Shown: piece after piece, positions 1 to 45,380 of the stretch
Layout of the letters: every line of letters begins with the position of its first letter
Numbering within the stretch: the first letter of the stretch is position 1
Made by a program: the position numbers and the translations under genes
Virus record (IMG/VR): IMGVR_UViG_3300021478_000006
Location: 1-45,380 of that record
Direction: 5' to 3' (one strand)
Length of the DNA stretch: 45,380 nucleotides
Origin: a virus
The notes under the pieces: model-generated
Seen by the model: the letters and a program-made list of their open reading frames with translations, nothing else
The model's database searches: none
What the model was told of the DNA's origin: nothing

Positions 1-127
1 CAGAACCACCAATCTTCACTTAGGTATCGGCGTTTTCCATCTGGATACTTATAAACCTGACAACCCCAGAAATCATACTCAACGGTCTTTTGGTCATGGT
101 CGAGCGCATACCAGATTTCTTCCCCAA
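1..127. repeat. direct repeat of the contig end (copy 1)
   Basis: These 127 bases are identical to 45254-45380. The repeat lies inside one reading frame that continues correctly across the join, so the molecule is circular or circularly permuted, with 45,253 unique bases. The length 127 is a usual maximum k-mer in short-read assemblers, so I read it as an assembly overlap, not a phage terminal repeat. Confidence 0.95.
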
Positions 128-590
128 ACGCCTTAATCATTTCCTCGAACACACGGCGCTTGATGCACATGAAACCCGTGCCAACATACCGAACCGGCAT
201 CAACCCACGCTCATCGGGTTTCAATGTCTGGTCTGCATACGAATTGCAAACAAACTGAACCGGGCCTTCCATCTTCTTGCAATACGTCCCTCCCACCAAA
301 TCCTTATCATGGGATATGATGCGTCGGATATGTTCCGCGCTGAAAATAAGGTCGGAATCAATGAATAGAAGATGCGTGCAATCGGAATCCAAGAATCCAC
401 GGGTAATGGAATTGCGAGCGCGGGGAATAAGACTGTCCCCAATATGGGGAGGCGGGATTACGAGATTATTACCAGTATTCTGAAACTCCGCAATTAAGCG
501 CGTCCATGAACAGAAGAAGTCCGGGTTAATAGGGCCATAAACCGGAACGCCGACAAAGACTTTAGGCTCCACTGCCAACCTGTTTGTCAT
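1..590 (-). CDS. glycosyltransferase-like protein, GT-A fold (5' part; continues across the join)
   Basis: Starts at ATG 588-590 and reads leftwards off the window. It continues from 45253 down to a TGA at 45049-45051, giving 264 aa in total across the circle. An N-terminal VFVGVPVYG strand is followed by LLFIDSDLIF near residues 73-82, whose DSD fits the metal-binding DXD motif of GT-A enzymes. A later SEDWWFCQKW near 191-200 resembles the acidic ED catalytic motif. It sits in the head-gene operon between the cement-like gene and the gp36-type adaptor, and its stop overlaps the adaptor GTG. Probable role: transfer of a sugar to a virion protein or host glycan. The fold assignment is from motifs; donor and acceptor are unknown. 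Confidence 0.72.
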   Translation of the reverse strand, partial: MTNRLAVEPKVFVGVPVYGPINPDFFCSWTRLIAEFQNTGNNLVIPPPHIGDSLIPRARNSITRGFLDSDCTHLLFIDSDLIFSAEHIRRIISHDKDLVGGTYCKKMEGPVQFVCNSYADQTLKPDERGLMPVRYVGTGFMCIKRRVFEEMIKAFGEEIWYALDHDQKTVEYDFWGCQVYKYPDGKRRYLSEDWWF

Positions 591-594
591 AAGT

Positions 595-1026
595 TTAGAA
601 CAATAATTGGAGGGTCAGCACAGCATTAGTGCCCACGCCGCCATTAGCCTCTCCCAACATCTGCGCCCGGATATAACGCCGTCCACCGGGTTGCAACTTC
701 ACAATCACATTTGCGACATTGGTATTGGTGGTGCCGTTGTCCACGACTTGGAACAAAGGCGCGGCCATATACACGACATTGGCGAAGGTGACATTATCCG
801 CACTATCTTGCAGGGCGAAGTTCACATTCTTATTATTCGCACCAGAACCAGCCGTGCAAACAAGGTTCACATCGATACGGTCGGTGGTGGGATACGGAGT
901 CGCCTGAATCAAATCCAGACCGCTCGTATTGACCGTGTTCGCGGCATTGGGAAAGTTGGCCGTAACGATGTAGTTTTGGTCGAGTAACGCTCTTGCGTTG
1001 ATTGGATTTCCATTAGCCACGCTCAT
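595..1026 (-). CDS. capsid cement/decoration-like protein
   Basis: A 143-aa protein directly downstream of the major capsid gene, the usual place for head decoration proteins. The predicted pattern is almost all beta: a polar N-terminus, RIDVNLV, KNVNFALQDSADNVTF, a VIVKLQPGGRRYIRAQM strand, then a closing GTNAVLTLQLLF strand. This resembles Bbp16-type capsid cement proteins of Podoviridae and Siphoviridae. No catalytic motif is seen. The family call rests on layout and strand pattern only. Confidence 0.6.
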   Translation of the reverse strand: MSVANGNPINARALLDQNYIVTANFPNAANTVNTSGLDLIQATPYPTTDRIDVNLVCTAGSGANNKNVNFALQDSADNVTFANVVYMAAPLFQVVDNGTTNTNVANVIVKLQPGGRRYIRAQMLGEANGGVGTNAVLTLQLLF

Positions 1027-1057
1027 TATAGTTCCTTATGTTAAATATTATTTTTGC

Positions 1058-1996
1058 TTAATCCGACTCGGTGTTGGTCAACGAATCGGTTTGGATGATT
1101 GGGAATCCCATACAGCTTGTAGGCTGCGGGGCGACAACGCCTTGGTCAGGCAATGTGGTTCCTTGGCCAAACAGCGTAACAGTGCGTTGTGCTTGCAAGG
1201 TGAATACCGCCTGACGATTGGCGAACCAAGTCAATCCTTGGCGACGATTGAGTGGAATAAGCGCAATCAACTGCGCGGCCAGAGCATCTGTCCATTTATT
1301 GGTTGAACCCGTTCCTGAGATGCCGGTAATCGCCCAAACGGAGTATTGAGACTTGACCGACAACCCTATGAAACACGATATATTCGATACCCAAGCGAAC
1401 AAATGGCCCGTTCCAGATGCGATAATCGTAGTGGCCGCAACCTGCTGGCGCATGAATGGAGGCATGGCAATCTCACCATCATTTCCAACATCGAAAGATA
1501 CGCCCCAAGGATTGAACCACACGAGATATGCGCTGGTTGACGTGGTGGTGCCGCCAGCCGCGACAGAACCAGACAACTGGGAACGAAGTCCACCGAAACC
1601 GGATGCGGCATTGGAAGTGCCATAGTAAAACTGTGCGCCGATGGTAATCACGGCCTGTTGCAATGCGCCTTGAGCCTCATGGGAAAGAATATCACCAGTG
1701 GAACGGTCATCGCCCTTATAAATGGCTTCATCAACGTTAATCATCACATCGAGGAAGAACATTTCCTTGAGTTCCTTCTTGAAGGACGATTTGGCCGGGG
1801 TGGTGCCATTGTTCACATTACGGAAACCAACAGTCGGCAACGCGGTGCGCCGAACGATTTCGTAATAGGTTCCGGGCCGTCTGGTGACTGGCACAACGGA
1901 AAACTCCGGAGCATACGTGGTAACATCCTCCACGAGTCCGGTGAGAACATCATTCCGCTGTAGCGTTACAAGGTCGAGAAGTGTTAAATCAGCCAT
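1058..1996 (-). CDS. major capsid protein (HK97-fold type)
   Basis: A 312-aa protein following the protease/scaffold gene. The N-terminus has the pattern GLVEDVTTYAPE, then RPGTYYEIVRRTALPTVGFR and a KSSFKKELKEMFFLDV stretch, as in the major capsid proteins of many siphoviruses and podoviruses where the N-arm and E-loop follow these residues. The rest is Gly/Ala/Thr-rich with strands typical of the P and A domains (FANRQAVFTLQ). It would form the icosahedral shell. The gene order protease/scaffold, capsid, cement supports the call strongly. Confidence 0.85.
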   Translation of the reverse strand: MADLTLLDLVTLQRNDVLTGLVEDVTTYAPEFSVVPVTRRPGTYYEIVRRTALPTVGFRNVNNGTTPAKSSFKKELKEMFFLDVMINVDEAIYKGDDRSTGDILSHEAQGALQQAVITIGAQFYYGTSNAASGFGGLRSQLSGSVAAGGTTTSTSAYLVWFNPWGVSFDVGNDGEIAMPPFMRQQVAATTIIASGTGHLFAWVSNISCFIGLSVKSQYSVWAITGISGTGSTNKWTDALAAQLIALIPLNRRQGLTWFANRQAVFTLQAQRTVTLFGQGTTLPDQGVVAPQPTSCMGFPIIQTDSLTNTESD

Positions 1997-2003
1997 AATT
2001 CAG

Positions 2004-3200
2004 TTAGTTTGAGCGGTTCATTTTCAAGGCACCTTCGCCATGGGTTGACATGATTTGTTCTTCGATGGCGCGGGCGGAATCAGACAGTGTTTTGACTGGC
2101 GAATATTGTCCACCGCGATATTGAACGGAGGGAAGTTTCTGACCCGCTGAAAGGGTTGCCACCTTGGATTGCTTGGGAACCACGTCCTTTTTCAAGCTGC
2201 CGATAATCTCCTTGAGCATCGGAATGGCGATGGTTTTGAGTGAGTCGGCAGAGAGTGGGATGACTTTCCCCTGACGGCCAGCTTCGTCGATTATGCCCTT
2301 TCGTTCCTGTTCCTCGGCCTGTTTGGTCTTGGCGTCCAGTTCCAGTTTCATGGCGTCGAATGACGATTGCAAGGTGGTGAGCTTTGCGCCCATCATCTTT
2401 TCCATGGCGGCAAGTGTGGCCTCCATGATTTCGGTGCCGGGATATGGTGAAATAAGTGGGCCACCCTTTTTGACATCGCCGCCAGTCTTTTCAAAGTGAG
2501 CCTTGAGTTTTTCCATAACATCCTCGTAGGTGCAATCTTCCGGCATATCGAGTGCCTTCTTGATGAATTTCATGTGTTCTTCGTTCATAGAATTGTTATC
2601 GTTGCTATCCGCTTCGCCACGATAGGCGGTCGGGATGTTCTTTTTATTACCAAGCTGGAGTTGTGAATCGGGGACGGTCAGGGTCTTGATTTGAGCGGAA
2701 AGAGCCTTTTGCGCGGCGGAATCGAGAGTGAGATTATAAACCGCGCCAGTCGGGGTGAGAGCTACGGAATGAAGTCCAAGCACACGCCCGGTGGATTCGT
2801 CATACAATGGGGCCGGAGACAGGTCTTTGTAGTCCTTGAATGTTTCAGAGCCGGAAGGAGTGGTTTCAACCTTATTCAGGAAAATACCACTCCCCCTAAC
2901 CACAACCGGCACCCCATAACCGGCAATCGAACCTTTGCCCTGAGAAGCATTAAAAGCCGCCGTGCCTTCCACAGTGGAATGGTTGAAATCAATGGCAATT
3001 TCTTCCCGACCAAGTTTGGACTGATTCTGCGCGAAGCATTCAAGGGTGCCATCATCTACGAGGAAATCCCCTTCGCTAGTGCGGTTCATTCCCCAATCAA
3101 AAATCTTAAGCCGGGAGGGTAGTTTATCAGCATCCGTTCCCGCAAAAGCAGCCTTGAAACATTTCAAGGAAACCTTGGGCGGTGTAAGGGCTTTGGCCAT
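2004..3200 (-). CDS. Mu gpI-like prohead protease with C-terminal scaffold region
   Basis: A 398-aa protein. Residues about 1-160 match the Mu I protein pattern: IAIDFNHSTVEG (conserved D and H), then KDYKDLSPAPLYDESTG, then GLHSVALTPTGAV. Residues about 205-320 are charged and helical (EDVMEKLKAHFEK, KTKQAEEQERKG), as expected of an internal scaffold. In Mu the scaffold Z is also made from an internal start of I; here an in-frame Met lies at NSMNEEHMKF near residue 206, without an obvious ribosome site. It probably cleaves itself and the capsid N-arm during maturation. It sits directly upstream of the capsid gene. Confidence 0.85.
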   Translation of the reverse strand: MAKALTPPKVSLKCFKAAFAGTDADKLPSRLKIFDWGMNRTSEGDFLVDDGTLECFAQNQSKLGREEIAIDFNHSTVEGTAAFNASQGKGSIAGYGVPVVVRGSGIFLNKVETTPSGSETFKDYKDLSPAPLYDESTGRVLGLHSVALTPTGAVYNLTLDSAAQKALSAQIKTLTVPDSQLQLGNKKNIPTAYRGEADSNDNNSMNEEHMKFIKKALDMPEDCTYEDVMEKLKAHFEKTGGDVKKGGPLISPYPGTEIMEATLAAMEKMMGAKLTTLQSSFDAMKLELDAKTKQAEEQERKGIIDEAGRQGKVIPLSADSLKTIAIPMLKEIIGSLKKDVVPKQSKVATLSAGQKLPSVQYRGGQYSPVKTLSDSARAIEEQIMSTHGEGALKMNRSN

Positions 3201-3269
3201 CTGATATAAGCCGTAACACCTTAATTCACAAGGGCAATACGCTCACTTCGCTTGGTTCGCAAATAATGA

Positions 3270-3298
3270 TTGCAAGGAATTAGGAGAAGTGCTTAATT
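3270..3298 (+). promoter_or_regulatory. candidate promoter for the inverted three-gene cassette
   Basis: TTGCAA at 3270-3275, 17-bp spacer, TTAATT at 3293-3298, then 6 nt to the ATG at 3305. The -10 box is poor (3 of 6), but the -35 equals that of the 11274 promoter and the gap to the start codon matches the other near-leaderless promoters of this genome. AGGAG at 3282-3286 is too far from the ATG to act as its ribosome site. Confidence 0.35.
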
Positions 3299-3304
3299 TG
3301 GGGC

Positions 3305-3511
3305 ATGTCATACGCGCACACCAAGAGACGTAAGAATATAAAACGATTCAAGAAATGGTATCCAAACGCATGGAGAACAGCATTGAAACACGACGCTGAT
3401 GAAATAATGAAAAAGAATGACGGCCCAATAATCGGTTCACTTGAAAAGATTATTGGAATTGATTATGCCTATGGAAAAGTCAAAACAGTTTACGGTGAAC
3501 TAAATCAATGA
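3305..3511 (+). CDS. small basic protein, first gene of inverted cassette
   Basis: A 68-aa protein of unknown function. The N-terminus is very basic (KRRKNIKRFKKW) and the C-terminus more acidic. It is encoded on the plus strand inside a minus-strand structural operon. Its stop overlaps the start of the FkbM methyltransferase gene by ATGA, so the two are probably co-translated. No family recognised. Confidence 0.6.
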   Translation: MSYAHTKRRKNIKRFKKWYPNAWRTALKHDADEIMKKNDGPIIGSLEKIIGIDYAYGKVKTVYGELNQ

Positions 3512-4104
3512 CTACCATCCCCGGAATACTCATTCCTCTGGACTGCCTCCCCGCCGTTTGGGAAGTATTCCAAGGCGCATACGATATTCCTAATTGCCAA
3601 CCTGACTACATAATCGACATAGGCGCGAATGTCGGATTATTCGCAATCTGGGCCAAGGAGAAATGGCCACTATCGAAAGTCTATTGCTTCGAGCCTAACC
3701 CGGAACTATTTCCATACCTGCAAAACAACGCTTCCTTTGCAGAGAACCGGAACGCTGGAATTGGAGACCCCACCATCACAGAATTGTTCACGGCCAGTAA
3801 TCGTTTGTGTTCATCACAATATGATTTGGGAAGGCAATACATCGATAGAAAAACCATCCCAATAACAATCCATCACCCGGAAATATTCGATTTCAAGGAA
3901 AACACCCTATTGAAGATTGATGCCGAAGGTGCGGAAGTTTACATCTGTGAAAACCTCCACTCCTTTCCTAAATGGCTCGTGGTGGAATGCCATTCACGGG
4001 CGCGATTTGATGCCGTTAGGAAATCACTTTCCAAAGGAATGAAGATGGTTCAAATCATGCCACTACACGACGATTGTTACTTGGCCAAGTTTGAGAAAGT
4101 ATGA
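3508..4104 (+). CDS. FkbM-family SAM-dependent methyltransferase
   Basis: A 198-aa protein. DYIIDIGANVGLFAIWA (about residues 33-49) is the SAM-binding motif I with the DIGANVG loop of FkbM enzymes. VYCFEPNPE at about 58-66 carries the acidic residue that binds the ribose. LLKIDAEGAE at about 131-140 is the FkbM signature. FkbM proteins O-methylate sugars or small molecules. With the phage glycosyltransferase near the join, it could modify a glycan on the virion or host surface; that link is inference. It lies in an opposite-strand three-gene cassette with ATGA overlaps on both sides. Confidence 0.88.
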   Translation: MTTIPGILIPLDCLPAVWEVFQGAYDIPNCQPDYIIDIGANVGLFAIWAKEKWPLSKVYCFEPNPELFPYLQNNASFAENRNAGIGDPTITELFTASNRLCSSQYDLGRQYIDRKTIPITIHHPEIFDFKENTLLKIDAEGAEVYICENLHSFPKWLVVECHSRARFDAVRKSLSKGMKMVQIMPLHDDCYLAKFEKV

Positions 4105-4529
4105 GCCACCCATTCCTAACCGATAAAGAGCACGAAGATTTGAAGATATTCGCCCGCATCATGCATGACCGGGGCGGAATGGAAGCCATCACGGATGATG
4201 GGTTTATCCTGCTTCAAATGGCCACAAACAATATTCCCAAGCCAACCGTTCAAGCCGGTGATAAGACTTCTGTGGTCATGTTCTCAGACAAGGAATGGAG
4301 TTATCTGGTGGCCATGTGGACGAGATTTGAGGCACAAGGTGACAATGGGCTTGGTTGCCTTAGAGTTAAACGTGACTACCTGATGCGAGAATTTTGTCCA
4401 CTAGGAACATTCAGCCAGAAACGGGCTTTAAAAATACTCATGGCAATGCTTTGCATACTTCACATTAATCCGGAGAACATTGACTTTGACTTTGTGAACT
4501 TCGGTGGGTTTAGTAACAAACTAAACTAG
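4101..4529 (+). CDS. hypothetical protein, last gene of inverted cassette
   Basis: A 142-aa soluble protein without a recognised family. The N-terminal half is acidic and helical (DKEHEDLKIFARIMHDRGG), and the C-terminus ends in FDFVNFGGFSNKLN. It overlaps the FkbM gene start-to-stop and ends convergently, 4 bases into the morphogenesis gene on the other strand. No terminator lies between the two convergent genes. Confidence 0.6.
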   Translation: MSHPFLTDKEHEDLKIFARIMHDRGGMEAITDDGFILLQMATNNIPKPTVQAGDKTSVVMFSDKEWSYLVAMWTRFEAQGDNGLGCLRVKRDYLMREFCPLGTFSQKRALKILMAMLCILHINPENIDFDFVNFGGFSNKLN

Positions 4530-4987
4530 GATGATAACCGTTTCATCTCCCGTTCCGCAACCGCCCGCAACTGAGCCTCCGCATAAGGAGTCAACTTGAA
4601 CTCGTCAGGCACAGCCCATTGTTGAACAGGAAAATATGGACGAGCAGGAATATTGTTGCCACCGCCAAACTGATGCACTGATGCATAATTTATATCAGTC
4701 TCCACGGAAGCGGATGTATTGGATATATAGCCAATATGAATTGAATTCATCAATACACCCGAACGAACCAAAGTTGGTGGCCCAAAGTATCGTATGCGTT
4801 TCTGATAATTCTTCGACAAGGGTGGCCAAACTCTTGGCCTATCCACTCCCATCACACCAAAGTTCCTCTTTGTAATCGACACGAACTCACGGGCAATCGC
4901 CGCAAGCATCTGCCTTTGGACTATATCCAGTTGCCTTGATATGCCCGATAAATCATCACGAACCACCCGGAGGCGTATCTGTAACAT
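4526..4987 (-). CDS. phage virion morphogenesis protein (Mu gpG / tail-completion family)
   Basis: A 153-aa protein. Diagnostic pattern of the virion morphogenesis family: RVWPPLSKNYQKR, then LVRSGVLMNSI, then INYASVHQFGG and IPARPYFPV near residues 98-121. Proteins of this family act at head completion and head-tail joining. The start overlaps the upstream gene by 32 bases. Before the FkbM cassette arrived, this gene was probably next to the protease/scaffold gene, as in Mu-like head modules. Confidence 0.85.
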   Translation of the reverse strand: MLQIRLRVVRDDLSGISRQLDIVQRQMLAAIAREFVSITKRNFGVMGVDRPRVWPPLSKNYQKRIRYFGPPTLVRSGVLMNSIHIGYISNTSASVETDINYASVHQFGGGNNIPARPYFPVQQWAVPDEFKLTPYAEAQLRAVAEREMKRLSS

Positions 4988-5234
4988 TCAATGCCTTGGG
5001 TGGAATATCCGGAACTGGCGGCACCACTGGCGCAACCACCTTGGGCAACGGTGCCGGGTCAGGATTTACAATCACGAACTTGGACAGGAAATCGACAATC
5101 GTGAATTGTAATTTAAGGCCATGCGAGGCGCATTGCGCCCATACCTTGTCGGGATTATCGCCCTTGGAAACGGTATAATACATTCCCCCGGTCTTAAGGC
5201 AATACAACTTGCCATATTGTATCAAGTCGCTCAT
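4956..5234 (-). CDS. small protein with proline-rich tail
   Basis: A 92-aa protein. The start ATG at 5232-5234 overlaps the preceding stop (TCAT on the plus strand, i.e. ATGA) and is preferred over upstream starts that would extend into that gene. The N-terminal half has KLYCLKTGG and YYTVSKGDNPDKVWAQC. The C-terminal 40 residues are Pro/Val-rich (APLPKVVAPVVPPVPDIPP), probably a disordered linker. Function unknown. Confidence 0.6.
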   Translation of the reverse strand: MSDLIQYGKLYCLKTGGMYYTVSKGDNPDKVWAQCASHGLKLQFTIVDFLSKFVIVNPDPAPLPKVVAPVVPPVPDIPPKALNVTDTPPGGS

Positions 5235-5626
5235 ATCGGTTTGTAATCCTTGACGAATTTGTCCACGTCGCACATGAAGTCGGCTATGACCTCCGGAAAT
5301 GAATTGGGCTTCTGCGTTCTCTGGTCGATGCGGATTCTTTCCCCGCAACAGATTCGGACATGATAACGCATGCGCACCTTGGCATTGTCCACATCATGAC
5401 AGGGAAACAGGTTCGTCGGCTCGAATTGAATCATCTTGGTTCGTTCAATCGACTTCGGGTCGGCACTCGCCTTGAATCCGCCCACCTTCATGAATTTATG
5501 GCCGATGCGTTTCTCCATGATGTCCAGTTCCTGAGGTGTGGGCATGTCCTTGGGCTGCAACCATGCCTCCGGCATTACCGTTTCCAACAGTTCCAATGGG
5601 ATTTCTTGTTCGATGGTATTGCTCAT
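5231..5626 (-). CDS. hypothetical protein of the portal-side accessory cluster
   Basis: A 131-aa protein starting at ATG 5624-5626. The sequence is acidic at the start (EQEIPLELLETVMPEAW) and has Cys and His residues in a C-x-D...RYHVRICCGERIRID segment that could bind metal. Unknown family. It is translationally coupled by ATGA to the next gene. Confidence 0.6.
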   Translation of the reverse strand: MSNTIEQEIPLELLETVMPEAWLQPKDMPTPQELDIMEKRIGHKFMKVGGFKASADPKSIERTKMIQFEPTNLFPCHDVDNAKVRMRYHVRICCGERIRIDQRTQKPNSFPEVIADFMCDVDKFVKDYKPI

Positions 5627-5628
5627 GA

Positions 5629-5844
5629 TTATGCGGCTTGTTTGAAGTAAAGAAACTGGCGGTCTTGACCGGTTGAACTCTTTCCATGCAACACAGAAAC
5701 CAGTTCCCAACCCTGCTCACCCAATCCGGGCGTATGCACCGCTGGTTTGCCGGGAATAGTTGTATCAAAACCATTCAATTGTTTATTCTGGTCTTCGGTG
5801 GCCACTCCGAAGTTCGATTCCACTACCAAGTATTTATATTTCAT
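5629..5844 (-). CDS. DUF4177-like small protein
   Basis: A 71-aa protein with the DUF4177 pattern: an N-terminal strand KYKYLVVES, a middle LGEQGWELVSVL, and a final strand RQFLYFKQAA. The family is a small alpha/beta fold of unknown function, frequent in phages. The start overlaps the upstream HTH gene stop by ATGA. Confidence 0.68.
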   Translation of the reverse strand: MKYKYLVVESNFGVATEDQNKQLNGFDTTIPGKPAVHTPGLGEQGWELVSVLHGKSSTGQDRQFLYFKQAA

Positions 5845-6038
5845 AGGTATCTATCAGGTATTTTATGTTTTTTTTCAATGACTTCCAATCGGGCAATGCG
5901 CCAACGCGCCTGCTTTCCCTTGCCCGGCTTGTGCGCCGTGGAAAATGTTCCATCCTCACACAACTTTTGTATGTAACGCATGCCGAATCCAAGCATCTTG
6001 GCCGCGATATGCGTATCAATGGTCGAGTTTTCAGGCAT
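5841..6038 (-). CDS. excisionase/MerR-type helix-turn-helix protein
   Basis: A 65-aa protein starting at 6038, one base after the portal stop codon. DTHIAAKMLGFGMRYIQKLC followed by EDGTF and a KQARWRIARLEV wing is the pattern of HTH_17 (excisionase-like winged helix) domains. It may regulate late genes or act as a DNA-bending factor. No integrase gene is present, so an excision role is doubtful. Its place inside the structural operon is unusual. Confidence 0.65.
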   Translation of the reverse strand: MPENSTIDTHIAAKMLGFGMRYIQKLCEDGTFSTAHKPGKGKQARWRIARLEVIEKKHKIPDRYL

Positions 6039-6039
6039 T

Positions 6040-7587
6040 TTAATCCGCCTTCTTCTGCGGAGATTTGCCGCCTTTTGACGCCATGCCTCCACTAATTGTC
6101 TGCGGTTCCGGGTCAATCTCAACATTGATGCCCAATTTCTCCGAAATCATCTCCATGGACTCAGGTGTGGCTCTTAAACCCGCCTGTTTGAGCGATACCA
6201 ACATGTCCGCATAACCCTTCGCATCTTCCTCATCAACCCCGCCCCAGACAATCCTAGGCGCATTACCGGGGATTCCATTAATCTTCATGAATGGCTCAAA
6301 CAACTGACGACGCAATGTATTTCCCAACAACTTTTGGTCGAACTGACGTATATCCTCCTTCACATCGGCATGCAAAGTAGCCGTGCCATCCCCGATTCCA
6401 CCACCCTTTTGTTGCTCGCTGCTGGTAGTCTGCCCCACGATAATCTTGGAAATCTCGCGGTTGCATGCGTCAAAGAACATCTTGAATCCCTCGCTCAGAT
6501 TAGTCGAATTGGCCGCAATCAACTCCACTTCATCCTTACGGTCAATGGCCATACCAAACACCTTGGTAGCAGTCTGAATGGCCGATTGCATGAAGTTCAC
6601 CGAATCCACCGATTGCGCGTTGGTCTTGCCCACAATGAACGGTGCCCCAAATCGTTCCATGCTGCGCGACCACCAATCCCTTGCCTGTATGCTCAGGAAT
6701 GCCCAAAACATGATTGAGCGCATCGAGGAGCCAAAGTTATCCCGCACCCCGCCAAACAGCGTCCCACGATGAATGATATGCCTCATTGGGTCAGGCGCAT
6801 ACATGTTCGCCCAACTGAAATCAATAAACCCATTCGGATATGTCCGGTAAAACCGCAAATCCGGTTCCCACGAATCAGGGTTCCAGACCGAGTCCATCGG
6901 TTCCACTGGATTCAATAAACCTGTCGGGGTTTGCACCGGCAATCTAGCTATGCCAGGTTGGTTCGGCAGATTAAACCCACCTTGCGCCAGATACGGTAGC
7001 TTATAACTGATCAACTCCGGCCACACACAAAAGAACTTCTTAAGCCCATACCGAACCCCGTTGCTAAATTGACCGGTATCATTGTCCTCGAATATCTTTT
7101 CATTCGCAATCGCTGGCCATAGGCAGGCATCCATCAAATGGCCAATGCCCATGTCCCAATTCTCGCAGTCCTCAATCATGTATTTGATGGCATCGCAAGC
7201 CACCCCATCACCACCCGCCTTCTTGTCAAAGGGCTGTATCGAATAGGGCGCGCCACAAACCACCATCTTTCGCTTGTTTAACTCTGATTGTATGTGAGCA
7301 CTTCCTAACGTGGTATCACGATACAATGTATAAAGCCGGTAAGTATCACCACGCTCTGCCTGACGTATGGCACTCTGAATATCGGATATACTGACTGTAA
7401 CCGTGGACAGATTTGGCGCAATTCCCCAACCTGACATGCGGCCTTTAATCTGCATTGGAACACTGCCACGCGGGCCAACCTCATCGCTGCCTTGTGGTAT
7501 AATCGGCAACTGTGGCATCTTGGCAGGTAATACGCCACTGAGGACATTCCCCATGGTATTACGCATTCGTTGTAGAATATTCGCCAT
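6040..7587 (-). CDS. portal protein, Mu gp29-like (DUF935)
   Basis: A 515-aa protein, usual length for DUF935 portals. Features: ISDIQSAIRQAERGDTYRLY near residues 67-86; TLGSAHIQSELNKRK; a conserved FLSIQARDWWSRSMERFG; and ADVKEDIRQFDQKLLGNTLR followed by an LFEPFMKING segment, all seen in Mu gp29 homologues. It forms the dodecameric vertex ring through which DNA enters the head. The start ATG overlaps the stop of a small upstream gene (TGATG). Confidence 0.9.
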   Translation of the reverse strand: MANILQRMRNTMGNVLSGVLPAKMPQLPIIPQGSDEVGPRGSVPMQIKGRMSGWGIAPNLSTVTVSISDIQSAIRQAERGDTYRLYTLYRDTTLGSAHIQSELNKRKMVVCGAPYSIQPFDKKAGGDGVACDAIKYMIEDCENWDMGIGHLMDACLWPAIANEKIFEDNDTGQFSNGVRYGLKKFFCVWPELISYKLPYLAQGGFNLPNQPGIARLPVQTPTGLLNPVEPMDSVWNPDSWEPDLRFYRTYPNGFIDFSWANMYAPDPMRHIIHRGTLFGGVRDNFGSSMRSIMFWAFLSIQARDWWSRSMERFGAPFIVGKTNAQSVDSVNFMQSAIQTATKVFGMAIDRKDEVELIAANSTNLSEGFKMFFDACNREISKIIVGQTTSSEQQKGGGIGDGTATLHADVKEDIRQFDQKLLGNTLRRQLFEPFMKINGIPGNAPRIVWGGVDEEDAKGYADMLVSLKQAGLRATPESMEMISEKLGINVEIDPEPQTISGGMASKGGKSPQKKAD

Positions 7588-7727
7588 CAGCTAGGTTTCA
7601 AAACAAATCGTTTTAGAAGGAAACATACTGTCGATGAACCATTGAAACGCCATCGACCTTTTTCCTTGCGACATGATGCGACAACCTTTCCGCGCTTGGT
7701 TACTATAATTCTGCGGGGCATGACCAT
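7587..7727 (-). CDS. small basic protein upstream of portal
   Basis: A 46-aa frame starting at ATG 7725-7727, or at a second ATG two codons on. It is preceded by GGAGG about 11 nt upstream and ends in TGA overlapping the portal ATG (TGATG). The protein is very basic (MPRRIIVTKRGKVV, then RKEKGRWRF) and ends with CFLLKRFVLKPS. Its ribosome site and stop-start coupling support it as a gene despite its size. Function unknown; it may set portal translation. Confidence 0.6.
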   Translation of the reverse strand: MVMPRRIIVTKRGKVVASCRKEKGRWRFNGSSTVCFLLKRFVLKPS

Positions 7728-7764
7728 GCCTTCCTTTACCTCCGACAGCCACGGGATGCAACTA

Positions 7765-8040
7765 CTATCTTAATCGGTTTATACCACCACCCGGCAATGT
7801 CTGTAATCCCAACTTCACCACCACCGGACGCCATATCCCCAAATAGTCCGAGGTCTGCTGCTGCACTTGGTAAGTCTGCTGATACTTGCCGCTCGCATAC
7901 TTCAACACATTGCTCCTAGTCCATCCAGAACCACTGATATACGTCGAACTGGGTAATGCCGCAACAGCCGTGTTAAACGCGCCTATACTGGTTGCCGTCA
8001 CCAACTGAGGCACACTGGGTATGTTGATTGATTGGCTCAT
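7765..8040 (-). CDS. hypothetical protein between terminase and portal
   Basis: A 91-aa Ser/Thr/Gln-rich protein (ASGKYQQTYQVQQQTSDY) with no recognised family. The start overlaps the stop of the upstream membrane protein gene by ATGA. A role in head assembly is possible from position only. Confidence 0.6.
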   Translation of the reverse strand: MSQSINIPSVPQLVTATSIGAFNTAVAALPSSTYISGSGWTRSNVLKYASGKYQQTYQVQQQTSDYLGIWRPVVVKLGLQTLPGGGINRLR

Positions 8041-8366
8041 TCAAATGAAATGGTTTTACCGACTTCTATCTTGTTAAACTCGCACTTGTCCACATCCACA
8101 CTTCTGGTCTTGTGAACGCCCTTTGGGTCATTCCCCTCAATCACCACAGTCCACGACTCCGGGTAGTATTGTTGAATGTAAATAGTAGTATCACCTGATT
8201 GCATCGGAACCATCATGAAGAAATCATCGGTGTGATATTTCTTAACGACCTCGCCAGCCTTGAGAGACATTGAATCAATTGCACAATAGATGCCAATTCC
8301 AATAAATGAAAGTAGCACAACGAACAATAAGACCATACAGAATATCAGGAACTTGCCCACACCCAA
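8037..8366 (-). CDS. single-pass membrane protein
   Basis: A 109-aa protein. Residues about 5-30 (FLIFCMVLLFVVLLSFIGIG) form one strong transmembrane segment, followed by an external or cytosolic beta-rich domain ending in KIEVGKTISFE. It lies three bases after the large terminase stop. Function unknown. Confidence 0.62.
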   Translation of the reverse strand: MGVGKFLIFCMVLLFVVLLSFIGIGIYCAIDSMSLKAGEVVKKYHTDDFFMMVPMQSGDTTIYIQQYYPESWTVVIEGNDPKGVHKTRSVDVDKCEFNKIEVGKTISFE

Positions 8367-8369
8367 ACC

Positions 8370-9773
8370 CTACCACCCCATCCTTTGCTCTGCAACACCC
8401 ATCGGACAGGGTTTTATGAACCCCATACCACTCGATGCTTCCCACCCGCTATTGGGCATTGCGGCTAAAATGCACCCATCCCCACGGTCTGGACTTGGAA
8501 CACCGCGCTCCTTCATATCCCGCTTCGTCTCAATGGCCAGCCTGCCCTTCGTTCCGGGAACACGCTTGCGGTTAATCAACTGCGCCCGCAAGTCAAAGTC
8601 ATTAGGCAGAATCAAGCCGTGCATGTCCAGCAACTCAGAGAAGTTATACCAGCATTCCGATTTGCAATCCTGAAAGTGTTCATCATCCTTGGCGGGTGAG
8701 CCGTTATTCCATCGGTTGATACGCCATCCTCTCCTGTCTAGTTCATCCATCACCAGTTGACCGCCTCCACCTTCATCCCCGCTAATCTGGTGAGGCAACA
8801 AGCGCAACCTAGTGAAGTTCTGAATCAGGCGGTCGCATAGCGGGTGCAGCCCTTCCACCCTGAAACAATCTTCCATGGTAATCTTATTGCCGTTACGCAA
8901 GAATACCGTGGACTCGTCACCATCATTAGACCAAGCGAAGTCACAACCGCAATGTATTTCACCTGTCTTCCATTCCGGCGGATTATTCAAAGCAACATCA
9001 ATCTGTTTGTAGTCTATGACGGCATTCTCAACGAGAGCCATGAAGCCATGACCAAGGATGGAATCGGCAAGGCCACTACGTCCCCATTTACGTCTGACGT
9101 TCTCTATGTGCTGCTTGGTTATGTGCGGGCAATCCTCCGCTCTCTGAGTGAAGCATTGGAAGTCCTGCTTGCGTATCGTGTGGGAGTTGTAAAACCAACC
9201 TTCCGCGTAACCATGACTAGAGAGCAAGAATAATCTAGTCGGATGTATTCTGCCTTCTACTACTCCTTCCAACCAAGGCTCACTAGACTTACACTCATCA
9301 CTTGCAAATGCCAGTGGACAATCTATAAGTGGATTATCAGACCTTGTGCCAGCATGATAACCTTCTGCTAGTCCCGGTTTCTTAGTGCTTATACCAGTGA
9401 AGAATCCTCCGCACTCAGTCTCTATGTAAGGTATGTCATACCAATGCCACGAAGGAAACTTCTTCTTGAACTGCCATAGCGATGGCATAAGCTGTTGTAT
9501 TATCTGGTCATACTTACCTGACGTGGAAACGAACCGACCAGCCGGGAACATCTGCAGATGCCATAGAATGAAAGTGGTTAATACAATCGCGGTCTTACCT
9601 CCATCGTTGCATGAAGCGAAGGATACCTGACAACCTTCCTTGTAGAGAGCGGACAATACCTGCTTTTGAACAGGATAGAAGTTAATGCCTAGAAACCCTT
9701 CACCGAACCCTTGTGGAGTGGCCAGATACTTCTGCCGACTCTCATTTAGGTATTTCAGCTTTACTGGTGGCAT
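8370..9773 (-). CDS. terL: terminase large subunit
   Basis: A 467-aa ATPase-nuclease that packages DNA into the head. The ATPase part has a deviant Walker A, SCNDGGKTA, at about residues 54-62. Walker B with catalytic Glu is LAFASDE at about 154-160. The nuclease part shows GCDFAW (Asp about 278), SGDEGGGG (Asp about 333) and DRGDG (Asp about 432), matching the acidic RNase-H-like site. The start overlaps the small subunit gene by 32 bases. All motor and nuclease residues expected seem present. Confidence 0.9.
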   Translation of the reverse strand: MPPVKLKYLNESRQKYLATPQGFGEGFLGINFYPVQKQVLSALYKEGCQVSFASCNDGGKTAIVLTTFILWHLQMFPAGRFVSTSGKYDQIIQQLMPSLWQFKKKFPSWHWYDIPYIETECGGFFTGISTKKPGLAEGYHAGTRSDNPLIDCPLAFASDECKSSEPWLEGVVEGRIHPTRLFLLSSHGYAEGWFYNSHTIRKQDFQCFTQRAEDCPHITKQHIENVRRKWGRSGLADSILGHGFMALVENAVIDYKQIDVALNNPPEWKTGEIHCGCDFAWSNDGDESTVFLRNGNKITMEDCFRVEGLHPLCDRLIQNFTRLRLLPHQISGDEGGGGQLVMDELDRRGWRINRWNNGSPAKDDEHFQDCKSECWYNFSELLDMHGLILPNDFDLRAQLINRKRVPGTKGRLAIETKRDMKERGVPSPDRGDGCILAAMPNSGWEASSGMGFIKPCPMGVAEQRMGW

Positions 9774-10254
9774 CGGTCTTCACTTCTTGCACATCCTGTA
9801 TCTCTTTACAATCCATTCCCGCTATCTTGCGAAGATTGTTCACCACATCGGCCTCTACTCCGTTTATTTGAAGCAGGTTGGTTACTTGCTCATCTCTCCA
9901 TTTCTCACGTTGCCTATTCTTCAACCAGAAAATACATGCGGTCGTATCAGGCGGATAATGCTTCGTAATCGGTGTTACAATCACTTGGCCCATGAACTGT
10001 TTGATGTCCATGTCAGGATGCGAATAACCACAAGCTCTTTTGTAGAGACTCATGAAAACCTTTTCGTCAGCATTCGCCTTCTCCTTTGTAGCCTTTAGAA
10101 ACTCTGGTCTTTCGTCTTTCCAAGCGTATATCGTTGCAGGAGTTACATTTAGGAAGTTAGCAACATCTTCATCAGTTGCGCCCATTCGATATAACTTCTT
10201 GGCCATGTTTATGTTAAAGCCATTACATTTGGTTGGCCGTCCTACAGTTTCCAC
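9742..10254 (-). CDS. terS: terminase small subunit
   Basis: A 170-aa protein. Residues about 14-50 form a helix-turn-helix (KLYRMGATDEDVANFLNV, then TPATIYAWKDERPEFL). The C-terminal motif YPPDTTACIFWLKNRQREKW near residues 101-120 is typical of phage small terminases. It recognises packaging DNA. The start is GTG at 10252-10254, because an in-frame TAA lies just upstream. A promoter -10 box ends 6 nt before this GTG, so the mRNA should be leaderless. Confidence 0.82.
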   Translation of the reverse strand: METVGRPTKCNGFNINMAKKLYRMGATDEDVANFLNVTPATIYAWKDERPEFLKATKEKANADEKVFMSLYKRACGYSHPDMDIKQFMGQVIVTPITKHYPPDTTACIFWLKNRQREKWRDEQVTNLLQINGVEADVVNNLRKIAGMDCKEIQDVQEVKTDATSKAEIPK

Positions 10255-10260
10255 AATACC

Positions 10261-10290
10261 ATTTTACATAGCCGCTCTTTTAAAAGTCAA
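10261..10290 (-). promoter_or_regulatory. late-operon promoter (leaderless type)
   Basis: Minus strand: TTGACT (10290-10285), 18-bp spacer, TAAAAT (10266-10261), then 6 nt to the GTG of the small terminase gene. This places the transcription start at the start codon itself. It is the only clear promoter seen for the long late operon. Confidence 0.62.
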
Positions 10291-10480
10291 GCTAATAATT
10301 ACTTTAACGATAATCCCATCGTGGGAACAAAATGGCTAGTGGTCGTGTTTTGATGAGTCATCGAGCGGCTGCGGGCAGACAGCGCGCAGCGAGATGACGA
10401 ATCATCGAAAGCGATAATACCCTTAAGTACGCTCTAGATTGGAAGTACATTCTCTTTTATTTATATCTGTATCTGTATTA
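10291..10480. promoter_or_regulatory. intergenic control region between late and early operons
   Basis: About 190 bases with no gene. Palindromes: TCCCA-TCG-TGGGA at 10314-10326; GATGA-G-TCATC at 10352-10362; GATGA-CGAA-TCATC at 10393-10406. The last two share arms and lie 41 bp apart. They are candidate operators, or part of a packaging start, since pac and cos sites often lie next to terS. No coding potential seen. Confidence 0.45.
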
Positions 10481-10547
10481 CGTTACTCCACCGTTACGGG
10501 TGCGTTACTGTTTCGTTATTTTCATTACAATAACGCTTGACCGTTAC
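10481..10547 (+). repeat. CGTTAC iterons at 11-bp phase (origin or operator)
   Basis: CGTTAC occurs at 10481, 10492 and 10503, and CGTTAT at 10514: four copies exactly 11 bp apart, so on one face of the helix. A near copy CATTAC is at 10523, an inverted copy ATAACG at 10530-10535, and a further CGTTAC at 10542-10547 inside the spacer of the early promoter. Helical phasing plus promoter overlap suggests cooperative binding of a repressor or replication initiator. The next gene encodes a replisome-organiser-like protein, a natural candidate ligand. Confidence 0.7.
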
Positions 10548-10564
10548 TTTGGATGGATTATGAT
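10537..10564 (+). promoter_or_regulatory. early promoter
   Basis: TTGACC (10537-10542), 16-bp spacer, TATGAT (10559-10564), then 9 nt to the ATG at 10574. Both boxes match the sigma70 consensus at 5 of 6. A CGTTAC iteron lies in the spacer, so binding there should block RNA polymerase. Confidence 0.65.
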
Positions 10565-10573
10565 GATTGATAT

Positions 10574-11032
10574 ATGGATACATGGACACCGTTGTTCAGT
10601 TCAATCATCGCTTCGAGTATTTGGGGTGAATCGCCTGTAGTCAAAATCGTGTGGGTTACGATGCTGGCCATTAAGGACAGGAATGGCTTTGTTTCGGCTT
10701 CTGTGCCCGGTTTGGCGCGTTTGGCCGTGGTTCCGGTGGATGAATGCCGGGCTGCATTGAAAGTGCTGGAATCGCCCGATAAAGACTCAAAATGCCCCGA
10801 CCACGAGGGCAGGCGAATCAAGACCGTTGAGAATGGATGGCTGATACTGGGACATGAGCGGTTCATACAGAGGATGCGGGCTGTGAGCAGCCAAATCGGA
10901 AATGCCAAGAGGCAGGCCAGACACCGCCAGCAAAAGCGGCTAATCAAACTGCCCACCGACCCGGTGTATCCCGACTTGCACGGCGATGGCCGGCTCAAAG
11001 AGGAACCACCAGCATACGGCAACGGGATTTGA
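10574..11032 (+). CDS. replisome-organiser-like winged-helix protein
   Basis: A 152-aa protein. The N-terminal part (FSSIIASSIWGES, VWVTMLAIKDRNGFVSASVP, then GLARLAVVPVDECRAALKVL) is the winged-helix pattern of many phage O-like or DnaD-like replication proteins. The C-terminus is basic (NAKRQARHRQQKR). It probably binds the adjacent CGTTAC iterons to start replication or to control early transcription; this is inference from position. It is the first gene of the early operon. Confidence 0.65.
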   Translation: MDTWTPLFSSIIASSIWGESPVVKIVWVTMLAIKDRNGFVSASVPGLARLAVVPVDECRAALKVLESPDKDSKCPDHEGRRIKTVENGWLILGHERFIQRMRAVSSQIGNAKRQARHRQQKRLIKLPTDPVYPDLHGDGRLKEEPPAYGNGI

Positions 11033-11034
11033 GG

Positions 11035-11063
11035 TTGACAAGGCAAACGCAAGGCGGTATGGT
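11035..11063 (+). promoter_or_regulatory. promoter, near-leaderless type
   Basis: TTGACA (11035-11040, perfect), 17-bp spacer, TATGGT (11058-11063), then 7 nt to ATG 11071. This geometry selects 11071 as the start over the upstream ATG at 11059, which lies inside the -10 box. Confidence 0.62.
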
Positions 11064-11070
11064 TCGCGCA

Positions 11071-11235
11071 ATGAAATCAGTGACACTTGAAGACTTCAAA
11101 CGATGGGGCAGCATGGGCGGAAAGGCTCGCAAGAAGCCGCGAATTCTCACACGCGAACAGGCAATTTCAATGGTGCAGGCACGCGAAGCAAAGAAAAACG
11201 GTCTAAAAGTGTCAACGCAACCCGCTACGGCTTAA
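11071..11235 (+). CDS. small basic protein
   Basis: A 54-aa protein: VTLEDFKRWGSMGGKARKK, then ILTREQAISMVQAREAKKNG. Gly/Lys-rich SMGGKARKK stretches are frequent in small phage proteins of unknown function, probably nucleic-acid binding. Start chosen from the promoter spacing. An upstream in-frame ATG at 11059 would add four residues. Confidence 0.55.
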   Translation: MKSVTLEDFKRWGSMGGKARKKPRILTREQAISMVQAREAKKNGLKVSTQPATA

Positions 11236-11239
11236 GGAG

Positions 11240-11311
11240 ATGAAAACAATCGTATTTTATTGTGAAATAGTTGTTGCAACGCTAGCGGGTTGTGATAGAG
11301 TGTGGGTATGA
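11240..11311 (+). CDS. possible 23-aa leader peptide with lipobox-like end
   Basis: A 23-aa frame, ATG 11240 to TGA 11309-11311, whose stop overlaps the ATG of the next gene by ATGA. The sequence has a hydrophobic VVATLAGC segment resembling a lipobox. AAGGAG directly abuts the ATG, too close to be a normal ribosome site. Part of it coincides with a promoter. It may be chance. Confidence 0.25.
   Translation: MKTIVFYCEIVVATLAGCDRVWV
11274..11301 (+). promoter_or_regulatory. promoter, leaderless type
   Basis: TTGCAA (11274-11279), 16-bp spacer, TAGAGT (11296-11301), then exactly 6 nt to ATG 11308. Box matches are moderate (4 of 6 each), but the geometry repeats that of other promoters here. 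Confidence 0.45.
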
Positions 11312-11499
11312 AAGTTAACAAACCATTGTATGTGATTCTCGACCAGTTTGGAAATCGTTACGATACACCGATGGCTGCCAAGCTGGAAGCGCAACGGTCA
11401 AGGGCAGAGCTTCGGATTCACAATCGCCGCGAGTCTAAACTGGGATGCCAGAAGCGGGAATTTACAATCGCAACCATTCACTCGGAGTTGGCACAATGA
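11308..11499 (+). CDS. hypothetical small protein
   Basis: A 63-aa basic protein (YVILDQFGNRYDTPMAAKLE then RSRAELRIHNRRESK). ATG 11308 is preferred to GTG 11302 because the promoter -10 box ends at 11301. Its stop overlaps the next start by ATGA. No family recognised. Confidence 0.5.
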   Translation: MKVNKPLYVILDQFGNRYDTPMAAKLEAQRSRAELRIHNRRESKLGCQKREFTIATIHSELAQ

Positions 11500-11720
11500 G
11501 CGCATTAAATCAAATTAAGCCGCCTTGGTATCATCGGGGAATTCACATGTTTGTCTTGGAAAAACTCGCCAAACGTTACGGCAAGGGCTGGGAGGATGGA
11601 GTCTGTCACAAGGGCGGAATTTCAAGCGGAACGTGGATTGTCATGGGCAATCAAGTCGGGATGCGCCTCCGGCAAATCTTGGCCCTTTACAACACACAGG
11701 ATGAGTTCTTAAAGGATTAA
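11496..11720 (+). CDS. hypothetical small protein
   Basis: A 74-aa protein starting at ATG 11496, overlapping the upstream stop by ATGA. Contains FVLEKLAKRYGKGWEDG and a C-terminal RLRQILALYNTQDEFL helix. Function unknown. Confidence 0.58.
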   Translation: MSALNQIKPPWYHRGIHMFVLEKLAKRYGKGWEDGVCHKGGISSGTWIVMGNQVGMRLRQILALYNTQDEFLKD

Positions 11721-11724
11721 GTCT

Positions 11725-12159
11725 ATGAGACAATGCACTAGTTGCGGTTGTGAAATTGATGACCTGATGGAATGCTGTCCCGGCTGCATGGGATCGGTTG
11801 GCGAATTGATTCATGTGGACATTTCAAAGGAGGAAGTCGCGGCGCTAGAAAAATGCGATGCGATTTTAGAGGGGCTTCAAACCGATTTGCGCGGCGGATG
11901 CAAAGTCAAGACCATCCGGGCCTTGATTTCCAAACGGCTTGACTCACACACTGAAGACCCATCCGAGGAATACCGATACTTGAAAAAGCGAGAATTGGAC
12001 GCGCTTGAAGACCAGAAAGACAAAGCCGATATTTTGTGGGGAATATTGGTGATGTTGAAGCGTGGTTTTGACACCCATCAAACAAATTCTAACAAGCTCG
12101 AGATCGACCGCAAAGACTGGGAAGAAGCGGTAAAGCGGGCAACCGCACTCAGGCATTAA
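11725..12159 (+). CDS. zinc-ribbon protein with helical tail
   Basis: A 144-aa protein. Residues 4-21 hold CTSCGC and CCPGCMG, two CxxC pairs that would bind one zinc. The rest is highly charged and helical (EEVAALEKCDAILEGLQ, YLKKRELDALEDQKDKADIL). No family name assigned. Confidence 0.6.
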   Translation: MRQCTSCGCEIDDLMECCPGCMGSVGELIHVDISKEEVAALEKCDAILEGLQTDLRGGCKVKTIRALISKRLDSHTEDPSEEYRYLKKRELDALEDQKDKADILWGILVMLKRGFDTHQTNSNKLEIDRKDWEEAVKRATALRH

Positions 12160-12164
12160 TTTTT

Positions 12165-12416
12165 ATGAGCACTGACTGTAAAAACTGCAAGGCCAACCCA
12201 GCCAAAGAGCCTAAGACCATTCTTTGGCGCATTAACGAAAAGAGCATTATTGGCGAGTGGATTTGTCAGGAATGTATGGGCTGCGTAGAGACTTGGGAGG
12301 GTAAACCTCATTATGTTCATTCGAAGGACTGTCCATCATATTGCGATTATGCCTGCAACCGTGATAAAGGATTCGACTTGGCAGAACAGATTAAAAAATA
12401 TCTTTGGAAAGACTGA
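12165..12416 (+). CDS. cysteine-rich small protein
   Basis: An 83-aa protein with nine Cys: CKNCK near the start, then CQECMGC, and CPSYCDYAC later. The spacing suggests one or two zinc knuckles. Hypothetical, in the same run of small genes as the zinc-ribbon protein upstream. Confidence 0.55.
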   Translation: MSTDCKNCKANPAKEPKTILWRINEKSIIGEWICQECMGCVETWEGKPHYVHSKDCPSYCDYACNRDKGFDLAEQIKKYLWKD

Positions 12417-12452
12417 CCCTCTTTCCCTCCCCAACAGTTAACCATCAATAAT

Positions 12453-12722
12453 ATGCGATACAAGATTCAACCGACAGTAGCAGAGCAATTAGAATTTGAA
12501 TCAGCGGTTCAAGGTCTTTCCAATCTCGCCCTGAAAGTGTGTGAGGTTCGTGGCCGCCTTGTAATGGCAGGATGTGGAACATTCCGCACCGCGAATGAAT
12601 TTGACTTTCTAAACAAGCTAGAAGCCCGCTTGGATAAAATGAGAGCATCGCTTTATAAAAAGCAAAAGATTGGCGAGAAGAACATGCCAGCCAATTATGA
12701 AGAACTCACACCAACTACCTAA
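12453..12722 (+). CDS. hypothetical helical protein
   Basis: An 89-aa protein, mainly helical (VAEQLEFESAVQGLSNLALK; FLNKLEARLDKMRASLYKKQ). Preceded by a 36-base gap containing no clear ribosome site. Function unknown. Confidence 0.5.
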   Translation: MRYKIQPTVAEQLEFESAVQGLSNLALKVCEVRGRLVMAGCGTFRTANEFDFLNKLEARLDKMRASLYKKQKIGEKNMPANYEELTPTT

Positions 12723-12741
12723 CCCCCAACACACTAAGAGG

Positions 12742-12921
12742 ATGAATATCGAAATAACAGATGCCCAAAAAGAGCAGCAAGACTATCAATTGAGCATCGT
12801 CGACGACTACCTAATCGGGGTGCGTAACAACGCAGACCTTGCTCTGAAAGAACTTAACAAGCTCAAGACAATGCTCGTGAACCACGAAGCTGAGTTCTGG
12901 AAATCCAAGCAACCGAAATAA
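12742..12921 (+). CDS. hypothetical small helical protein
   Basis: A 59-aa acidic helical protein. The ATG at 12742 has AAGAGG just upstream. The sequence NADLALKELNKLKTMLVNHE suggests a coiled coil. A longer upstream start would overlap the previous gene. Confidence 0.5.
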   Translation: MNIEITDAQKEQQDYQLSIVDDYLIGVRNNADLALKELNKLKTMLVNHEAEFWKSKQPK

Positions 12922-12949
12922 AGCCTATGAGCCAATCCCATAACAGAGC

Positions 12950-13168
12950 ATGAAAACCAGTGTAATACGAGAAGACCAAGTGAATCTTGGACGGTTGCAG
13001 GAACGTTGCGACACCCTACGAGCCGAGCGCGATAGGTTGAGGGAGGCTCTTGAGGGAATTATGATTGTTGGGGAGCACATAGAAATAACCCAAGGCTTGC
13101 GAATTGAAAAACTATTCAAGGCGCAATTTGATGGGGCTCGTAATGCCCTAAAGGAGACTACTAAATGA
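12950..13168 (+). CDS. hypothetical coiled-coil protein
   Basis: A 72-aa protein. Residues 10-37 (QVNLGRLQERCDTLRAERDR then LREALEG) form a clear heptad coiled coil. ATGA-coupled to the next gene. Function unknown. Confidence 0.52.
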   Translation: MKTSVIREDQVNLGRLQERCDTLRAERDRLREALEGIMIVGEHIEITQGLRIEKLFKAQFDGARNALKETTK

Positions 13169-13389
13169 CAACCCCATCCAAATTCGCGTTGAAGGCAGCT
13201 AGGGCGATTGCAGAACAATTACACTTAATTGCTCCACCACCAGAGGTTGCCAAGATTATCGACGCCGCTTTTGCCGACAAGTTGAAGGCGGGTGATGAGA
13301 TGCTGGAAGCCTTGATGAAAACTTGCGACGGGCGCGGAGACCATGAATCAAGACATAGGGCCATTGAAGCATGGAGGGCCGCGCAATGA
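13165..13389 (+). CDS. hypothetical small protein
   Basis: A 74-aa Ala-rich helical protein (LKAARAIAEQLHL, AKIIDAAFADKLKAGDEML). Coupled by ATGA on both sides. No recognised family. Confidence 0.52.
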   Translation: MTTPSKFALKAARAIAEQLHLIAPPPEVAKIIDAAFADKLKAGDEMLEALMKTCDGRGDHESRHRAIEAWRAAQ

Positions 13390-13571
13390 GCCGCCAACCT
13401 AAAATCGAAGTGTCACATCCCGCGCCGGGTAGGAGCCTGCTATCAATAGACTTTAGCGAGTGTCACCCTAACGAGCCTGAAATACTGGCCATGGTAAGGG
13501 AGCGCAACAAACACGCACAGGAAATGGCTTTGAGCCGATGGACGGTAAACAAACCAAAGGAGAGCAAATGA
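13386..13571 (+). CDS. hypothetical small protein
   Basis: A 61-aa protein starting at ATG 13386, overlapping the upstream stop. Contains HPAPGRSLLSIDFSECHPNE. Coupled to the next gene by ATGA at 13568. Function unknown. Confidence 0.5.
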   Translation: MSRQPKIEVSHPAPGRSLLSIDFSECHPNEPEILAMVRERNKHAQEMALSRWTVNKPKESK

Positions 13572-13771
13572 GCATTGAAGAATTGCATAAGCATGAACGC
13601 ACGGCATGGGAGAACTTTAAAATCCTTGACGACAAGACACGCGATGCCCGCACGGTATGGTGTGAATTGAAGAACCAACTTGAACTTGAAACATTCCGGC
13701 AGGAGAACGAGGCCCGCATACGCACTGAGGTCTTGCAGGAACAAGCCATGGCCAGCAAGGAGGCGAAGTGA
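13568..13771 (+). CDS. hypothetical coiled-coil protein
   Basis: A 67-aa highly charged helical protein (SIEELHKHERTAWENFKILD; LKNQLELETFRQENEARIRT). Coupled ATGA upstream and GTGA downstream. Confidence 0.52.
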   Translation: MSIEELHKHERTAWENFKILDDKTRDARTVWCELKNQLELETFRQENEARIRTEVLQEQAMASKEAK

Positions 13772-13986
13772 AAGACGAGACGGCATTTCCATGCGTATCA
13801 GGTTCCCACTCGTATCCCGGCCTCTCAATGCGTGATTACTTCGCTGCGGCGGCTTTGCAGGGCATTTGTGCCTCTGAGCATATCTCCAACAGCACAATAC
13901 AACATTCTTGGGTGGCAAAAATATCCTACCAACTGGCCGATGCCATGCTTGCCGCCCGCACCCAACCCCCGACGCCGACTAATTGA
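13768..13986 (+). CDS. phage protein of the MRDYFAAAALQG type
   Basis: A 72-aa protein starting with GTG that overlaps the previous stop (GTGA). The segment LSMRDYFAAAALQGICA followed by QLADAMLAART is a pattern repeatedly seen in small phage proteins of unknown function. Probably a soluble helical protein. Confidence 0.62.
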   Translation: MKDETAFPCVSGSHSYPGLSMRDYFAAAALQGICASEHISNSTIQHSWVAKISYQLADAMLAARTQPPTPTN

Positions 13987-13990
13987 GATT

Positions 13991-14347
13991 ATGAATGAAC
14001 CTGAAATCAAAAACGCCGTCATCGAATCGGCGGAACTTACCACCGGCGACCGAGGCTTCCTCGATTGCTGGCTAACATTGGACTATGGCGGGAGCGGTCA
14101 AGGCTTTGGAGGCTGGACGCTTTACCTGCCAAAATCATGGACGCATCACAAGCTCGAAAGCCCTGCGGGTCATTGGATATTCCGGTGCATGGAAGTTGCT
14201 GGCGTCGATAAGTTCTCCGATTTGAAAGGCAGAACCATCCGCGTCAAGTCAACCCATTCCGGCGTTCAAGCAATCGGCCATATCGTCAAGGACGACTGGT
14301 TTTGTCCAGAGGAAGATTTTAAAGCCTTGAGAAAGGAATCGAAATGA
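13991..14347 (+). CDS. conserved phage hypothetical protein
   Basis: A 118-aa protein starting at ATG 13991. Residues around 24-45 (LDCWLTLDYGGSGQGFGGW) are a recurring signature in small phage early proteins without known function. The C-terminus (VQAIGHIVKDDWFCPEEDF) also fits. It is coupled by ATGA to the recombinase gene. Confidence 0.62.
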   Translation: MNEPEIKNAVIESAELTTGDRGFLDCWLTLDYGGSGQGFGGWTLYLPKSWTHHKLESPAGHWIFRCMEVAGVDKFSDLKGRTIRVKSTHSGVQAIGHIVKDDWFCPEEDFKALRKESK

Positions 14348-15510
14348 ATGACAACGACGCAGAAATAACCGGAGCAGATGAAACAAGGCTCAGTATCACC
14401 ACGCGAGAGCTTGCGCCGGGCGGTTACGTCAAGCCTACGCCTCAACCTGCATCGGCACGCGCAACCGCTCGCGAGAATCGCGTCATAGAAATCAGCGCGG
14501 CCCTTGAACCTGCCTACGCGAAGGCCGGAACGCTTGAAATAACCGAGGATGAGATTGCCAAGCTCACCGCGCCTTTCGATGATAAGGACGTTGAGAAACG
14601 CCCGCATGATGGATTGTTCTACATCCCGCATATCCTCATATCCGACCGCCTCACACGCATCTTTGGACCCGGTAAATGGACAATGTTGCGCCGATGGGAG
14701 AACATCGAAAACAACACGATATTCGCTGAATGGGTTATGATTGTCCGGGGCGTTTATATCGGCGAATCGGTGGGAGCGCACCAATACCACCCGACCAACC
14801 CGAAACAGAACTACTCAGACGCCCTTGAAAGCACTCGTGGCGAGGCGTTACGGCGCATTGCGGGCAAATATCTATCATGCGGCTCACAGGTCTGGAGTCC
14901 GGCCTATTGCCGGGGTTTAAACGCCCCCAAAGCCTCTACAACAAATCAGAAGGTAGCAGAGCAGCCCCCGACGCCTCCAAAGCCCGTAGCGAGCATCCCA
15001 AGCGCAACGGCGGTGCCTGTAGAGGCTAAAGAGCTATTGCCAAAGATTGCCACGGCGGAAACCCTGAAATGGTTCCTGCAACGTATCGAGGAAACCACAC
15101 TTCAGAAGGAGTTCTGCGAGTATGCTTGCGAGAGGGGAATCATGCTAACATCGGAAACCCTAGAAGACTGGCCTTTGGACAAGGTTCCAACCTCGAAGCG
15201 GGCATTTGCGGCACTTCTTCATGACGTGGAGGAGTTTTGCATGGCCAAGCAGGGGCTTGCGCCCATCAATCAGGATGCCGGCCATCACGCAGCCGAATGG
15301 TATAATTTTCCGATGCCATACGGCAAGAATGCCGGAGTCATTTTGGGCGAATTGGAGAAAAACTACCTGTTCGGTTTGTGGGCAAATATGACCGTGGAAA
15401 CTGAATATAACGGCAAGCCCAAGAAAACCGAAACCATCGCCAAAGATACCAAGCTGCGCCAGATGCTTGATGAAGCTGGAAAACATTACGAGTTCACCAA
15501 GAAAGACTAA
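14344..15510 (+). CDS. Rad52/Mgm101-like single-strand annealing protein with DUF3820-like C-terminus
   Basis: A 388-aa protein. Residues about 95-190 (ILISDRLTRIFGPGKWTMLR, then SDALESTRGEALRRIAGKYL and SQVWSPAY) follow the Mgm101/Rad52 pattern, in which FG-GGW, a beta hairpin and an EA...C.S.AL helix form the DNA-binding core. A Pro/Ala-rich linker (about 200-225) leads to a C-terminal NFPMPYGKNAGVILGELEKN (about 321-340), like DUF3820, a short PFGKxKG motif found near exonucleases. The RecB-type exonuclease lies one gene on, so the two probably form an end-resecting recombination pair used in replication or repair. Confidence 0.68.
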   Translation: MNDNDAEITGADETRLSITTRELAPGGYVKPTPQPASARATARENRVIEISAALEPAYAKAGTLEITEDEIAKLTAPFDDKDVEKRPHDGLFYIPHILISDRLTRIFGPGKWTMLRRWENIENNTIFAEWVMIVRGVYIGESVGAHQYHPTNPKQNYSDALESTRGEALRRIAGKYLSCGSQVWSPAYCRGLNAPKASTTNQKVAEQPPTPPKPVASIPSATAVPVEAKELLPKIATAETLKWFLQRIEETTLQKEFCEYACERGIMLTSETLEDWPLDKVPTSKRAFAALLHDVEEFCMAKQGLAPINQDAGHHAAEWYNFPMPYGKNAGVILGELEKNYLFGLWANMTVETEYNGKPKKTETIAKDTKLRQMLDEAGKHYEFTKKD

Positions 15511-15515
15511 AAACC

Positions 15516-16142
15516 ATGAGTGATACAATCGCCAGAGTCCACCCAAACAGATTGAAGGGGCTTGAAATCGGTTGGGCAAATGCTTCGTTGCGGCGCAATC
15601 CATATAATCAACGAATATGTCCCATTTGTAGCAAGACGTTTGAAAGGCGAGGGAATCGTAAATCATCAGGCAAAAACCCTCCCTGCTGCTCGAAAGTATG
15701 TAAATCAGAATCGCAGAAATTAACAGCCTTGGGATTTACACACGCTCGCCGTCCCAAGGAGGGCATTAAACGCAATTGCAAAGTATGCCATTGCGAGTTT
15801 CAAAAACCAAAATCCCAAGACAGCCTTTATTGTTCATTGAAATGCAGGGTGTCCGACCCTACGGTATTTGACGCGATTAGCGGAGGTCGTCATTATAATT
15901 GGAAGGGTGGAATAACTCGCGGCAACCAAACCTTGCGCAAATCAAGAACCGCCAGACAATGGCGCAAGATAGTTTTGCTGCGCGATAAATCCACTTGTTT
16001 AATGTGCGGTTTCACCGCAACCAGATATATGAGGGCGCATCATGTATTGCCTTGGGCGAAATATCCTCAGTATCGTTTTCTGGTCGGAAATGGAATGACG
16101 CTTTGTTTTTGGTGCCACGAATACATCCACGAAAGAAATTAA
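15516..16142 (+). CDS. HNH homing-type endonuclease
   Basis: A 208-aa protein with three treble-clef-like Cys clusters (CPICSKTF near 35; CKVCHCEF; CLMCGFTA near 167) and a C-terminal HNH core: MRAHHVLPWAKYP, then GNGMTLCFWCHEYIHE. The first HH supplies the catalytic His. It sits between the annealing protein and its exonuclease, the kind of place homing genes invade. Its first residues (MSDTIARV) mimic the N-terminus of the following exonuclease (MTTTIARV); see findings. Confidence 0.82.
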   Translation: MSDTIARVHPNRLKGLEIGWANASLRRNPYNQRICPICSKTFERRGNRKSSGKNPPCCSKVCKSESQKLTALGFTHARRPKEGIKRNCKVCHCEFQKPKSQDSLYCSLKCRVSDPTVFDAISGGRHYNWKGGITRGNQTLRKSRTARQWRKIVLLRDKSTCLMCGFTATRYMRAHHVLPWAKYPQYRFLVGNGMTLCFWCHEYIHERN

Positions 16143-16143
16143 T

Positions 16144-16923
16144 ATGACAACAACCATTGCACGAGTTCAAAAGCCGGAAGCCTCGCATTATTATCTTCAA
16201 GACGGCACTCCGTTTTATGAAGTTGACTATGCCGACCCGCGAAAAGGAAAACGAAAAACCACATTGTCTGACGCTCGAAAGGTCAATGCACTTCCAAGCG
16301 TCACAACAATCTTATCATGCCTCAATCGCCCCGCCCTCACTTCATGGCTTATTGAGCAATCGGTATTGGCTGTCCTGACCGCGCCTCGAAATGAGGGAGA
16401 GGAACTAGACGCCTTTATCCAGCGAGTTTTGCATTCGGAAAAGCAGCAGGATTCAGAATCCCAAAAGGCTCGTGATTTGGGCACTGATGTTCACGCTCAA
16501 ATCGAATTGGCCATTACCGGCCAAGTTTGGGACAGGGCCTTTAAGGATTACGTTGAGCCTGCCATCAAAGCCTGTGAACAGTTCGGGGTATGCGATGCCT
16601 CTGAATTCGTCGTGGTGGGTCAAGGCTACGCTGGTAAGGTTGACGCCAAGTTTGCCAATGGCGACATTACTATAGTGGATTTTAAGACCACTAAAACACT
16701 CCCGAAAAAATCATACACCGAACATCGGTTGCAACTTGCGGCCTATGCGAAGGCATTGGGCAATACTGGCAATACTTACGTTCGCACGGCAAACATTTAC
16801 ATCAGCACCAAAGAGCCGGGCAAAATCGCCACCTGTATCAGCGATGAATGTGCAAGTGATTTTGAACGCGGTTTTAAACCCCTAATCGACTATTGGCAAT
16901 ACGCCAATGATTACAAGCCATGA
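16144..16923 (+). CDS. RecB/Cas4-like PD-(D/E)XK exonuclease
   Basis: A 259-aa protein. The catalytic core is GYAGKVDAKF (Asp about 167) and ITIVDFKTTK (Asp about 179, Lys about 181), followed by HRLQLAAYAKAL (QxxxY about 197-201). GTDVHAQIELAI near 113-124 supplies the conserved upstream His. Family members resect DNA 5' to 3'. Paired with the Rad52-like gene upstream it should feed single strands for annealing. ATG at 16144 directly follows the HNH stop; the next gene overlaps by ATGA. Confidence 0.85.
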   Translation: MTTTIARVQKPEASHYYLQDGTPFYEVDYADPRKGKRKTTLSDARKVNALPSVTTILSCLNRPALTSWLIEQSVLAVLTAPRNEGEELDAFIQRVLHSEKQQDSESQKARDLGTDVHAQIELAITGQVWDRAFKDYVEPAIKACEQFGVCDASEFVVVGQGYAGKVDAKFANGDITIVDFKTTKTLPKKSYTEHRLQLAAYAKALGNTGNTYVRTANIYISTKEPGKIATCISDECASDFERGFKPLIDYWQYANDYKP

Positions 16924-17147
16924 CCCCTAAACCCCTATTATGCCCGGTGTGTAAAACGCCAGTTGACCGCGATTTTCAAGATTCCAAGTTCCTTGTGTGG
17001 TGCACAAAACCTAATTGTAAATCCTACATTGCTGGATGGAAAGGCGGAAAAGGAGATTCATATAAAGCAGCCCACAAAGACCTTTGCGCCAAAGTTGAGG
17101 CCGAACGCGCCAAAGACATCGATGATATGGGCCAAGCTGGATGCTGA
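16920..17147 (+). CDS. zinc-ribbon protein
   Basis: A 75-aa protein. CPVCKTPVDRDF and WCTKPNCKSYIAGW form a four-Cys zinc ribbon. The rest is helical and charged. Coupled to the exonuclease by ATGA. It may be a nucleic-acid-binding accessory. Confidence 0.6.
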   Translation: MTPKPLLCPVCKTPVDRDFQDSKFLVWCTKPNCKSYIAGWKGGKGDSYKAAHKDLCAKVEAERAKDIDDMGQAGC

Positions 17148-17148
17148 T

Positions 17149-17355
17149 ATGAGACGATTTGCTGAATCTTGCACTCTTATCATTGAGCATCTTGGCCGTG
17201 GAAAAGGTCGCGTGCTTCGATGCGAGGGCTATGACTCGTCAGGCAATCTGAAATGGACTGTTTATGGACTCAGACAAGCCAATGGCGCATATAACTTTAT
17301 GAAATCGCATGGCAAACCTGTTAAGATAATAACAAAAAGGCCCAACCCCAAATGA
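17149..17355 (+). CDS. hypothetical small protein
   Basis: A 68-aa basic protein starting at ATG 17149, just after the previous stop. Strand-rich (GRVLRCEGYDSSGNLKWTVY). Coupled by ATGA to the next gene. Unknown function. Confidence 0.5.
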   Translation: MRRFAESCTLIIEHLGRGKGRVLRCEGYDSSGNLKWTVYGLRQANGAYNFMKSHGKPVKIITKRPNPK

Positions 17356-17513
17356 ACGAGAATACCAAAGAAGCTCTTAAGGACGTGATAAATGGCATTG
17401 AATTGATTGTGCAATCGATATTGCCCCAGATTGGCATGGAATATGCCATGAAGATTATCGACCGATGCGAACGCGCAAAGAAGGCTCTGGACGCCGACGA
17501 AACCATTTTCTAA
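17352..17513 (+). CDS. hypothetical 53-aa helical protein
   Basis: A short frame, ATG 17352 to TAA 17511-17513, overlapping the upstream stop by ATGA. The sequence (NENTKEALKDVINGIELIVQ, then RCERAKKALDADETIF) is amphipathic helix. ATGA coupling and coding-like composition support it. Confidence 0.5.
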   Translation: MNENTKEALKDVINGIELIVQSILPQIGMEYAMKIIDRCERAKKALDADETIF

Positions 17514-17560
17514 CCCCCACGTGAAATGATGTGAGTGCGATTAAGCCATTAATATATCAG

Positions 17561-17588
17561 TTGCCTTCCTTGTTATCCGTGATATATT
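17561..17588 (+). promoter_or_regulatory. promoter of HNH gene, near-leaderless type
   Basis: TTGCCT (17561-17566), 16-bp spacer, TATATT (17583-17588), then 9 nt to ATG 17598. It lies in an 84-bp gap after a run of overlapping genes, so the HNH-methyltransferase pair has its own promoter. Confidence 0.58.
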
Positions 17589-17597
17589 GCTTTCATT

Positions 17598-18092
17598 ATG
17601 GGACAACGAAAAGGATACAAACAAACGCCAGAGCATATTGCCAAACGAAAGAGATTTGGAAAACAGCATCACGCTTGGAAGGGAGACAATGCTTGCGTGA
17701 GAGCGGGCAGGACGAGGGCAAGAAGATTATTCCCGGTCATAGGGCCATGCGAAGAATGTGGAAATCCTCGTTCAGAGAGGCACCACAAAGATGGCAATAC
17801 GTTGAACAATCAGAAATCGAACATTGCCATTCTTTGCCGAAAATGCCATATGCGCGGAGACGGCAGGCTTGTAAAACTTGCAGCCACGGGAATAATCAAT
17901 CTCCCAAAAATGGTTTCACTGGCAGCAAAGGCAAGGTTACAAATTACACATTGTCCTAAAGGGCATCCCTATGCAGGAACCAATCTTTACATTAACCCAG
18001 CAGGCTCCAGATGTTGCAGAAAATGTCTTAACGATTACAAAAGACAACAAAGAGCCTTGGCCTCCGGCAGGAATCAAGTGGTATTACCATGA
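17598..18092 (+). CDS. HNH endonuclease with NUMOD3-like N-terminus
   Basis: A 164-aa protein. The N-terminus (GYKQTPEHIAKRKRFGKQHH) is a NUMOD3-type DNA-binding repeat. The core CEECGNPRSERHHKDGNTLN and ILCRKCHM is a canonical HNH with zinc Cys pairs and HH catalytic site. The C-terminus (CPKGHPYAGTNLYINPAGSR then CCRKC) is a further zinc element common in these proteins. Its 3' end overlaps the methyltransferase gene by 122 bases in another frame. Confidence 0.82.
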   Translation: MGQRKGYKQTPEHIAKRKRFGKQHHAWKGDNACVRAGRTRARRLFPVIGPCEECGNPRSERHHKDGNTLNNQKSNIAILCRKCHMRGDGRLVKLAATGIINLPKMVSLAAKARLQITHCPKGHPYAGTNLYINPAGSRCCRKCLNDYKRQQRALASGRNQVVLP

Positions 18093-18741
18093 TGAAAGTT
18101 GCGCCATAGCTCATGGAGATTGTACAACCATAATCCCTCATCTTCCAAAGGTTGATTTGGTGCTCACTGACCCGCCTTATGGGATTGACGGAGAACGTTC
18201 GGGAATGCGAATAAATAGAATATCTAAAGGCGCATATTTAGGAGAACATTTCGAGGATAATTCTGAATTTGTGACTAATGTTGCCGTGCCAGTTATTTCA
18301 GAATGTATAAAATCTCATGAGCGGGTTGTTCTCACGCCGGGTCAAGTTAATATTCACAAATATCCGCCGCCAGACCATATGGGCGCGTTCTTTTATCCTT
18401 CATGTTGTTCGGTCTCACGATGGGGAATGCGTTTATGGCAACCGATTTTCTACTATGGCAAAGACCCGTGGCAGGGAAAACTGAGGCCTGATGGAAAGAT
18501 TTGCTATGATTCCGACCGCGCAACCGAACATCCATGCCCAAAACCTATCAAAAGCTGGTCTTGGTTACTAGAAAGAACATCATTACATGGAGACGTTGTT
18601 TTAGACCCATTCATGGGTTCCGGCACCACATTACGAGCCGCCAAAGACCTTGGACGCCGCGCAATCGGCATTGAGATTGAGGAAAAATACTGCCAAATCG
18701 CCATCGAACGCCTCCGTCAAGGATTGCTAATTACCGCTTAA
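17971..18741 (+). CDS. DNA methyltransferase, beta-class N6A/N4C type
   Basis: A 256-aa frame. DLVLTDPPYGIDG near residues 62-74 is catalytic motif IV. VVLDPFMGSGTTLRAA near 210-225 is SAM motif I. Motif IV before motif I is the beta class. It probably methylates adenine or cytosine in a short site to protect phage DNA. Family proteins normally begin just before the YYHDES..I.HGDC segment (here residues about 38-52). The first 37 residues overlap the HNH gene, so this N-terminus may be non-native; no nearer in-frame start is evident. Confidence 0.8.
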   Translation: MQEPIFTLTQQAPDVAENVLTITKDNKEPWPPAGIKWYYHDESCAIAHGDCTTIIPHLPKVDLVLTDPPYGIDGERSGMRINRISKGAYLGEHFEDNSEFVTNVAVPVISECIKSHERVVLTPGQVNIHKYPPPDHMGAFFYPSCCSVSRWGMRLWQPIFYYGKDPWQGKLRPDGKICYDSDRATEHPCPKPIKSWSWLLERTSLHGDVVLDPFMGSGTTLRAAKDLGRRAIGIEIEEKYCQIAIERLRQGLLITA

Positions 18742-18968
18742 GATTATGTTGACATCCTCCCCCGATTCGATTAAGGTTCACGCGACAGATGCCAGTGTAA
18801 GAAGCTGGTTGGGACGCAAAGTCGCATGTATTCAGACTTTCCGCTCAGGTGCCTTAAATGGCGGCTTCCAACAGCTTTCTTACCCTGAGCGGGGAATTTT
18901 CCCCATAGAAATCAGTCAGCGAATGTCGCCTGCCGGTAAAGCTCCGCGCACACGACTAAAACCACGGC
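18742..18968. ncRNA. structured noncoding region (IS200/IS605-end-like or riboswitch-like)
   Basis: A 227-bp gap straight after the methyltransferase stop. It opens with GTTGACATCCTCCCCC, which reads GGGGGAGGATGTCAAC on the minus strand, like right ends of IS200/IS605 tnpB-only elements. On the plus strand TTGACA (18749-18754)-17-TAAGGT (18772-18777) could also be a promoter. Inverted repeats: CCGCTCAGG (18841-18849) with CCTGAGCGG (18884-18892); GCC-TTAAAT-GGC (18851-18862); GGGGAA-TT-TTCCCC (18891-18904). CACGCGACAG (18779-18788) plus GGGACGCAAAGTC resemble c-di-GMP-I riboswitch core segments, without a convincing remaining part. Identity unresolved. Confidence 0.45.
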
Positions 18969-19277
18969 ATGGAAGGCAATACAGACACCACAGAGGGGCA
19001 CGGTAGCTCCTACCCGGTTTGCATATCTGAGTCGCGGGCTTGTGCCATACGCGAAGGGCGCAAACAATATGTTATGGGAACCGACTGCCCGGTTGAGCCT
19101 TTCGATGCACCATACGTTGATGGGAGATGGCTTGTGCCGGGGTTTTTCCAGACGCCATCACGCGAGGATGAGCTAAACGACAAGGCTTATAAGGAGCAAC
19201 AAGAGGCTTTGGAGCAATTAAAAGCCATGGGAGCTACCAAAGAACAGATTGAAAAGCTGGTCAACTATCGCCCATGA
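18969..19277 (+). CDS. hypothetical protein
   Basis: A 102-aa protein. N-terminal Gly/Ser region, then CAIREGRKQYVMGTDCP and a helical acidic C-terminus (AYKEQQEALEQLKAMGATKE). ATGA-coupled to the helicase-loader-like gene. Unknown family; the ATG follows a structured leader. Confidence 0.55.
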   Translation: MEGNTDTTEGHGSSYPVCISESRACAIREGRKQYVMGTDCPVEPFDAPYVDGRWLVPGFFQTPSREDELNDKAYKEQQEALEQLKAMGATKEQIEKLVNYRP

Positions 19278-19699
19278 TGCAACCTGAACCCTCGAACATC
19301 CATCACCTACCGGCCCCGGCCAAGTTTGTGCCTCCTACGCTGGAAATGTGCAGCTTGCAAGGTGCCAAGACTGGGTTGCCGCAAGTTGAGGTAGAGGCGT
19401 TCTTTCACTACAATGAGGCACGTGGTTGGCTGCTCAATGGTAAGCCGATGAAATCTTGGGTGAGCGCATTGGCCTATTGGAAATCGCGGGCCATTGGCGT
19501 GCGTGAGCGCGGCGACCAGCCATCAGCCTCCATGAAGATGATGCGCGATTTAGAGGATTTGAAACGCACAGAGGCGAAGATTCAGGACATTCGCAAGCGC
19601 AACGGCGCGTCTGGATGGCCTGCCGAAGATTTGAAACTGATAACTGACCTTAAGAGACGACGGGAAACATTGAAAGGCATACTTGGGTTTTTAGCCTAA
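19274..19699 (+). CDS. helicase-loader-like replication protein
   Basis: A 141-aa protein. The segment VEAFFHYNEARGWLLNGKPM followed by KSWVSALAYWKSRA (about residues 40-72) is the C-terminal signature of phage replication proteins (FYxHYExxGWxxxGKPMKxWxxAxxxW) that deliver helicase. The C-terminus is coiled coil (RDLEDLKRTEAKIQDIRKRN). It probably acts with the organiser-like protein at 10574. No helicase gene was recognised, so the host enzyme may be recruited. Confidence 0.6.
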   Translation: MMQPEPSNIHHLPAPAKFVPPTLEMCSLQGAKTGLPQVEVEAFFHYNEARGWLLNGKPMKSWVSALAYWKSRAIGVRERGDQPSASMKMMRDLEDLKRTEAKIQDIRKRNGASGWPAEDLKLITDLKRRRETLKGILGFLA

Positions 19700-19721
19700 G
19701 GGCCATGCGGGGAGTTGCGAT

Positions 19722-19922
19722 ATGAATGAAAAGCGTTATAACGAGTTGATGAACTCAGAAACCTTCGACCTTACTCCTGATGAGATGGCCGAAGGGTATC
19801 ACTTTTGCAATGAGTTTGATGGGCTTTTAATCGACCCGTCGATGGGAGAATGGGAATTCTGTTGTTGTGGCGCGAAGTATTATTGGGAGGGCGGCAAGAA
19901 ATACGGCGCTGCGAATACTTAA
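19722..19922 (+). CDS. small conserved phage protein (HFCxEFDGLLI type)
   Basis: A 66-aa protein. LTPDEMAEGYHFCNEFDGLL followed by MGEWEFCCCG is a recurring small phage pattern (compare GWHFCPEWDGLLIGPG...). Three consecutive Cys may bind metal. GGGGAG 8-13 nt before the ATG is a good ribosome site. Function unknown. Confidence 0.62.
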   Translation: MNEKRYNELMNSETFDLTPDEMAEGYHFCNEFDGLLIDPSMGEWEFCCCGAKYYWEGGKKYGAANT

Positions 19923-19951
19923 CCAGTCAGTCAACAAAATAAAATAAGATT

Positions 19952-20011
19952 GTGAAATGTCCTTCATGTAATCGTGATGTTAAAATGCTCAAATATGCAA
20001 ACAGACGTTAA
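19952..20011 (+). pseudogene. truncated duplicate of the zinc-ribbon gene at 20158
   Basis: A 19-codon frame (GTG 19952 to TAA 20009-20011) reading VKCPSCNRDVKMLKYANRR. It closely matches the N-terminus MNCPSCNREVEMLK of the gene starting at 20158, then stops. It overlaps the start of the 19995 gene. Interpreted as the 5' remnant of a tandem duplication; a functional mini-protein is possible. A TAAAAT box ends 6 nt before the GTG. Confidence 0.5.
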
Positions 20012-20189
20012 AGTTATTGGAGGAAAGCTGGCTGTGGACTGCCCTAACCAAGATTGTGACCCAGAGGACGGATGTTGCATCTGTGAACATACTGGATGGG
20101 TAGATGCCGGTTCGGAAATATTCAAACAACAAAGAAAAGAGCCAAAAAGGAAAAACTATGAACTGCCCAAGCTGCAATCGAGAAGTTGA
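19995..20189 (+). CDS. cysteine-rich small protein
   Basis: A 64-aa protein: CPNQDCDPEDGCCICEHTGW holds five Cys, likely a zinc knuckle. The end is basic (KQQRKEPKRKNYELPK). It overlaps the following gene by 32 bases. Start chosen at ATG 19995; upstream starts run into the duplicated fragment. Confidence 0.5.
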   Translation: MQTDVKVIGGKLAVDCPNQDCDPEDGCCICEHTGWVDAGSEIFKQQRKEPKRKNYELPKLQSRS

Positions 20190-20484
20190 AATGCTCAAGT
20201 CCACCACTACCGGCAGGAAATGCCGCGAATGCCATGGATTAGAGACAGGAAAAATGGTTTCATCTTGTTGCCTCTCTCAAGCGGGAATGATTCTCAAGCA
20301 GGACGGGGCTACTTTTGATTCTTGGGAATGTGCTCAATGTGGAAATCCCTGCGAATTGGAAGCGTTAAAACCGGTTCCGACTGACATTCCAACGCAGGAT
20401 GCTCGGAAGAAGAAACCCAAGCAGAACAAGTGTAAATTGTGCGGCTTTCCAGTTTCATCTGATAGCGATATTTGCGGGGAGTGA
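20158..20484 (+). CDS. multi-zinc-ribbon protein
   Basis: A 108-aa protein with four CxxC units: CPSCNREV, CRECHG, CAQCGNPC and CKLCGF, plus a CC pair. It looks like two or three small zinc ribbons in a row. The first unit is partly duplicated upstream at 19952. Probably binds nucleic acid or protein; no family name. Confidence 0.6.
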   Translation: MNCPSCNREVEMLKSTTTGRKCRECHGLETGKMVSSCCLSQAGMILKQDGATFDSWECAQCGNPCELEALKPVPTDIPTQDARKKKPKQNKCKLCGFPVSSDSDICGE

Positions 20485-20488
20485 CGAT

Positions 20489-20674
20489 ATGAAAACTAAA
20501 AAATGTCCAATGACCAAAGAGGTGCGAAAAGAGATTAGGCGTATGTCAAAGTGGATTCAGCGACTATCCACAAAATGCGACGATTGCGATTGCGCAGGAG
20601 TATCATACGACTTGGACGGCGCATCAAGCGGGCTAGATATGGCACTTCATAACTGGAAATATTACAGCAAATAA
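20489..20674 (+). CDS. hypothetical small protein
   Basis: A 61-aa protein; GGGGAG upstream of ATG 20489. A basic N-terminus (TKEVRKEIRRMSKWIQRL) precedes CDDCDCAGVSYDLDGA. Unknown function. Confidence 0.52.
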   Translation: MKTKKCPMTKEVRKEIRRMSKWIQRLSTKCDDCDCAGVSYDLDGASSGLDMALHNWKYYSK

Positions 20675-20713
20675 CACCCACACCAAAGAGATTCAGGAAC
20701 AACGAAGGGGAGT

Positions 20714-21040
20714 ATGAGCTATACAAAATTACCGGCAATTAAAGGTTCTACGGCATGCTTAACATGCGGCTGTGGTTCTCACGACACAATCGGCATGGAG
20801 CGCATCATCGGAGTAGGGTTTGGTGATGCTGGCGTCATGAAAGACGGCGATTGCATCTGGAATGAGGGCAACGGAAACGAAGATGAATTATGGCAAGTTA
20901 AGGATGCCGAGGTTTTAGCCGTAAAGGAGCCTGATTGTGACTGGCGCATCTATTATCATGCGCCTTTATACGATGCTGAATATCAGAGGCAGGGTGAAGC
21001 ACATTGGGTGCTGGTATCGAAAGGATTGGGTTTCGCATGA
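20714..21040 (+). CDS. hypothetical protein
   Basis: A 108-aa protein with AAGGGGAG before the ATG. A CLTCGCGSHDTIGMERIIGV segment may bind metal, followed by an acidic region and a strand-rich C-terminus (CDWRIYYHAPLYDAEYQRQG). Its stop overlaps the next gene. No known family. Confidence 0.58.
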   Translation: MSYTKLPAIKGSTACLTCGCGSHDTIGMERIIGVGFGDAGVMKDGDCIWNEGNGNEDELWQVKDAEVLAVKEPDCDWRIYYHAPLYDAEYQRQGEAHWVLVSKGLGFA

Positions 21041-21402
21041 GCGATTGGAAAACAATCAATGCCGGTAGAATCCGCGAGGGTCAATTCTGGTCTGAGGATT
21101 CGGATGGATTCAATGGTGCGTTCCGTTTGTTCATTTGCTATGAATGGCTTAAAATAATTGCCAGCGATGGCGAGGGATGGAAACACGTTTCGGTGTCCCG
21201 GTTCATGGATGCCAAAAAAGTCCCCTCATGGGAAATGATGTGCAAGGTTAAAGACCTGTTTTGGGAGCCTAAAGATTGGGTGGTGCAATTCCACCCGGCG
21301 CACAAGGAATATGTGAATAATCATCAAGGCTGTTTGCACTTATGGCAACCGACAGAACAGACATTTCCGGTGCCAGATTCTATTTTAGTAGGAATCAAAT
21401 AA
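21037..21402 (+). CDS. DUF7694-like conserved protein
   Basis: A 121-aa protein. The signature WEMMCKVKDLFWEPKDWVVQ followed by FHPAHKEYVNNHQGCLHLW and PVPDSILVGIK is shared by a widespread family of unknown function (DUF7694-like) in phages and bacteria. ATG 21037 overlaps the previous stop by ATGA. Confidence 0.7.
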   Translation: MSDWKTINAGRIREGQFWSEDSDGFNGAFRLFICYEWLKIIASDGEGWKHVSVSRFMDAKKVPSWEMMCKVKDLFWEPKDWVVQFHPAHKEYVNNHQGCLHLWQPTEQTFPVPDSILVGIK

Positions 21403-21436
21403 CCCCACCAACCACAACCAGTAACAGAAGGGAAAT

Positions 21437-21778
21437 ATGATACTAGAAAAAGAACGATTCGAGGCTTGGCTTGAGCAAAAACCGGATGATAGGACTTGGG
21501 ATTACTTGGACATTCACGGTTGCGTGGTATGCTCCTTTATAAAGGAAACCAGTAACGCCAGACATGTGTCTATTGGGCCACGAGACTATACCATTGATGG
21601 AGGGGAGTTGAAACGCATCCCGCAATGGCTATATTCCGTTCTGTGGAGCGCAAGAAAACCTTTTGTTGCTGACCATGGTGATATAATACACCTTCAATCA
21701 TTGAAGGACTCCTATACGAAGCTATTCCCACAAGACACCCCGCAACCCCAATCCACCACCCCACAAAACCATGAGTGA
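21437..21778 (+). CDS. hypothetical protein
   Basis: A 113-aa protein preceded by AGAAGGGAA. The sequence has LDIHGCVVCSFIKETSNARH and a proline/glutamine-rich tail (PQDTPQPQSTTPQNHE). Its stop overlaps the next start. Function unknown. Confidence 0.58.
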   Translation: MILEKERFEAWLEQKPDDRTWDYLDIHGCVVCSFIKETSNARHVSIGPRDYTIDGGELKRIPQWLYSVLWSARKPFVADHGDIIHLQSLKDSYTKLFPQDTPQPQSTTPQNHE

Positions 21779-22079
21779 ATCACAAGAGAGTAAAAGGCAC
21801 CTTGCCAAGATGTTCCACAAGAAGTTTGAGGCGATTAACGTGCTCAAATGGCACTCCGGGTCATATTCCGATGGCCACGGGAGATATTGCGCCCTTGGAC
21901 ATTGTGGCGAGTTTTAAGATGAGCTTCATAGAACTATAACCACCAAGGAATCAGAGCAACTAAGACAACTATTTGGTAATGCGGTTGGTTTAATCAACGA
22001 TGGAATTGAGAAAACCTATCAACAACCCACACCCAAGGCCCGAATCTTGGCGGCTTTGGAGACAATCATACGACAATGA
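21771..22079 (+). pseudogene. conserved phage gene interrupted by an in-frame TAA
   Basis: The frame from ATG 21771 to TGA 22077-22079 is open except for TAA at 21915-21917. Codons 1-48 end ...GRYCALGHCGEF; after the stop the same frame continues with EQLRQLFGNAVGLINDG and QQPTPKARILAALETIIRQ, which reads as the second half of one phage protein (compare LGH...INDG...TPKxRILAAL). The real end overlaps the next gene's ATG by ATGA, as in neighbouring genes. This may be a nonsense mutation, a sequencing error or stop readthrough. Confidence 0.72.
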
Positions 22080-22318
22080 CCCCGCGCCTACAAGCCCTCG
22101 CCCTACGCCCGGAAGAATCATCCGCGCTATTGGCCAATGGAACGGTTACAATCACACCTACCAAGCCCAAGAAGAAGCGTGTGATTCTCACAGCGCAACA
22201 GCGCAAGAATTACCATAAGAGATGGGCCAAGGCCAATATAGAATGGCTCAGAGAATATCAGCGAAAATGGTATAAAGGCAACAAACAACGCCAGAAACGT
22301 CACAAAAACCTAATGTAA
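22076..22318 (+). CDS. small basic protein
   Basis: An 80-aa very basic protein: TPTKPKKKRVILTAQQRKNY followed by KRWAKANIEWLREYQRKWYK, a helical stretch likely to contact nucleic acid. ATG overlaps the stop of the interrupted gene. Function unknown. Confidence 0.55.
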   Translation: MTPRLQALALRPEESSALLANGTVTITPTKPKKKRVILTAQQRKNYHKRWAKANIEWLREYQRKWYKGNKQRQKRHKNLM

Positions 22319-22320
22319 TT

Positions 22321-22746
22321 ATGACTGTCCTACCTGACAACATTTTAAAGCGCATGAATAAATTAGACCGCGCAAAGCTAGGCAAGGCGGGCGTCCTCGC
22401 ATCAGAGGCCAACGCAATTCAACTGGCCAAACGCGAGAAGGATGTTCACCGAGAGATAAGCCAATGGCTCAACCTACATGACATATTCTTTTTCCATAGT
22501 CGCACTGACCGACGCGCCACCACTCAGAACGGAACGCCAGATTATGCGTTTTTGTGGGAGTTTGAACAGAGTGGAAATCTTGCCAAACATTTAACCGGCG
22601 TTGCGATTGAGGTCAAAGTTGGAGGCAACAAACTTTCCGATGAACAGGAAAAGGTCATGTGGAGGATGCGCGATAACGGCTGGATTTATTACGTGTGCGA
22701 TTCTCTAAAAGATATGCTCCTAAAGCTGGACTACAAACAACCTTGA
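22321..22746 (+). CDS. VRR-NUC domain nuclease
   Basis: A 141-aa protein. EKDVHREISQWLNLHDIFFF (Glu in the first helix), then TQNGTPDYAFLW (Asp), then GVAIEVKVGGNKLSDEQEKV (E-x-K) form the PD-(D/E)XK core of stand-alone VRR-NUC enzymes. Members cleave branched DNA such as Holliday or flap structures. It probably resolves recombination or replication intermediates. The usual length of phage VRR-NUC proteins is about 100-140 aa. Confidence 0.85.
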   Translation: MTVLPDNILKRMNKLDRAKLGKAGVLASEANAIQLAKREKDVHREISQWLNLHDIFFFHSRTDRRATTQNGTPDYAFLWEFEQSGNLAKHLTGVAIEVKVGGNKLSDEQEKVMWRMRDNGWIYYVCDSLKDMLLKLDYKQP

Positions 22747-22747
22747 T

Positions 22748-22990
22748 ATGACACCGATAGAAAGATTGCATTCGGAACATGAGGCTTATAAACAAAGCTA
22801 TGCTTCCGGCATTGCTGATGAGCGGAATCGCATCATGGGCATATTAGAAGATACAACGGATGGTGTTTCTCCCATAGGATTAGTGCGCCCAGTAATAAAT
22901 GACGCGACTAACAGAATTCTACACGACAACATGACACAATCACCGCCCAAGCGCACTTGGACGCATGAGACAGATATCAGCGCGGATTAA
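22748..22990 (+). CDS. hypothetical small protein
   Basis: An 80-aa protein; helical N-terminus (ERLHSEHEAYKQSYASGIAD). It starts one base after the nuclease gene. No family recognised. Confidence 0.52.
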   Translation: MTPIERLHSEHEAYKQSYASGIADERNRIMGILEDTTDGVSPIGLVRPVINDATNRILHDNMTQSPPKRTWTHETDISAD

Positions 22991-22991
22991 T

Positions 22992-23306
22992 ATGAAACAC
23001 TTATTTTTACTCTTATTATGCCTTCCGTGTCATGGGCAGGTAATAAACATCGTTCATATTGACATCAACGCCACCAATATCGCGGGTATATCGTACGACC
23101 ACGTATGGCTTATAGCCGCGCCTATATGTCCCGGTAGCAATTACGTATTTGAAACTGAGACCTTCACATGGTTCGGTCAGCCACAATGGAACGCCGTGGG
23201 CCAATTCACGCCGAAATACATGGCTGGCGGCACGGATGTTTACGTAACCAACGGCGCGTTGCACGTATTCAGGTCGAAGATGCTACTTCCACCACCAAAG
23301 TTATGA
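22992..23306 (+). CDS. small secreted or envelope protein
   Basis: A 104-aa protein. Residues 1-16 (MKHLFLLLLCLPCHGQ) are a Sec-type signal peptide, perhaps with a lipobox. The rest is beta-rich (VHIDINATNIAGISYDHVWL). Likely exported to periplasm or surface; function unknown. Start ATG 22992 is preferred because it gives the signal peptide directly. Confidence 0.58.
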   Translation: MKHLFLLLLCLPCHGQVINIVHIDINATNIAGISYDHVWLIAAPICPGSNYVFETETFTWFGQPQWNAVGQFTPKYMAGGTDVYVTNGALHVFRSKMLLPPPKL

Positions 23307-23335
23307 ACGAACAAGAACAACGCGAGCGATTATGA
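23303..23335 (+). pseudogene. 10-codon start stub before an HNH gene
   Basis: ATG 23303 to TGA 23333-23335 reads MNEQEQRERL. It overlaps the upstream stop and the downstream HNH start, both by ATGA. Its sequence resembles the start of the gene after the HNH (MNTEQTALEKEL at 23775). I infer that it is the severed 5' end of that gene, left when the HNH gene inserted. Confidence 0.4.
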
Positions 23336-23778
23336 AAGCGAGTCCAAATCAGTTAAAGAATCTTGTCGATACCACAACACATGGTCATTGCATTGGCGGA
23401 TGGTCGCCCGAATACTCGGTATGGCAGGCTGCAAAGAAGCGTATCTCGAATCCTAACTCGAAATATTACGAGCGTTATGGCGGTCGCGGAATCAGTATGT
23501 GCGCTCGCTGGTTCAATTCGTTCGAGAATTTTTTAAAAGATATGGGGCCGCGTCCCGATGGGTATTGCCTCGAACGCATTGACAATGACGGAAACTATGA
23601 GCCCGGAAACTGCAAGTGGGCAACTCGTTTGGAACAGCTAAACAATACAAGCATAAACCGTAGATTCACTTTCCAAGGCCAAGACCGAACCTTTTCTGAA
23701 TGGGCAAGGATTCTTGGAGTTGGCCGAAACACCATTAAATACCGAGTCGAAAAATGGGGAACCCTGAAAAGATTATGA
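23332..23778 (+). CDS. HNH-superfamily homing endonuclease (YGGRGI type)
   Basis: A 148-aa protein. SPEYSVWQAAKKRISNPNSK, YERYGGRGISMCARW, DMGPRPDGYCLERIDNDGNY and EPGNCKWAT are the fixed motifs of this phage HNH-like family. The C-terminus (FSEWARILGVGRNTIKYRVE) is a helix-turn-helix for target recognition. It sits between two accessory genes, coupled by ATGA on both sides. Confidence 0.82.
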   Translation: MKASPNQLKNLVDTTTHGHCIGGWSPEYSVWQAAKKRISNPNSKYYERYGGRGISMCARWFNSFENFLKDMGPRPDGYCLERIDNDGNYEPGNCKWATRLEQLNNTSINRRFTFQGQDRTFSEWARILGVGRNTIKYRVEKWGTLKRL

Positions 23779-24386
23779 ACACCGAACAAACCGCTCTTGA
23801 AAAGGAACTGCATGACACGCTCTCTAGCGACAGGACGTTTTCAGAAATTGCTAAACTTATCCTCGCCCGCGAGAAGGGTCTCAGGGACGAACTAAAATCT
23901 GAAAAGCAAATGTTGGTCGAGAAGAATATCACGGCCAATACGTTTATGAATCAGGTCAAGCGATTGCAGCAAGAAATCACAGCCATAGAAACTGGAATTA
24001 AAAACGAGTTTAAGCATGAATCAGGAGCTTATTTCTCGCTGGCCAATGAAAACTTTTATTGCAAAGTGTGCAGAAAAGACATGGGCAAAGATTACTACTC
24101 AAAACACGAGACGGCCACCCCATTATCAGAAGAACACGCAAGTTCATTACTTCAATCAGGAATGGCACATATCGAAACAAAACAACCCGCCCCACCCACT
24201 GACGCTGTGAAAGTGCCGAAGGGGTATGAGATTGAAAGTCCAAGCGGAGAATATGTGCGCGAAGATTGGCTAAACCTAATCGATGGAGTATGGGCAAAAG
24301 TTCAGGTATGGGACTACCCAATTAACACATATCAAGGCCCACGCATCTTCGCCCGCCCCATCACAAACGAGAGGAAAGAGGGATGA
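23775..24386 (+). CDS. hypothetical protein with coiled coil and CxxC
   Basis: A 203-aa protein starting at ATG 23775, overlapping the HNH stop. Residues about 1-75 form a long coiled coil (LAREKGLRDELKSEKQMLVE). A CKVCRKDM pair lies near 100. The C-terminal half (VPKGYEIESPSGEYVREDWL) is strand-rich. Function unknown. Confidence 0.58.
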   Translation: MNTEQTALEKELHDTLSSDRTFSEIAKLILAREKGLRDELKSEKQMLVEKNITANTFMNQVKRLQQEITAIETGIKNEFKHESGAYFSLANENFYCKVCRKDMGKDYYSKHETATPLSEEHASSLLQSGMAHIETKQPAPPTDAVKVPKGYEIESPSGEYVREDWLNLIDGVWAKVQVWDYPINTYQGPRIFARPITNERKEG

Positions 24387-24586
24387 ATAGAATTCTAGTA
24401 TCCTCAACATTTGGTTCATGTTGTTTAACAATCATATTTTTAGTAAGGTATGAGCATGGATATCAAGAATGGCCAACGGCGTCTATTGCGTTTTCTACTG
24501 GTATGTTATGGGCACTATTGATTTCAGAGATAAGTAGCTTTAAACAACCACGCACATTGAGAAGAAAGGCACCACATGAAAAGTGA
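24383..24586 (+). CDS. small membrane protein
   Basis: A 67-aa protein with two hydrophobic stretches (SSTFGSCCLTIIFLV and ASIAFSTGMLWALLI) and a basic tail (KQPRTLRRKAPHEK). Coupled ATGA to the previous gene. Function unknown. Confidence 0.52.
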   Translation: MNRILVSSTFGSCCLTIIFLVRYEHGYQEWPTASIAFSTGMLWALLISEISSFKQPRTLRRKAPHEK

Positions 24587-24836
24587 AATACAACCTTGTC
24601 CGTTTTTCGGTGAGCCAGCAGAACTTGATATGCAACGCGGTTACTCTCAATATCCGTGTGGTGAGCGTGGCACCGCAGTTGCAATAACCTGCTCAAAATG
24701 TCCATGCGATATGAGCCTTTGCACAGAAGATTATCTAGGCGATTTACCAGAGACACTCGCCGAATGGCTTACGGAGGCATGGAATAAACGAGCCGCCTCC
24801 CGCAAACTTCTAGCTGAACAGGAGGGTTGGGGATGA
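24576..24836 (+). CDS. Lar-like zinc protein missing one cysteine
   Basis: An 86-aa protein with the Lar/restriction-alleviation layout: an N-terminal PCPFFG motif, a second pair CSKCPC, and a C-terminal LAEWLTEAWNKRA. The canonical first motif is PCPFCG; here the second Cys is Phe, so one zinc ligand is lost. Family members in lambdoid phages modulate host restriction, but many relatives have unknown roles. Confidence 0.6.
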   Translation: MKSEIQPCPFFGEPAELDMQRGYSQYPCGERGTAVAITCSKCPCDMSLCTEDYLGDLPETLAEWLTEAWNKRAASRKLLAEQEGWG

Positions 24837-25204
24837 GCAGAGGACATCATTTTACGCATTGCCAGTATTGCAACCGCGAGTATGTGTGCGGGGACTGCAT
24901 CACATCCGATTGCGAATTGGGCCACAACCGTAAACGTTGCGAGCATTATCAGGCGCACATCGGACAGCAAAAGGCGCAAGCTCACCTGATGGAAAAGCTG
25001 TTCGACAATCCCGACAAGAAGAAGGCAGGTGTTGCTAGGATGCTTGCCGGAATGAATTGGGATTCGGTCTGCGAGTCTCTTAGCAATGGAGAACTTGCCG
25101 AGGAATTGAAAATCAAAGTATGGGCAGAGCAGACACTCGGAACATACGAAATTGCTTTGATTGAGCAAGCTATTGAACGACTTAACAAAAAAGACACCAA
25201 ATGA
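24833..25204 (+). CDS. cysteine-rich protein with helical tail
   Basis: A 123-aa protein. HCQYCNREYVCGDCITSDCE and CEHY give several Cys/His ligands; the rest is helical (QQKAQAHLMEKLFDNPDKKK). ATG overlaps the Lar-like stop. Function unknown. Confidence 0.55.
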   Translation: MSRGHHFTHCQYCNREYVCGDCITSDCELGHNRKRCEHYQAHIGQQKAQAHLMEKLFDNPDKKKAGVARMLAGMNWDSVCESLSNGELAEELKIKVWAEQTLGTYEIALIEQAIERLNKKDTK

Positions 25205-25494
25205 CCACCACTAACACCGACGAACTGGAAAAGGCTGTGGAGCGGCTTCAATGGTTATACTATCAAGGATTACCAATTGAAAAAGCACCAATGAATATAA
25301 TCCTCACCGCCCTCCCCTCCTTGCAGGCTCGACTTGCGGCGGCTGAAGGGAGGTTGGAGAAAATGCGTAATGCCTCTAAACAATTATTCGAGGGCAAGCA
25401 CGAGCAAAACGCTTGGGGTATTACGATAACAATATATGGCCCAACCTTCCTTGAAGCGATTGACTCCATTCCAACTACAAACCGAAATGAATAA
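25201..25494 (+). CDS. hypothetical protein
   Basis: A 97-aa protein, helical and acidic (DELEKAVERLQWLYYQGLPI; LQARLAAAEGRLEKMRNASK). ATGA-coupled upstream. Unknown function. Confidence 0.52.
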   Translation: MTTTNTDELEKAVERLQWLYYQGLPIEKAPMNIILTALPSLQARLAAAEGRLEKMRNASKQLFEGKHEQNAWGITITIYGPTFLEAIDSIPTTNRNE

Positions 25495-25744
25495 ACAAAT
25501 AAAACATATCATAATTACCATGACGCTATTCCTTGTAGGTATAGCAATAGGAATGCGTATTGAATGGTCTAAAAGTCACTATATTATGCCAAAAGAAGTG
25601 TTCTTTTATAATTGCCGAATCTCAGAAAGCTGTTTTGATATTGTGGCAAAACATGTAAATAACCAAGAAAAAGGCACAAATGATTGGTATTTCAATGGCT
25701 ATTTCTTCCAGTCTAACTTGTCTAATACTACACAAAAACCATGA
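25487..25744 (+). CDS. single-pass membrane protein
   Basis: An 85-aa protein; residues 6-25 (KHIIITMTLFLVGIAIGMRI) span the membrane. The outer part has two Cys (FYNCRISESCFD) that could form a disulfide. Function unknown. Confidence 0.52.
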   Translation: MNKQIKHIIITMTLFLVGIAIGMRIEWSKSHYIMPKEVFFYNCRISESCFDIVAKHVNNQEKGTNDWYFNGYFFQSNLSNTTQKP

Positions 25745-26043
25745 AGTCCACAGACCAAATCATCATTGAGAATCTTACAACGGAGCTTGAACAGCTAAAG
25801 AAAGAGCACCTCCACTTATGCTCAAGTTCGGCAGATGACCAAGATATTATAGAACATCTTGAGAAGGAGATTCAGTCTTCGAAAGATGTGCTTACGAATC
25901 TTGCGAATAGCGCGGCATGTCTTTATAGCGATACCACTGATGCCATGGGTGAGAGCTTGGGTGCATCACGGCAGATGTTAAGGGGCGACTTAAGGGCGGC
26001 TAATGAACTGCTCAACCCTGCATACAAGGAACGAAATGAGTGA
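25741..26043 (+). CDS. hypothetical coiled-coil protein
   Basis: A 100-aa protein. The first 60 residues are coiled coil (ENLTTELEQLKKEHLHLCSS; DIIEHLEKEIQSSKDVLTNL). Its stop lies inside the first codons of the next, transposon-split gene. Confidence 0.52.
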   Translation: MKSTDQIIIENLTTELEQLKKEHLHLCSSSADDQDIIEHLEKEIQSSKDVLTNLANSAACLYSDTTDAMGESLGASRQMLRGDLRAANELLNPAYKERNE

Positions 26044-26087
26044 TTGCGGCTGCATCGACAAAATACGGGAGAATTTACTTAAGCATT
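26036..26087 (+). pseudogene. 5' fragment of phage gene split by IS1595 insertion
   Basis: Begins at ATG 26036 (MSDCGCIDKIRENLLKH) and is cut after 26087, the last base of the target duplication. As it stands, the frame runs 10 codons into the transposon and stops at 26117-26119. Joined to 28191 onward it gives a 73-aa protein with an N-terminal CGC and a C-terminal CPFC zinc motif, a common small phage architecture. Confidence 0.88.
26080..26087. repeat. target-site duplication, left copy (TAAGCATT)
   Basis: TAAGCATT directly flanks the left inverted repeat and is repeated exactly at 28183-28190. Eight bases is the duplication length typical of IS1595-family transposition. Confidence 0.93.
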
Positions 26088-26130
26088 GGGAATTATATAC
26101 AAAACAACCCTTTAAATAGCGTCAAAAGCC

Positions 26131-26160
26131 TTGTTTTCAACGAGTTTCGTCCTCTACAGT
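26131..26160 (+). promoter_or_regulatory. candidate promoter of the passenger gene
   Basis: TTGTTT (26131-26136), 18-bp spacer, TACAGT (26155-26160), then 26 nt to ATG 26187, with AGGGG about 8 nt before the ATG. It lies inside the transposon, so the passenger can be expressed wherever the element lands. Confidence 0.4.
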
Positions 26161-26186
26161 TTCCAAAAACCAAAAGGGGCACGAAT

Positions 26187-27038
26187 ATGACCGTTTTAGC
26201 AGGAATAATATGTCCGGATGGAATTGTCATTGCGGCGGATAGTCTGGCGATGGAAACCGCCGCTGGGTCACATTCAGAAATTGATAAAATCGCCGTCATT
26301 AATTTCAGGGTTGACCAAGCCTTGGTAGCCCAATCTGGGTTGACCTCAATCACCAACAGGATTGTAGAATTAATTCAGGAACGGGCAAAAGGCGTCCAAA
26401 TCACGAGTCCGAAAATTGTTACTGATATTGTTGAGGATTCAATACGTGCCGCAAAAGTTAAGCTGGATGACGACCAAAAGAATTATGTGAGAGATTACGG
26501 CGGGGCACACCTCATGCTTGCATTTTATGCAAACGGAAAACCGCAACTTTACACGATAAACATTTACGGAAGCGGCATCGTTGACCCCCCCGAACCCACC
26601 GCAACCCTTGGAGTTGGGTCATATCTGGCAACCTATCTTTTGCGCGAATTGCATACGCCACATTCCGAAATCATACTGGCGATAGGGACGCTCATTTACA
26701 CGATAAATAAAGTGAAAGACACTACTCGCTATTGCGGAGGAAAAACAAATATCAAAGTTTTAACTCCCGTGCCGGTATCAGGATGGCATTCCTTGACCGT
26801 TGGAAAATCGACCAATGTGCCACCCATCACGATACAATTAACGGAGCGGAATTTGTCCAAACTGGACAAGCAAACCAGTGAAGCCAGAAACAAAAAGCTA
26901 AAAAGAATCTTGAATCAGGTGGGCAAAAAAGTGTGGCAACGCCATCTGAAACAAGTGGAAATCGAAGAAAAAGCCCGCGAAAAAGGCGAGATAATAAAGT
27001 TCATTTCTACACTTGACAACCCTAAGGATGTAGGGTAA
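26187..27038 (+). CDS. proteasome-beta-fold Ntn hydrolase (transposon passenger)
   Basis: A 283-aa protein. ATG 26187 has AGGGG upstream and puts Thr directly after Met. Methionine removal would expose Thr1. The sequence TVLAGIICPDGIVIAADS gives Asp17, and SHSEIDKIAVI gives Lys33: the three catalytic residues of proteasome beta subunits and HslV at exact spacing. VAQSGLTSITNRIVELIQ fits the loop and helix that follow. About 230 residues form the fold; the C-terminus (residues about 235-283) is basic and helical (RNKKLKRILNQVGKKVWQRH). Likely a self-compartmented threonine peptidase or amidase. No partner ATPase is encoded nearby; substrate unknown. An upstream start at 26040 would block Thr1 and is unlikely. 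Confidence 0.78.
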   Translation: MTVLAGIICPDGIVIAADSLAMETAAGSHSEIDKIAVINFRVDQALVAQSGLTSITNRIVELIQERAKGVQITSPKIVTDIVEDSIRAAKVKLDDDQKNYVRDYGGAHLMLAFYANGKPQLYTINIYGSGIVDPPEPTATLGVGSYLATYLLRELHTPHSEIILAIGTLIYTINKVKDTTRYCGGKTNIKVLTPVPVSGWHSLTVGKSTNVPPITIQLTERNLSKLDKQTSEARNKKLKRILNQVGKKVWQRHLKQVEIEEKAREKGEIIKFISTLDNPKDVG

Positions 27039-27041
27039 TCT
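27013..27041 (+). promoter_or_regulatory. transposase promoter, near-leaderless type
   Basis: TTGACA (27013-27018, perfect), 17-bp spacer, TAATCT (27036-27041), then 9 nt to ATG 27051. It overlaps the last codons of the passenger gene. Confidence 0.65.
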
Positions 27042-27050
27042 GCTACCAGA

Positions 27051-27977
27051 ATGAAAAACGCATTTGCCTTTAAAACGCTGGCCGAGTTTCTTGAACACTT
27101 CAAAGATGAGGAAACGTGCCGTGAACATTTCACGGCCATCCGCTTTGCCAATGGCGAATATTGTCCGCATTGCGGGCATGCCAAGATTCACAAGTTTTCA
27201 GATGGCAAGCGGTATCGTTGCGCCTCTTGCAAACAAGACTTTCGTATCCAGACCGGCACAGTGTTTGGGGAGAGCAAGTTGCCTCTAAAAAAGTGGTTCA
27301 TTGCGATTTACCTGCTGTCCACGAGCAACAAGGGCATTTCCTCCGTGCAACTTGCCAAGCAAGTCGGGGTGACGCAAAAGACCGGATGGTTTATGGACCA
27401 TCGGATTCGTTCCGCGATGAAGCAGAACAAGGGGCAGCTTTTCGGCACTATTGAATGCGATGAAACCTACGTTGGCGGCAAGGAGGGGAACAAGCATAAG
27501 GACAAGAAAAACAAAACATCTCGTGGCAGGAACGCTCAAACAAAGAAGCCCGTTTTTGGAATGAGAAGCCGAGACGGTGAAGTGAGGGCAATGGCCGTTC
27601 CGAACTGCAAAGAAAAACTGATTATGGGAATCATCCAAGAGAACGTCGCGCAGGGAACAACGGTTCATACCGACGAAATGCTGTCCTATCGCAACCTGCC
27701 TTTGGCTGGTTTCTCTCATTTTACCATCCGCCACGGATTGAGGGAGTATGCAAGGGGTGAATGTCACACAAACAGCATCGAATCGTTCTGGGCGTTGTTT
27801 AAGCGCGGTTATCATGGTATTTATCATTGGATGAGTCCGAAGCACATGCAGCGTTACGTTGACGAAAGCGTGTTCCGCGTGAATCGCCGGGAAGAACCGA
27901 TGAACAGCATCTTTGCGGAACTGGTGGCGAACATGGCGAAGGGCCAACAACTCCCCTACAAAGAATTGACCGCATGA
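27051..27977 (+). CDS. IS1595-family transposase (ISXO2-like DDE)
   Basis: A 308-aa protein, full length for the family. An N-terminal zinc ribbon has CPHCGH at 38-43 and CASC at 57-60. A helix-turn-helix follows (ISSVQLAKQVGVTQKTGWFM). The catalytic acids lie in TIECDETYVGG (Asp137), TVHTDEMLSY (Asp208) and HTNSIESFWALFKRG (Glu244), the ISXO2-like pattern. No frameshift or stop, so it appears active. It cuts and joins the GGGAATT ends of the element. Confidence 0.93.
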   Translation: MKNAFAFKTLAEFLEHFKDEETCREHFTAIRFANGEYCPHCGHAKIHKFSDGKRYRCASCKQDFRIQTGTVFGESKLPLKKWFIAIYLLSTSNKGISSVQLAKQVGVTQKTGWFMDHRIRSAMKQNKGQLFGTIECDETYVGGKEGNKHKDKKNKTSRGRNAQTKKPVFGMRSRDGEVRAMAVPNCKEKLIMGIIQENVAQGTTVHTDEMLSYRNLPLAGFSHFTIRHGLREYARGECHTNSIESFWALFKRGYHGIYHWMSPKHMQRYVDESVFRVNRREEPMNSIFAELVANMAKGQQLPYKELTA

Positions 27978-28126
27978 GCAGACCGAAAAAATTACATCCC
28001 CCTTTAAAAGGAGATTTCAACAGCATTCTCAAGGCGATTGCCGCTGGGACTGGCAAGGTCAAACCGCCAGTGAAGAAGGCTAAGACAGTGCAAGCTATTG
28101 CCAAGCCAGTGACCCCCAAGAAATGA
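27974..28126 (+). CDS. small basic accessory ORF of the transposon
   Basis: A 50-aa frame overlapping the transposase stop by ATGA. Lys/Pro-rich (MSRPKKLHPPLKGDFNSILK, then VKPPVKKAKTVQ). Small basic ORFs are often found after IS1595 transposases; the function is unknown. Translation is probably coupled to the transposase. Confidence 0.6.
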   Translation: MSRPKKLHPPLKGDFNSILKAIAAGTGKVKPPVKKAKTVQAIAKPVTPKK

Positions 28127-28168
28127 GCCATGCCCCCGCCACGCGAAAGAAACGGCCAAGGGTAATAA

Positions 28169-28182
28169 TGTATATAATTCCC
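28169..28182. repeat. right terminal inverted repeat of the transposon
   Basis: TGTATATAATTCCC is the exact reverse complement of GGGAATTATATACA at 26088-26101. Next to it lies the right target duplication TAAGCATT (28183-28190). Beyond the 14 bases the two ends diverge. Confidence 0.93.
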
Positions 28183-28357
28183 TAAGCATTATCAGGCTGA
28201 CGAAATCGAACTTGATCTTGGGCAATTCATCAACCTCTCCACCGGCAAAACCACGACCAGTTATCAACCGCTGAGGTTCAAAGCGATTAAAGGTAAAAAG
28301 AAAACCAAAGGGCATGTGGACTTTAAATATTGCCCATTCTGCAAGAAGGAATTATGA
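28183..28357 (+). pseudogene. 3' fragment of phage gene split by IS1595 insertion
   Basis: Bases 28183-28190 are the right target duplication; from 28191 the phage frame resumes (QADEIELDLGQFINLS) and ends with HVDFKYCPFCKKEL at TGA 28355-28357. The C-terminal CPFC pairs with the N-terminal CGC of the 5' fragment. The stop overlaps the next gene by ATGA, as in the rest of the operon. The fragment has no start of its own. Confidence 0.88.
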
Positions 28358-28668
28358 AAACCTTATATGATTATATCAAAGAAAAGGCCACACTGGAGGG
28401 CAACTCATCGCGAGATTGGCAGGCATCTAATCCCGGTTGTGAACAACAGCATTACCGGGCTGGCGCATCTAATTGTTGCCTTGAGATATTAGATTGGATG
28501 GAACGAAATCCAGAGACGGAGAATGAGCGTGTTGCAAGACTCGTTACGCAAACGCACATTGATAGCTACAGGCAGGGGCGTGAATCAGTATTTAAGGAGC
28601 TTGAGAGGTTCTCCAAAAGCTATGGGGCTGACTCGAATCCACCGTCACCTGCCACGCGCCAAGATTAG
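28354..28668 (+). CDS. hypothetical protein, end of early operon
   Basis: A 104-aa protein starting at ATG 28354. Helical (TLYDYIKEKATLEGNSSRDW; TQTHIDSYRQGRESVFKELE) with a CC pair in the middle. Its 3' end overlaps the convergent lipoprotein gene by 77 bases. No terminator is seen here. Function unknown. Confidence 0.55.
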   Translation: MKTLYDYIKEKATLEGNSSRDWQASNPGCEQQHYRAGASNCCLEILDWMERNPETENERVARLVTQTHIDSYRQGRESVFKELERFSKSYGADSNPPSPATRQD

Positions 28669-29311
28669 TAATTGCCGCCACATTGCTCCATGCCACGAGG
28701 TCTTGGCTCTGCTGTATCACTAGCGGCGCATTGGCCCAACCGGCCAGTTGCAGCGTGCCGTCGTTCATTTGGAACAAACCGATTGAGGCGCAGTTTGTTG
28801 GTGTAAAAATGTAATCTGATACCGTCAGCGTTCCGCCAATCGCGGTTTCTCGATAAGTATTCGTCGTATCAATCTCGTTTCCATTCTCATCGATGTAGCT
28901 GGAAATCAAGTAGGGCGGCGGCCAGTTGATTAATGTTCTAACCTCGATGAGGGTTGGCACATTGGTTGGAACATTTACTTGGAACAAATTGGTGTAAGGA
29001 AATGTCGCTAATAACGATAGAGATTGTCCGGTATTGGCAGAATACACATGAATGCCATCAGCAGGCCCAGAGCCGGTGTCGAAGGTAAGGCTTATGGGAA
29101 TCTTAGGAGGGGTCAAAACAACGCTCAGACGCCTCGCTACGGGGAGATTCGCACCGGATTGGGTCTGTACCGGGTTACCGGGCCAGATTGCGCTATAAGG
29201 CGATTTAGGCGGTGTCGTCTTGCATGAGGCCAAGGCGAAAAGGGCAATGCAAAATACCCCTGCGGCAATGTAGATTGGTGCAACATCCCGAATGACAGGC
29301 TTTAGGGCCAT
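28592..29311 (-). CDS. lipoprotein with Verrucomicrobia-like C-terminal domain
   Basis: A 239-aa protein. Residues 12-31 form a signal segment ending in the lipobox LASC (Cys about 30), so it should be lipid-anchored. The C-terminal 55 residues (LQLAGWANAPLVIQQSQDLV then AWSNVAAITNLG) resemble modules repeated in Verrucomicrobia surface proteins, where a strand and DLxxW pattern is common. It is a single minus-strand gene between two plus-strand units, with an operator-like palindrome before its start. It may alter the host surface or block superinfection; this is speculation. Confidence 0.62.
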   Translation of the reverse strand: MALKPVIRDVAPIYIAAGVFCIALFALASCKTTPPKSPYSAIWPGNPVQTQSGANLPVARRLSVVLTPPKIPISLTFDTGSGPADGIHVYSANTGQSLSLLATFPYTNLFQVNVPTNVPTLIEVRTLINWPPPYLISSYIDENGNEIDTTNTYRETAIGGTLTVSDYIFTPTNCASIGLFQMNDGTLQLAGWANAPLVIQQSQDLVAWSNVAAITNLGAWQVTVDSSQPHSFWRTSQAP

Positions 29312-29320
29312 AAAACCGCG

Positions 29321-29334
29321 TCTGACATGTCAGA
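29321..29334. promoter_or_regulatory. 14-bp perfect palindrome, candidate operator
   Basis: TCTGACATGTCAGA is its own reverse complement. It lies 10 bp upstream of the lipoprotein start and 32 bp from the -35 of the divergent 29366 promoter. A minus-strand TAGTAT box lies just upstream, so a dimeric regulator bound here would cover the lipoprotein transcription start. Confidence 0.45.
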
Positions 29335-29365
29335 AATACTATGCAGAATTGCTGACTGAAAGTAG

Positions 29366-29394
29366 TTGACAACCTTTTGGCTAAATCGTAAAGT
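29366..29394 (+). promoter_or_regulatory. strong promoter of leader RNA and small operon
   Basis: TTGACA (29366-29371, perfect), 17-bp spacer, TAAAGT (29389-29394). Expected start near 29401. Unlike most promoters in this genome it precedes a 100-base leader. Confidence 0.68.
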
Positions 29395-29400
29395 CATTTC

Positions 29401-29491
29401 GTTCGGTGCATTCTGGAAGATGCGTTCGGATTGAATTTAGGTTAGCGTCTCAATCCCCCTCATTCTTCCAGATGAGGGGTTCTTTTTATTT
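29401..29491 (+). ncRNA. structured leader or small RNA ending in a terminator
   Basis: About 90 nt between the promoter and the terminator. TCTGGAAGA at 29412-29420 is fully complementary to TCTTCCAGA at 29464-29472, which is the complete terminator loop plus one stem base. This would form a pseudoknot or an alternative structure that opens the terminator stem. It fits either a small stable RNA or an attenuator controlling the downstream genes. No known family recognised. Confidence 0.55.
29456..29491 (+). terminator. intrinsic terminator in leader
   Basis: Stem CCCCTCAT (29456-29463) and ATGAGGGG (29472-29479), loop TCTTCCAG, then TTCTTTTTATTT. Placed before the first gene of its unit, it would stop most transcription unless overridden. 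Confidence 0.75.
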
Positions 29492-29501
29492 ACTCGTATC
29501 A

Positions 29502-29711
29502 ATGAAGGAAATTAGTCGTCAACGGCGGTATCAGATTGAGCATAAAAAGCTCGGATTGTGCGTTCAATGCTCAAGTAATGCGGTCAACAACGGATTATGC
29601 CGAAAGCATCTAAAACGCGCACGGATTGATACGAGAAATTATCACCGCAAACGATTCGGCTGGAAACCAAAGCGCAAGAATGGCATGGGTCGGCCCATCC
29701 TTTACAAATAA
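29502..29711 (+). CDS. small basic Cys protein
   Basis: A 69-aa protein. CVQCSSNAVNNGLCRKHLKR gives a CxxC...CxxxH zinc site; the rest is basic (RFGWKPKRKNGMGR). ATG 29502 is chosen; an upstream GTG in frame would read through the terminator stem. No clear ribosome site. Probably a nucleic-acid-binding protein, perhaps acting on its leader. Confidence 0.55.
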   Translation: MKEISRQRRYQIEHKKLGLCVQCSSNAVNNGLCRKHLKRARIDTRNYHRKRFGWKPKRKNGMGRPILYK

Positions 29712-29731
29712 CCCCCGCTAGGAGATGAGAG

Positions 29732-29944
29732 ATGATTAACATAAACGAGCTTGTGCCAGTCGACAGTGTCAAGGCAGTTCAAGTCATCATCACGGCCAAT
29801 CAACGGCGCGGTAAAGGAACTGCTGATGATATTTGCCGCGTGGTTCATCAGATATGGACGATGGACGGTCAGCTTATATTTGAGATTGACCCTTGTCCTG
29901 ATTGTAAATCAGAAACCAACCAATCGAAAGGAGGGGTAGGATGA
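29732..29944 (+). CDS. hypothetical small protein
   Basis: A 70-aa protein with AGGAGATGAG upstream. Contains AVQVIITANQRRGKGTADDI and a CPDC pair near the end. The frame RRGKGTADDICRVVHQIWT followed by GQLIFEIDPCPDC suggests a small alpha/beta domain of unknown role. Confidence 0.52.
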   Translation: MININELVPVDSVKAVQVIITANQRRGKGTADDICRVVHQIWTMDGQLIFEIDPCPDCKSETNQSKGGVG

Positions 29945-30126
29945 AACTAACAAACAAATCACTTAATAGACGCATTGAACATTTGAAGTTCTGCATTAAC
30001 AAACATCGGAAAATAGCTGGTCAATGCTTAAAACGCTCTACTAGAACGGCGCATTTACAACAGGCGAATGAGGCAATAATATTGCTCAAGCAACTGCAAC
30101 ATGCCAACCCCCTGAACCAAGCTTGA
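29941..30126 (+). CDS. hypothetical small basic protein
   Basis: A 61-aa basic helical protein (NKSLNRRIEHLKFCINKHRK then RTAHLQQANEAIILLKQLQ). ATGA-coupled to the previous gene. Function unknown. Confidence 0.5.
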   Translation: MKLTNKSLNRRIEHLKFCINKHRKIAGQCLKRSTRTAHLQQANEAIILLKQLQHANPLNQA

Positions 30127-30146
30127 GTCAAGGGGAAAAGACCGTA

Positions 30147-30174
30147 TTGAAATATTGCGCTGGTGTGCTAATAT
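30147..30174 (+). promoter_or_regulatory. promoter, leaderless type
   Basis: TTGAAA (30147-30152), 16-bp spacer, TAATAT (30169-30174), then exactly 6 nt to ATG 30181. This supports the short membrane gene that follows. Confidence 0.5.
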
Positions 30175-30180
30175 TCCAGA

Positions 30181-30333
30181 ATGATTATCGAAGTTTTCTT
30201 CTGGATATTGTGGGGACTTTGCATCCTTGGGGTCATTGTGCCAATAAACGCAACATTCCAACGCGGTTGTGGTATCGTGCTTCTGGTACTTATTGGCATC
30301 CTCGGATACTGGCATCATAACCCGCTACATTAG
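30181..30333 (+). CDS. 50-aa two-helix membrane protein
   Basis: ATG 30181 to TAG 30331-30333. Two hydrophobic helices (FFWILWGLCILGVIVPI and GIVLLVLIGILGYW) are joined by a short NATFQRGC loop. Preceded by a promoter whose -10 ends 6 nt before the ATG. Size and topology fit a small holin-like or other inner-membrane protein. It was preferred over an overlapping 65-codon frame (TTG 30123 to 30320) that has no recognisable protein features. Confidence 0.55.
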   Translation: MIIEVFFWILWGLCILGVIVPINATFQRGCGIVLLVLIGILGYWHHNPLH

Positions 30334-30336
30334 CGC

Positions 30337-30894
30337 GTGAACTCTTTCGAGCAACAATACACTTTTCTGACGTTGAGGATGGATGTCCTCTTGGCAGAAT
30401 TAAAAGCCCTGCATCATCAAGAGGCGGAAAACAGGGATATTAAACACAGCCTCAAGGAACTATTAAAGATTATGACAAAAGTTGAAACAATTCTTGCCAA
30501 AACTTCCACGGACGTTGATACACTGATTGCGGTCGCATCTGGCACAACGGCCATCTCAGCACCCGCCGATGTGATTGCGGCTCAGGCATTGTCCGATAAA
30601 GTCGCTGCGGCCATCGGAAACACGCCAGTAATCGTTCTGACAGCGAAATCCAGTGCATTGCCGTTGACCGGCCCTTCGCCATTGAGCGTCCAATTCTCCA
30701 GCAAAGGGTCTGCCAACCCGGATGGCTCTGCCCTCGCGTTCTCTTGGACATTTGGTGACAATAGCGCGGTTGATACCACGCCTTCGCCCATTCACGTTTA
30801 CTCTGCTCCCGGCACCTATTCGGCCACTCTCGTAGTGACGAATCTTGCTGGTCAGCAGGCCACGGCCACGGTCATCACGATTGTAGCCTCGTAG
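30337..30894 (+). CDS. PKD-domain protein with helical N-terminus
   Basis: A 185-aa protein from GTG 30337. Residues about 1-65 are helical and charged (QQYTFLTLRMDVLLAELKAL; IKHSLKELLKIMTKVETILA). Residues about 98-183 are a PKD (Ig-like) domain with the signature FSWTFGDNS, then PIHVYSAPGTYSATLVVTN. PKD domains mediate carbohydrate or protein contact at cell or virion surfaces. No signal peptide is present, so it may be a virion or lysis-released protein. It ends just before a strong terminator. Confidence 0.75.
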   Translation: MNSFEQQYTFLTLRMDVLLAELKALHHQEAENRDIKHSLKELLKIMTKVETILAKTSTDVDTLIAVASGTTAISAPADVIAAQALSDKVAAAIGNTPVIVLTAKSSALPLTGPSPLSVQFSSKGSANPDGSALAFSWTFGDNSAVDTTPSPIHVYSAPGTYSATLVVTNLAGQQATATVITIVAS

Positions 30895-30914
30895 TCCTTA
30901 GCTGAGGAACCAAG

Positions 30915-30946
30915 CCCGTCCTGATTTTATTCAGGGCGGGTTTTTT
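30915..30946 (+). terminator. strong intrinsic terminator
   Basis: Stem CCCGTCCTGA (30915-30924) and TCAGGGCGGG (30931-30940, one U-G pair), loop TTTTAT, then six T. It ends the plus-strand unit. The stop codon of the convergent minus-strand gene lies in the T-run. Confidence 0.88.
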
Positions 30947-31172
30947 ATTTGGTCAGTGCAAGGAAAGCCAGTCCCTGAGGGCTTGCCGGGTCGATATTGG
31001 CCGCTTTAAGTTGTGCCAACATGCGGTCATAGGCGGTCTGGTTGGCCATGGCCGTAAGAGAGGCCCAATCCGCCGCCGTTGCATCGGCACCGCTTTGGGC
31101 CAAATCCCATATCTTTTGGGCCATTGGCCATCCGACCTGAATGATTAATTGTGCGATAGTTGCCCAAGGCAT
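30945..31172 (-). CDS. hypothetical small protein, last late gene
   Basis: A 75-aa Ala-rich helical protein (MPWATIAQLIIQVGWPMAQK, then ADWASLTAMANQTAYDRMLA). The amphipathic N-terminus may touch membrane. It lies at the end of the late operon next to membrane proteins and a lipoprotein. Unknown function. Confidence 0.55.
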   Translation of the reverse strand: MPWATIAQLIIQVGWPMAQKIWDLAQSGADATAADWASLTAMANQTAYDRMLAQLKAANIDPASPQGLAFLALTK

Positions 31173-31173
31173 A

Positions 31174-31497
31174 TTAGTGGTTTCCTGTTACGGTGGTTAT
31201 GAGGTTGATGACCTTTTCGCTGGCAATGACAAGATTGGTGGTAGCCAAAGCGTTTGTGTTTGCTTGTGCCACAACAATAGCCACTTGCATTGATGCCTCG
31301 AAATCATTAAAGGCATGGCTGATTGCCGGGACATTGTTCGTTGCCAAAGAGCCTTTGATGACAAGGGCCGTATAACTATCATAGGCCCCTGTAGTGGCCA
31401 CTTCCAGCCCCGTTAACGTCTTTTGAGCGATATTGACTTGGCTAGTCGAACAGCCTGCCAGAATCAATCCTAGAGCGATTATGGATATGAGTTTCAT
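31174..31497 (-). CDS. small lipoprotein
   Basis: A 107-aa protein with signal MKLISIIALGLILAGCSTS: lipobox LAGC with Cys at about 16. The mature part is helical and Asn/Ala/Thr-rich. Within a late cluster of membrane proteins it could be an outer-membrane spanin-like subunit, but it lacks the usual proline-rich segment. Coupled to the upstream gene by overlap. Confidence 0.6.
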   Translation of the reverse strand: MKLISIIALGLILAGCSTSQVNIAQKTLTGLEVATTGAYDSYTALVIKGSLATNNVPAISHAFNDFEASMQVAIVVAQANTNALATTNLVIASEKVINLITTVTGNH

Positions 31498-31817
31498 GGT
31501 ATTGTGGGGTCGTGAGTTGTGGGAATGATTGTTGAAGGTGTATTCGCTGCCATGGACGCGGTTGATGGCATGCCCGGTTTCTTAATAAACGTGGTATCGG
31601 CTTGATTCTTGGTAACGCCTTCATCCTTGGTAAGCGATGTTGCGGCATCCCCGGCGAACATCAACCCAAGTCCAGTGACAACGGCTATAAGACCAGTTGT
31701 TACGGTCGTTTCGTCCAGCGTCTTGTTTTTGTATCCGAACGCCAGATGCACCAATGCGCCGATGATGATGACCAGACCCGATGACGTGGTACGCCAGTTT
31801 GAGAATAAGTTTTGCAT
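31494..31817 (-). CDS. holin-like membrane protein
   Basis: A 107-aa protein with two transmembrane segments, SGLVIIIGALVHLAFGY (about 13-29) and VTTGLIAVVTGLGLMFAG (about 39-56), and a hydrophilic C-terminus (TTFIKKPGMPSTASMAANTP). A start NWRTTSSGLVIIIGAL is frequent in phage holin-like proteins. It is a reasonable holin candidate; no endolysin was recognised to confirm it. Confidence 0.6.
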   Translation of the reverse strand: MQNLFSNWRTTSSGLVIIIGALVHLAFGYKNKTLDETTVTTGLIAVVTGLGLMFAGDAATSLTKDEGVTKNQADTTFIKKPGMPSTASMAANTPSTIIPTTHDPTIP

Positions 31818-32126
31818 TTATGGTTCCTTTTCTTGTTTACCGAATCGAAAGTTACCCGGAGGCGGGGGTCGGTTCTTGAGATAATCCAGCACCGCTACCA
31901 CGGCAGAACCGTTCTCCTTGAGTTCATGAATCATAATTTCATCTGAGTCCAGACGCTTTACGCAATCCGCCTGCTTTTCCTCCATGCGCGACATTCTCAT
32001 GTTATTTGAGCCATAGAATATACCTGCTGACATAATCCACCCGATGCAAAGCAGAATGCTTCCGAAGCTCAATGTTGGCTCAAATCTTAGCTTGGGAATA
32101 TTCATAAACGATTTTGGATGTTTCAT
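31818..32126 (-). CDS. membrane-anchored coiled-coil protein
   Basis: A 102-aa protein. One membrane helix (FGSILLCIGWIMSAGIFYG, about 22-40) is followed by a charged coiled coil (RMSRMEEKQADCVKRLDSDE) and a proline-rich end (RPPPPGNF). The layout resembles an inner-membrane spanin, here tentative. Adjacent to the holin-like gene. Confidence 0.55.
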   Translation of the reverse strand: MKHPKSFMNIPKLRFEPTLSFGSILLCIGWIMSAGIFYGSNNMRMSRMEEKQADCVKRLDSDEIMIHELKENGSAVVAVLDYLKNRPPPPGNFRFGKQEKEP

Positions 32127-32422
32127 TATGGGGATTTGTTTCCACTATCAACGATAAGTTGTTTGGCCACATGACTATCATAGGCTTTCTTGGCCTCATT
32201 CGCAAGACTTATATCCTGCGGGTCTTCGCTCAGGTCGGCATACCGTTTCAAGGCTGTCCAAGTCAAAAGCAACTGTGTTCCCATGGCGGAATTGACCAGC
32301 GTATGCGTGTCGTTAATCTTCTTGGTATTTTTGAACTGCTGATACTTGAACCATCCCAACATCAATGGAACCACGCCAAGAATTATTACGTCCTTTAAAA
32401 ATGGCAAAATCTGTTGGTTCAT
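32126..32422 (-). CDS. membrane-anchored helical protein
   Basis: A 98-aa protein. An N-terminal membrane helix (DVIILGVVPLMLGWFKYQQF) precedes a soluble helical region (TLVNSAMGTQLLLTWTALKR). Function unknown. The last base overlaps the next gene. Confidence 0.55.
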   Translation of the reverse strand: MNQQILPFLKDVIILGVVPLMLGWFKYQQFKNTKKINDTHTLVNSAMGTQLLLTWTALKRYADLSEDPQDISLANEAKKAYDSHVAKQLIVDSGNKSP

Positions 32423-32631
32423 GAAACTGGTTTCCCCTTGTCATCCTCATATCCTAGAGCGGCCACTCGCAGGTGTATTACCGTCTCCTTGTCCATTCGG
32501 TCTCGAACCTTTTCCACGAATAAATAGCGATTGCACAATTGCGCGAACATGATGCATTCCTTTTGATTGCCTTTGTCCGGAGATATGACAATGCACGGCT
32601 CAAGGTCATCGTTTTTAAATATCGCTTTCAT
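32419..32631 (-). CDS. hypothetical small protein
   Basis: A 70-aa acidic protein (KAIFKNDDLEPCIVISPDKG; VEKVRDRMDKETVIHLRVAA). ATGA overlaps on both sides couple it to the spike gene and to the following membrane gene. Unknown function. Confidence 0.55.
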   Translation of the reverse strand: MKAIFKNDDLEPCIVISPDKGNQKECIMFAQLCNRYLFVEKVRDRMDKETVIHLRVAALGYEDDKGKPVS

Positions 32632-34331
32632 CGAAATATCACTCCAAATATGGGACTTGAATTTGTAGGGTCGTTGAAGGTGTTGTTAGAAAACCGCCAT
32701 CCGGCCGGAATGTTTGTAATGCTTATCGATGCGACATTGGTGGGTTCAAAGCCGGGCCATGGACAATTTCCAAACCATGATGGCTTGGAGCCATAATAAT
32801 AACTGTTCTGAGGCATATGGTCAGAAATGCCAGCATCATAAACCACCACATTGCTCAGATAATTGTAATTGTCATGCATGATGGCGGTTGAAATCACATT
32901 CGGGTCATATTGGTCTAGGAAAACATTGGTGTCATAGCTACTGCTTCCTATGAATGGATAACCCATTCTATAAATGGTATTGCTTCCAAAATTTGCGTTG
33001 GTTGGAAGATAGTTGCCCCATGTTATTCCACTCTTTCCAAGGACATTGGCGACTATATTATTGCTGAATGAATGGGAATCCGGCGACACGCATGCCCTCT
33101 GCGCTGTGATTACGTTGGTATCCTCATTACCAGACCACCAGTTTCGGAATAACGTGTTTAGAGCGCAGGAGCCGAAGTAAAAGTCCGACTGCCATTTCTG
33201 GCCAACATTGCCTTCATAAAGGTTAAACATGGGAAACCCTATATGATTGGCTGATATAGCGGGTGAGCTATAGTCCCCGTTCATCTCATTTCCAATGTAA
33301 TTGTAGGATATTACGCTGCCACAAGTGCTTGAGTTAATCTGATAGGGCGCATTCAAATGGTCTAGCACATTGTTCTCCAGCAACAGGAATGAAGACTTCT
33401 GCGCTATGACAGAGTTGTCGGTATAAAACTGGTCGTTTCTTACATTTCTTATATCGCAATGCGTCATCTGGCATTGAACGCTAGCATAAAAGAAAATAGG
33501 GTCGCTTACCGTCCTCTGTGTTTCGACATGGTCAACCCAAGATTGCTGTGACGATTGGAAATAAATAAACTGGCCCATGCCTCCGCTATCATTGGTTATC
33601 GTGAATCCCTCAAACCCAACAAGTTTTGCCTTCTCATTGAAAAATACCTTCTGTATTTGAGGCGTTCGGGTGAACGATGCGATTAATGGAGGCCAGAACG
33701 TTATAGATGTTCCTGAAACGGCGGTGACCCTTACAGCCTGAGACATTATTCGCGCATTGGGATTGTCAACGTTCGTATTGCCGCCGTTCTGTGAACCAAC
33801 CGAAATAACAAATACCCCGTCATCCAGTTGGTTAATCATTCCTATATCGTCAACATTGAAATCCTGATTCAGTCCAACGGTTATATTAGATGAGCCTAAA
33901 GTCGCACCTGACAGAATGCTTTCGATTTCCTCAATATCAGCCCCTCCAACCCGGAAACCGCCAATATCGCCAGTATGAACATGGAATATGGTCTTTTCCT
34001 CGCCATCCCCACGCAATGTCCATTGGTGGGGAAGTGATATTCCCACGCTGGACGCCATTCGATAGGTTGCGGTCGGAGCATACACAACCTGACCATTCGG
34101 ACAATCGGTAAGAGCCTGCAATATCTTACCTGAATCATCCGTTGAATCATCCCCTGCACAATGATAAAGCGTGTTGGTTGTGGTAAGAAGATTGACGAAT
34201 ATGGTGTTCCTAGTCGTAATTCCACCGGGAACGCCAGCCAATGACCAGTTGGCTGTTCTGGCCACAGGAATAATATCCGATTGTCCCATACAACTGAGGC
34301 AACAGAATAGAAATATGGCGCAGAGTTTCAT
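32628..34331 (-). CDS. pectate-lyase-like beta-helix spike protein with signal peptide
   Basis: A 567-aa protein starting at ATG 34329-34331, which overlaps the fibre stop. Residues 1-17 (MKLCAIFLFCCLSCMGQ) look like a Sec signal peptide. DDSTDDSGKILQALTDCPNG then TYRMASSVGISLPHQWTLRG is the start of a pectate-lyase/GH28-type right-handed beta-helix, followed by many short strand repeats. Such folds are typical of tailspikes that bind or cut polysaccharide. A signal peptide is unexpected for a virion protein, so a secreted depolymerase is also possible. Confidence 0.7.
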   Translation of the reverse strand: MKLCAIFLFCCLSCMGQSDIIPVARTANWSLAGVPGGITTRNTIFVNLLTTTNTLYHCAGDDSTDDSGKILQALTDCPNGQVVYAPTATYRMASSVGISLPHQWTLRGDGEEKTIFHVHTGDIGGFRVGGADIEEIESILSGATLGSSNITVGLNQDFNVDDIGMINQLDDGVFVISVGSQNGGNTNVDNPNARIMSQAVRVTAVSGTSITFWPPLIASFTRTPQIQKVFFNEKAKLVGFEGFTITNDSGGMGQFIYFQSSQQSWVDHVETQRTVSDPIFFYASVQCQMTHCDIRNVRNDQFYTDNSVIAQKSSFLLLENNVLDHLNAPYQINSSTCGSVISYNYIGNEMNGDYSSPAISANHIGFPMFNLYEGNVGQKWQSDFYFGSCALNTLFRNWWSGNEDTNVITAQRACVSPDSHSFSNNIVANVLGKSGITWGNYLPTNANFGSNTIYRMGYPFIGSSSYDTNVFLDQYDPNVISTAIMHDNYNYLSNVVVYDAGISDHMPQNSYYYGSKPSWFGNCPWPGFEPTNVASISITNIPAGWRFSNNTFNDPTNSSPIFGVIFR

Positions 34332-37300
34332 TATTCGACATGAAAAGTTCCAGACAATCCAGAAGCCGCCGTAATAGATGCTCCAGCTTGCATGTGAATA
34401 CATTGAGAATCGTTAACCAAAGTTGTATTGGTAAAATACGCAGCTCCTGAACCGTCAAAATTGGTATAGGTAACTGCCGTGCCTTTTACGTAAGCATAAC
34501 CATTAACCCCAGTGGAATTTGTATATCCAGTTGAGGTTATTTGCGCGGTAGTAGTAGCTGTTGTTTTTAATCCCGTTGTGGCTGTTACCTTTAATGCCGT
34601 TACTAGATTTCCAGAATTATCAAGAGTCATTAATGCCGTGTTGTTTGCCTGATTGTTCCACTGAAACCCATTTGCGCCTGCGCCGGAAAAGGTAAATGGA
34701 GCGGCGGCATTTAGAAAAATAGATGGCCCGGCAACTGCTCCTAGTGTTAAAACGGAGCCACTTCCGGCTACAAAAGTATTCTGGCCAGTAAACGCATTAT
34801 TTGCGTTTATTAGCGGCACATTTGCGCTCAGTTGGGCGTCTTTAATTGAAATTCCGTTGGTGCTTCCTTGCGACAATTGGACAACGATGTTCGTTGTTCC
34901 GTTTGTAACAAAAACGTAAGAATTGCTCAACCCATAAGGGTTTTGAGGAAAAAGAACCGCACAATTAGACGAGTTTGTAAAGGTCAATGCCGCGAAGTTG
35001 GTTATATTCCACCCCATCATGCAGTTGTTAAAAGAAAGACCCTGAGAGTTTGTTACAAACATGTTCGGAGGTAAGAAAGCACAACTCGAAAACATTGCAC
35101 CAAAAGAATTATTGCTACAAGTGAGGGCGAAACTTCCGCCGTGATTAAACGCACAGGCTGAAAAACTGCAATGTCCTGGGTTGCCGCCGCCGGTTCCATC
35201 TAAACACAAGTCTGTTCCGTTGTTTCTTGAGAAATTACAGGACGAGAAAGTATTGTTGCCTCCGAATTCAATGCATCCGAAATGGTTTTCCGTGCATTGC
35301 ATGCCCGTAAAAGATATATATTCCGCGCCACCATCAACTTTCAAACCAGTCCAATTAAATTCCATCTGGCAATCATTTATTTTAGCGAGAGGGTCAACAT
35401 TTGCACCAACAGAGAACACTTCCATTCCTTTTCCGAAGCCATGAATATAAAGTCCCCTGACACACCAGTTAGGTTGGGCGGCATTCTGAACATAAATGCC
35501 CGTGCGCCCATCATCTGAACCGGGAATTGTGAGTGTATTTCCGCCGTCAATTTCCAATCCGCTGATTGAAATGTTAGTAGAAGTAGAATCCAGCGTTATC
35601 CCGACTCCAGACGACCCAGATGAAAATAAAAGCTTTGAACCTATCATTCCGAATAGCATTTCGTTCGTGAACATCGTGAATGGAGACACCTTGTAGGTTT
35701 TCATAGGCAACATCACAGGCAAACCGAGTTGTGCTCCGGCCCATAAAGCATTCGTGATGGCGGTGGTGTCGTCAGTTACGCCATTGCCAACAGCGTTGTA
35801 TGGGGTCTTGGTTGCATCTAACCAAGCACCGGCAGCGTTTGTTAATCCAGAGGCATTTCCAGTGGAATTGCCAGTACCTCCTGATATTAAAGGTATTACT
35901 GATATACTGGAAAACCCACCACCCGTTGCCGCGTTGCTAGCGAACAGGAATGCGCCATCAGAGGGTTGAGTGATATTGGATAACACACCGGCATTTCCGA
36001 CATAAACAAGTCGGTTAGTGGTGAGGCTGGTATCAATCAAAGCTCCCGTTGTTGTCTTATTTGTTGAGGAAACGTTTCCATTGGCATCGACTACAAGAAT
36101 ATTTCCAGCATGATTGGTATTAAACAGATATTGAAGATTGTTGGTAATAACTGTGTTGTTCTCAAAAGAAGTCCCGCTTACATTCAGATTTGTGGCCGTG
36201 AAATAGACTGGAGTATTGAATACGTTGCTGGTTCCACCAAAAGTATTCTGACCGTTCAATCTTGGAATATTGGTTGATAGAGATGAATCTGATATTCCGC
36301 CATCGATATTTGCCGTTCCATGGACATTCAGGGCATAAGAACCGGGATTATTGGTATTGATTCCGACACCATTTCCGGCATGGATAAGAAACTGATTTGT
36401 CGATGTGGTGGAGAATATATTACTGCTATCATTCCATACGAATGAGTTTGTATTGGTAACGTTCGCATTCTCCCCCGCCGCAATCGAAAAGTCGGCGTTG
36501 CTGATATAATTTGTTCCACCGCCAAGAATGGACGAATAATTGGCATTAGTTATGGCGTTATTCAATCCACCATTAATAATATCCCAACGATATGGGCCAC
36601 CACTGGATACCGAAGAAGTGATGATATTAGATTCGCCGCCAGCTATAACCGATTCATCAACAAAAGCCTTCCCCGCAGTTCCAAAAGAGTTGTTCTGTCC
36701 TCCGGCTATTACATCTTGGTCGGATGCATTTATCATGGAATTAATCTCACCGGACAATATCCCTGAGAACACGATGGTATTATCCATGGAGTTATCAATA
36801 TTACCGGCAAGGAAGTTCTCAGCAGGAACACCACCGCCTGAATAGAAATGGCCTCCAGTGGTAACGCCAGCATTACCAGCCTCGAAAGTTGCCGATGTAT
36901 TTACGGTTAGGCTGGTTCCAACCGTTGCCGATGAAGCATTGGCCATGACACCAGCCGATGATACTGAAAACTCGCCGATACCACTGGAATTGGTTATGCT
37001 GATTGCATTTCCTCCAGTCGAAAGCATGTTCAGTGTGCCGTTGATTCTGGCATTGTTTGAAGCTATGACTGAACCACCGGAAAGAATGTTCGATGCCGCA
37101 TAAATATTGCTTCCTCCGGGAAGATTAAGATTGCCCACGGCAAGACCGCCTTGTGCTCCAACGGCCAATAATGGATTGGATGCGCTATCCTGAATCTGTA
37201 GAAGGTTGGTTTTGTTCGCGGCAATACTAGTAATGGACAATCCGACCGTATTAGTGGCCGACTGGGTAATGCTGGTATTGGTTCCGAGTCCATTCAGATT

Positions 37301-38863
37301 TCCTATAGCGTTCGTAGCCGAACCGCCGCCAGAACTATTTATCGTGGCCGTCAATCCGCTTACCGTTATCGTCACACCAGAACCAGCTACGGGTATCAGG
37401 GCCGATGGAAGAACATTTGTCGCCACGGTTCCGCTGGTAATCTGAGAACCATTCAAGGCGGTCAATGCGGAGCCATTTCCATTAGTGCGAAGCTCTTGAG
37501 CCGGTATATCGGCATCAATCAATACATTCGTTCCAGTAACAATCCCCTTGGAATTAACCGTTACCTTGGTTGCAATTCCCGGTGTCACCGCGCTTGTTGG
37601 TAAATCTGCATTTAACAAAGCATTTGTTCCAGTGACAATACCCTGAGCATTTACAGTCCCTTTCGTGAACGAACCGGCAGAAACACCGCTGGCGGGAAGG
37701 TCAGAATTGGCTAGAACATTAGTTGATATGACACGTCCCTTGGTATCATAAGTCACCTTGGTAGCCGTTCCAGAAGCTATGACTCCAACAAGGGAAGGAG
37801 ATGGAAAGTTATTAGTAAGGTCTCCAGATGCTATCCCGGATGGAGGTGCAGTATTTACGGTGATTGTTGGAGTAAGTCCAGATATTGAAACAGTTACATT
37901 TGCCCCTCCCAATGGCATAATAGAAGGAGGAATAACATTGGTGGATATTTTTCCTCCGCTTACTATATTAGTAGCATTTACCACTACATTGGAAACAAGA
38001 GAGCCATCACCTTCAAATGCTGCTGCCGACATATCACCTGTTGCCCCAACAAGAGAATTTCCTATTCTTACAGTATGTCCCAATGGGCCTATAGTCATTC
38101 CGGAAGGGTCCGTAGCAATCTGATTGGTTGCGCCTCCAACATTTGTATTTCCTATAAGATTTAAAAGAAGTGTGCTTGTTCCGGTATTAGAAATACTCTG
38201 GGAAGAAGCATTGGCGCTATTCAAAATAACCCCCGTCAATCCGGAACCGCTACCAATGAATGATGCATTACTAATCGTGTTGCCAGCTCCATTAACATTA
38301 TTCGTCAAAGGCGTCTGCGGAACGCCACCTGAGCCGAACAAGTTTGTAATATTAGTCCCATTCAACTGTAATGCCCCAGTGAAATTATTGGTAAGCGTGA
38401 AAGTCTGGTTTGAGTTAAGGGCTGCAAAACCATTCAACACTGCTTGTGACAAATACCTTAAATCTGCTGTAGCCGTTGACCATGCCACAAGTGCGGAGGG
38501 AAATGTTGCCGTTGAATTGGCGACGGTAAGAAAGCTGGCATTGGTATTTCCTGATGCGCCGGGAGGAACATAGATTGTGAATATGCTCTGAGAAGGAGGC
38601 GCAAGGATGGTTGCCTGATATAACAAATTGCTGACCACGTTTGTCATGGTAAATGCACCGGTATTATCCGTTACATATACCATGAAATCCCCTACCACCT
38701 GAGACGAGTTGTTAAGTGTGGGGGCAGTGAATGATTGGACTTTTACAGTCCTATTAGTAACGGGATTCTGGCTGAAATCGCTAAGGTTCCATAGCACATT
38801 GATGGGTGCGGCCTCTATACCAAGGCAGACCATCAACAAAAGTATTGTAATCAGTTTCTTCAT
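34331..38863 (-). CDS. giant fibre-like repeat protein with signal peptide
   Basis: A 1510-aa protein, a tenth of the genome. Residues 1-18 (MKKLITILLLMVCLGIEA) are a signal peptide. The body is extremely Asn/Thr/Ser/Gly-rich. A repeat of the type TKVTVNSKGIVTGTNVL, then a DADIPAQEL-like end, recurs three times near residues 365-455. A GGQNNS..., GGESNI..., GGLNNA..., GGGTNY... series near 720-790 resembles head repeats of trimeric adhesins. NGVTDDTTAITNALWAGAQL near 1050 begins a pectate-lyase-like beta helix. Likely the main host-contact fibre. Export before assembly would be odd; see findings. Confidence 0.7.
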   Translation of the reverse strand: MKKLITILLLMVCLGIEAAPINVLWNLSDFSQNPVTNRTVKVQSFTAPTLNNSSQVVGDFMVYVTDNTGAFTMTNVVSNLLYQATILAPPSQSIFTIYVPPGASGNTNASFLTVANSTATFPSALVAWSTATADLRYLSQAVLNGFAALNSNQTFTLTNNFTGALQLNGTNITNLFGSGGVPQTPLTNNVNGAGNTISNASFIGSGSGLTGVILNSANASSQSISNTGTSTLLLNLIGNTNVGGATNQIATDPSGMTIGPLGHTVRIGNSLVGATGDMSAAAFEGDGSLVSNVVVNATNIVSGGKISTNVIPPSIMPLGGANVTVSISGLTPTITVNTAPPSGIASGDLTNNFPSPSLVGVIASGTATKVTYDTKGRVISTNVLANSDLPASGVSAGSFTKGTVNAQGIVTGTNALLNADLPTSAVTPGIATKVTVNSKGIVTGTNVLIDADIPAQELRTNGNGSALTALNGSQITSGTVATNVLPSALIPVAGSGVTITVSGLTATINSSGGGSATNAIGNLNGLGTNTSITQSATNTVGLSITSIAANKTNLLQIQDSASNPLLAVGAQGGLAVGNLNLPGGSNIYAASNILSGGSVIASNNARINGTLNMLSTGGNAISITNSSGIGEFSVSSAGVMANASSATVGTSLTVNTSATFEAGNAGVTTGGHFYSGGGVPAENFLAGNIDNSMDNTIVFSGILSGEINSMINASDQDVIAGGQNNSFGTAGKAFVDESVIAGGESNIITSSVSSGGPYRWDIINGGLNNAITNANYSSILGGGTNYISNADFSIAAGENANVTNTNSFVWNDSSNIFSTTSTNQFLIHAGNGVGINTNNPGSYALNVHGTANIDGGISDSSLSTNIPRLNGQNTFGGTSNVFNTPVYFTATNLNVSGTSFENNTVITNNLQYLFNTNHAGNILVVDANGNVSSTNKTTTGALIDTSLTTNRLVYVGNAGVLSNITQPSDGAFLFASNAATGGGFSSISVIPLISGGTGNSTGNASGLTNAAGAWLDATKTPYNAVGNGVTDDTTAITNALWAGAQLGLPVMLPMKTYKVSPFTMFTNEMLFGMIGSKLLFSSGSSGVGITLDSTSTNISISGLEIDGGNTLTIPGSDDGRTGIYVQNAAQPNWCVRGLYIHGFGKGMEVFSVGANVDPLAKINDCQMEFNWTGLKVDGGAEYISFTGMQCTENHFGCIEFGGNNTFSSCNFSRNNGTDLCLDGTGGGNPGHCSFSACAFNHGGSFALTCSNNSFGAMFSSCAFLPPNMFVTNSQGLSFNNCMMGWNITNFAALTFTNSSNCAVLFPQNPYGLSNSYVFVTNGTTNIVVQLSQGSTNGISIKDAQLSANVPLINANNAFTGQNTFVAGSGSVLTLGAVAGPSIFLNAAAPFTFSGAGANGFQWNNQANNTALMTLDNSGNLVTALKVTATTGLKTTATTTAQITSTGYTNSTGVNGYAYVKGTAVTYTNFDGSGAAYFTNTTLVNDSQCIHMQAGASITAASGLSGTFHVE

Positions 38864-39975
38864 GGTGTTCTCAAATATGCTTTGCTCGCATCATAAGAAG
38901 CTATCTCATAAGTAGCATCGACAAAGCTCTTGCTAAGTAAAGTCCAAGGATTAGGGCTATTAGTATCCGGGTCAATACCAGTTATAGGGCCGTTTACTAT
39001 CGTATAAGTGGTAAAAATGTCATAATACACATATACGCTCACAACAGTCTTTCCTGATACGGTTGTTGTTCTGGTTACCTTGTCACCATACCAATACCAC
39101 GCCCCGGCGTTATATTCACCGCAGAATCGTTCCGGAACGGCATTTATATTAAGTCCTATGGTTGTCAAGGTCGATTGATTCGGGAAGGACACATCAGATT
39201 TGATAATCTGATTAACCATGGATTTACCAGAGAAATTGTGAACGACGCCTATCAACTTATGATATGGGTCATTCAGCGGAAACAATGGCCAAGGGTCTGT
39301 AAAAGTCTGTCCGGTGAATAATTCGGTTGCTCCAACATTGCTTGTTCCATAACATACAATCGGGCCACTTGCGAAAAGACTTATGCTGAATTTCCAAGCA
39401 CACAATGAAATCCAGAAGAAATTATCCGTTCCATCAATGGTCAATGCCTCACTCCATGATGTTTGTGCTCCCGCTCCGCTATTAATAACCAATGAGCCAT
39501 CTGTCGGTACAGTCTGAAACCCACCTTGAGCCAAAGGAATCGGATACGAAATCTGGTCTGGTTGATATATTAAATTATCATAATCGGAGCTATACATGCT
39601 TCCGAATGAAGGAACATCACAACCATCAGTTCCAAGCGTGGTTCCAAACAATGCCTGATAACCGCCTTGCAAAGAACGTCCTCCGCGAACCTTATAACGT
39701 AGATAATCATTATTATTAAGGAAAGAACGATACTGCCTTGGGAACCGATAAATCCTGAACGGATGCATATCGCCGGCGGAATACACGTTTCCAGTGCGGG
39801 CAATATTACGCGCCACTGAACCAACACTATTGTTAATCTGGTCTAGCGTGCGGGCATTCTGATTGTCCGCCTTCCATGCGCTCCCCGGCCCCAATGGGTC
39901 ACGACGCGACACCAATGGAGAGGTCTCAGAGCGATACACCCTTCCGCCGCGTGGTATTGGAGATGGAAATATCAT
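38860..39975 (-). CDS. putative tail-tip or baseplate protein
   Basis: A 371-aa protein. ATG 39975 follows the previous stop by two bases; longer upstream starts lie within that gene. Rich in Tyr, Ser, Gly (RFPRQYRSFLNNNDYLRYKV; WYWYGDKVTRTTTVSGKTVV). No enzymatic motif. Its position between tape measure and fibre suggests a tail-tip part. ATGA-coupled to the fibre gene. Confidence 0.55.
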   Translation of the reverse strand: MIFPSPIPRGGRVYRSETSPLVSRRDPLGPGSAWKADNQNARTLDQINNSVGSVARNIARTGNVYSAGDMHPFRIYRFPRQYRSFLNNNDYLRYKVRGGRSLQGGYQALFGTTLGTDGCDVPSFGSMYSSDYDNLIYQPDQISYPIPLAQGGFQTVPTDGSLVINSGAGAQTSWSEALTIDGTDNFFWISLCAWKFSISLFASGPIVCYGTSNVGATELFTGQTFTDPWPLFPLNDPYHKLIGVVHNFSGKSMVNQIIKSDVSFPNQSTLTTIGLNINAVPERFCGEYNAGAWYWYGDKVTRTTTVSGKTVVSVYVYYDIFTTYTIVNGPITGIDPDTNSPNPWTLLSKSFVDATYEIASYDASKAYLRTP

Positions 39976-39977
39976 AA

Positions 39978-40982
39978 TCAGGTTGCCACAACCGGAGGCA
40001 CGCCATTTCCATTGTAAATCTGGGCATCCCAATGCCCGAAAGGTGCGCCAAGCCACGATGACGTTAGCTTGAACCATGTCCGCTGAAATAGTTGGGTATC
40101 GGCCTGACGCAACCAAGACAATCCATTGGAGTAATATTGAGGCGCGGCGAGCATGGCCACATCAATCAGGGTATTGTTGCCTGAACTGGTTCCGTCATCG
40201 CTCCAGAAATACGAGGGCAATCCACCTTGAGTCACCGGGTCGTTAATATAACCACCCGGATTCATTCCTATGGGCAGGAAAGAATAATAAGACCAAGTAA
40301 CCTTGTAACCAGCCAGATAGAACACATCATTACCCTGACGAAGCTTTCCTATAAGTTCATTGGCCAGTTGCAGGCAGTTGAATACCACACCACCAACAAT
40401 CACAGTATCACCGGAAACAATGTAGTTACTAACCAGACCAATGCCGTCCTGTTGGGTCGCGCTAACCACGGCATCAACCGATGAATTGATTGCGGCAATC
40501 AGTTGCGGGCCAAGGTTCTGTCCACCCAATGCGCCTGTTGACGGAGTATAATTCAGAATCCAGTTATAACGAGGATGCCGGAACAATGAAGGATTAAGCT
40601 CAATTGTCTCAACTGAATATTCATCGGGTGGAACATCAAAGCTGATTGCCTCTGCGGTAATCTCAATGGAAGCGGTATTGCCTTTATTATCACGATACCG
40701 GCACGTAAGGCACCGGGTTACATTGCCAAAACTATCAACGAATATCGCTCCACGTCCAATGGTTGCGACAATATTTAGGGCGGTCTGCTTGTCGCAATTA
40801 AACTTATGGACAATAGTTGCCTGCTCGCCACGTTCAATCTCAGGGGAATTAGGGTCTTCCTCGAATATGAAATCGTTTCCAAATGCATTCTGTGTTATGA
40901 TTGCACCCGGAGGCGTGGGAGTTCCAATGCCGAATATGGTTCCGTCAGCAACATCGAAGCAGGATGGTGGATATGAAGGCAT
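39978..40982 (-). CDS. putative tail protein
   Basis: A 334-aa protein without a recognised family. An ITAEAISFDVPPDEYSVETI segment follows a CLTCRYRDNKGN pair. The C-terminal half has many aromatic residues (SYYSFLPIGMNPGGYIND). Position after the tape measure and Ig protein suggests distal tail. It starts one base after the Ig gene stop. Confidence 0.55.
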   Translation of the reverse strand: MPSYPPSCFDVADGTIFGIGTPTPPGAIITQNAFGNDFIFEEDPNSPEIERGEQATIVHKFNCDKQTALNIVATIGRGAIFVDSFGNVTRCLTCRYRDNKGNTASIEITAEAISFDVPPDEYSVETIELNPSLFRHPRYNWILNYTPSTGALGGQNLGPQLIAAINSSVDAVVSATQQDGIGLVSNYIVSGDTVIVGGVVFNCLQLANELIGKLRQGNDVFYLAGYKVTWSYYSFLPIGMNPGGYINDPVTQGGLPSYFWSDDGTSSGNNTLIDVAMLAAPQYYSNGLSWLRQADTQLFQRTWFKLTSSWLGAPFGHWDAQIYNGNGVPPVVAT

Positions 40983-40983
40983 A

Positions 40984-41802
40984 TCAAGTAACGGTCAATG
41001 TTGCCGCATTGCTGGTGGCCGTTCCCGCCGTATCGGTAACGATACAACGGAATTGTTGACCATTCAGTCCAGTTGAATTGGTTATGGTCAAAGTAGTGGT
41101 CAGTGAGCCGGTATAAATAGCCGATGCGGTGACATTGTTCCAAGTGACTCCGGTATCAACTGAAATCTGCCATTGATAAGACGGGGAACTATTCACAACG
41201 GTTGCCACTGTGAATGTCGCTCCAAATGGATGCTGAACAGGGATGCTATTCGGTTGAGTGGTGAAACTGGGGTCGGTCAAGGCATTAAGAATTGCTTTCA
41301 CGCTATTTGTGCTGCCACTGGCATTAGTGGCAATGCACCGATAATAATTACCATTCAATCCGGCACTGGATGAAATATGAAGGCTTGAAGTGGTAACACC
41401 GGAATATGGAGAACCATTCGTAAGATTTGTCCATGAGAAACCGGCATTAGTGGATACCTGCCATTGATAATTTATGGCCGTCTCTGCGTTGGCAACAATG
41501 GTAAATCCCGAAGCTGATGGTGACGCCACGGTTTGATTAGCGGGTTGAGTTGATATGACAGGGGGCCATGTAAGCGCGGGATTGGCAGTGGCACATGCGG
41601 CAAGAAACTCGGTTATGGGAAGAATTACAGGTTCCACGGCGGGATTGTTGGTTGACAATACCAATGCTGTTCCATCGAGTCTTATGGTGCGAAGGAATTG
41701 AGGATTGGTCGAATCCAGAACGCTGGTTCTTATGCCAGCCACTGGATTCCATGTTGATGGGATATTTGCGCTTGAAAGTGTGATTAATGATAAAACATTC
41801 AT
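40984..41802 (-). CDS. tail protein with two Ig-like domains
   Basis: A 272-aa protein. An N-terminal domain (residues 1-80) is followed by two Ig-like repeats. The first has ISTQPANQTVASPSASG, INYQWQVSTNAG and YYRCIATNASG; the second has FTTQPNSIPVQHPFGATF, PSYQWQISVDTG and FRCIVTDTAG. Each ends in a strand. Ig-like domains on phage tails bind cell-surface carbohydrate weakly. The Verrucomicrobia-like composition supports the host inference. ATGA-coupled to the tape measure gene. Confidence 0.78.
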   Translation of the reverse strand: MNVLSLITLSSANIPSTWNPVAGIRTSVLDSTNPQFLRTIRLDGTALVLSTNNPAVEPVILPITEFLAACATANPALTWPPVISTQPANQTVASPSASGFTIVANAETAINYQWQVSTNAGFSWTNLTNGSPYSGVTTSSLHISSSAGLNGNYYRCIATNASGSTNSVKAILNALTDPSFTTQPNSIPVQHPFGATFTVATVVNSSPSYQWQISVDTGVTWNNVTASAIYTGSLTTTLTITNSTGLNGQQFRCIVTDTAGTATSNAATLTVT

Positions 41803-42947
41803 GGATAATTATAATTTGGATTATTGGGCATACCACCACCACGAGGAGAACCCTTAATTTTCATTTCCTCTATTTGAACAAGACGGCCAGTATTGTGTGC
41901 GGTTTTAGATGCCGCATCATTGAGAGTTCCGCCTTGCATCACTAATCCCATTCTCTGCCATGAGTTTGCGGAAAGTCGGGATGAGCCGGAACCCATATTT
42001 TGAGTCATTCTTGCACCGGGGCCGGAACCGAATGCCCGAATCAATGTGCCAAGTCCTCCGGCATCCAGAACAAGGTTCAAAGCCTTCAAATCATTCTTAA
42101 TTGTGGTAATGATTGGAATCAGAACAATGGACAATGTTGCCGCCAATTCCCCCCATAAGGTCTGCCATTCCCGCTTTAACTGGGCCATGCCCATATTCAT
42201 ATCGAACAGACTTTTCGCGTTCTGAGAGGCAATAATCGCATCCAGAGATGCGTCCTTCCAAGACTTCTCAATATCCCCGGAAAGGTTCTTGAGTTCCTGC
42301 AACTCGCCAATAGACATGACATTTCGACCGGCACCCAATATCTGGCCTTCAAAGTTCATTTGGGGCCGACCACCTTGATTCATGCCGGGCCGGGTAACAC
42401 TTCCCGCACTTCTACCGGCCCTGTTTCCAAACTGTCCATAAAGCAGAAGTTTATTGGCCTGAGATTCGTCAATCCCGGCAGAAGCAAGTGCGGCTTGAAG
42501 TTGGAACAATTGTCCAGTTCCGCGCCCGGTTTTGGCGGCATCTGTATAAAGCCTTGCTCCACGCTGAACCGCTTGTTCCAGATGATTAAAAGCCGACTTT
42601 AAAGCATCTGCCGCATATCCAATAGCCTTAAATCCGGCAGCAGTTATGGCAAGTCCACCAACAAGATTACCACCGCCAAGTGCTCCAAACTTGGACATAA
42701 AAGAAGGGGGCGGGGCAATAATGCGAGGCGGTGGTATTATTGGGGGAGGATTACCACGAGCAATCATGTCTTGAAAACCCGGATTAGCAGCAAGAAAACT
42801 TGAACTGACTCCTTTAGTCCAATCTGATGCGCTTGAACTGGTGGAACCTCGGCCAATGGTGGACGCCATCTTGTCCAAATCCCTCAGTTGCCGCTTGGCT
42901 TGTTCAACCCCGGCAATCTCCAGCATCCATTGTAATTTACCGGCCAT
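41799..42947 (-). CDS. tape measure protein (short)
   Basis: A 382-aa protein. Helical N-terminus (GVEQAKRQLRDLDKMASTIG), Pro/Ala linker, then a hydrophobic GGNLVGGLAITAAGFKAIGY and ELAATLSIVLIPIITTIKND, and a Gly/Ser-rich end. It sits right after the chaperone pair, the fixed place for tape measures. At roughly 0.15 nm per residue this predicts a tail near 60 nm, short for a siphovirus. The start overlaps the chaperone extension by 11 bases. Confidence 0.75.
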   Translation of the reverse strand: MAGKLQWMLEIAGVEQAKRQLRDLDKMASTIGRGSTSSSASDWTKGVSSSFLAANPGFQDMIARGNPPPIIPPPRIIAPPPSFMSKFGALGGGNLVGGLAITAAGFKAIGYAADALKSAFNHLEQAVQRGARLYTDAAKTGRGTGQLFQLQAALASAGIDESQANKLLLYGQFGNRAGRSAGSVTRPGMNQGGRPQMNFEGQILGAGRNVMSIGELQELKNLSGDIEKSWKDASLDAIIASQNAKSLFDMNMGMAQLKREWQTLWGELAATLSIVLIPIITTIKNDLKALNLVLDAGGLGTLIRAFGSGPGARMTQNMGSGSSRLSANSWQRMGLVMQGGTLNDAASKTAHNTGRLVQIEEMKIKGSPRGGGMPNNPNYNYP

Positions 42948-43188
42948 TCTTCACCTGTTCCATCAACCTATCCATTTCCTGAGCGATATAACCCTTACTG
43001 GCGCGTTTAACTCCGCAAAAGGCCAGCCACCCGTCAAATTCTATCGCCTGCGAATACCACGCCCAACCTTCCTGCATCGAAAGGTCATATAAAACAAAAT
43101 CCCTCGTAAAAGAGGGATACGTCTTTACTAGGCGGCAGACGTAATCTAGCCACCAGCCTTGTCCATCGCTGGCGGTTCCCGAAAAAAA
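42937..43188 (-). CDS. -1 frameshift extension of the tail assembly chaperone (GT-type)
   Basis: In the -1 frame relative to the chaperone, an open frame leads from the slippery run to TAA 42937-42939. The segment includes WWLDYVCRLVKTYPSFTRDF and SMQEGWAWYSQAIEFDGWL. From 43685 to 42937 there are 749 bases; plus one re-read base gives 750, so the fusion is in frame and 249 aa long. No good independent start lies at its head. This is the classic G/GT arrangement before the tape measure. Confidence 0.78.
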   Translation of the reverse strand, partial: FFSGTASDGQGWWLDYVCRLVKTYPSFTRDFVLYDLSMQEGWAWYSQAIEFDGWLAFCGVKRASKGYIAQEMDRLMEQVKNGR

Positions 43189-43685
43189 GTTATCTCACCC
43201 TTCTCTTTGGCATCGGCCACAAACTTGACCGCCGTATCGCCATTGCGCCTTACCTGTTCGCTAATGGCCAATACGATGAGCTTGGTTTGTTCTGGTGAGA
43301 ATGAATCCCCTATTTCAACGGAGCAAAGTTCACGAAACGATTCACGGCCTTTCTTCATCAATTCCCGGCATTCCCTTGGAGTATGAATGAACTGCCAGCA
43401 CATCTCCCATTCTTCCTCATCGGTAAAAGAAACAGACTCTTGCTTGTCTGCCGCCTTGGACAATTCCAATAACTGCCTGAGAATGGGCGAATCCAGAAAC
43501 TTGAATATCACATAATCCGATGCCACTAGTTTTCGGACTTCATGACCGGCAATAGTAATCGGCCCTGACAAGAACGCGTCCCCAAGCGAACCGGGAAGCG
43601 GATTCGACTCGGCACGTTTAGCCGCCATGCTCTCAATCGTTTCCGGTTGAGGCGGCAACTGAACAATTTGTGTTGCTTGTGACAT
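43146..43685 (-). CDS. tail assembly chaperone (G-type)
   Basis: A 179-aa protein. ATG 43683-43685 follows the previous stop by one base; longer starts overlap that gene. Helical and acidic (FTDEEEWEMCWQFIHTPREC, SFRELCSVEIGDSFSPEQTK). It ends with ITFFREPPAMDKAGG, where ITFF covers the frameshift site. It should bind the tape measure and tail tube subunits during tail assembly. Confidence 0.75.
   Translation of the reverse strand: MSQATQIVQLPPQPETIESMAAKRAESNPLPGSLGDAFLSGPITIAGHEVRKLVASDYVIFKFLDSPILRQLLELSKAADKQESVSFTDEEEWEMCWQFIHTPRECRELMKKGRESFRELCSVEIGDSFSPEQTKLIVLAISEQVRRNGDTAVKFVADAKEKGEITFFREPPAMDKAGG
43182..43188 (-). promoter_or_regulatory. -1 programmed frameshift site (T7 run)
   Basis: On the minus strand the coding sequence reads ACT TTT TTT CGG; seven T at 43188-43182. 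Slipping one base back on TTT TTT leads into the long -1 frame that ends at 42937. The T TTT TTT heptamer is a recognised slippery sequence. Confidence 0.72.
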
Positions 43686-43686
43686 T

Positions 43687-44112
43687 TTATGAAGGAGCAA
43701 ATAAGACGTATGTCTTAATCTCAAATACCCTCTCGCCCTCGGTCTTTCGTGCAAGGTTCATGGATGTTCCCACCACGAAACATTGGAATGTCGTATTCTG
43801 GATGGTTCCATTCATGCCAAGTGAAGGAACGATGATTGACCCCACCGTTCCTGAAATAGGCGGTATGACACTGGAATCATCAACCACAGTAATCTCATAG
43901 TTAATTCCATCCAGCAAAAGAATCTGGGTTGATGTGAGGCCATCTCCATTCTCAATAATCAATTGTTCCGTGCGTTCGGTAGGGCGAACTGATTTGATTA
44001 TATAGCTCGATACAATCGGGGATTGATTGGCGAAACCGGATGTTCCCCAAATAAATGTTGAGAAGCCTTCGGCCTTGAATCCGACCGAAGGAAGTGCTGG
44101 AGGCCATGCCAT
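43687..44112 (-). CDS. putative major tail (tube) protein
   Basis: A 141-aa beta-rich protein (AWPPALPSVGFKAEGFSTFI; GINYEITVVDDSSVIPPISG; ARKTEGERVFEIKTYVLFA). It is directly upstream of the chaperone, the usual place for the tube subunit, and of suitable though short length. No family match is certain; it could also be a tail terminator. Confidence 0.5.
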   Translation of the reverse strand: MAWPPALPSVGFKAEGFSTFIWGTSGFANQSPIVSSYIIKSVRPTERTEQLIIENGDGLTSTQILLLDGINYEITVVDDSSVIPPISGTVGSIIVPSLGMNGTIQNTTFQCFVVGTSMNLARKTEGERVFEIKTYVLFAPS

Positions 44113-44118
44113 ATATTG

Positions 44119-44634
44119 TTATTCGTTTGCCAACGCACCGGGTTGGCCTTGTATTAATTGCAGTTGAGAACCTATCGAAAACTGGATTTGGTAAGCGTCA
44201 ACAACCAGACCCGGATTGCCGGTCGGGAACGGTATGATGCCGATATAATCCACCGGATACTCAGTCCATATTGGGTCAGTCACCAGTCCTCGAATAATAT
44301 CCCGGTATCCTTCCACCACGGTAAACATGGGGTCGGCATTCTGGTTCTGGTCAATCAACGGCGTTCCGCGTTCCACGGTCAAACCACGGCCACGTGATAC
44401 CACCACGATAAACTGACGGTCAACCCGGCCAAGACATGCTGCTATGCCAAACTCTCCGCGTATCTGTTCTCCGTTATACATTAAAAGCACCTTCTCAGAA
44501 TTGGACTTGTCAAATAGTTGTTTCCAAAGATGCACCAAATCGGAGCATACGAATGCATCCCCTCCATGAGCCTGTGCGGCGGGTTTTAACGCGCCGATTA
44601 TCTCCTGCATTTGTTGTGCAATCGTGTATGCCAT
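44119..44634 (-). CDS. putative neck or tail-terminator protein
   Basis: A 171-aa protein. Helical N-terminus (AQQMQEIIGALKPAAQAHGG), then strands (KVLLMYNGEQIRGEFGIAAC, RQFIVVVSRGRGL), then PVDYIGIIPFPTGNPGLVVD. Size and position after the gp36-type adaptor fit a tail terminator. No named family recognised. Confidence 0.5.
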   Translation of the reverse strand: MAYTIAQQMQEIIGALKPAAQAHGGDAFVCSDLVHLWKQLFDKSNSEKVLLMYNGEQIRGEFGIAACLGRVDRQFIVVVSRGRGLTVERGTPLIDQNQNADPMFTVVEGYRDIIRGLVTDPIWTEYPVDYIGIIPFPTGNPGLVVDAYQIQFSIGSQLQLIQGQPGALANE

Positions 44635-44635
44635 A

Positions 44636-45052
44636 TCAACCGCTGAAACAGTCCGATGATAACGCTTCCAATGTCACCGCACCGGGCGCATAGGCCCGCG
44701 AGAAATTCACGTCCAAGGCAATTTCATCATTGGAAATCATTGTCAATTCCTTGCGCCACATGTCGCCTTGCATCGTCCACGGATTCTTTTCTTCCGGGGC
44801 CAAACGACGCTCGAAAATGCGCTCGCAAACGAATATGAGGCACGCGGCAGACACCTTGGCCGGTGGAGTCCCGACAAATGGAGTCTGATAAATATTCGCC
44901 AGCCGTGCATCAATATCATTGGAGGCGTCCGCGATTATCTGGTTGAGTTGCGGGATGACGTTGATTTGTGTCCCATCATCATCCAATGCGGCATACAAAT
45001 CCGGTTGGGCTATCAACCCTTGAACCGCTGCCTGTGTCGTATATGCGCTCAC
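44636..45052 (-). CDS. head-tail adaptor, Mu gp36-like (DUF1320)
   Basis: A 138-aa protein from GTG 45050-45052, which overlaps the glycosyltransferase stop (GTGA). YAALDDDGTQINVIPQLNQI then ADASNDIDARLANIYQTPF is the DUF1320/gp36 signature, with PPAKVSAACLIFVCERIFE following. It joins the portal ring to the neck in Mu-like heads. Confidence 0.8.
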   Translation of the reverse strand: MSAYTTQAAVQGLIAQPDLYAALDDDGTQINVIPQLNQIIADASNDIDARLANIYQTPFVGTPPAKVSAACLIFVCERIFERRLAPEEKNPWTMQGDMWRKELTMISNDEIALDVNFSRAYAPGAVTLEALSSDCFSG

Positions 45053-45380
45053 GTTTGTATCAAATTAATCGCCGGAGACTCCGCGAGATTAGAAACGGAA
45101 TCCCCGGCATTGCTTTCAAGTGGCAGTGGAGTCTGACGCTTGAAATTCAATTCCGGCTCTTGGGTTTTGAGCGGATAAATTGCACTCCCTGAATGTTTGA
45201 GGACGCACTGAAAATCCATCCACACCTTGCCTCCAAGGTCGAGCCATTTCTGGCAGAACCACCAATCTTCACTTAGGTATCGGCGTTTTCCATCTGGATA
45301 CTTATAAACCTGACAACCCCAGAAATCATACTCAACGGTCTTTTGGTCATGGTCGAGCGCATACCAGATTTCTTCCCCAA
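45049..45380 (-). CDS. glycosyltransferase-like protein (3' part; continues from position 590 across the join)
   Basis: Carboxy-terminal segment of the 264-aa protein described at 1-590. Bases 45254-45380 repeat positions 1-127, so unique coding sequence here is 45253-45049. It includes KWLDLGGKVWMDFQCVLKHS and ends in SPAINLIQT at TGA 45049-45051. The frame is continuous across the join, which supports circularity. Confidence 0.72.
   Translation of the reverse strand, partial: GEEIWYALDHDQKTVEYDFWGCQVYKYPDGKRRYLSEDWWFCQKWLDLGGKVWMDFQCVLKHSGSAIYPLKTQEPELNFKRQTPLPLESNAGDSVSNLAESPAINLIQT
45254..45380. repeat. direct repeat of the contig start (copy 2)
   Basis: Identical to 1-127. See copy 1; likely an assembly overlap of a circular genome. 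Confidence 0.95.

Follow-up and report, generated by a model that had tools for sequence, protein, structure and literature searches.

Passenger genes are reportedly known in the IS1595 family of transposons, and the 2009 paper on the family is said to describe them. The family is divided into the groups ISPna2, ISH4, IS1016, IS1595, ISSod11, ISNwi and ISNha5 (PMC8101967). Proteasome-like proteins are a second described system of relevance here. Their conserved centre consists of Thr1, Asp17, Lys33 and Gly47, and homologues such as PPH, AAH and others are borne on phages (Fuchs, Alva and Lupas, 2021; PMC8665760). No gene context that would point to a function is described in that paper, and transposons are not mentioned in it. 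A third system is formed by the SocA/Panacea antitoxins, for which no proteasome, Ntn or peptidase toxin is named (PMC8832971).

The element analysed here brings the first two together. The window, by which we mean the whole stretch of viral DNA that was analysed (45,380 nucleotides), contains an element that shares with IS1595-family insertion sequences the DDE_Tnp_IS1595 domain, the N-terminal zinc ribbon, an 8-bp A+T-rich duplication and GGG ends, but differs from them in carrying a proteasome-like gene and a micro-ORF that is coupled to the transposase by an ATGA overlap. The passenger has the Thr1/Asp17/Lys33/Gly47 centre of the described proteasome-like homologues PPH and AAH (PMC8665760), and like them lacks a propeptide and is phage-borne, whereas it differs in being the cargo of a transposon, and in having relatives with a constant partner gene. 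The kind of transposon is known, and the proteasome-like cargo is new. The preliminary description recognised no transposon with such a cargo, and none was found in the literature searched, the original 2009 paper on the family lying outside that search.

The element and the phage that carries it

The element (26088-28182) is 2,095 bp long. Its terminal inverted repeats GGGAATTATATACA are exact over 14 bp (26088-26101 on the + strand and 28169-28182 on the - strand), and belong to longer inverted arms of 30 nt with 80% identity, with an inner ACCC block present at both ends. From the sequence and a pattern search, the left repeat, GGGAATTATATACA-nnnnn-ACCC, is placed at 26088-26110 (+) and the right repeat at 28160-28182 (-). 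The fuller end pattern GGGANYTATATACANNNNNACCC, when up to three mismatches are allowed, has two matches in the window, which fall exactly at the two element ends, compared to a mean of 0.13 in the shuffled window. There is one copy of the element in the window, flanked on the left (26080-26087) and on the right (28183-28190) by the target-site duplication TAAGCATT. The perfect 14-bp ends and the 8-bp duplication on both sides are therefore exactly as first described.

In silico removal of the element and one TAAGCATT joins 26036-26087 to 28191-28357 (both +), which are the 5' and 3' parts of a small phage gene, the latter ending in KYCPFCKKEL. The rebuilt frame is open over 72 codons and carries C-x-C and YCPFC motifs. 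No clear full-length relative of this 72-aa target protein was found, and only its VDFKYCPFC tail matches a viral protein (VDFKYCPFCGRKL). A small phage gene is interrupted by the insertion, which appears to be recent, because the duplication and the transposase are both intact and the target frame can be rebuilt.

The window has a 127-bp direct terminal repeat and encodes portal, terminase and head-protease genes, and is for these reasons very probably a complete phage genome, in keeping with the earlier statement that the element sits inside a phage. The window is also a metagenomic viral contig, for which chance repeats or misassembly have to be considered. We regard such an artefact as extremely improbable: none of the 100 shuffles has two end matches, the duplication is exact, the empty site restores the frame, the same ends occur with duplications in many genomes, and the terminal repeat closes the contig. 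Elsewhere in the window, genes for a Mgm101-like recombinase, an HNH nuclease and a PD-(D/E)XK exonuclease, in this order (14344-16923), form a probable phage recombination module. The phage also encodes an N6/N4 DNA methylase (17971-18741; Pfam 1.1e-24), and a protein of 1,510 aa among the late genes (34331-38863, - strand), probably a tail or fibre protein, which matches neither a PHROG nor, significantly, a Pfam family.

The transposase (27051-27977, + strand, 308 aa) was assigned using Pfam, NCBIfam and its residues, and consists of a zinc ribbon and a DDE domain. It matches Pfam DDE_Tnp_IS1595 (ISXO2-like, PF12762) with 1.5e-44 and NCBIfam IS1595 (NF033547) with 4e-62, above the cut-off. 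The N-terminal zinc ribbon (PF12760, 1e-11) has Cys38, Cys41, Cys57 and Cys60 in place, and the catalytic Asp137, Asp208 and Glu244 are all present, so that the profiles and the residues agree with the intact IS1595-family transposase of the preliminary description. The closest relatives are on a phage contig (L003, 78% over 144 aa) and a viral contig (L024, 73% over 150 aa). The transposases of these two phage contigs (L003:3117-4697 and L024:8437-11006) are internally shortened, with ends and second frame conserved. The best bacterial relatives come from Methylacidiphilales (L039, 63%) and Verrucomicrobia (L041, 61%), the latter being the group in which the preliminary description had advised a search. 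Taking all these features together, the anatomy of the element as described (an IS1595 unit transposon with its ends, duplication, transposase and passenger) is as good as certain.

The four closest elements have in common, from about 27000 of the window on, a TTGACA box, an inverted repeat, the transposase and the micro-ORF, while their 5' slots have unrelated contents. By comparison of these elements, the start of the conserved core in the window is placed at 26999-27050 (+), before the transposase, with the TTGACA box at 27013-27018 and the inverted repeat ACCCTA...TAGGGT at 27019-27036. The repeat is imperfect in L041. Its ACCCT resembles the inner block of the element ends, and for this reason it is possible that the transposase represses its own promoter through the repeat. 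In L003, a frame of 281 aa before the transposase runs into the same promoter, and is at most a candidate gene.

The proteasome-like passenger and its relatives

The passenger gene (26187-27038, + strand) encodes a protein of 283 aa, identified as a proteasome-like Ntn hydrolase by Pfam and alignments. A ribosome-binding-site-like sequence AAAAGGGG (26172-26179, +) is located 7 nt upstream of its start. A start at the GTG at 26040 was rejected: this codon is outside the element, and the start at 26187 has both AAAAGGGG upstream and Thr after the Met. The Pfam Proteasome profile (PF00227) is matched over nearly its whole length with 6e-13 and 49.3 bits, against a cut-off of 22.4, and the second full gene that had been reported inside the ends, with a proteasome-type Ntn fold, is upheld. 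In alignments with mature beta-7 chains, Thr2 falls on residue 1, Asp18 and Lys34 occupy the positions of Asp17 and Lys33, and Gly51 that of Gly47; T2, D18, K34 and G51 are invariant in seven sequences. A profile of seven relatives compared with the PDB retrieves mostly proteasome beta chains, again with Thr2 on chain residue 1. A structure model made from the single sequence was useless and was discarded. The model made from five sequences has a mean pLDDT of 51.8 (about 60 over residues 1-180), with a helix-rich, low-confidence region at residues 200-283, and all 50 PDB matches listed for it are proteasome structures. This low-confidence model supports the proteasome fold, short of proving it. 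Overall, we are highly confident that the passenger has this fold.

Active proteasome beta subunits carry a Ser129/Asp166/Ser169 cluster. In the passenger, the Ser129 position is occupied by Val (in Gly-Val-Gly) and the Asp166/Ser169 region aligns poorly, which makes hydrolase activity uncertain, and we consider an active hydrolase to be only somewhat more probable than not. The missing cluster weakens the case for activity and not for kinship, because the centre conserved among proteasome-like proteins comprises Thr1, Asp17, Lys33 and Gly47 (PMC8665760). The passenger would act as an N-terminal threonine hydrolase with no need of a propeptide, in which removal of the Met would expose Thr1.

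Close relatives of the passenger were sought in genome, viral, phage and plasmid collections, using small genome samples, and none was found. Nothing credible came from exact peptides searched against the genome and viral collections, or from tblastn against plasmids and phages up to E 10, and a profile that included a mouse PSMB7 fragment found nothing. There was no match in 388 Verrucomicrobiota, 199 Planctomycetota and 349 Pseudomonadota genomes, and just a weak partial match in Bacteroidota genomes. PADLOC gave no match for the passenger.

Six full-length distant relatives were found, in Acidobacteriota (L157), Chloroflexota (L158) and four viral contigs (L160, L161, L164 and L165). They are 20-25% identical over the aligned length, and the L157 match is 29-31% (6.8e-8). 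A profile built from these six alone, with the window left out, scores the window passenger at 44 bits. Three orphan PF00227 proteins from Verrucomicrobiota (L144, L145, L149) were considered as close kin and rejected, having no phmmer match and at most 26 bits, compared to these 44. A further candidate, L167, was set aside as an N-terminally truncated remnant with no partner gene. All six full-length relatives are located outside IS1595 ends; end-like matches in L164 have two mismatches and the wrong orientation, and are taken as chance.

In all six cases, the hydrolase gene is directly preceded, or overlapped by a few bases, by a winged-helix-like gene of about 144 aa that belongs to one family. 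The resulting two-gene modules of partner and hydrolase are at L157:9830-11077, L158:1112-2348, L160:4571-5765, L161:1777-2981, L164:4555-5843 and L165:4399-5756. The partner protein has the C-terminal tail P(E/D/Q)..(N/K)S(V/I)F, for example PEMKxNSVF. The partners in L157 and L158 match PADLOC PDC-M19A (4e-12 and 3e-14). The L157 partner also matches Pfam SocA_Panacea (PF13274) with 0.017 and 16.5 bits, below the cut-off of 25.7, while the L158 partner has no PF13274 match. The partner thus resembles SocA/Panacea systems (PMC8832971) in being small and winged-helix-like, and in its PDC-M19A and weak SocA_Panacea matches, but it differs from them in staying below the Pfam cut-off, and the gene was not found in the window. 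The neighbours of the modules were inspected by eye. L157 has tyrosine recombinase-like genes in its vicinity, and L164 an IS1-like transposase; L165 comes directly after a terminase-like large subunit, L161 before a portal-like protein, and L160 is in a stretch of structural genes.

Related elements, their cargo and the micro-ORF

The end pattern by itself retrieved 35 viral stretches, several of them with both ends. Among the loci examined, 45 non-redundant elements, the one in the window included, show both ends together with an exact 8-bp duplication. Their duplications are 89% A+T, and their lengths range from 1.45 to 5.96 kb, with a median of 2,669 bp. Related elements were found in Verrucomicrobia, Planctomycetes, Patescibacteria, Bacteroidota, Proteobacteria, Chloroflexi, Acidobacteria and others, and the group that shares these ends and this transposase is large and pan-bacterial. 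One viral contig has a 303-bp end pair with an exact 8-bp duplication and no transposase (L011:907-1209), like a miniature element. In L027 (1060-2294; 1,235 bp), IS1595-type ends surround a frame that looks TnpB-like by eye, with no exact duplication.

The cargo was analysed using 60 proteins from duplication-verified elements (at most one mismatch), and 60 proteins flanking the same elements were used as a control. Pfam domains in the cargo proteins include MethyltransfD12, N6_N4_Mtase, PDDEXK_11, HNH, BglII, MvaI, GmrSD, Vsr, M78/IrrE and reverse transcriptase, whereas those in the flanking proteins are mostly housekeeping domains. PADLOC gave 378 model matches among the cargo proteins and 8 among the flanking proteins; these are tallies of models rather than genes, and are inflated by overlapping methylase models. 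It is concluded that the cargo of the sister elements is dominated by restriction-modification genes, which are strongly enriched relative to the flanking genes. Examples among the duplication-verified elements are L037, L039, L040, L043 and L046. It is possible that restriction-modification cargo in IS1595 has been reported in earlier literature. The window element has the same ends and a coupled second frame as the elements with restriction-modification cargo (L009, L013, L024, L037, L040, L043, L046). It differs in that their cargo is a methylase or nuclease, mostly 3' of the transposase, whereas in the window it is peptidase-like and 5'. Neither the passenger nor the partner gene is present at about 100 other IS1595 loci examined.

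The second frame in the window is a micro-ORF of 50 aa (27974-28126, +) with the motif F-N-S-I-L, identified from the sequence and by comparison of elements. Its start overlaps the transposase stop as ATGA. The same overlap is present in three of the four closest elements, and an ATGA also joins the transposase stop to the next frame in 45 of 91 loci. The motif [FL]-[DEGNSA]-[EDNSQ]-[AVI]-[LVIM], which was picked after the data were seen, occurs within the first 40 residues in 34 of the 91 loci, compared to 0 of 60 flanking proteins and an expectation of 1.6 from shuffles. In related elements, micro-ORFs of this kind, which have a motif like F-[DE]-E-[AV]-L, stand alone or, often, form the N-terminal part of cargo enzymes. 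In L009, L024, L040, L043, L046 and L049, such a peptide begins a DNA methylase of the D12 type (fused frames at L009:1686-2570, L040:1892-2773 and L043:5912-6793, and also in L024), the assignment for single loci being partly by eye. The window micro-ORF stands alone and is not fused.

Origin and possible role of the passenger

The transposase would bind the GGGA..TATATACA/ACCC ends and carry all the DNA that they enclose to A+T-rich targets of 8 bp. The stop codon and the last 13 or so codons of the passenger lie within the conserved promoter segment of the core, and a frame that runs into core sequence in this way is best explained by the capture of a gene on the 5' side of the transposase. 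Illegitimate recombination immediately before the promoter would have brought the passenger into the variable slot, which extends from the left end to this promoter, since the final codons of the passenger are core-element sequence. The hydrolase gene would have been captured, perhaps from a phage-linked module and without its partner.

The preliminary description went further, and proposed that the element mobilises the gene between bacteria and phages. The data stop short of this: the passenger was seen with these ends once, and no further copy was found in the genome, viral, phage and plasmid collections searched. It had also named, as an observation that would speak against the proposal, homologues always occurring without the transposase and ends. 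This is what was found for the distant homologues, all of which are outside IS1595; the element boundaries in the window are unaffected by it. Transfer of the passenger between bacteria and phages is plausible, and is put no higher because the passenger within IS1595 ends is a single case and its distant relatives lie outside such ends.

The sister elements mostly carry anti-phage DNA-modification or DNA-cutting genes, and for this reason the passenger may serve as a tool, or as a weapon, in the conflict between phage and bacterium, where it would cut one or a few proteins in phage-host or element-element conflict. The pairing of its distant phage relatives with a winged-helix regulator-like protein is also in line with this. 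The fact that there is a single element with this cargo, that hydrolase activity is uncertain, that the partner is absent and that PADLOC has no match for the passenger counts against it. A role in conflict or defence is therefore suggested tentatively, with somewhat less than even confidence, and the same holds for the statement as a whole, of an IS1595 unit transposon in a phage gene with a proteasome-like passenger serving in conflict. Being inside a phage, the passenger could serve the phage rather than the host.

The genomic positions of the relatives also fit a gene for phage fitness, acting in host takeover or particle maturation, which came from another phage and has no defence role, the transposon being as described. 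Viral contigs account for four of the six full-length relatives, three of which are near terminase-like (L165), portal-like (L161) and structural genes (L160), and phage-borne proteasome homologues (PPH, AAH and others) are already described (PMC8665760). However, their neighbour is a small winged-helix/Panacea-like protein (PADLOC PDC-M19A), of a kind met more typically in regulation or in toxin-antitoxin pairs than in particles, and the cargo of the sister elements is mostly restriction-modification; we consider this explanation rather unlikely.

The same rather low probability is given to a passenger caught by chance, neutral or decaying, with selection only on the transposase core. Such a passenger would account for a 3' end that reads into the transposase promoter, the missing partner gene, the Val at the Ser129 position and the single occurrence, but not so readily for 283 open codons with a plausible ribosome site and four core catalytic positions kept. 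Finally, the position of the passenger between the end and the transposase promoter, with a stop codon that overlaps the promoter inverted repeat, might indicate that it serves the transposon, for example by controlling the rate of transposition through cleavage of the transposase or the micro-ORF product. This is very unlikely, given that the gene is in no other element examined and that its relatives are outside IS1595.

The conflict reading, extended to the family, would make the IS1595 lineage a swappable shuttle for small conflict genes, mostly restriction-modification, with the transposase-coupled N-terminal peptide as a common adaptor. In the window, this shuttle would have taken up an effector of a new class, a hydrolase with the proteasome fold, which elsewhere is paired with a Panacea-like regulator in a phage-borne module of two genes that has not been described before. 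We offer this as a speculation, which is rather unlikely to hold.

For many bacterial and phage proteasome-like proteins, neither a function nor a telling gene neighbourhood is known (PMC8665760), and the window and the relatives of its passenger give two contexts that can be tested. The results suggest that small IS1595 elements, which can insert into phage genomes, carry conflict genes more often than has been counted. The micro-ORF motif and the pair of hydrolase and partner may turn out to be more valuable than the observation first made.

Follow-up and report, generated by a model that had tools for sequence, protein, structure and literature searches.

In the proteasome family, Thr1 attacks the scissile carbonyl with the assistance of Lys33 and Asp17, and in 20S beta subunits Asp166 and Ser169 also assist Thr1. 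Anbu has a Thr right after Met, the proteasome-beta fold and a C-terminal helical extension, and it is not known to have a dedicated ATPase. Passenger-carrying insertion sequences of the IS1595 family combine a zinc-ribbon DDE transposase, inverted repeats and an 8-bp target duplication with a passenger next to the transposase gene. The phage/prophage proteasome homolog (PPH) occurs in phage genomes, is about 140 residues long and has no helix H2, and connectase, which lacks H1 and H2 and has a two-helix insert, is a lone proteasome-like subunit acting as a specific protein ligase (PMC8665760). Fuchs et al. 2021 described 22 new proteasome homologs and found no genomic context that suggested a specific function (PMC8665760).

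The window, that is, the whole stretch of DNA analysed here, is the virus record of 45,380 bp of a Mu-like phage. It contains an IS1595-family transposon (Table 1), and the gene of a 283-aa proteasome-like protein (P0001) lies inside this element. The results showed the same features as in known carriers of this family. The transposase matched PF12762 (E 1.5e-44), PF12760 (E 1e-11) and NF033547 (209.9 bits, cut-off 75), 25-bp inverted repeats beginning GGGAATTATATAC bound the element, and an exact 8-bp target duplication flanks it. After the element and one duplication copy were removed in silico, a 72-aa ORF starting at 26036 was restored. The location of the gene in the transposon is well supported, and the initial annotation was right to call its product a passenger. 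We consider it very likely that the locus is a proteasome-like Ntn hydrolase gene carried as a passenger by an IS1595-family transposon inserted in a small gene of a Mu-like phage, and that it belongs to a loose group borne on IS1- and IS1595-type transposons. The Mu-like features of the host include a Mu-type portal, a Mu I-like protein and a GP7-type capsid (window positions 6040-7587 and 1058-3200).

Table 1. Coordinates of the transposon, its genes and its insertion site in the window.
Feature	Position	Strand	Basis or remark
Interrupted phage ORF, 5' part	26036..26087	+	Empty-site reading
Left 8-bp target-site duplication TAAGCATT	26080..26087	.	Same as 28183-28190; abuts the inverted repeat
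IS1595-family transposon with proteasome-like passenger, 2095 bp	26088..28182	+	Inverted repeats, duplication, transposase, restored ORF
Left terminal inverted repeat GGGAATTATATACAAAACAACCCTT, 25 bp	26088..26112	.	Similar ends in sister elements
Proteasome-like Ntn-hydrolase passenger (predicted), 283 aa	26187..27038	+	ATG at 26187, stop codon ends at 27038; PF00227, AlphaFold2 model, fold match to 20S beta and Anbu
Thr1 codon, predicted nucleophile	26190..26192	+	Aligned with proteasome beta Thr1; invariant in relatives
Asp17 codon	26238..26240	+	Register of proteasome Asp17; invariant in relatives
Lys33 codon	26286..26288	+	Register of proteasome Lys33; invariant in relatives
Conserved box, TTGACA-like hexamer and ACCCTAA/TAGGGT inverted motif just 5' of the transposase start	27011..27053	+	Near-identical in L002, L003 and L010
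IS1595-family transposase, 308 aa	27051..27977	+	PF12762, PF12760, NF033547
Small basic ORF, 50 aa, overlapping the transposase stop (ATGA)	27974..28126	+	Conserved in L002, L003 and L010
Right terminal inverted repeat, 25 bp	28158..28182	.	
Right 8-bp target-site duplication TAAGCATT	28183..28190	.	Exact match to the left copy
Interrupted phage ORF, 3' part	28191..28357	+	Empty-site reading

The passenger begins MTVLAGIICPDGIVIAADSL. When the residue after Met is counted as 1, Thr1, Asp17 and Lys33 have exactly the spacing of proteasome beta subunits, as the initial annotation had claimed. PF00227, a family of the Ntn hydrolase clan, matched residues 5-191 (E 6e-13, 49.3 bits, cut-off 22.4). 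In the phmmer alignment with mature mouse proteasome beta-7, no gap was present from Thr1 through Asp17 to Lys33, and a profile of ten relatives matched yeast beta2 starting at Thr1 (E 1.8e-9). T, D and K were invariant across 11 rows with 16-22% identity to P0001; they were also invariant, together with the glycine at the oxyanion-hole position, across 10 rows with 13-24% identity. Judged from these alignments, the register of the triad is not due to chance.

The AlphaFold2 model of the passenger was built with seven relatives from viral contigs (eight sequences in all). It had a pLDDT of 70.7, mostly 80-93 in the core, and a pTM of 0.69; the pLDDT from the lone passenger sequence was only 38. 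Anbu and 20S subunits took the top Foldseek ranks for this model (E 4.5e-11). VIA-align gave a Z of 23.4 with Thermoplasma acidophilum 20S beta (6bdf_1; 191 residues, 2.4 Å), where model residue 2 (Thr1) faces residue 1 of the chain, and a Z of 23.2 with Anbu. The identity of the passenger over the structure alignment with 20S beta was 14-22%. The model has helices at 53-67 and 75-97 (H1/H2) and at 145-155 and 162-179 (H3/H4). An alpha-beta-beta-alpha sandwich of the proteasome-beta type is well supported by the model, in keeping with the first reading of the triad, and a fold lacking the sandwich was not seen.

About 78 residues of the passenger extend beyond position 205. This region is mostly helical in the model at low confidence, including the C-terminal helices at 213-266. 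The basic helical tail noted earlier holds for the window protein, whose tail has a net charge of +8, but the charge in the related group ranges from -7 to +7, so a basic tail does not characterise the family. On the same range within the group (-7 to +8), the idea that the basic tail is a DNA-binding trait of the family was rejected.

The initial annotation also held that Thr1 would be exposed without a propeptide. No in-frame ATG, GTG or TTG precedes 26187 inside the window element, which makes Met-Thr the simplest reading of the start in this element. However, all eight transposon-borne genes have an open frame directly 5' of the Thr1 codon, and the residues it would encode are rich in Pro, Arg and Lys. 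These three residues account for 89 of 176 upstream residues, compared with 46 in shuffles, and none of 5000 shuffles reached 89. Four relatives from another branch (L016, L061, L068 and L128) have a stop within a few codons upstream, and so do two group members without a recognised element (L062 and L063). The open Pro/Arg/Lys-rich frame makes a translated leader, afterwards removed, possible in most transposon-borne members. Propeptides have been reported solely for proteasome beta and HslV in a survey of the family (PMC8665760).

The window protein shares its predicted fold and the Thr1, Asp17, Lys33 and Gly47 positions with 20S beta. It differs from 20S beta in having no recognised Gly(-1) propeptide and no alpha subunit; a protein search of the record and a scan of the other window ORFs found neither an alpha subunit nor a second proteasome-like gene. 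A 20S beta identity was ruled out by the archaeal beta equivalog TIGR03634 (25.1 bits, cut-off 224). HslV was likewise ruled out, as no HslV model was among the NCBIfam matches up to E 10. No AAA+ domain or unfoldase, hslU included, was found among the window ORFs scanned, which agrees with the earlier observation that no unfoldase is encoded nearby. With Anbu the protein has in common the Thr next to Met, the predicted fold and a C-terminal helical extension, but it lies outside the Anbu clade, has a longer C-terminal region than Anbu and is transposon-borne. Unlike PPH, it is 283 residues long and its model contains H1 as well as H2; the presence of these helices also separates it from connectase. 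It could be an outlier of a named class among the 22 homologs of Fuchs et al. 2021.

If Met or a longer leader is removed, the Thr1 hydroxyl would become the nucleophile, and Lys33, Asp17 and a backbone oxyanion hole would support its attack. A peptide bond would then be cleaved, or transferred as by connectase. The substrate may be an exposed, unfolded or small protein, handled with no dedicated ATPase. The passenger probably has hydrolase activity, and we lean towards an action independent of ATPases. The IS1- and IS1595-type transposons of this group hold exchangeable genes beside the transposase gene, and part of this cargo resembles toxin-antitoxin or defence genes; for this reason the enzyme is most likely accessory cargo. 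Such cargo may aid the persistence of the element or affect the host or a competing element; for example, the enzyme might destroy a specific protein of the host, a phage or a rival element. A role in genetic conflict or persistence is a tentative reading, to which we give somewhat less than an even chance. It is rather doubtful that the leader-bearing threonine hydrolases form a distinct clade of dedicated, ATPase-independent IS1/IS1595 cargo in mobile-element conflict, which would be an undescribed use of the proteasome fold. Transposon cargo is a new and unexplained setting for the proteasome-like enzyme family. Small, apparently ATPase-independent threonine hydrolases of this kind open the proteasome fold to study beyond bulk degradation.

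IMG/VR was scanned with IUPAC patterns for the leaderless family start, and Acidobacteriota genomes were searched with profiles; these searches yielded further genes. A strict DNA pattern scan gave no match; a looser one gave seven contigs. The data indicate that seven further transposons carry a triad-bearing proteasome-like passenger, five of IS1 type and two of IS1595 type (L019, L022, L044, L064, L065, L066 and L076), and all seven are bounded by inverted repeats. Exact 8-bp duplications were present in five of them: GGCGAAGG in L019, GAAATCTT in L044, CTCTGTGG in L065, AGATCGCG in L066 and TATCTTCA in L076. The copies in L064 agree at 7 of 8 bp, and no target duplication was found in L022, where both ends were read. 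The IS1-type transposon of L019 (L019:7087-10866) is inserted within a CRISPR-like array, and its ends are fixed because the CRISPR repeats continue on either side. The Acidobacteriota sample includes seven genes of the transposon-linked clade, and four of these are inside such elements. At the other nine Acidobacteriota proteasome-like genes no element bounded by inverted repeats was found, the repeats having been sought around some of the nine. L067, which has an IS630-like neighbour as read from the sequence, and L075, which has an IS1595-like fragment, were left uncounted because they lack bounding inverted repeats.

The window element differs from known IS1595-family passenger carriers in its proteasome-like passenger, a kind of cargo of which no report was found in the literature searched (most subscription journals were outside its coverage). 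The enzyme family was already known, as were passenger-carrying IS elements; in the literature searched, the recurrent pairing of the two appears new. It gives proteasome homologs a clear genomic context, namely precise transposons of two families, bounded by inverted repeats, with the enzyme as exchangeable cargo, and this context is a handle on the function of the enzyme.

The transposases of three sister elements (L002, L003 and L010) show 61-78% identity to that of the window element over the matched part. Terminal sequences similar to those of the window element, GGGActTATATA..., are present at both ends of L003 and L010 and at the left end of L002. A 60-bp box with a mean column identity of 90% is common to the window element and the three sisters, which have other passengers, and the last residues of the window passenger (LDNPKDVG) and its stop codon are written in it. 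The box is probably a transposase promoter/operator; it was not among the listed matches of a consensus promoter scan. The 50-aa ORF is 43-50% identical to its counterparts in the sisters, and on this comparison it is assigned to the transposase module and not to a toxin-antitoxin pair. Other genes of the sisters differ, and the proteasome-like gene is absent. Since the sisters are alike in ends and box and unlike in their other genes, the proteasome-like gene appears to occupy an exchangeable passenger slot. In L002, a tRNA-Asp (GTC) gene (L002:4741-4831) is present between the left inverted repeat and the transposase.

Twenty IS1-type loci were sampled via the transposase alone. The proteasome-like gene was in none of them, and several carry HigB/HigA-like or HTH/peptidase-M78 genes. 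The enzyme as a standard IS1-type component was rejected on this count (0/20), and it is therefore a minority cargo of passenger-carrying transposons. Acidobacteriota IS1-type transposons with ends GGTAGTG... (L103-L122) frequently have toxin-antitoxin-like passengers. Since the cargo of related transposons differs and includes toxin-antitoxin-like pairs, the enzyme seems to be swappable cargo and not a core transposition factor.

As an alternative, the enzyme might be a regulator that tunes transposition through cleavage or maturation of a target protein (the transposase, the small basic protein or a host factor). Two transposase families are repeatedly paired with an adjoining enzyme, which leaves room for such a role. 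Among the seven further transposons, the two genes are tail-to-tail with ends at most about 15 bp apart in six, and the gap is about 300 bp in L065. The end of the window gene also falls inside the promoter-like box. However, sisters with similar ends, a near-identical box and a related transposase lack the gene, as do the 20 IS1-type loci, and we regard regulation as unlikely.

Proteasome-like genes of a sister branch are in two-gene operons, directly 3' of a gene for a 144-217 aa protein (L016:480-1768, L018:5719-7021, L061:5229-6476, L068:4385-5727, L128:3390-4765, L129:1561-2981 and L130:222-1605). The partner has a weak SocA/Panacea antitoxin match in some copies, below curated cut-offs. 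The L129 operon seems to lie between terminase-like and portal-like genes, as read from the sequence. Panacea proteins are known antitoxins (PMC8832971). The enzyme could be one component, toxin or antitoxin, of an addiction module that keeps the element in the cell, and elements of the same kind do carry HigBA-like pairs. Against this, the Panacea-like matches do not reach curated cut-offs and belong to the sister branch rather than the transposon group, and the window element has no obvious partner; besides the transposase, its coding strand has no second passenger ORF of at least 60 aa. We judge an addiction module to be improbable.

No close relatives of P0001 were found by single-sequence search of plasmids and phage records or by a peptide-pattern scan of IMG/VR, where only weak local matches appeared. 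The same search of GTDB contigs and 387 Verrucomicrobiota genomes also gave only weak local matches. The weak local match in L013 was dismissed as an unrelated protein. A profile search of 367 Verrucomicrobiota genomes gave eight weak matches, and those examined are Anbu-like or belong to the Panacea-linked branch and are not transposon-borne. PADLOC gave no match for the passenger, and PHROGs nothing significant.

A tree computed from 30 proteasome-like proteins groups the eight transposon-borne ones with three relatives without a recognised element (support 83/89). The Anbu clade (100/100) is separate from this group, and so is the branch tied to weakly SocA/Panacea-like genes. P0001 forms a long branch, and support for the group as a clade, judged from the tree, is modest. 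A single clade for all eight transposon-borne genes was not rejected (p-AU 0.27), nor was one for the three IS1595-borne genes (p-AU 0.39). Cargo is commonly captured from neighbours, and a PPH-like protein could have been picked up by chance and be functionless for the transposon. Phages do carry proteasome homologs (PMC8665760; L017, L020 and L021). This seems a poor explanation, as at least seven more transposons carry such a protein, these group together and not with PPH in the tree, and T1, D17 and K33 are retained in all transposon-borne copies. A catalytically inactive fold, serving as a structural or binding module, is equally hard to favour: proteasome alpha subunits are inactive (PMC8665760), and counterparts of 20S beta Asp166/Ser169 are seemingly not conserved in the passenger group, which has a CGGKT motif in their place, but even highly divergent members retain Thr1, Asp17, Lys33 and the oxyanion glycine without exception.

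Other genes accompany the enzyme in some IS1-type transposons. In three of them (L064:9074-9391, L066:6441-6743 and L022:8257-8583), one inverted repeat adjoins a shared basic ORF of roughly 100 aa with a GRKGGQIGGKRRLKTM motif, for which the copies tested gave no match in Pfam or NCBIfam. The 4.9-kb transposon of L064 also holds a TIR-domain protein (PF13676, E 1.1e-11) at L064:8591-9067 besides the enzyme.

Follow-up and report, generated by a model that had tools for sequence, protein, structure and literature searches.

The locus described here raises the question whether the short leader between a phage promoter and a block of small genes gives rise to an RNA that controls transcription of these genes. 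The window, that is the whole stretch of DNA that was analysed, is one virus record of 45,380 bases. The leader is located between a putative lipoprotein gene that points leftward and a block of small genes at 29502-30894 that runs rightward. The initial annotation had described a perfect TTGACA promoter, an intrinsic terminator ahead of any gene and, in the leader, a sequence complementary over nine bases to the entire terminator loop and one base of the stem. Judged from its sequence and from that of a syntenic relative, the leader is very likely a genuine RNA control element, and it may well act as an attenuator.

Promoter and leader parts in the window

The following features surround and compose the leader:

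28592-29311 (-): putative lipoprotein gene, divergent; synteny anchor with the relative G001
29366-29394 (+): sigma-70-type promoter TTGACA-17-TAAAGT, with TTGACA at 29366-29371, a 17-nt spacer and TAAAGT at 29389-29394
29408-29423 (+): hairpin 1, GCATT-CTGGAA-GATGC, a 5-bp stem with a hexaloop, starting 14 nt past the -10 box
29412-29420 (+): 5' arm of the long-range helix, TCTGGAAGA, starting 18 nt after the -10 box
29428-29456 (+): weak hairpin GGATTGA...TCAATCC in the middle of the leader, lying inside the long-range helix
29456-29479 (+): intrinsic terminator hairpin, CCCCTCATT-CTTCCA-GATGAGGGG, -13.7 kcal/mol
29464-29472 (+): 3' arm of the long-range helix, TCTTCCAGA, starting 70 nt after the -10 box and spanning the terminator loop
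29480-29491 (+): U-rich tract TTCTTTTTATTT, the expected 3' end of an RNA of about 90 nt

The promoter reaches a consensus score of 10/12, with a perfect -35 box and four of six matching positions in the -10 box. The TTGACA at 29366-29371 is thus as perfect as had been claimed, and the site is probably a real plus-strand phage promoter. The terminator is also present ahead of any gene, in the window only, and its stem comprises nine pairs including one G-U, closed by the hexaloop CTTCCA and followed by the tail TTCTTTTTATTT. Upstream of it, no start codon is accompanied by a recognisable ribosome site. The complementarity held in its length but not in its exact extent: TCTGGAAGA and TCTTCCAGA are exact nine-base complements, each with a single occurrence in the 45-kb window, and the paired stretch covers the whole hexaloop (29465-29470), yet it takes in three stem bases (29464, 29471, 29472) instead of one. 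A feature absent from the earlier description is that the 5' arm sits in hairpin 1. Since the 5' arm lies in a hairpin of its own, the two hexaloops CUGGAA and CUUCCA are mutually complementary.

The weight of this complementarity depends on how it is counted. Among dinucleotide shuffles, 0.17% gave at least nine Watson-Crick pairs to the loop region and 0.4% gave them to the whole terminator; when G-U pairs are counted these rates become 2% and 15%, respectively. The complementarity was found by eye across 45 kb, and therefore the window alone is not convincing; taken alone, its complementarity is suggestive. The whole window leader is not unusually stable compared to shuffles (z -1.3).

The same geometry in a relative

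The sole close relative that came out of all scans is G001 (IMGVR_UViG_3300012944_000060, 24,251 bases), which was found by a terminase-alignment scan of IMG/VR and is 66% identical in the terminase and 76% in the portal protein. The lipoprotein gene is common to both phages and has the same surroundings in each (43% over 245 aa). At the syntenic site G001 carries identical promoter hexamers with a 17-nt spacer (L146 4085-4113), and between -20 and +40 relative to the TTGACA start 43 of 60 bases are identical. This conserved promoter block extends from about 29355 to 29403 in the window. On both of its flanks identity is 2-6 of 20 bases, which is about the level of unrelated DNA. The block can be written as TTGACA-N-CCTTT-N-G-N-C-N-AAA-N-CGTAAAGTCA. 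Among the 146 fetched loci, full matches were limited to the window and G001, and a pattern scan did not find the block in 286 sampled genomes of the class. A second good promoter-like site, TTGACA-17-TATGGT, is present in the window at 11035-11063 (+) near the start of the early block, and the minus strand of G001 has these same hexamers with an 18-nt spacer at 7044.

Directly past the promoter, the identity of the G001 leader with the window falls to chance. The two arm positions, with first bases 18 and 70 nt past the -10 box, had been fixed from the window before the G001 leader was inspected. The longest perfect helix in the G001 leader, GTGGTACGGC/GCCGTACCAC with 10 bp, has its arms at offsets of 18 and 72 from the -10 box, compared to 18 and 70 for the longest helix in the window leader. 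When the helix pairs are aligned from the outer end and read by hand, six of nine carry changes in both partners, three are the same in the two phages, and no pair is lost. Shuffling the G001 leader gave a helix of 9 bp or longer no more than 3 nt away from these offsets in 0-1 of 4000 cases, while in real sequence (window, G001 and fetched loci) 4-6e-4 of the positions have one; the chance of such a match in G001 is about 5e-4 or less. Hairpin 1 has a counterpart as well: TGCCG-GTGGTA-CGGCA, again with a 5-bp stem and a 6-nt loop, is located 13 nt after the -10 box of G001, and the 5' arm contains its loop. Hairpins with a 5-bp stem and a hexaloop that has a 9-nt complement further downstream are found at about 1e-5 of the positions in all fetched sequence, and with a 10/12 promoter 12-13 nt upstream such hairpins occur at the window and G001 sites only.

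Conservation in relatives had been proposed as a check on the complementarity, and in one syntenic relative, G001, the complementarity is indeed kept with compensatory changes. We read position and pairing that are kept without the letters as the trace of selection on RNA structure. With n=2 sequences, it is highly likely that a real, conserved and structured leader RNA follows the promoter. A leader that preserves its pairing by compensatory change, although its letters and the downstream genes are replaced, would be a clear example of selection acting on RNA shape alone.

The 3' end of the two leaders is less alike. In G001 a very stable hairpin is followed only by UUUAUGAUUAU, and a terminator scan reports none of canonical form there. 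The promoter, hairpin 1 and the long-range complementarity are conserved, and a canonical intrinsic terminator is seen in the window alone. No 7-bp helix matching the middle hairpin was found in the G001 leader, and the comparison gives this hairpin no support. The G001 leader (L146 4120-4209) as a whole is very stable (z -4.05), and it contains a long inverted repeat that folds on both strands.

Attenuation and its alternatives

In both phages the competing folds are near in energy, with -24.1 vs -21.2 kcal/mol in the window and -41.2 vs -40.8 kcal/mol in G001. Folding of the growing chain follows the same order in both: hairpin 1 comes first, the long-range helix takes over once the 3' arm emerges and is the best fold at intermediate chain lengths, and hairpin 1 together with the 3' hairpin is the best fold of the full leader. 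Transient long-range pairing that later dissolves is also seen in 10-16% of shuffles, and bistability by itself therefore proves nothing. Once the leader has reached full length, neither the first loop nor its complement is paired in the fold of either phage, and thus a kissing interaction is possible, either instead of the long-range helix or en route to it.

The terminator is non-canonical in G001 and only two sequences are at hand; for this reason the mechanism is one that we infer, including transcription, the efficiency of termination, the direction of the switch and its trigger. RNA polymerase would start near 29401 at the conserved promoter, and hairpin 1 would fold at once and present its hexaloop, which is complementary to the terminator loop made about 50 nt later. 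The two loops might then kiss with both hairpins standing, or they might open into the long-range helix that competes with the terminator. The winning fold would set the share of transcripts that end near 29491, as an RNA of about 90 nt, versus those that continue into the operon at 29502-30894. The long-range helix covaries and competes in energy with the terminator; pairing of the loops without full exclusion is possible too, and the G001 terminator is non-canonical. We estimate a probability of roughly 0.5 that the structured leader, modelled in this way, is an attenuator of the small operon.

In attenuators and the expression platforms of riboswitches, an intrinsic terminator ahead of the first gene faces competition from an antiterminator helix. 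Unlike in these systems, no known ligand domain or leader peptide was recognised in the window leader, and the terminator is not conserved in G001. The put site of HK022 is a structured phage leader near a promoter, whose local hairpins modify the polymerase. The window leader is similarly structured and close to a phage promoter, and a put-like antiterminator had been among the first suggestions. However, no Rfam family reached its gathering score for the window or the G001 leader, so the suggestion found no support, and to our knowledge no long-range loop pairing is known in put RNA. The lambda pR'-tR' leader (6S RNA) shows the order of promoter, short leader, terminator and genes. Here a small accessory block lies downstream instead of the late operon, the late operon is on the other strand and no Q-like gene was recognised.

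Instead of a switch, the short terminated RNA itself might be the product. It would act in trans, similar to IsrK or the P4 CI RNA, and pair with the readthrough transcript from the promoter of its own or of a co-infecting phage; the paired loops would set the specificity and may diverge fast with the geometry kept. The arrangement of promoter, short leader, terminator and readthrough operon would suit such an RNA, as would the rapid divergence of the paired sequence beside a conserved promoter and the exchange of downstream genes between the window and G001. The complementary words point the same way, as they are found inside this leader only; at full length they occur nowhere else in either phage. 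Likewise, complementarity to the own readthrough transcript is found inside the leader only, with no second copy beyond the terminator. Since the words are confined to the leader, a cis or self-directed role is favoured over other targets. In Gifsy-1, the short IsrK RNA and an mRNA made by readthrough of its terminator are two isoforms that share one promoter, and two folds of near-equal energy compete (PMC4825925). However, G001 without a canonical terminator would yield no defined short RNA, and no integrase or repressor was recognised among the scanned proteins, which leaves an immunity role unsupported. We regard a trans-acting RNA as a tentative possibility. If the short RNA does act in trans, it would represent RNA-based self-recognition outside the enterobacterial examples IsrK and P4 CI.

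By analogy, IsrK and P4 CI seem to be the best functional parallels of the window leader. With IsrK the leader has in common a phage promoter, a predicted short RNA ended by a terminator, presumed readthrough into an operon and two alternative folds of near-equal energy via long-range complementarity. The complement in IsrK is located past its terminator in orf45 (about 30 nt), whereas here it lies within the terminator loop and is 9 nt long. Moreover, the two have no sequence or Rfam relation, and trans action of the window leader is hypothetical. Pairing of the P4 CI RNA with a complementary leader sequence controls premature termination (PMC4825925), and the likeness here is that of a short phage leader RNA pairing with leader sequence (seqA-seqC). 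The P4 CI RNA, however, arises by processing of an untranslated transcript, and both seqA and seqC are its targets, while the window leader has one complementary pair.

It might also be that the loops form a kissing-loop or pseudoknot that serves as a structural or protein-binding module, or that masks the first start codon, rather than a termination switch. In either phage the best fold with hairpins leaves the first loop and its complement free to pair as a pseudoknot, and the 3' hairpin of G001 ends 3 nt before the start codon of its HNH gene. The 3' partner, however, is a terminal loop in the window and an internal loop in G001, and the window start codon follows 22 nt past the hairpin. 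Such a module is rather unlikely.

We consider it slightly less likely still that chance has brought together a promoter, a terminator-like hairpin and a coincidental nine-base complement, with a second coincidence in G001. The window alone would leave room for this, with rates of 0.2-0.4% (2-15% with G-U pairs) after a search by eye of 45 kb, and the sequences number only two. G001, however, is an independent test in which the arm positions were preset, and here the value is about 5e-4 or less.

Far less probable is an assignment of the structure to the opposite strand, as the 5' UTR of the divergent lipoprotein gene. In G001 a mere 9 nt or so separate the leftward lipoprotein start from the promoter, and an inverted repeat can fold on both strands; but no minus-strand promoter scoring at least 9/12 was found nearby, and the conserved block is the plus-strand promoter.

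An RNA anti-CRISPR whose hairpin imitates a CRISPR repeat is hardly credible: GTCTCAATCCCC matches the 5' end of the CRISPR-DR8 consensus and viral solitary repeat units are often found directly behind a promoter (PMC10651486), but the CRISPR-DR8 match at 29447-29491 (+) has 20.2 bits against a gathering score of 39 (E 0.033), the G001 leader has no repeat-like sequence, and the loop complementarity is left unexplained. Because the G001 leader gives an unrelated chance match of similar E-value (E 0.052), we take the CRISPR-DR8 resemblance to be at chance level. The likeness to the Racr solitary repeat units (PMC10651486) consists in a small phage RNA with a hairpin behind a strong promoter; the difference is that the repeat similarity is sub-threshold in the window and absent in G001.

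Downstream genes, host and genome

In the attenuator reading, the leader would control the following block:

29502-29711 (+): first gene, small basic zinc-knuckle-like protein, 69 aa
29732-29944 (+): second operon gene, phrog_14088 family
29941-30126 (+): third small operon gene, no family
30337-30894 (+): last operon gene, PKD-domain protein
30912-30943 (+): operon-end terminator between convergent gene blocks

The first gene after the G001 leader encodes an HNH endonuclease (phrog_119, 1.7e-9) that is unrelated to the window zinc protein, and the other genes of the window block have no match in the G001 block. Weak relatives of the zinc protein are found in two viral contigs (L002, L003), in which no such leader was found. 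The initial annotation had considered the zinc protein as the ligand. This idea fits poorly with G001, where the promoter and the leader geometry stay in front of an HNH gene. Since the first gene differs between the phages and the relatives of the zinc protein come without the leader, the zinc protein is unlikely to be the ligand, and the leader seems to be a property of the site. It would point to a control site for phage accessory genes. It is conceivable, though doubtful, that the leader represents a new type of phage RNA regulator. In such a family a 5' hexaloop hairpin would be able to pair with the loop of the terminator behind it, the pairing letters would be free while the geometry is fixed, and phage-specific self-recognition would control an exchangeable accessory block.

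Shine-Dalgarno sequences are absent before most genes of this phage, and the missing one before the first gene was for this reason dropped as a sign of regulation. Strong Shine-Dalgarno sites precede the small genes at 29732 and 29941.

Akkermansia phages have the terminases nearest to that of the window (27-29%), and the best prophage relatives of the window come from genomes of Verrucomicrobiota, none of them with more than 34% identity in the terminase alignment. Based on these relationships, the host is probably a Verrucomicrobiota bacterium. We know of no regulatory RNAs described for Verrucomicrobiota phages. The leader DNA pattern had no match in IMG/VR, single-protein scans with the terminase, the lipoprotein and the phrog_14088 protein returned no relatives, and the portal protein had no relative in genome contigs. 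Alignment of the lipoprotein recovered G001 only from IMG/VR, and three weak partial matches within larger open frames from 141 genomes. INPHARED contained no DNA match and no match to the zinc protein.

Several further genes of the window were observed. The frame at 26040-27038 (+) has a Pfam match (PF00227, E 6e-13) to the proteasome subunit family, which is unusual for a phage, and it had no PHROG match and no PDB sequence match. Directly behind it, at 27051-27977 (+), lies a transposase gene of the IS1595/ISXO2 type (PF12762, E 1.5e-44), for which the corresponding part of G001 has no homolog. At 14344-15510 (+) the window encodes a recombination protein of the Mgm101 type (PF06420, E 5e-19); an HNH gene and an exonuclease come next, and the three make up a phage recombination module.
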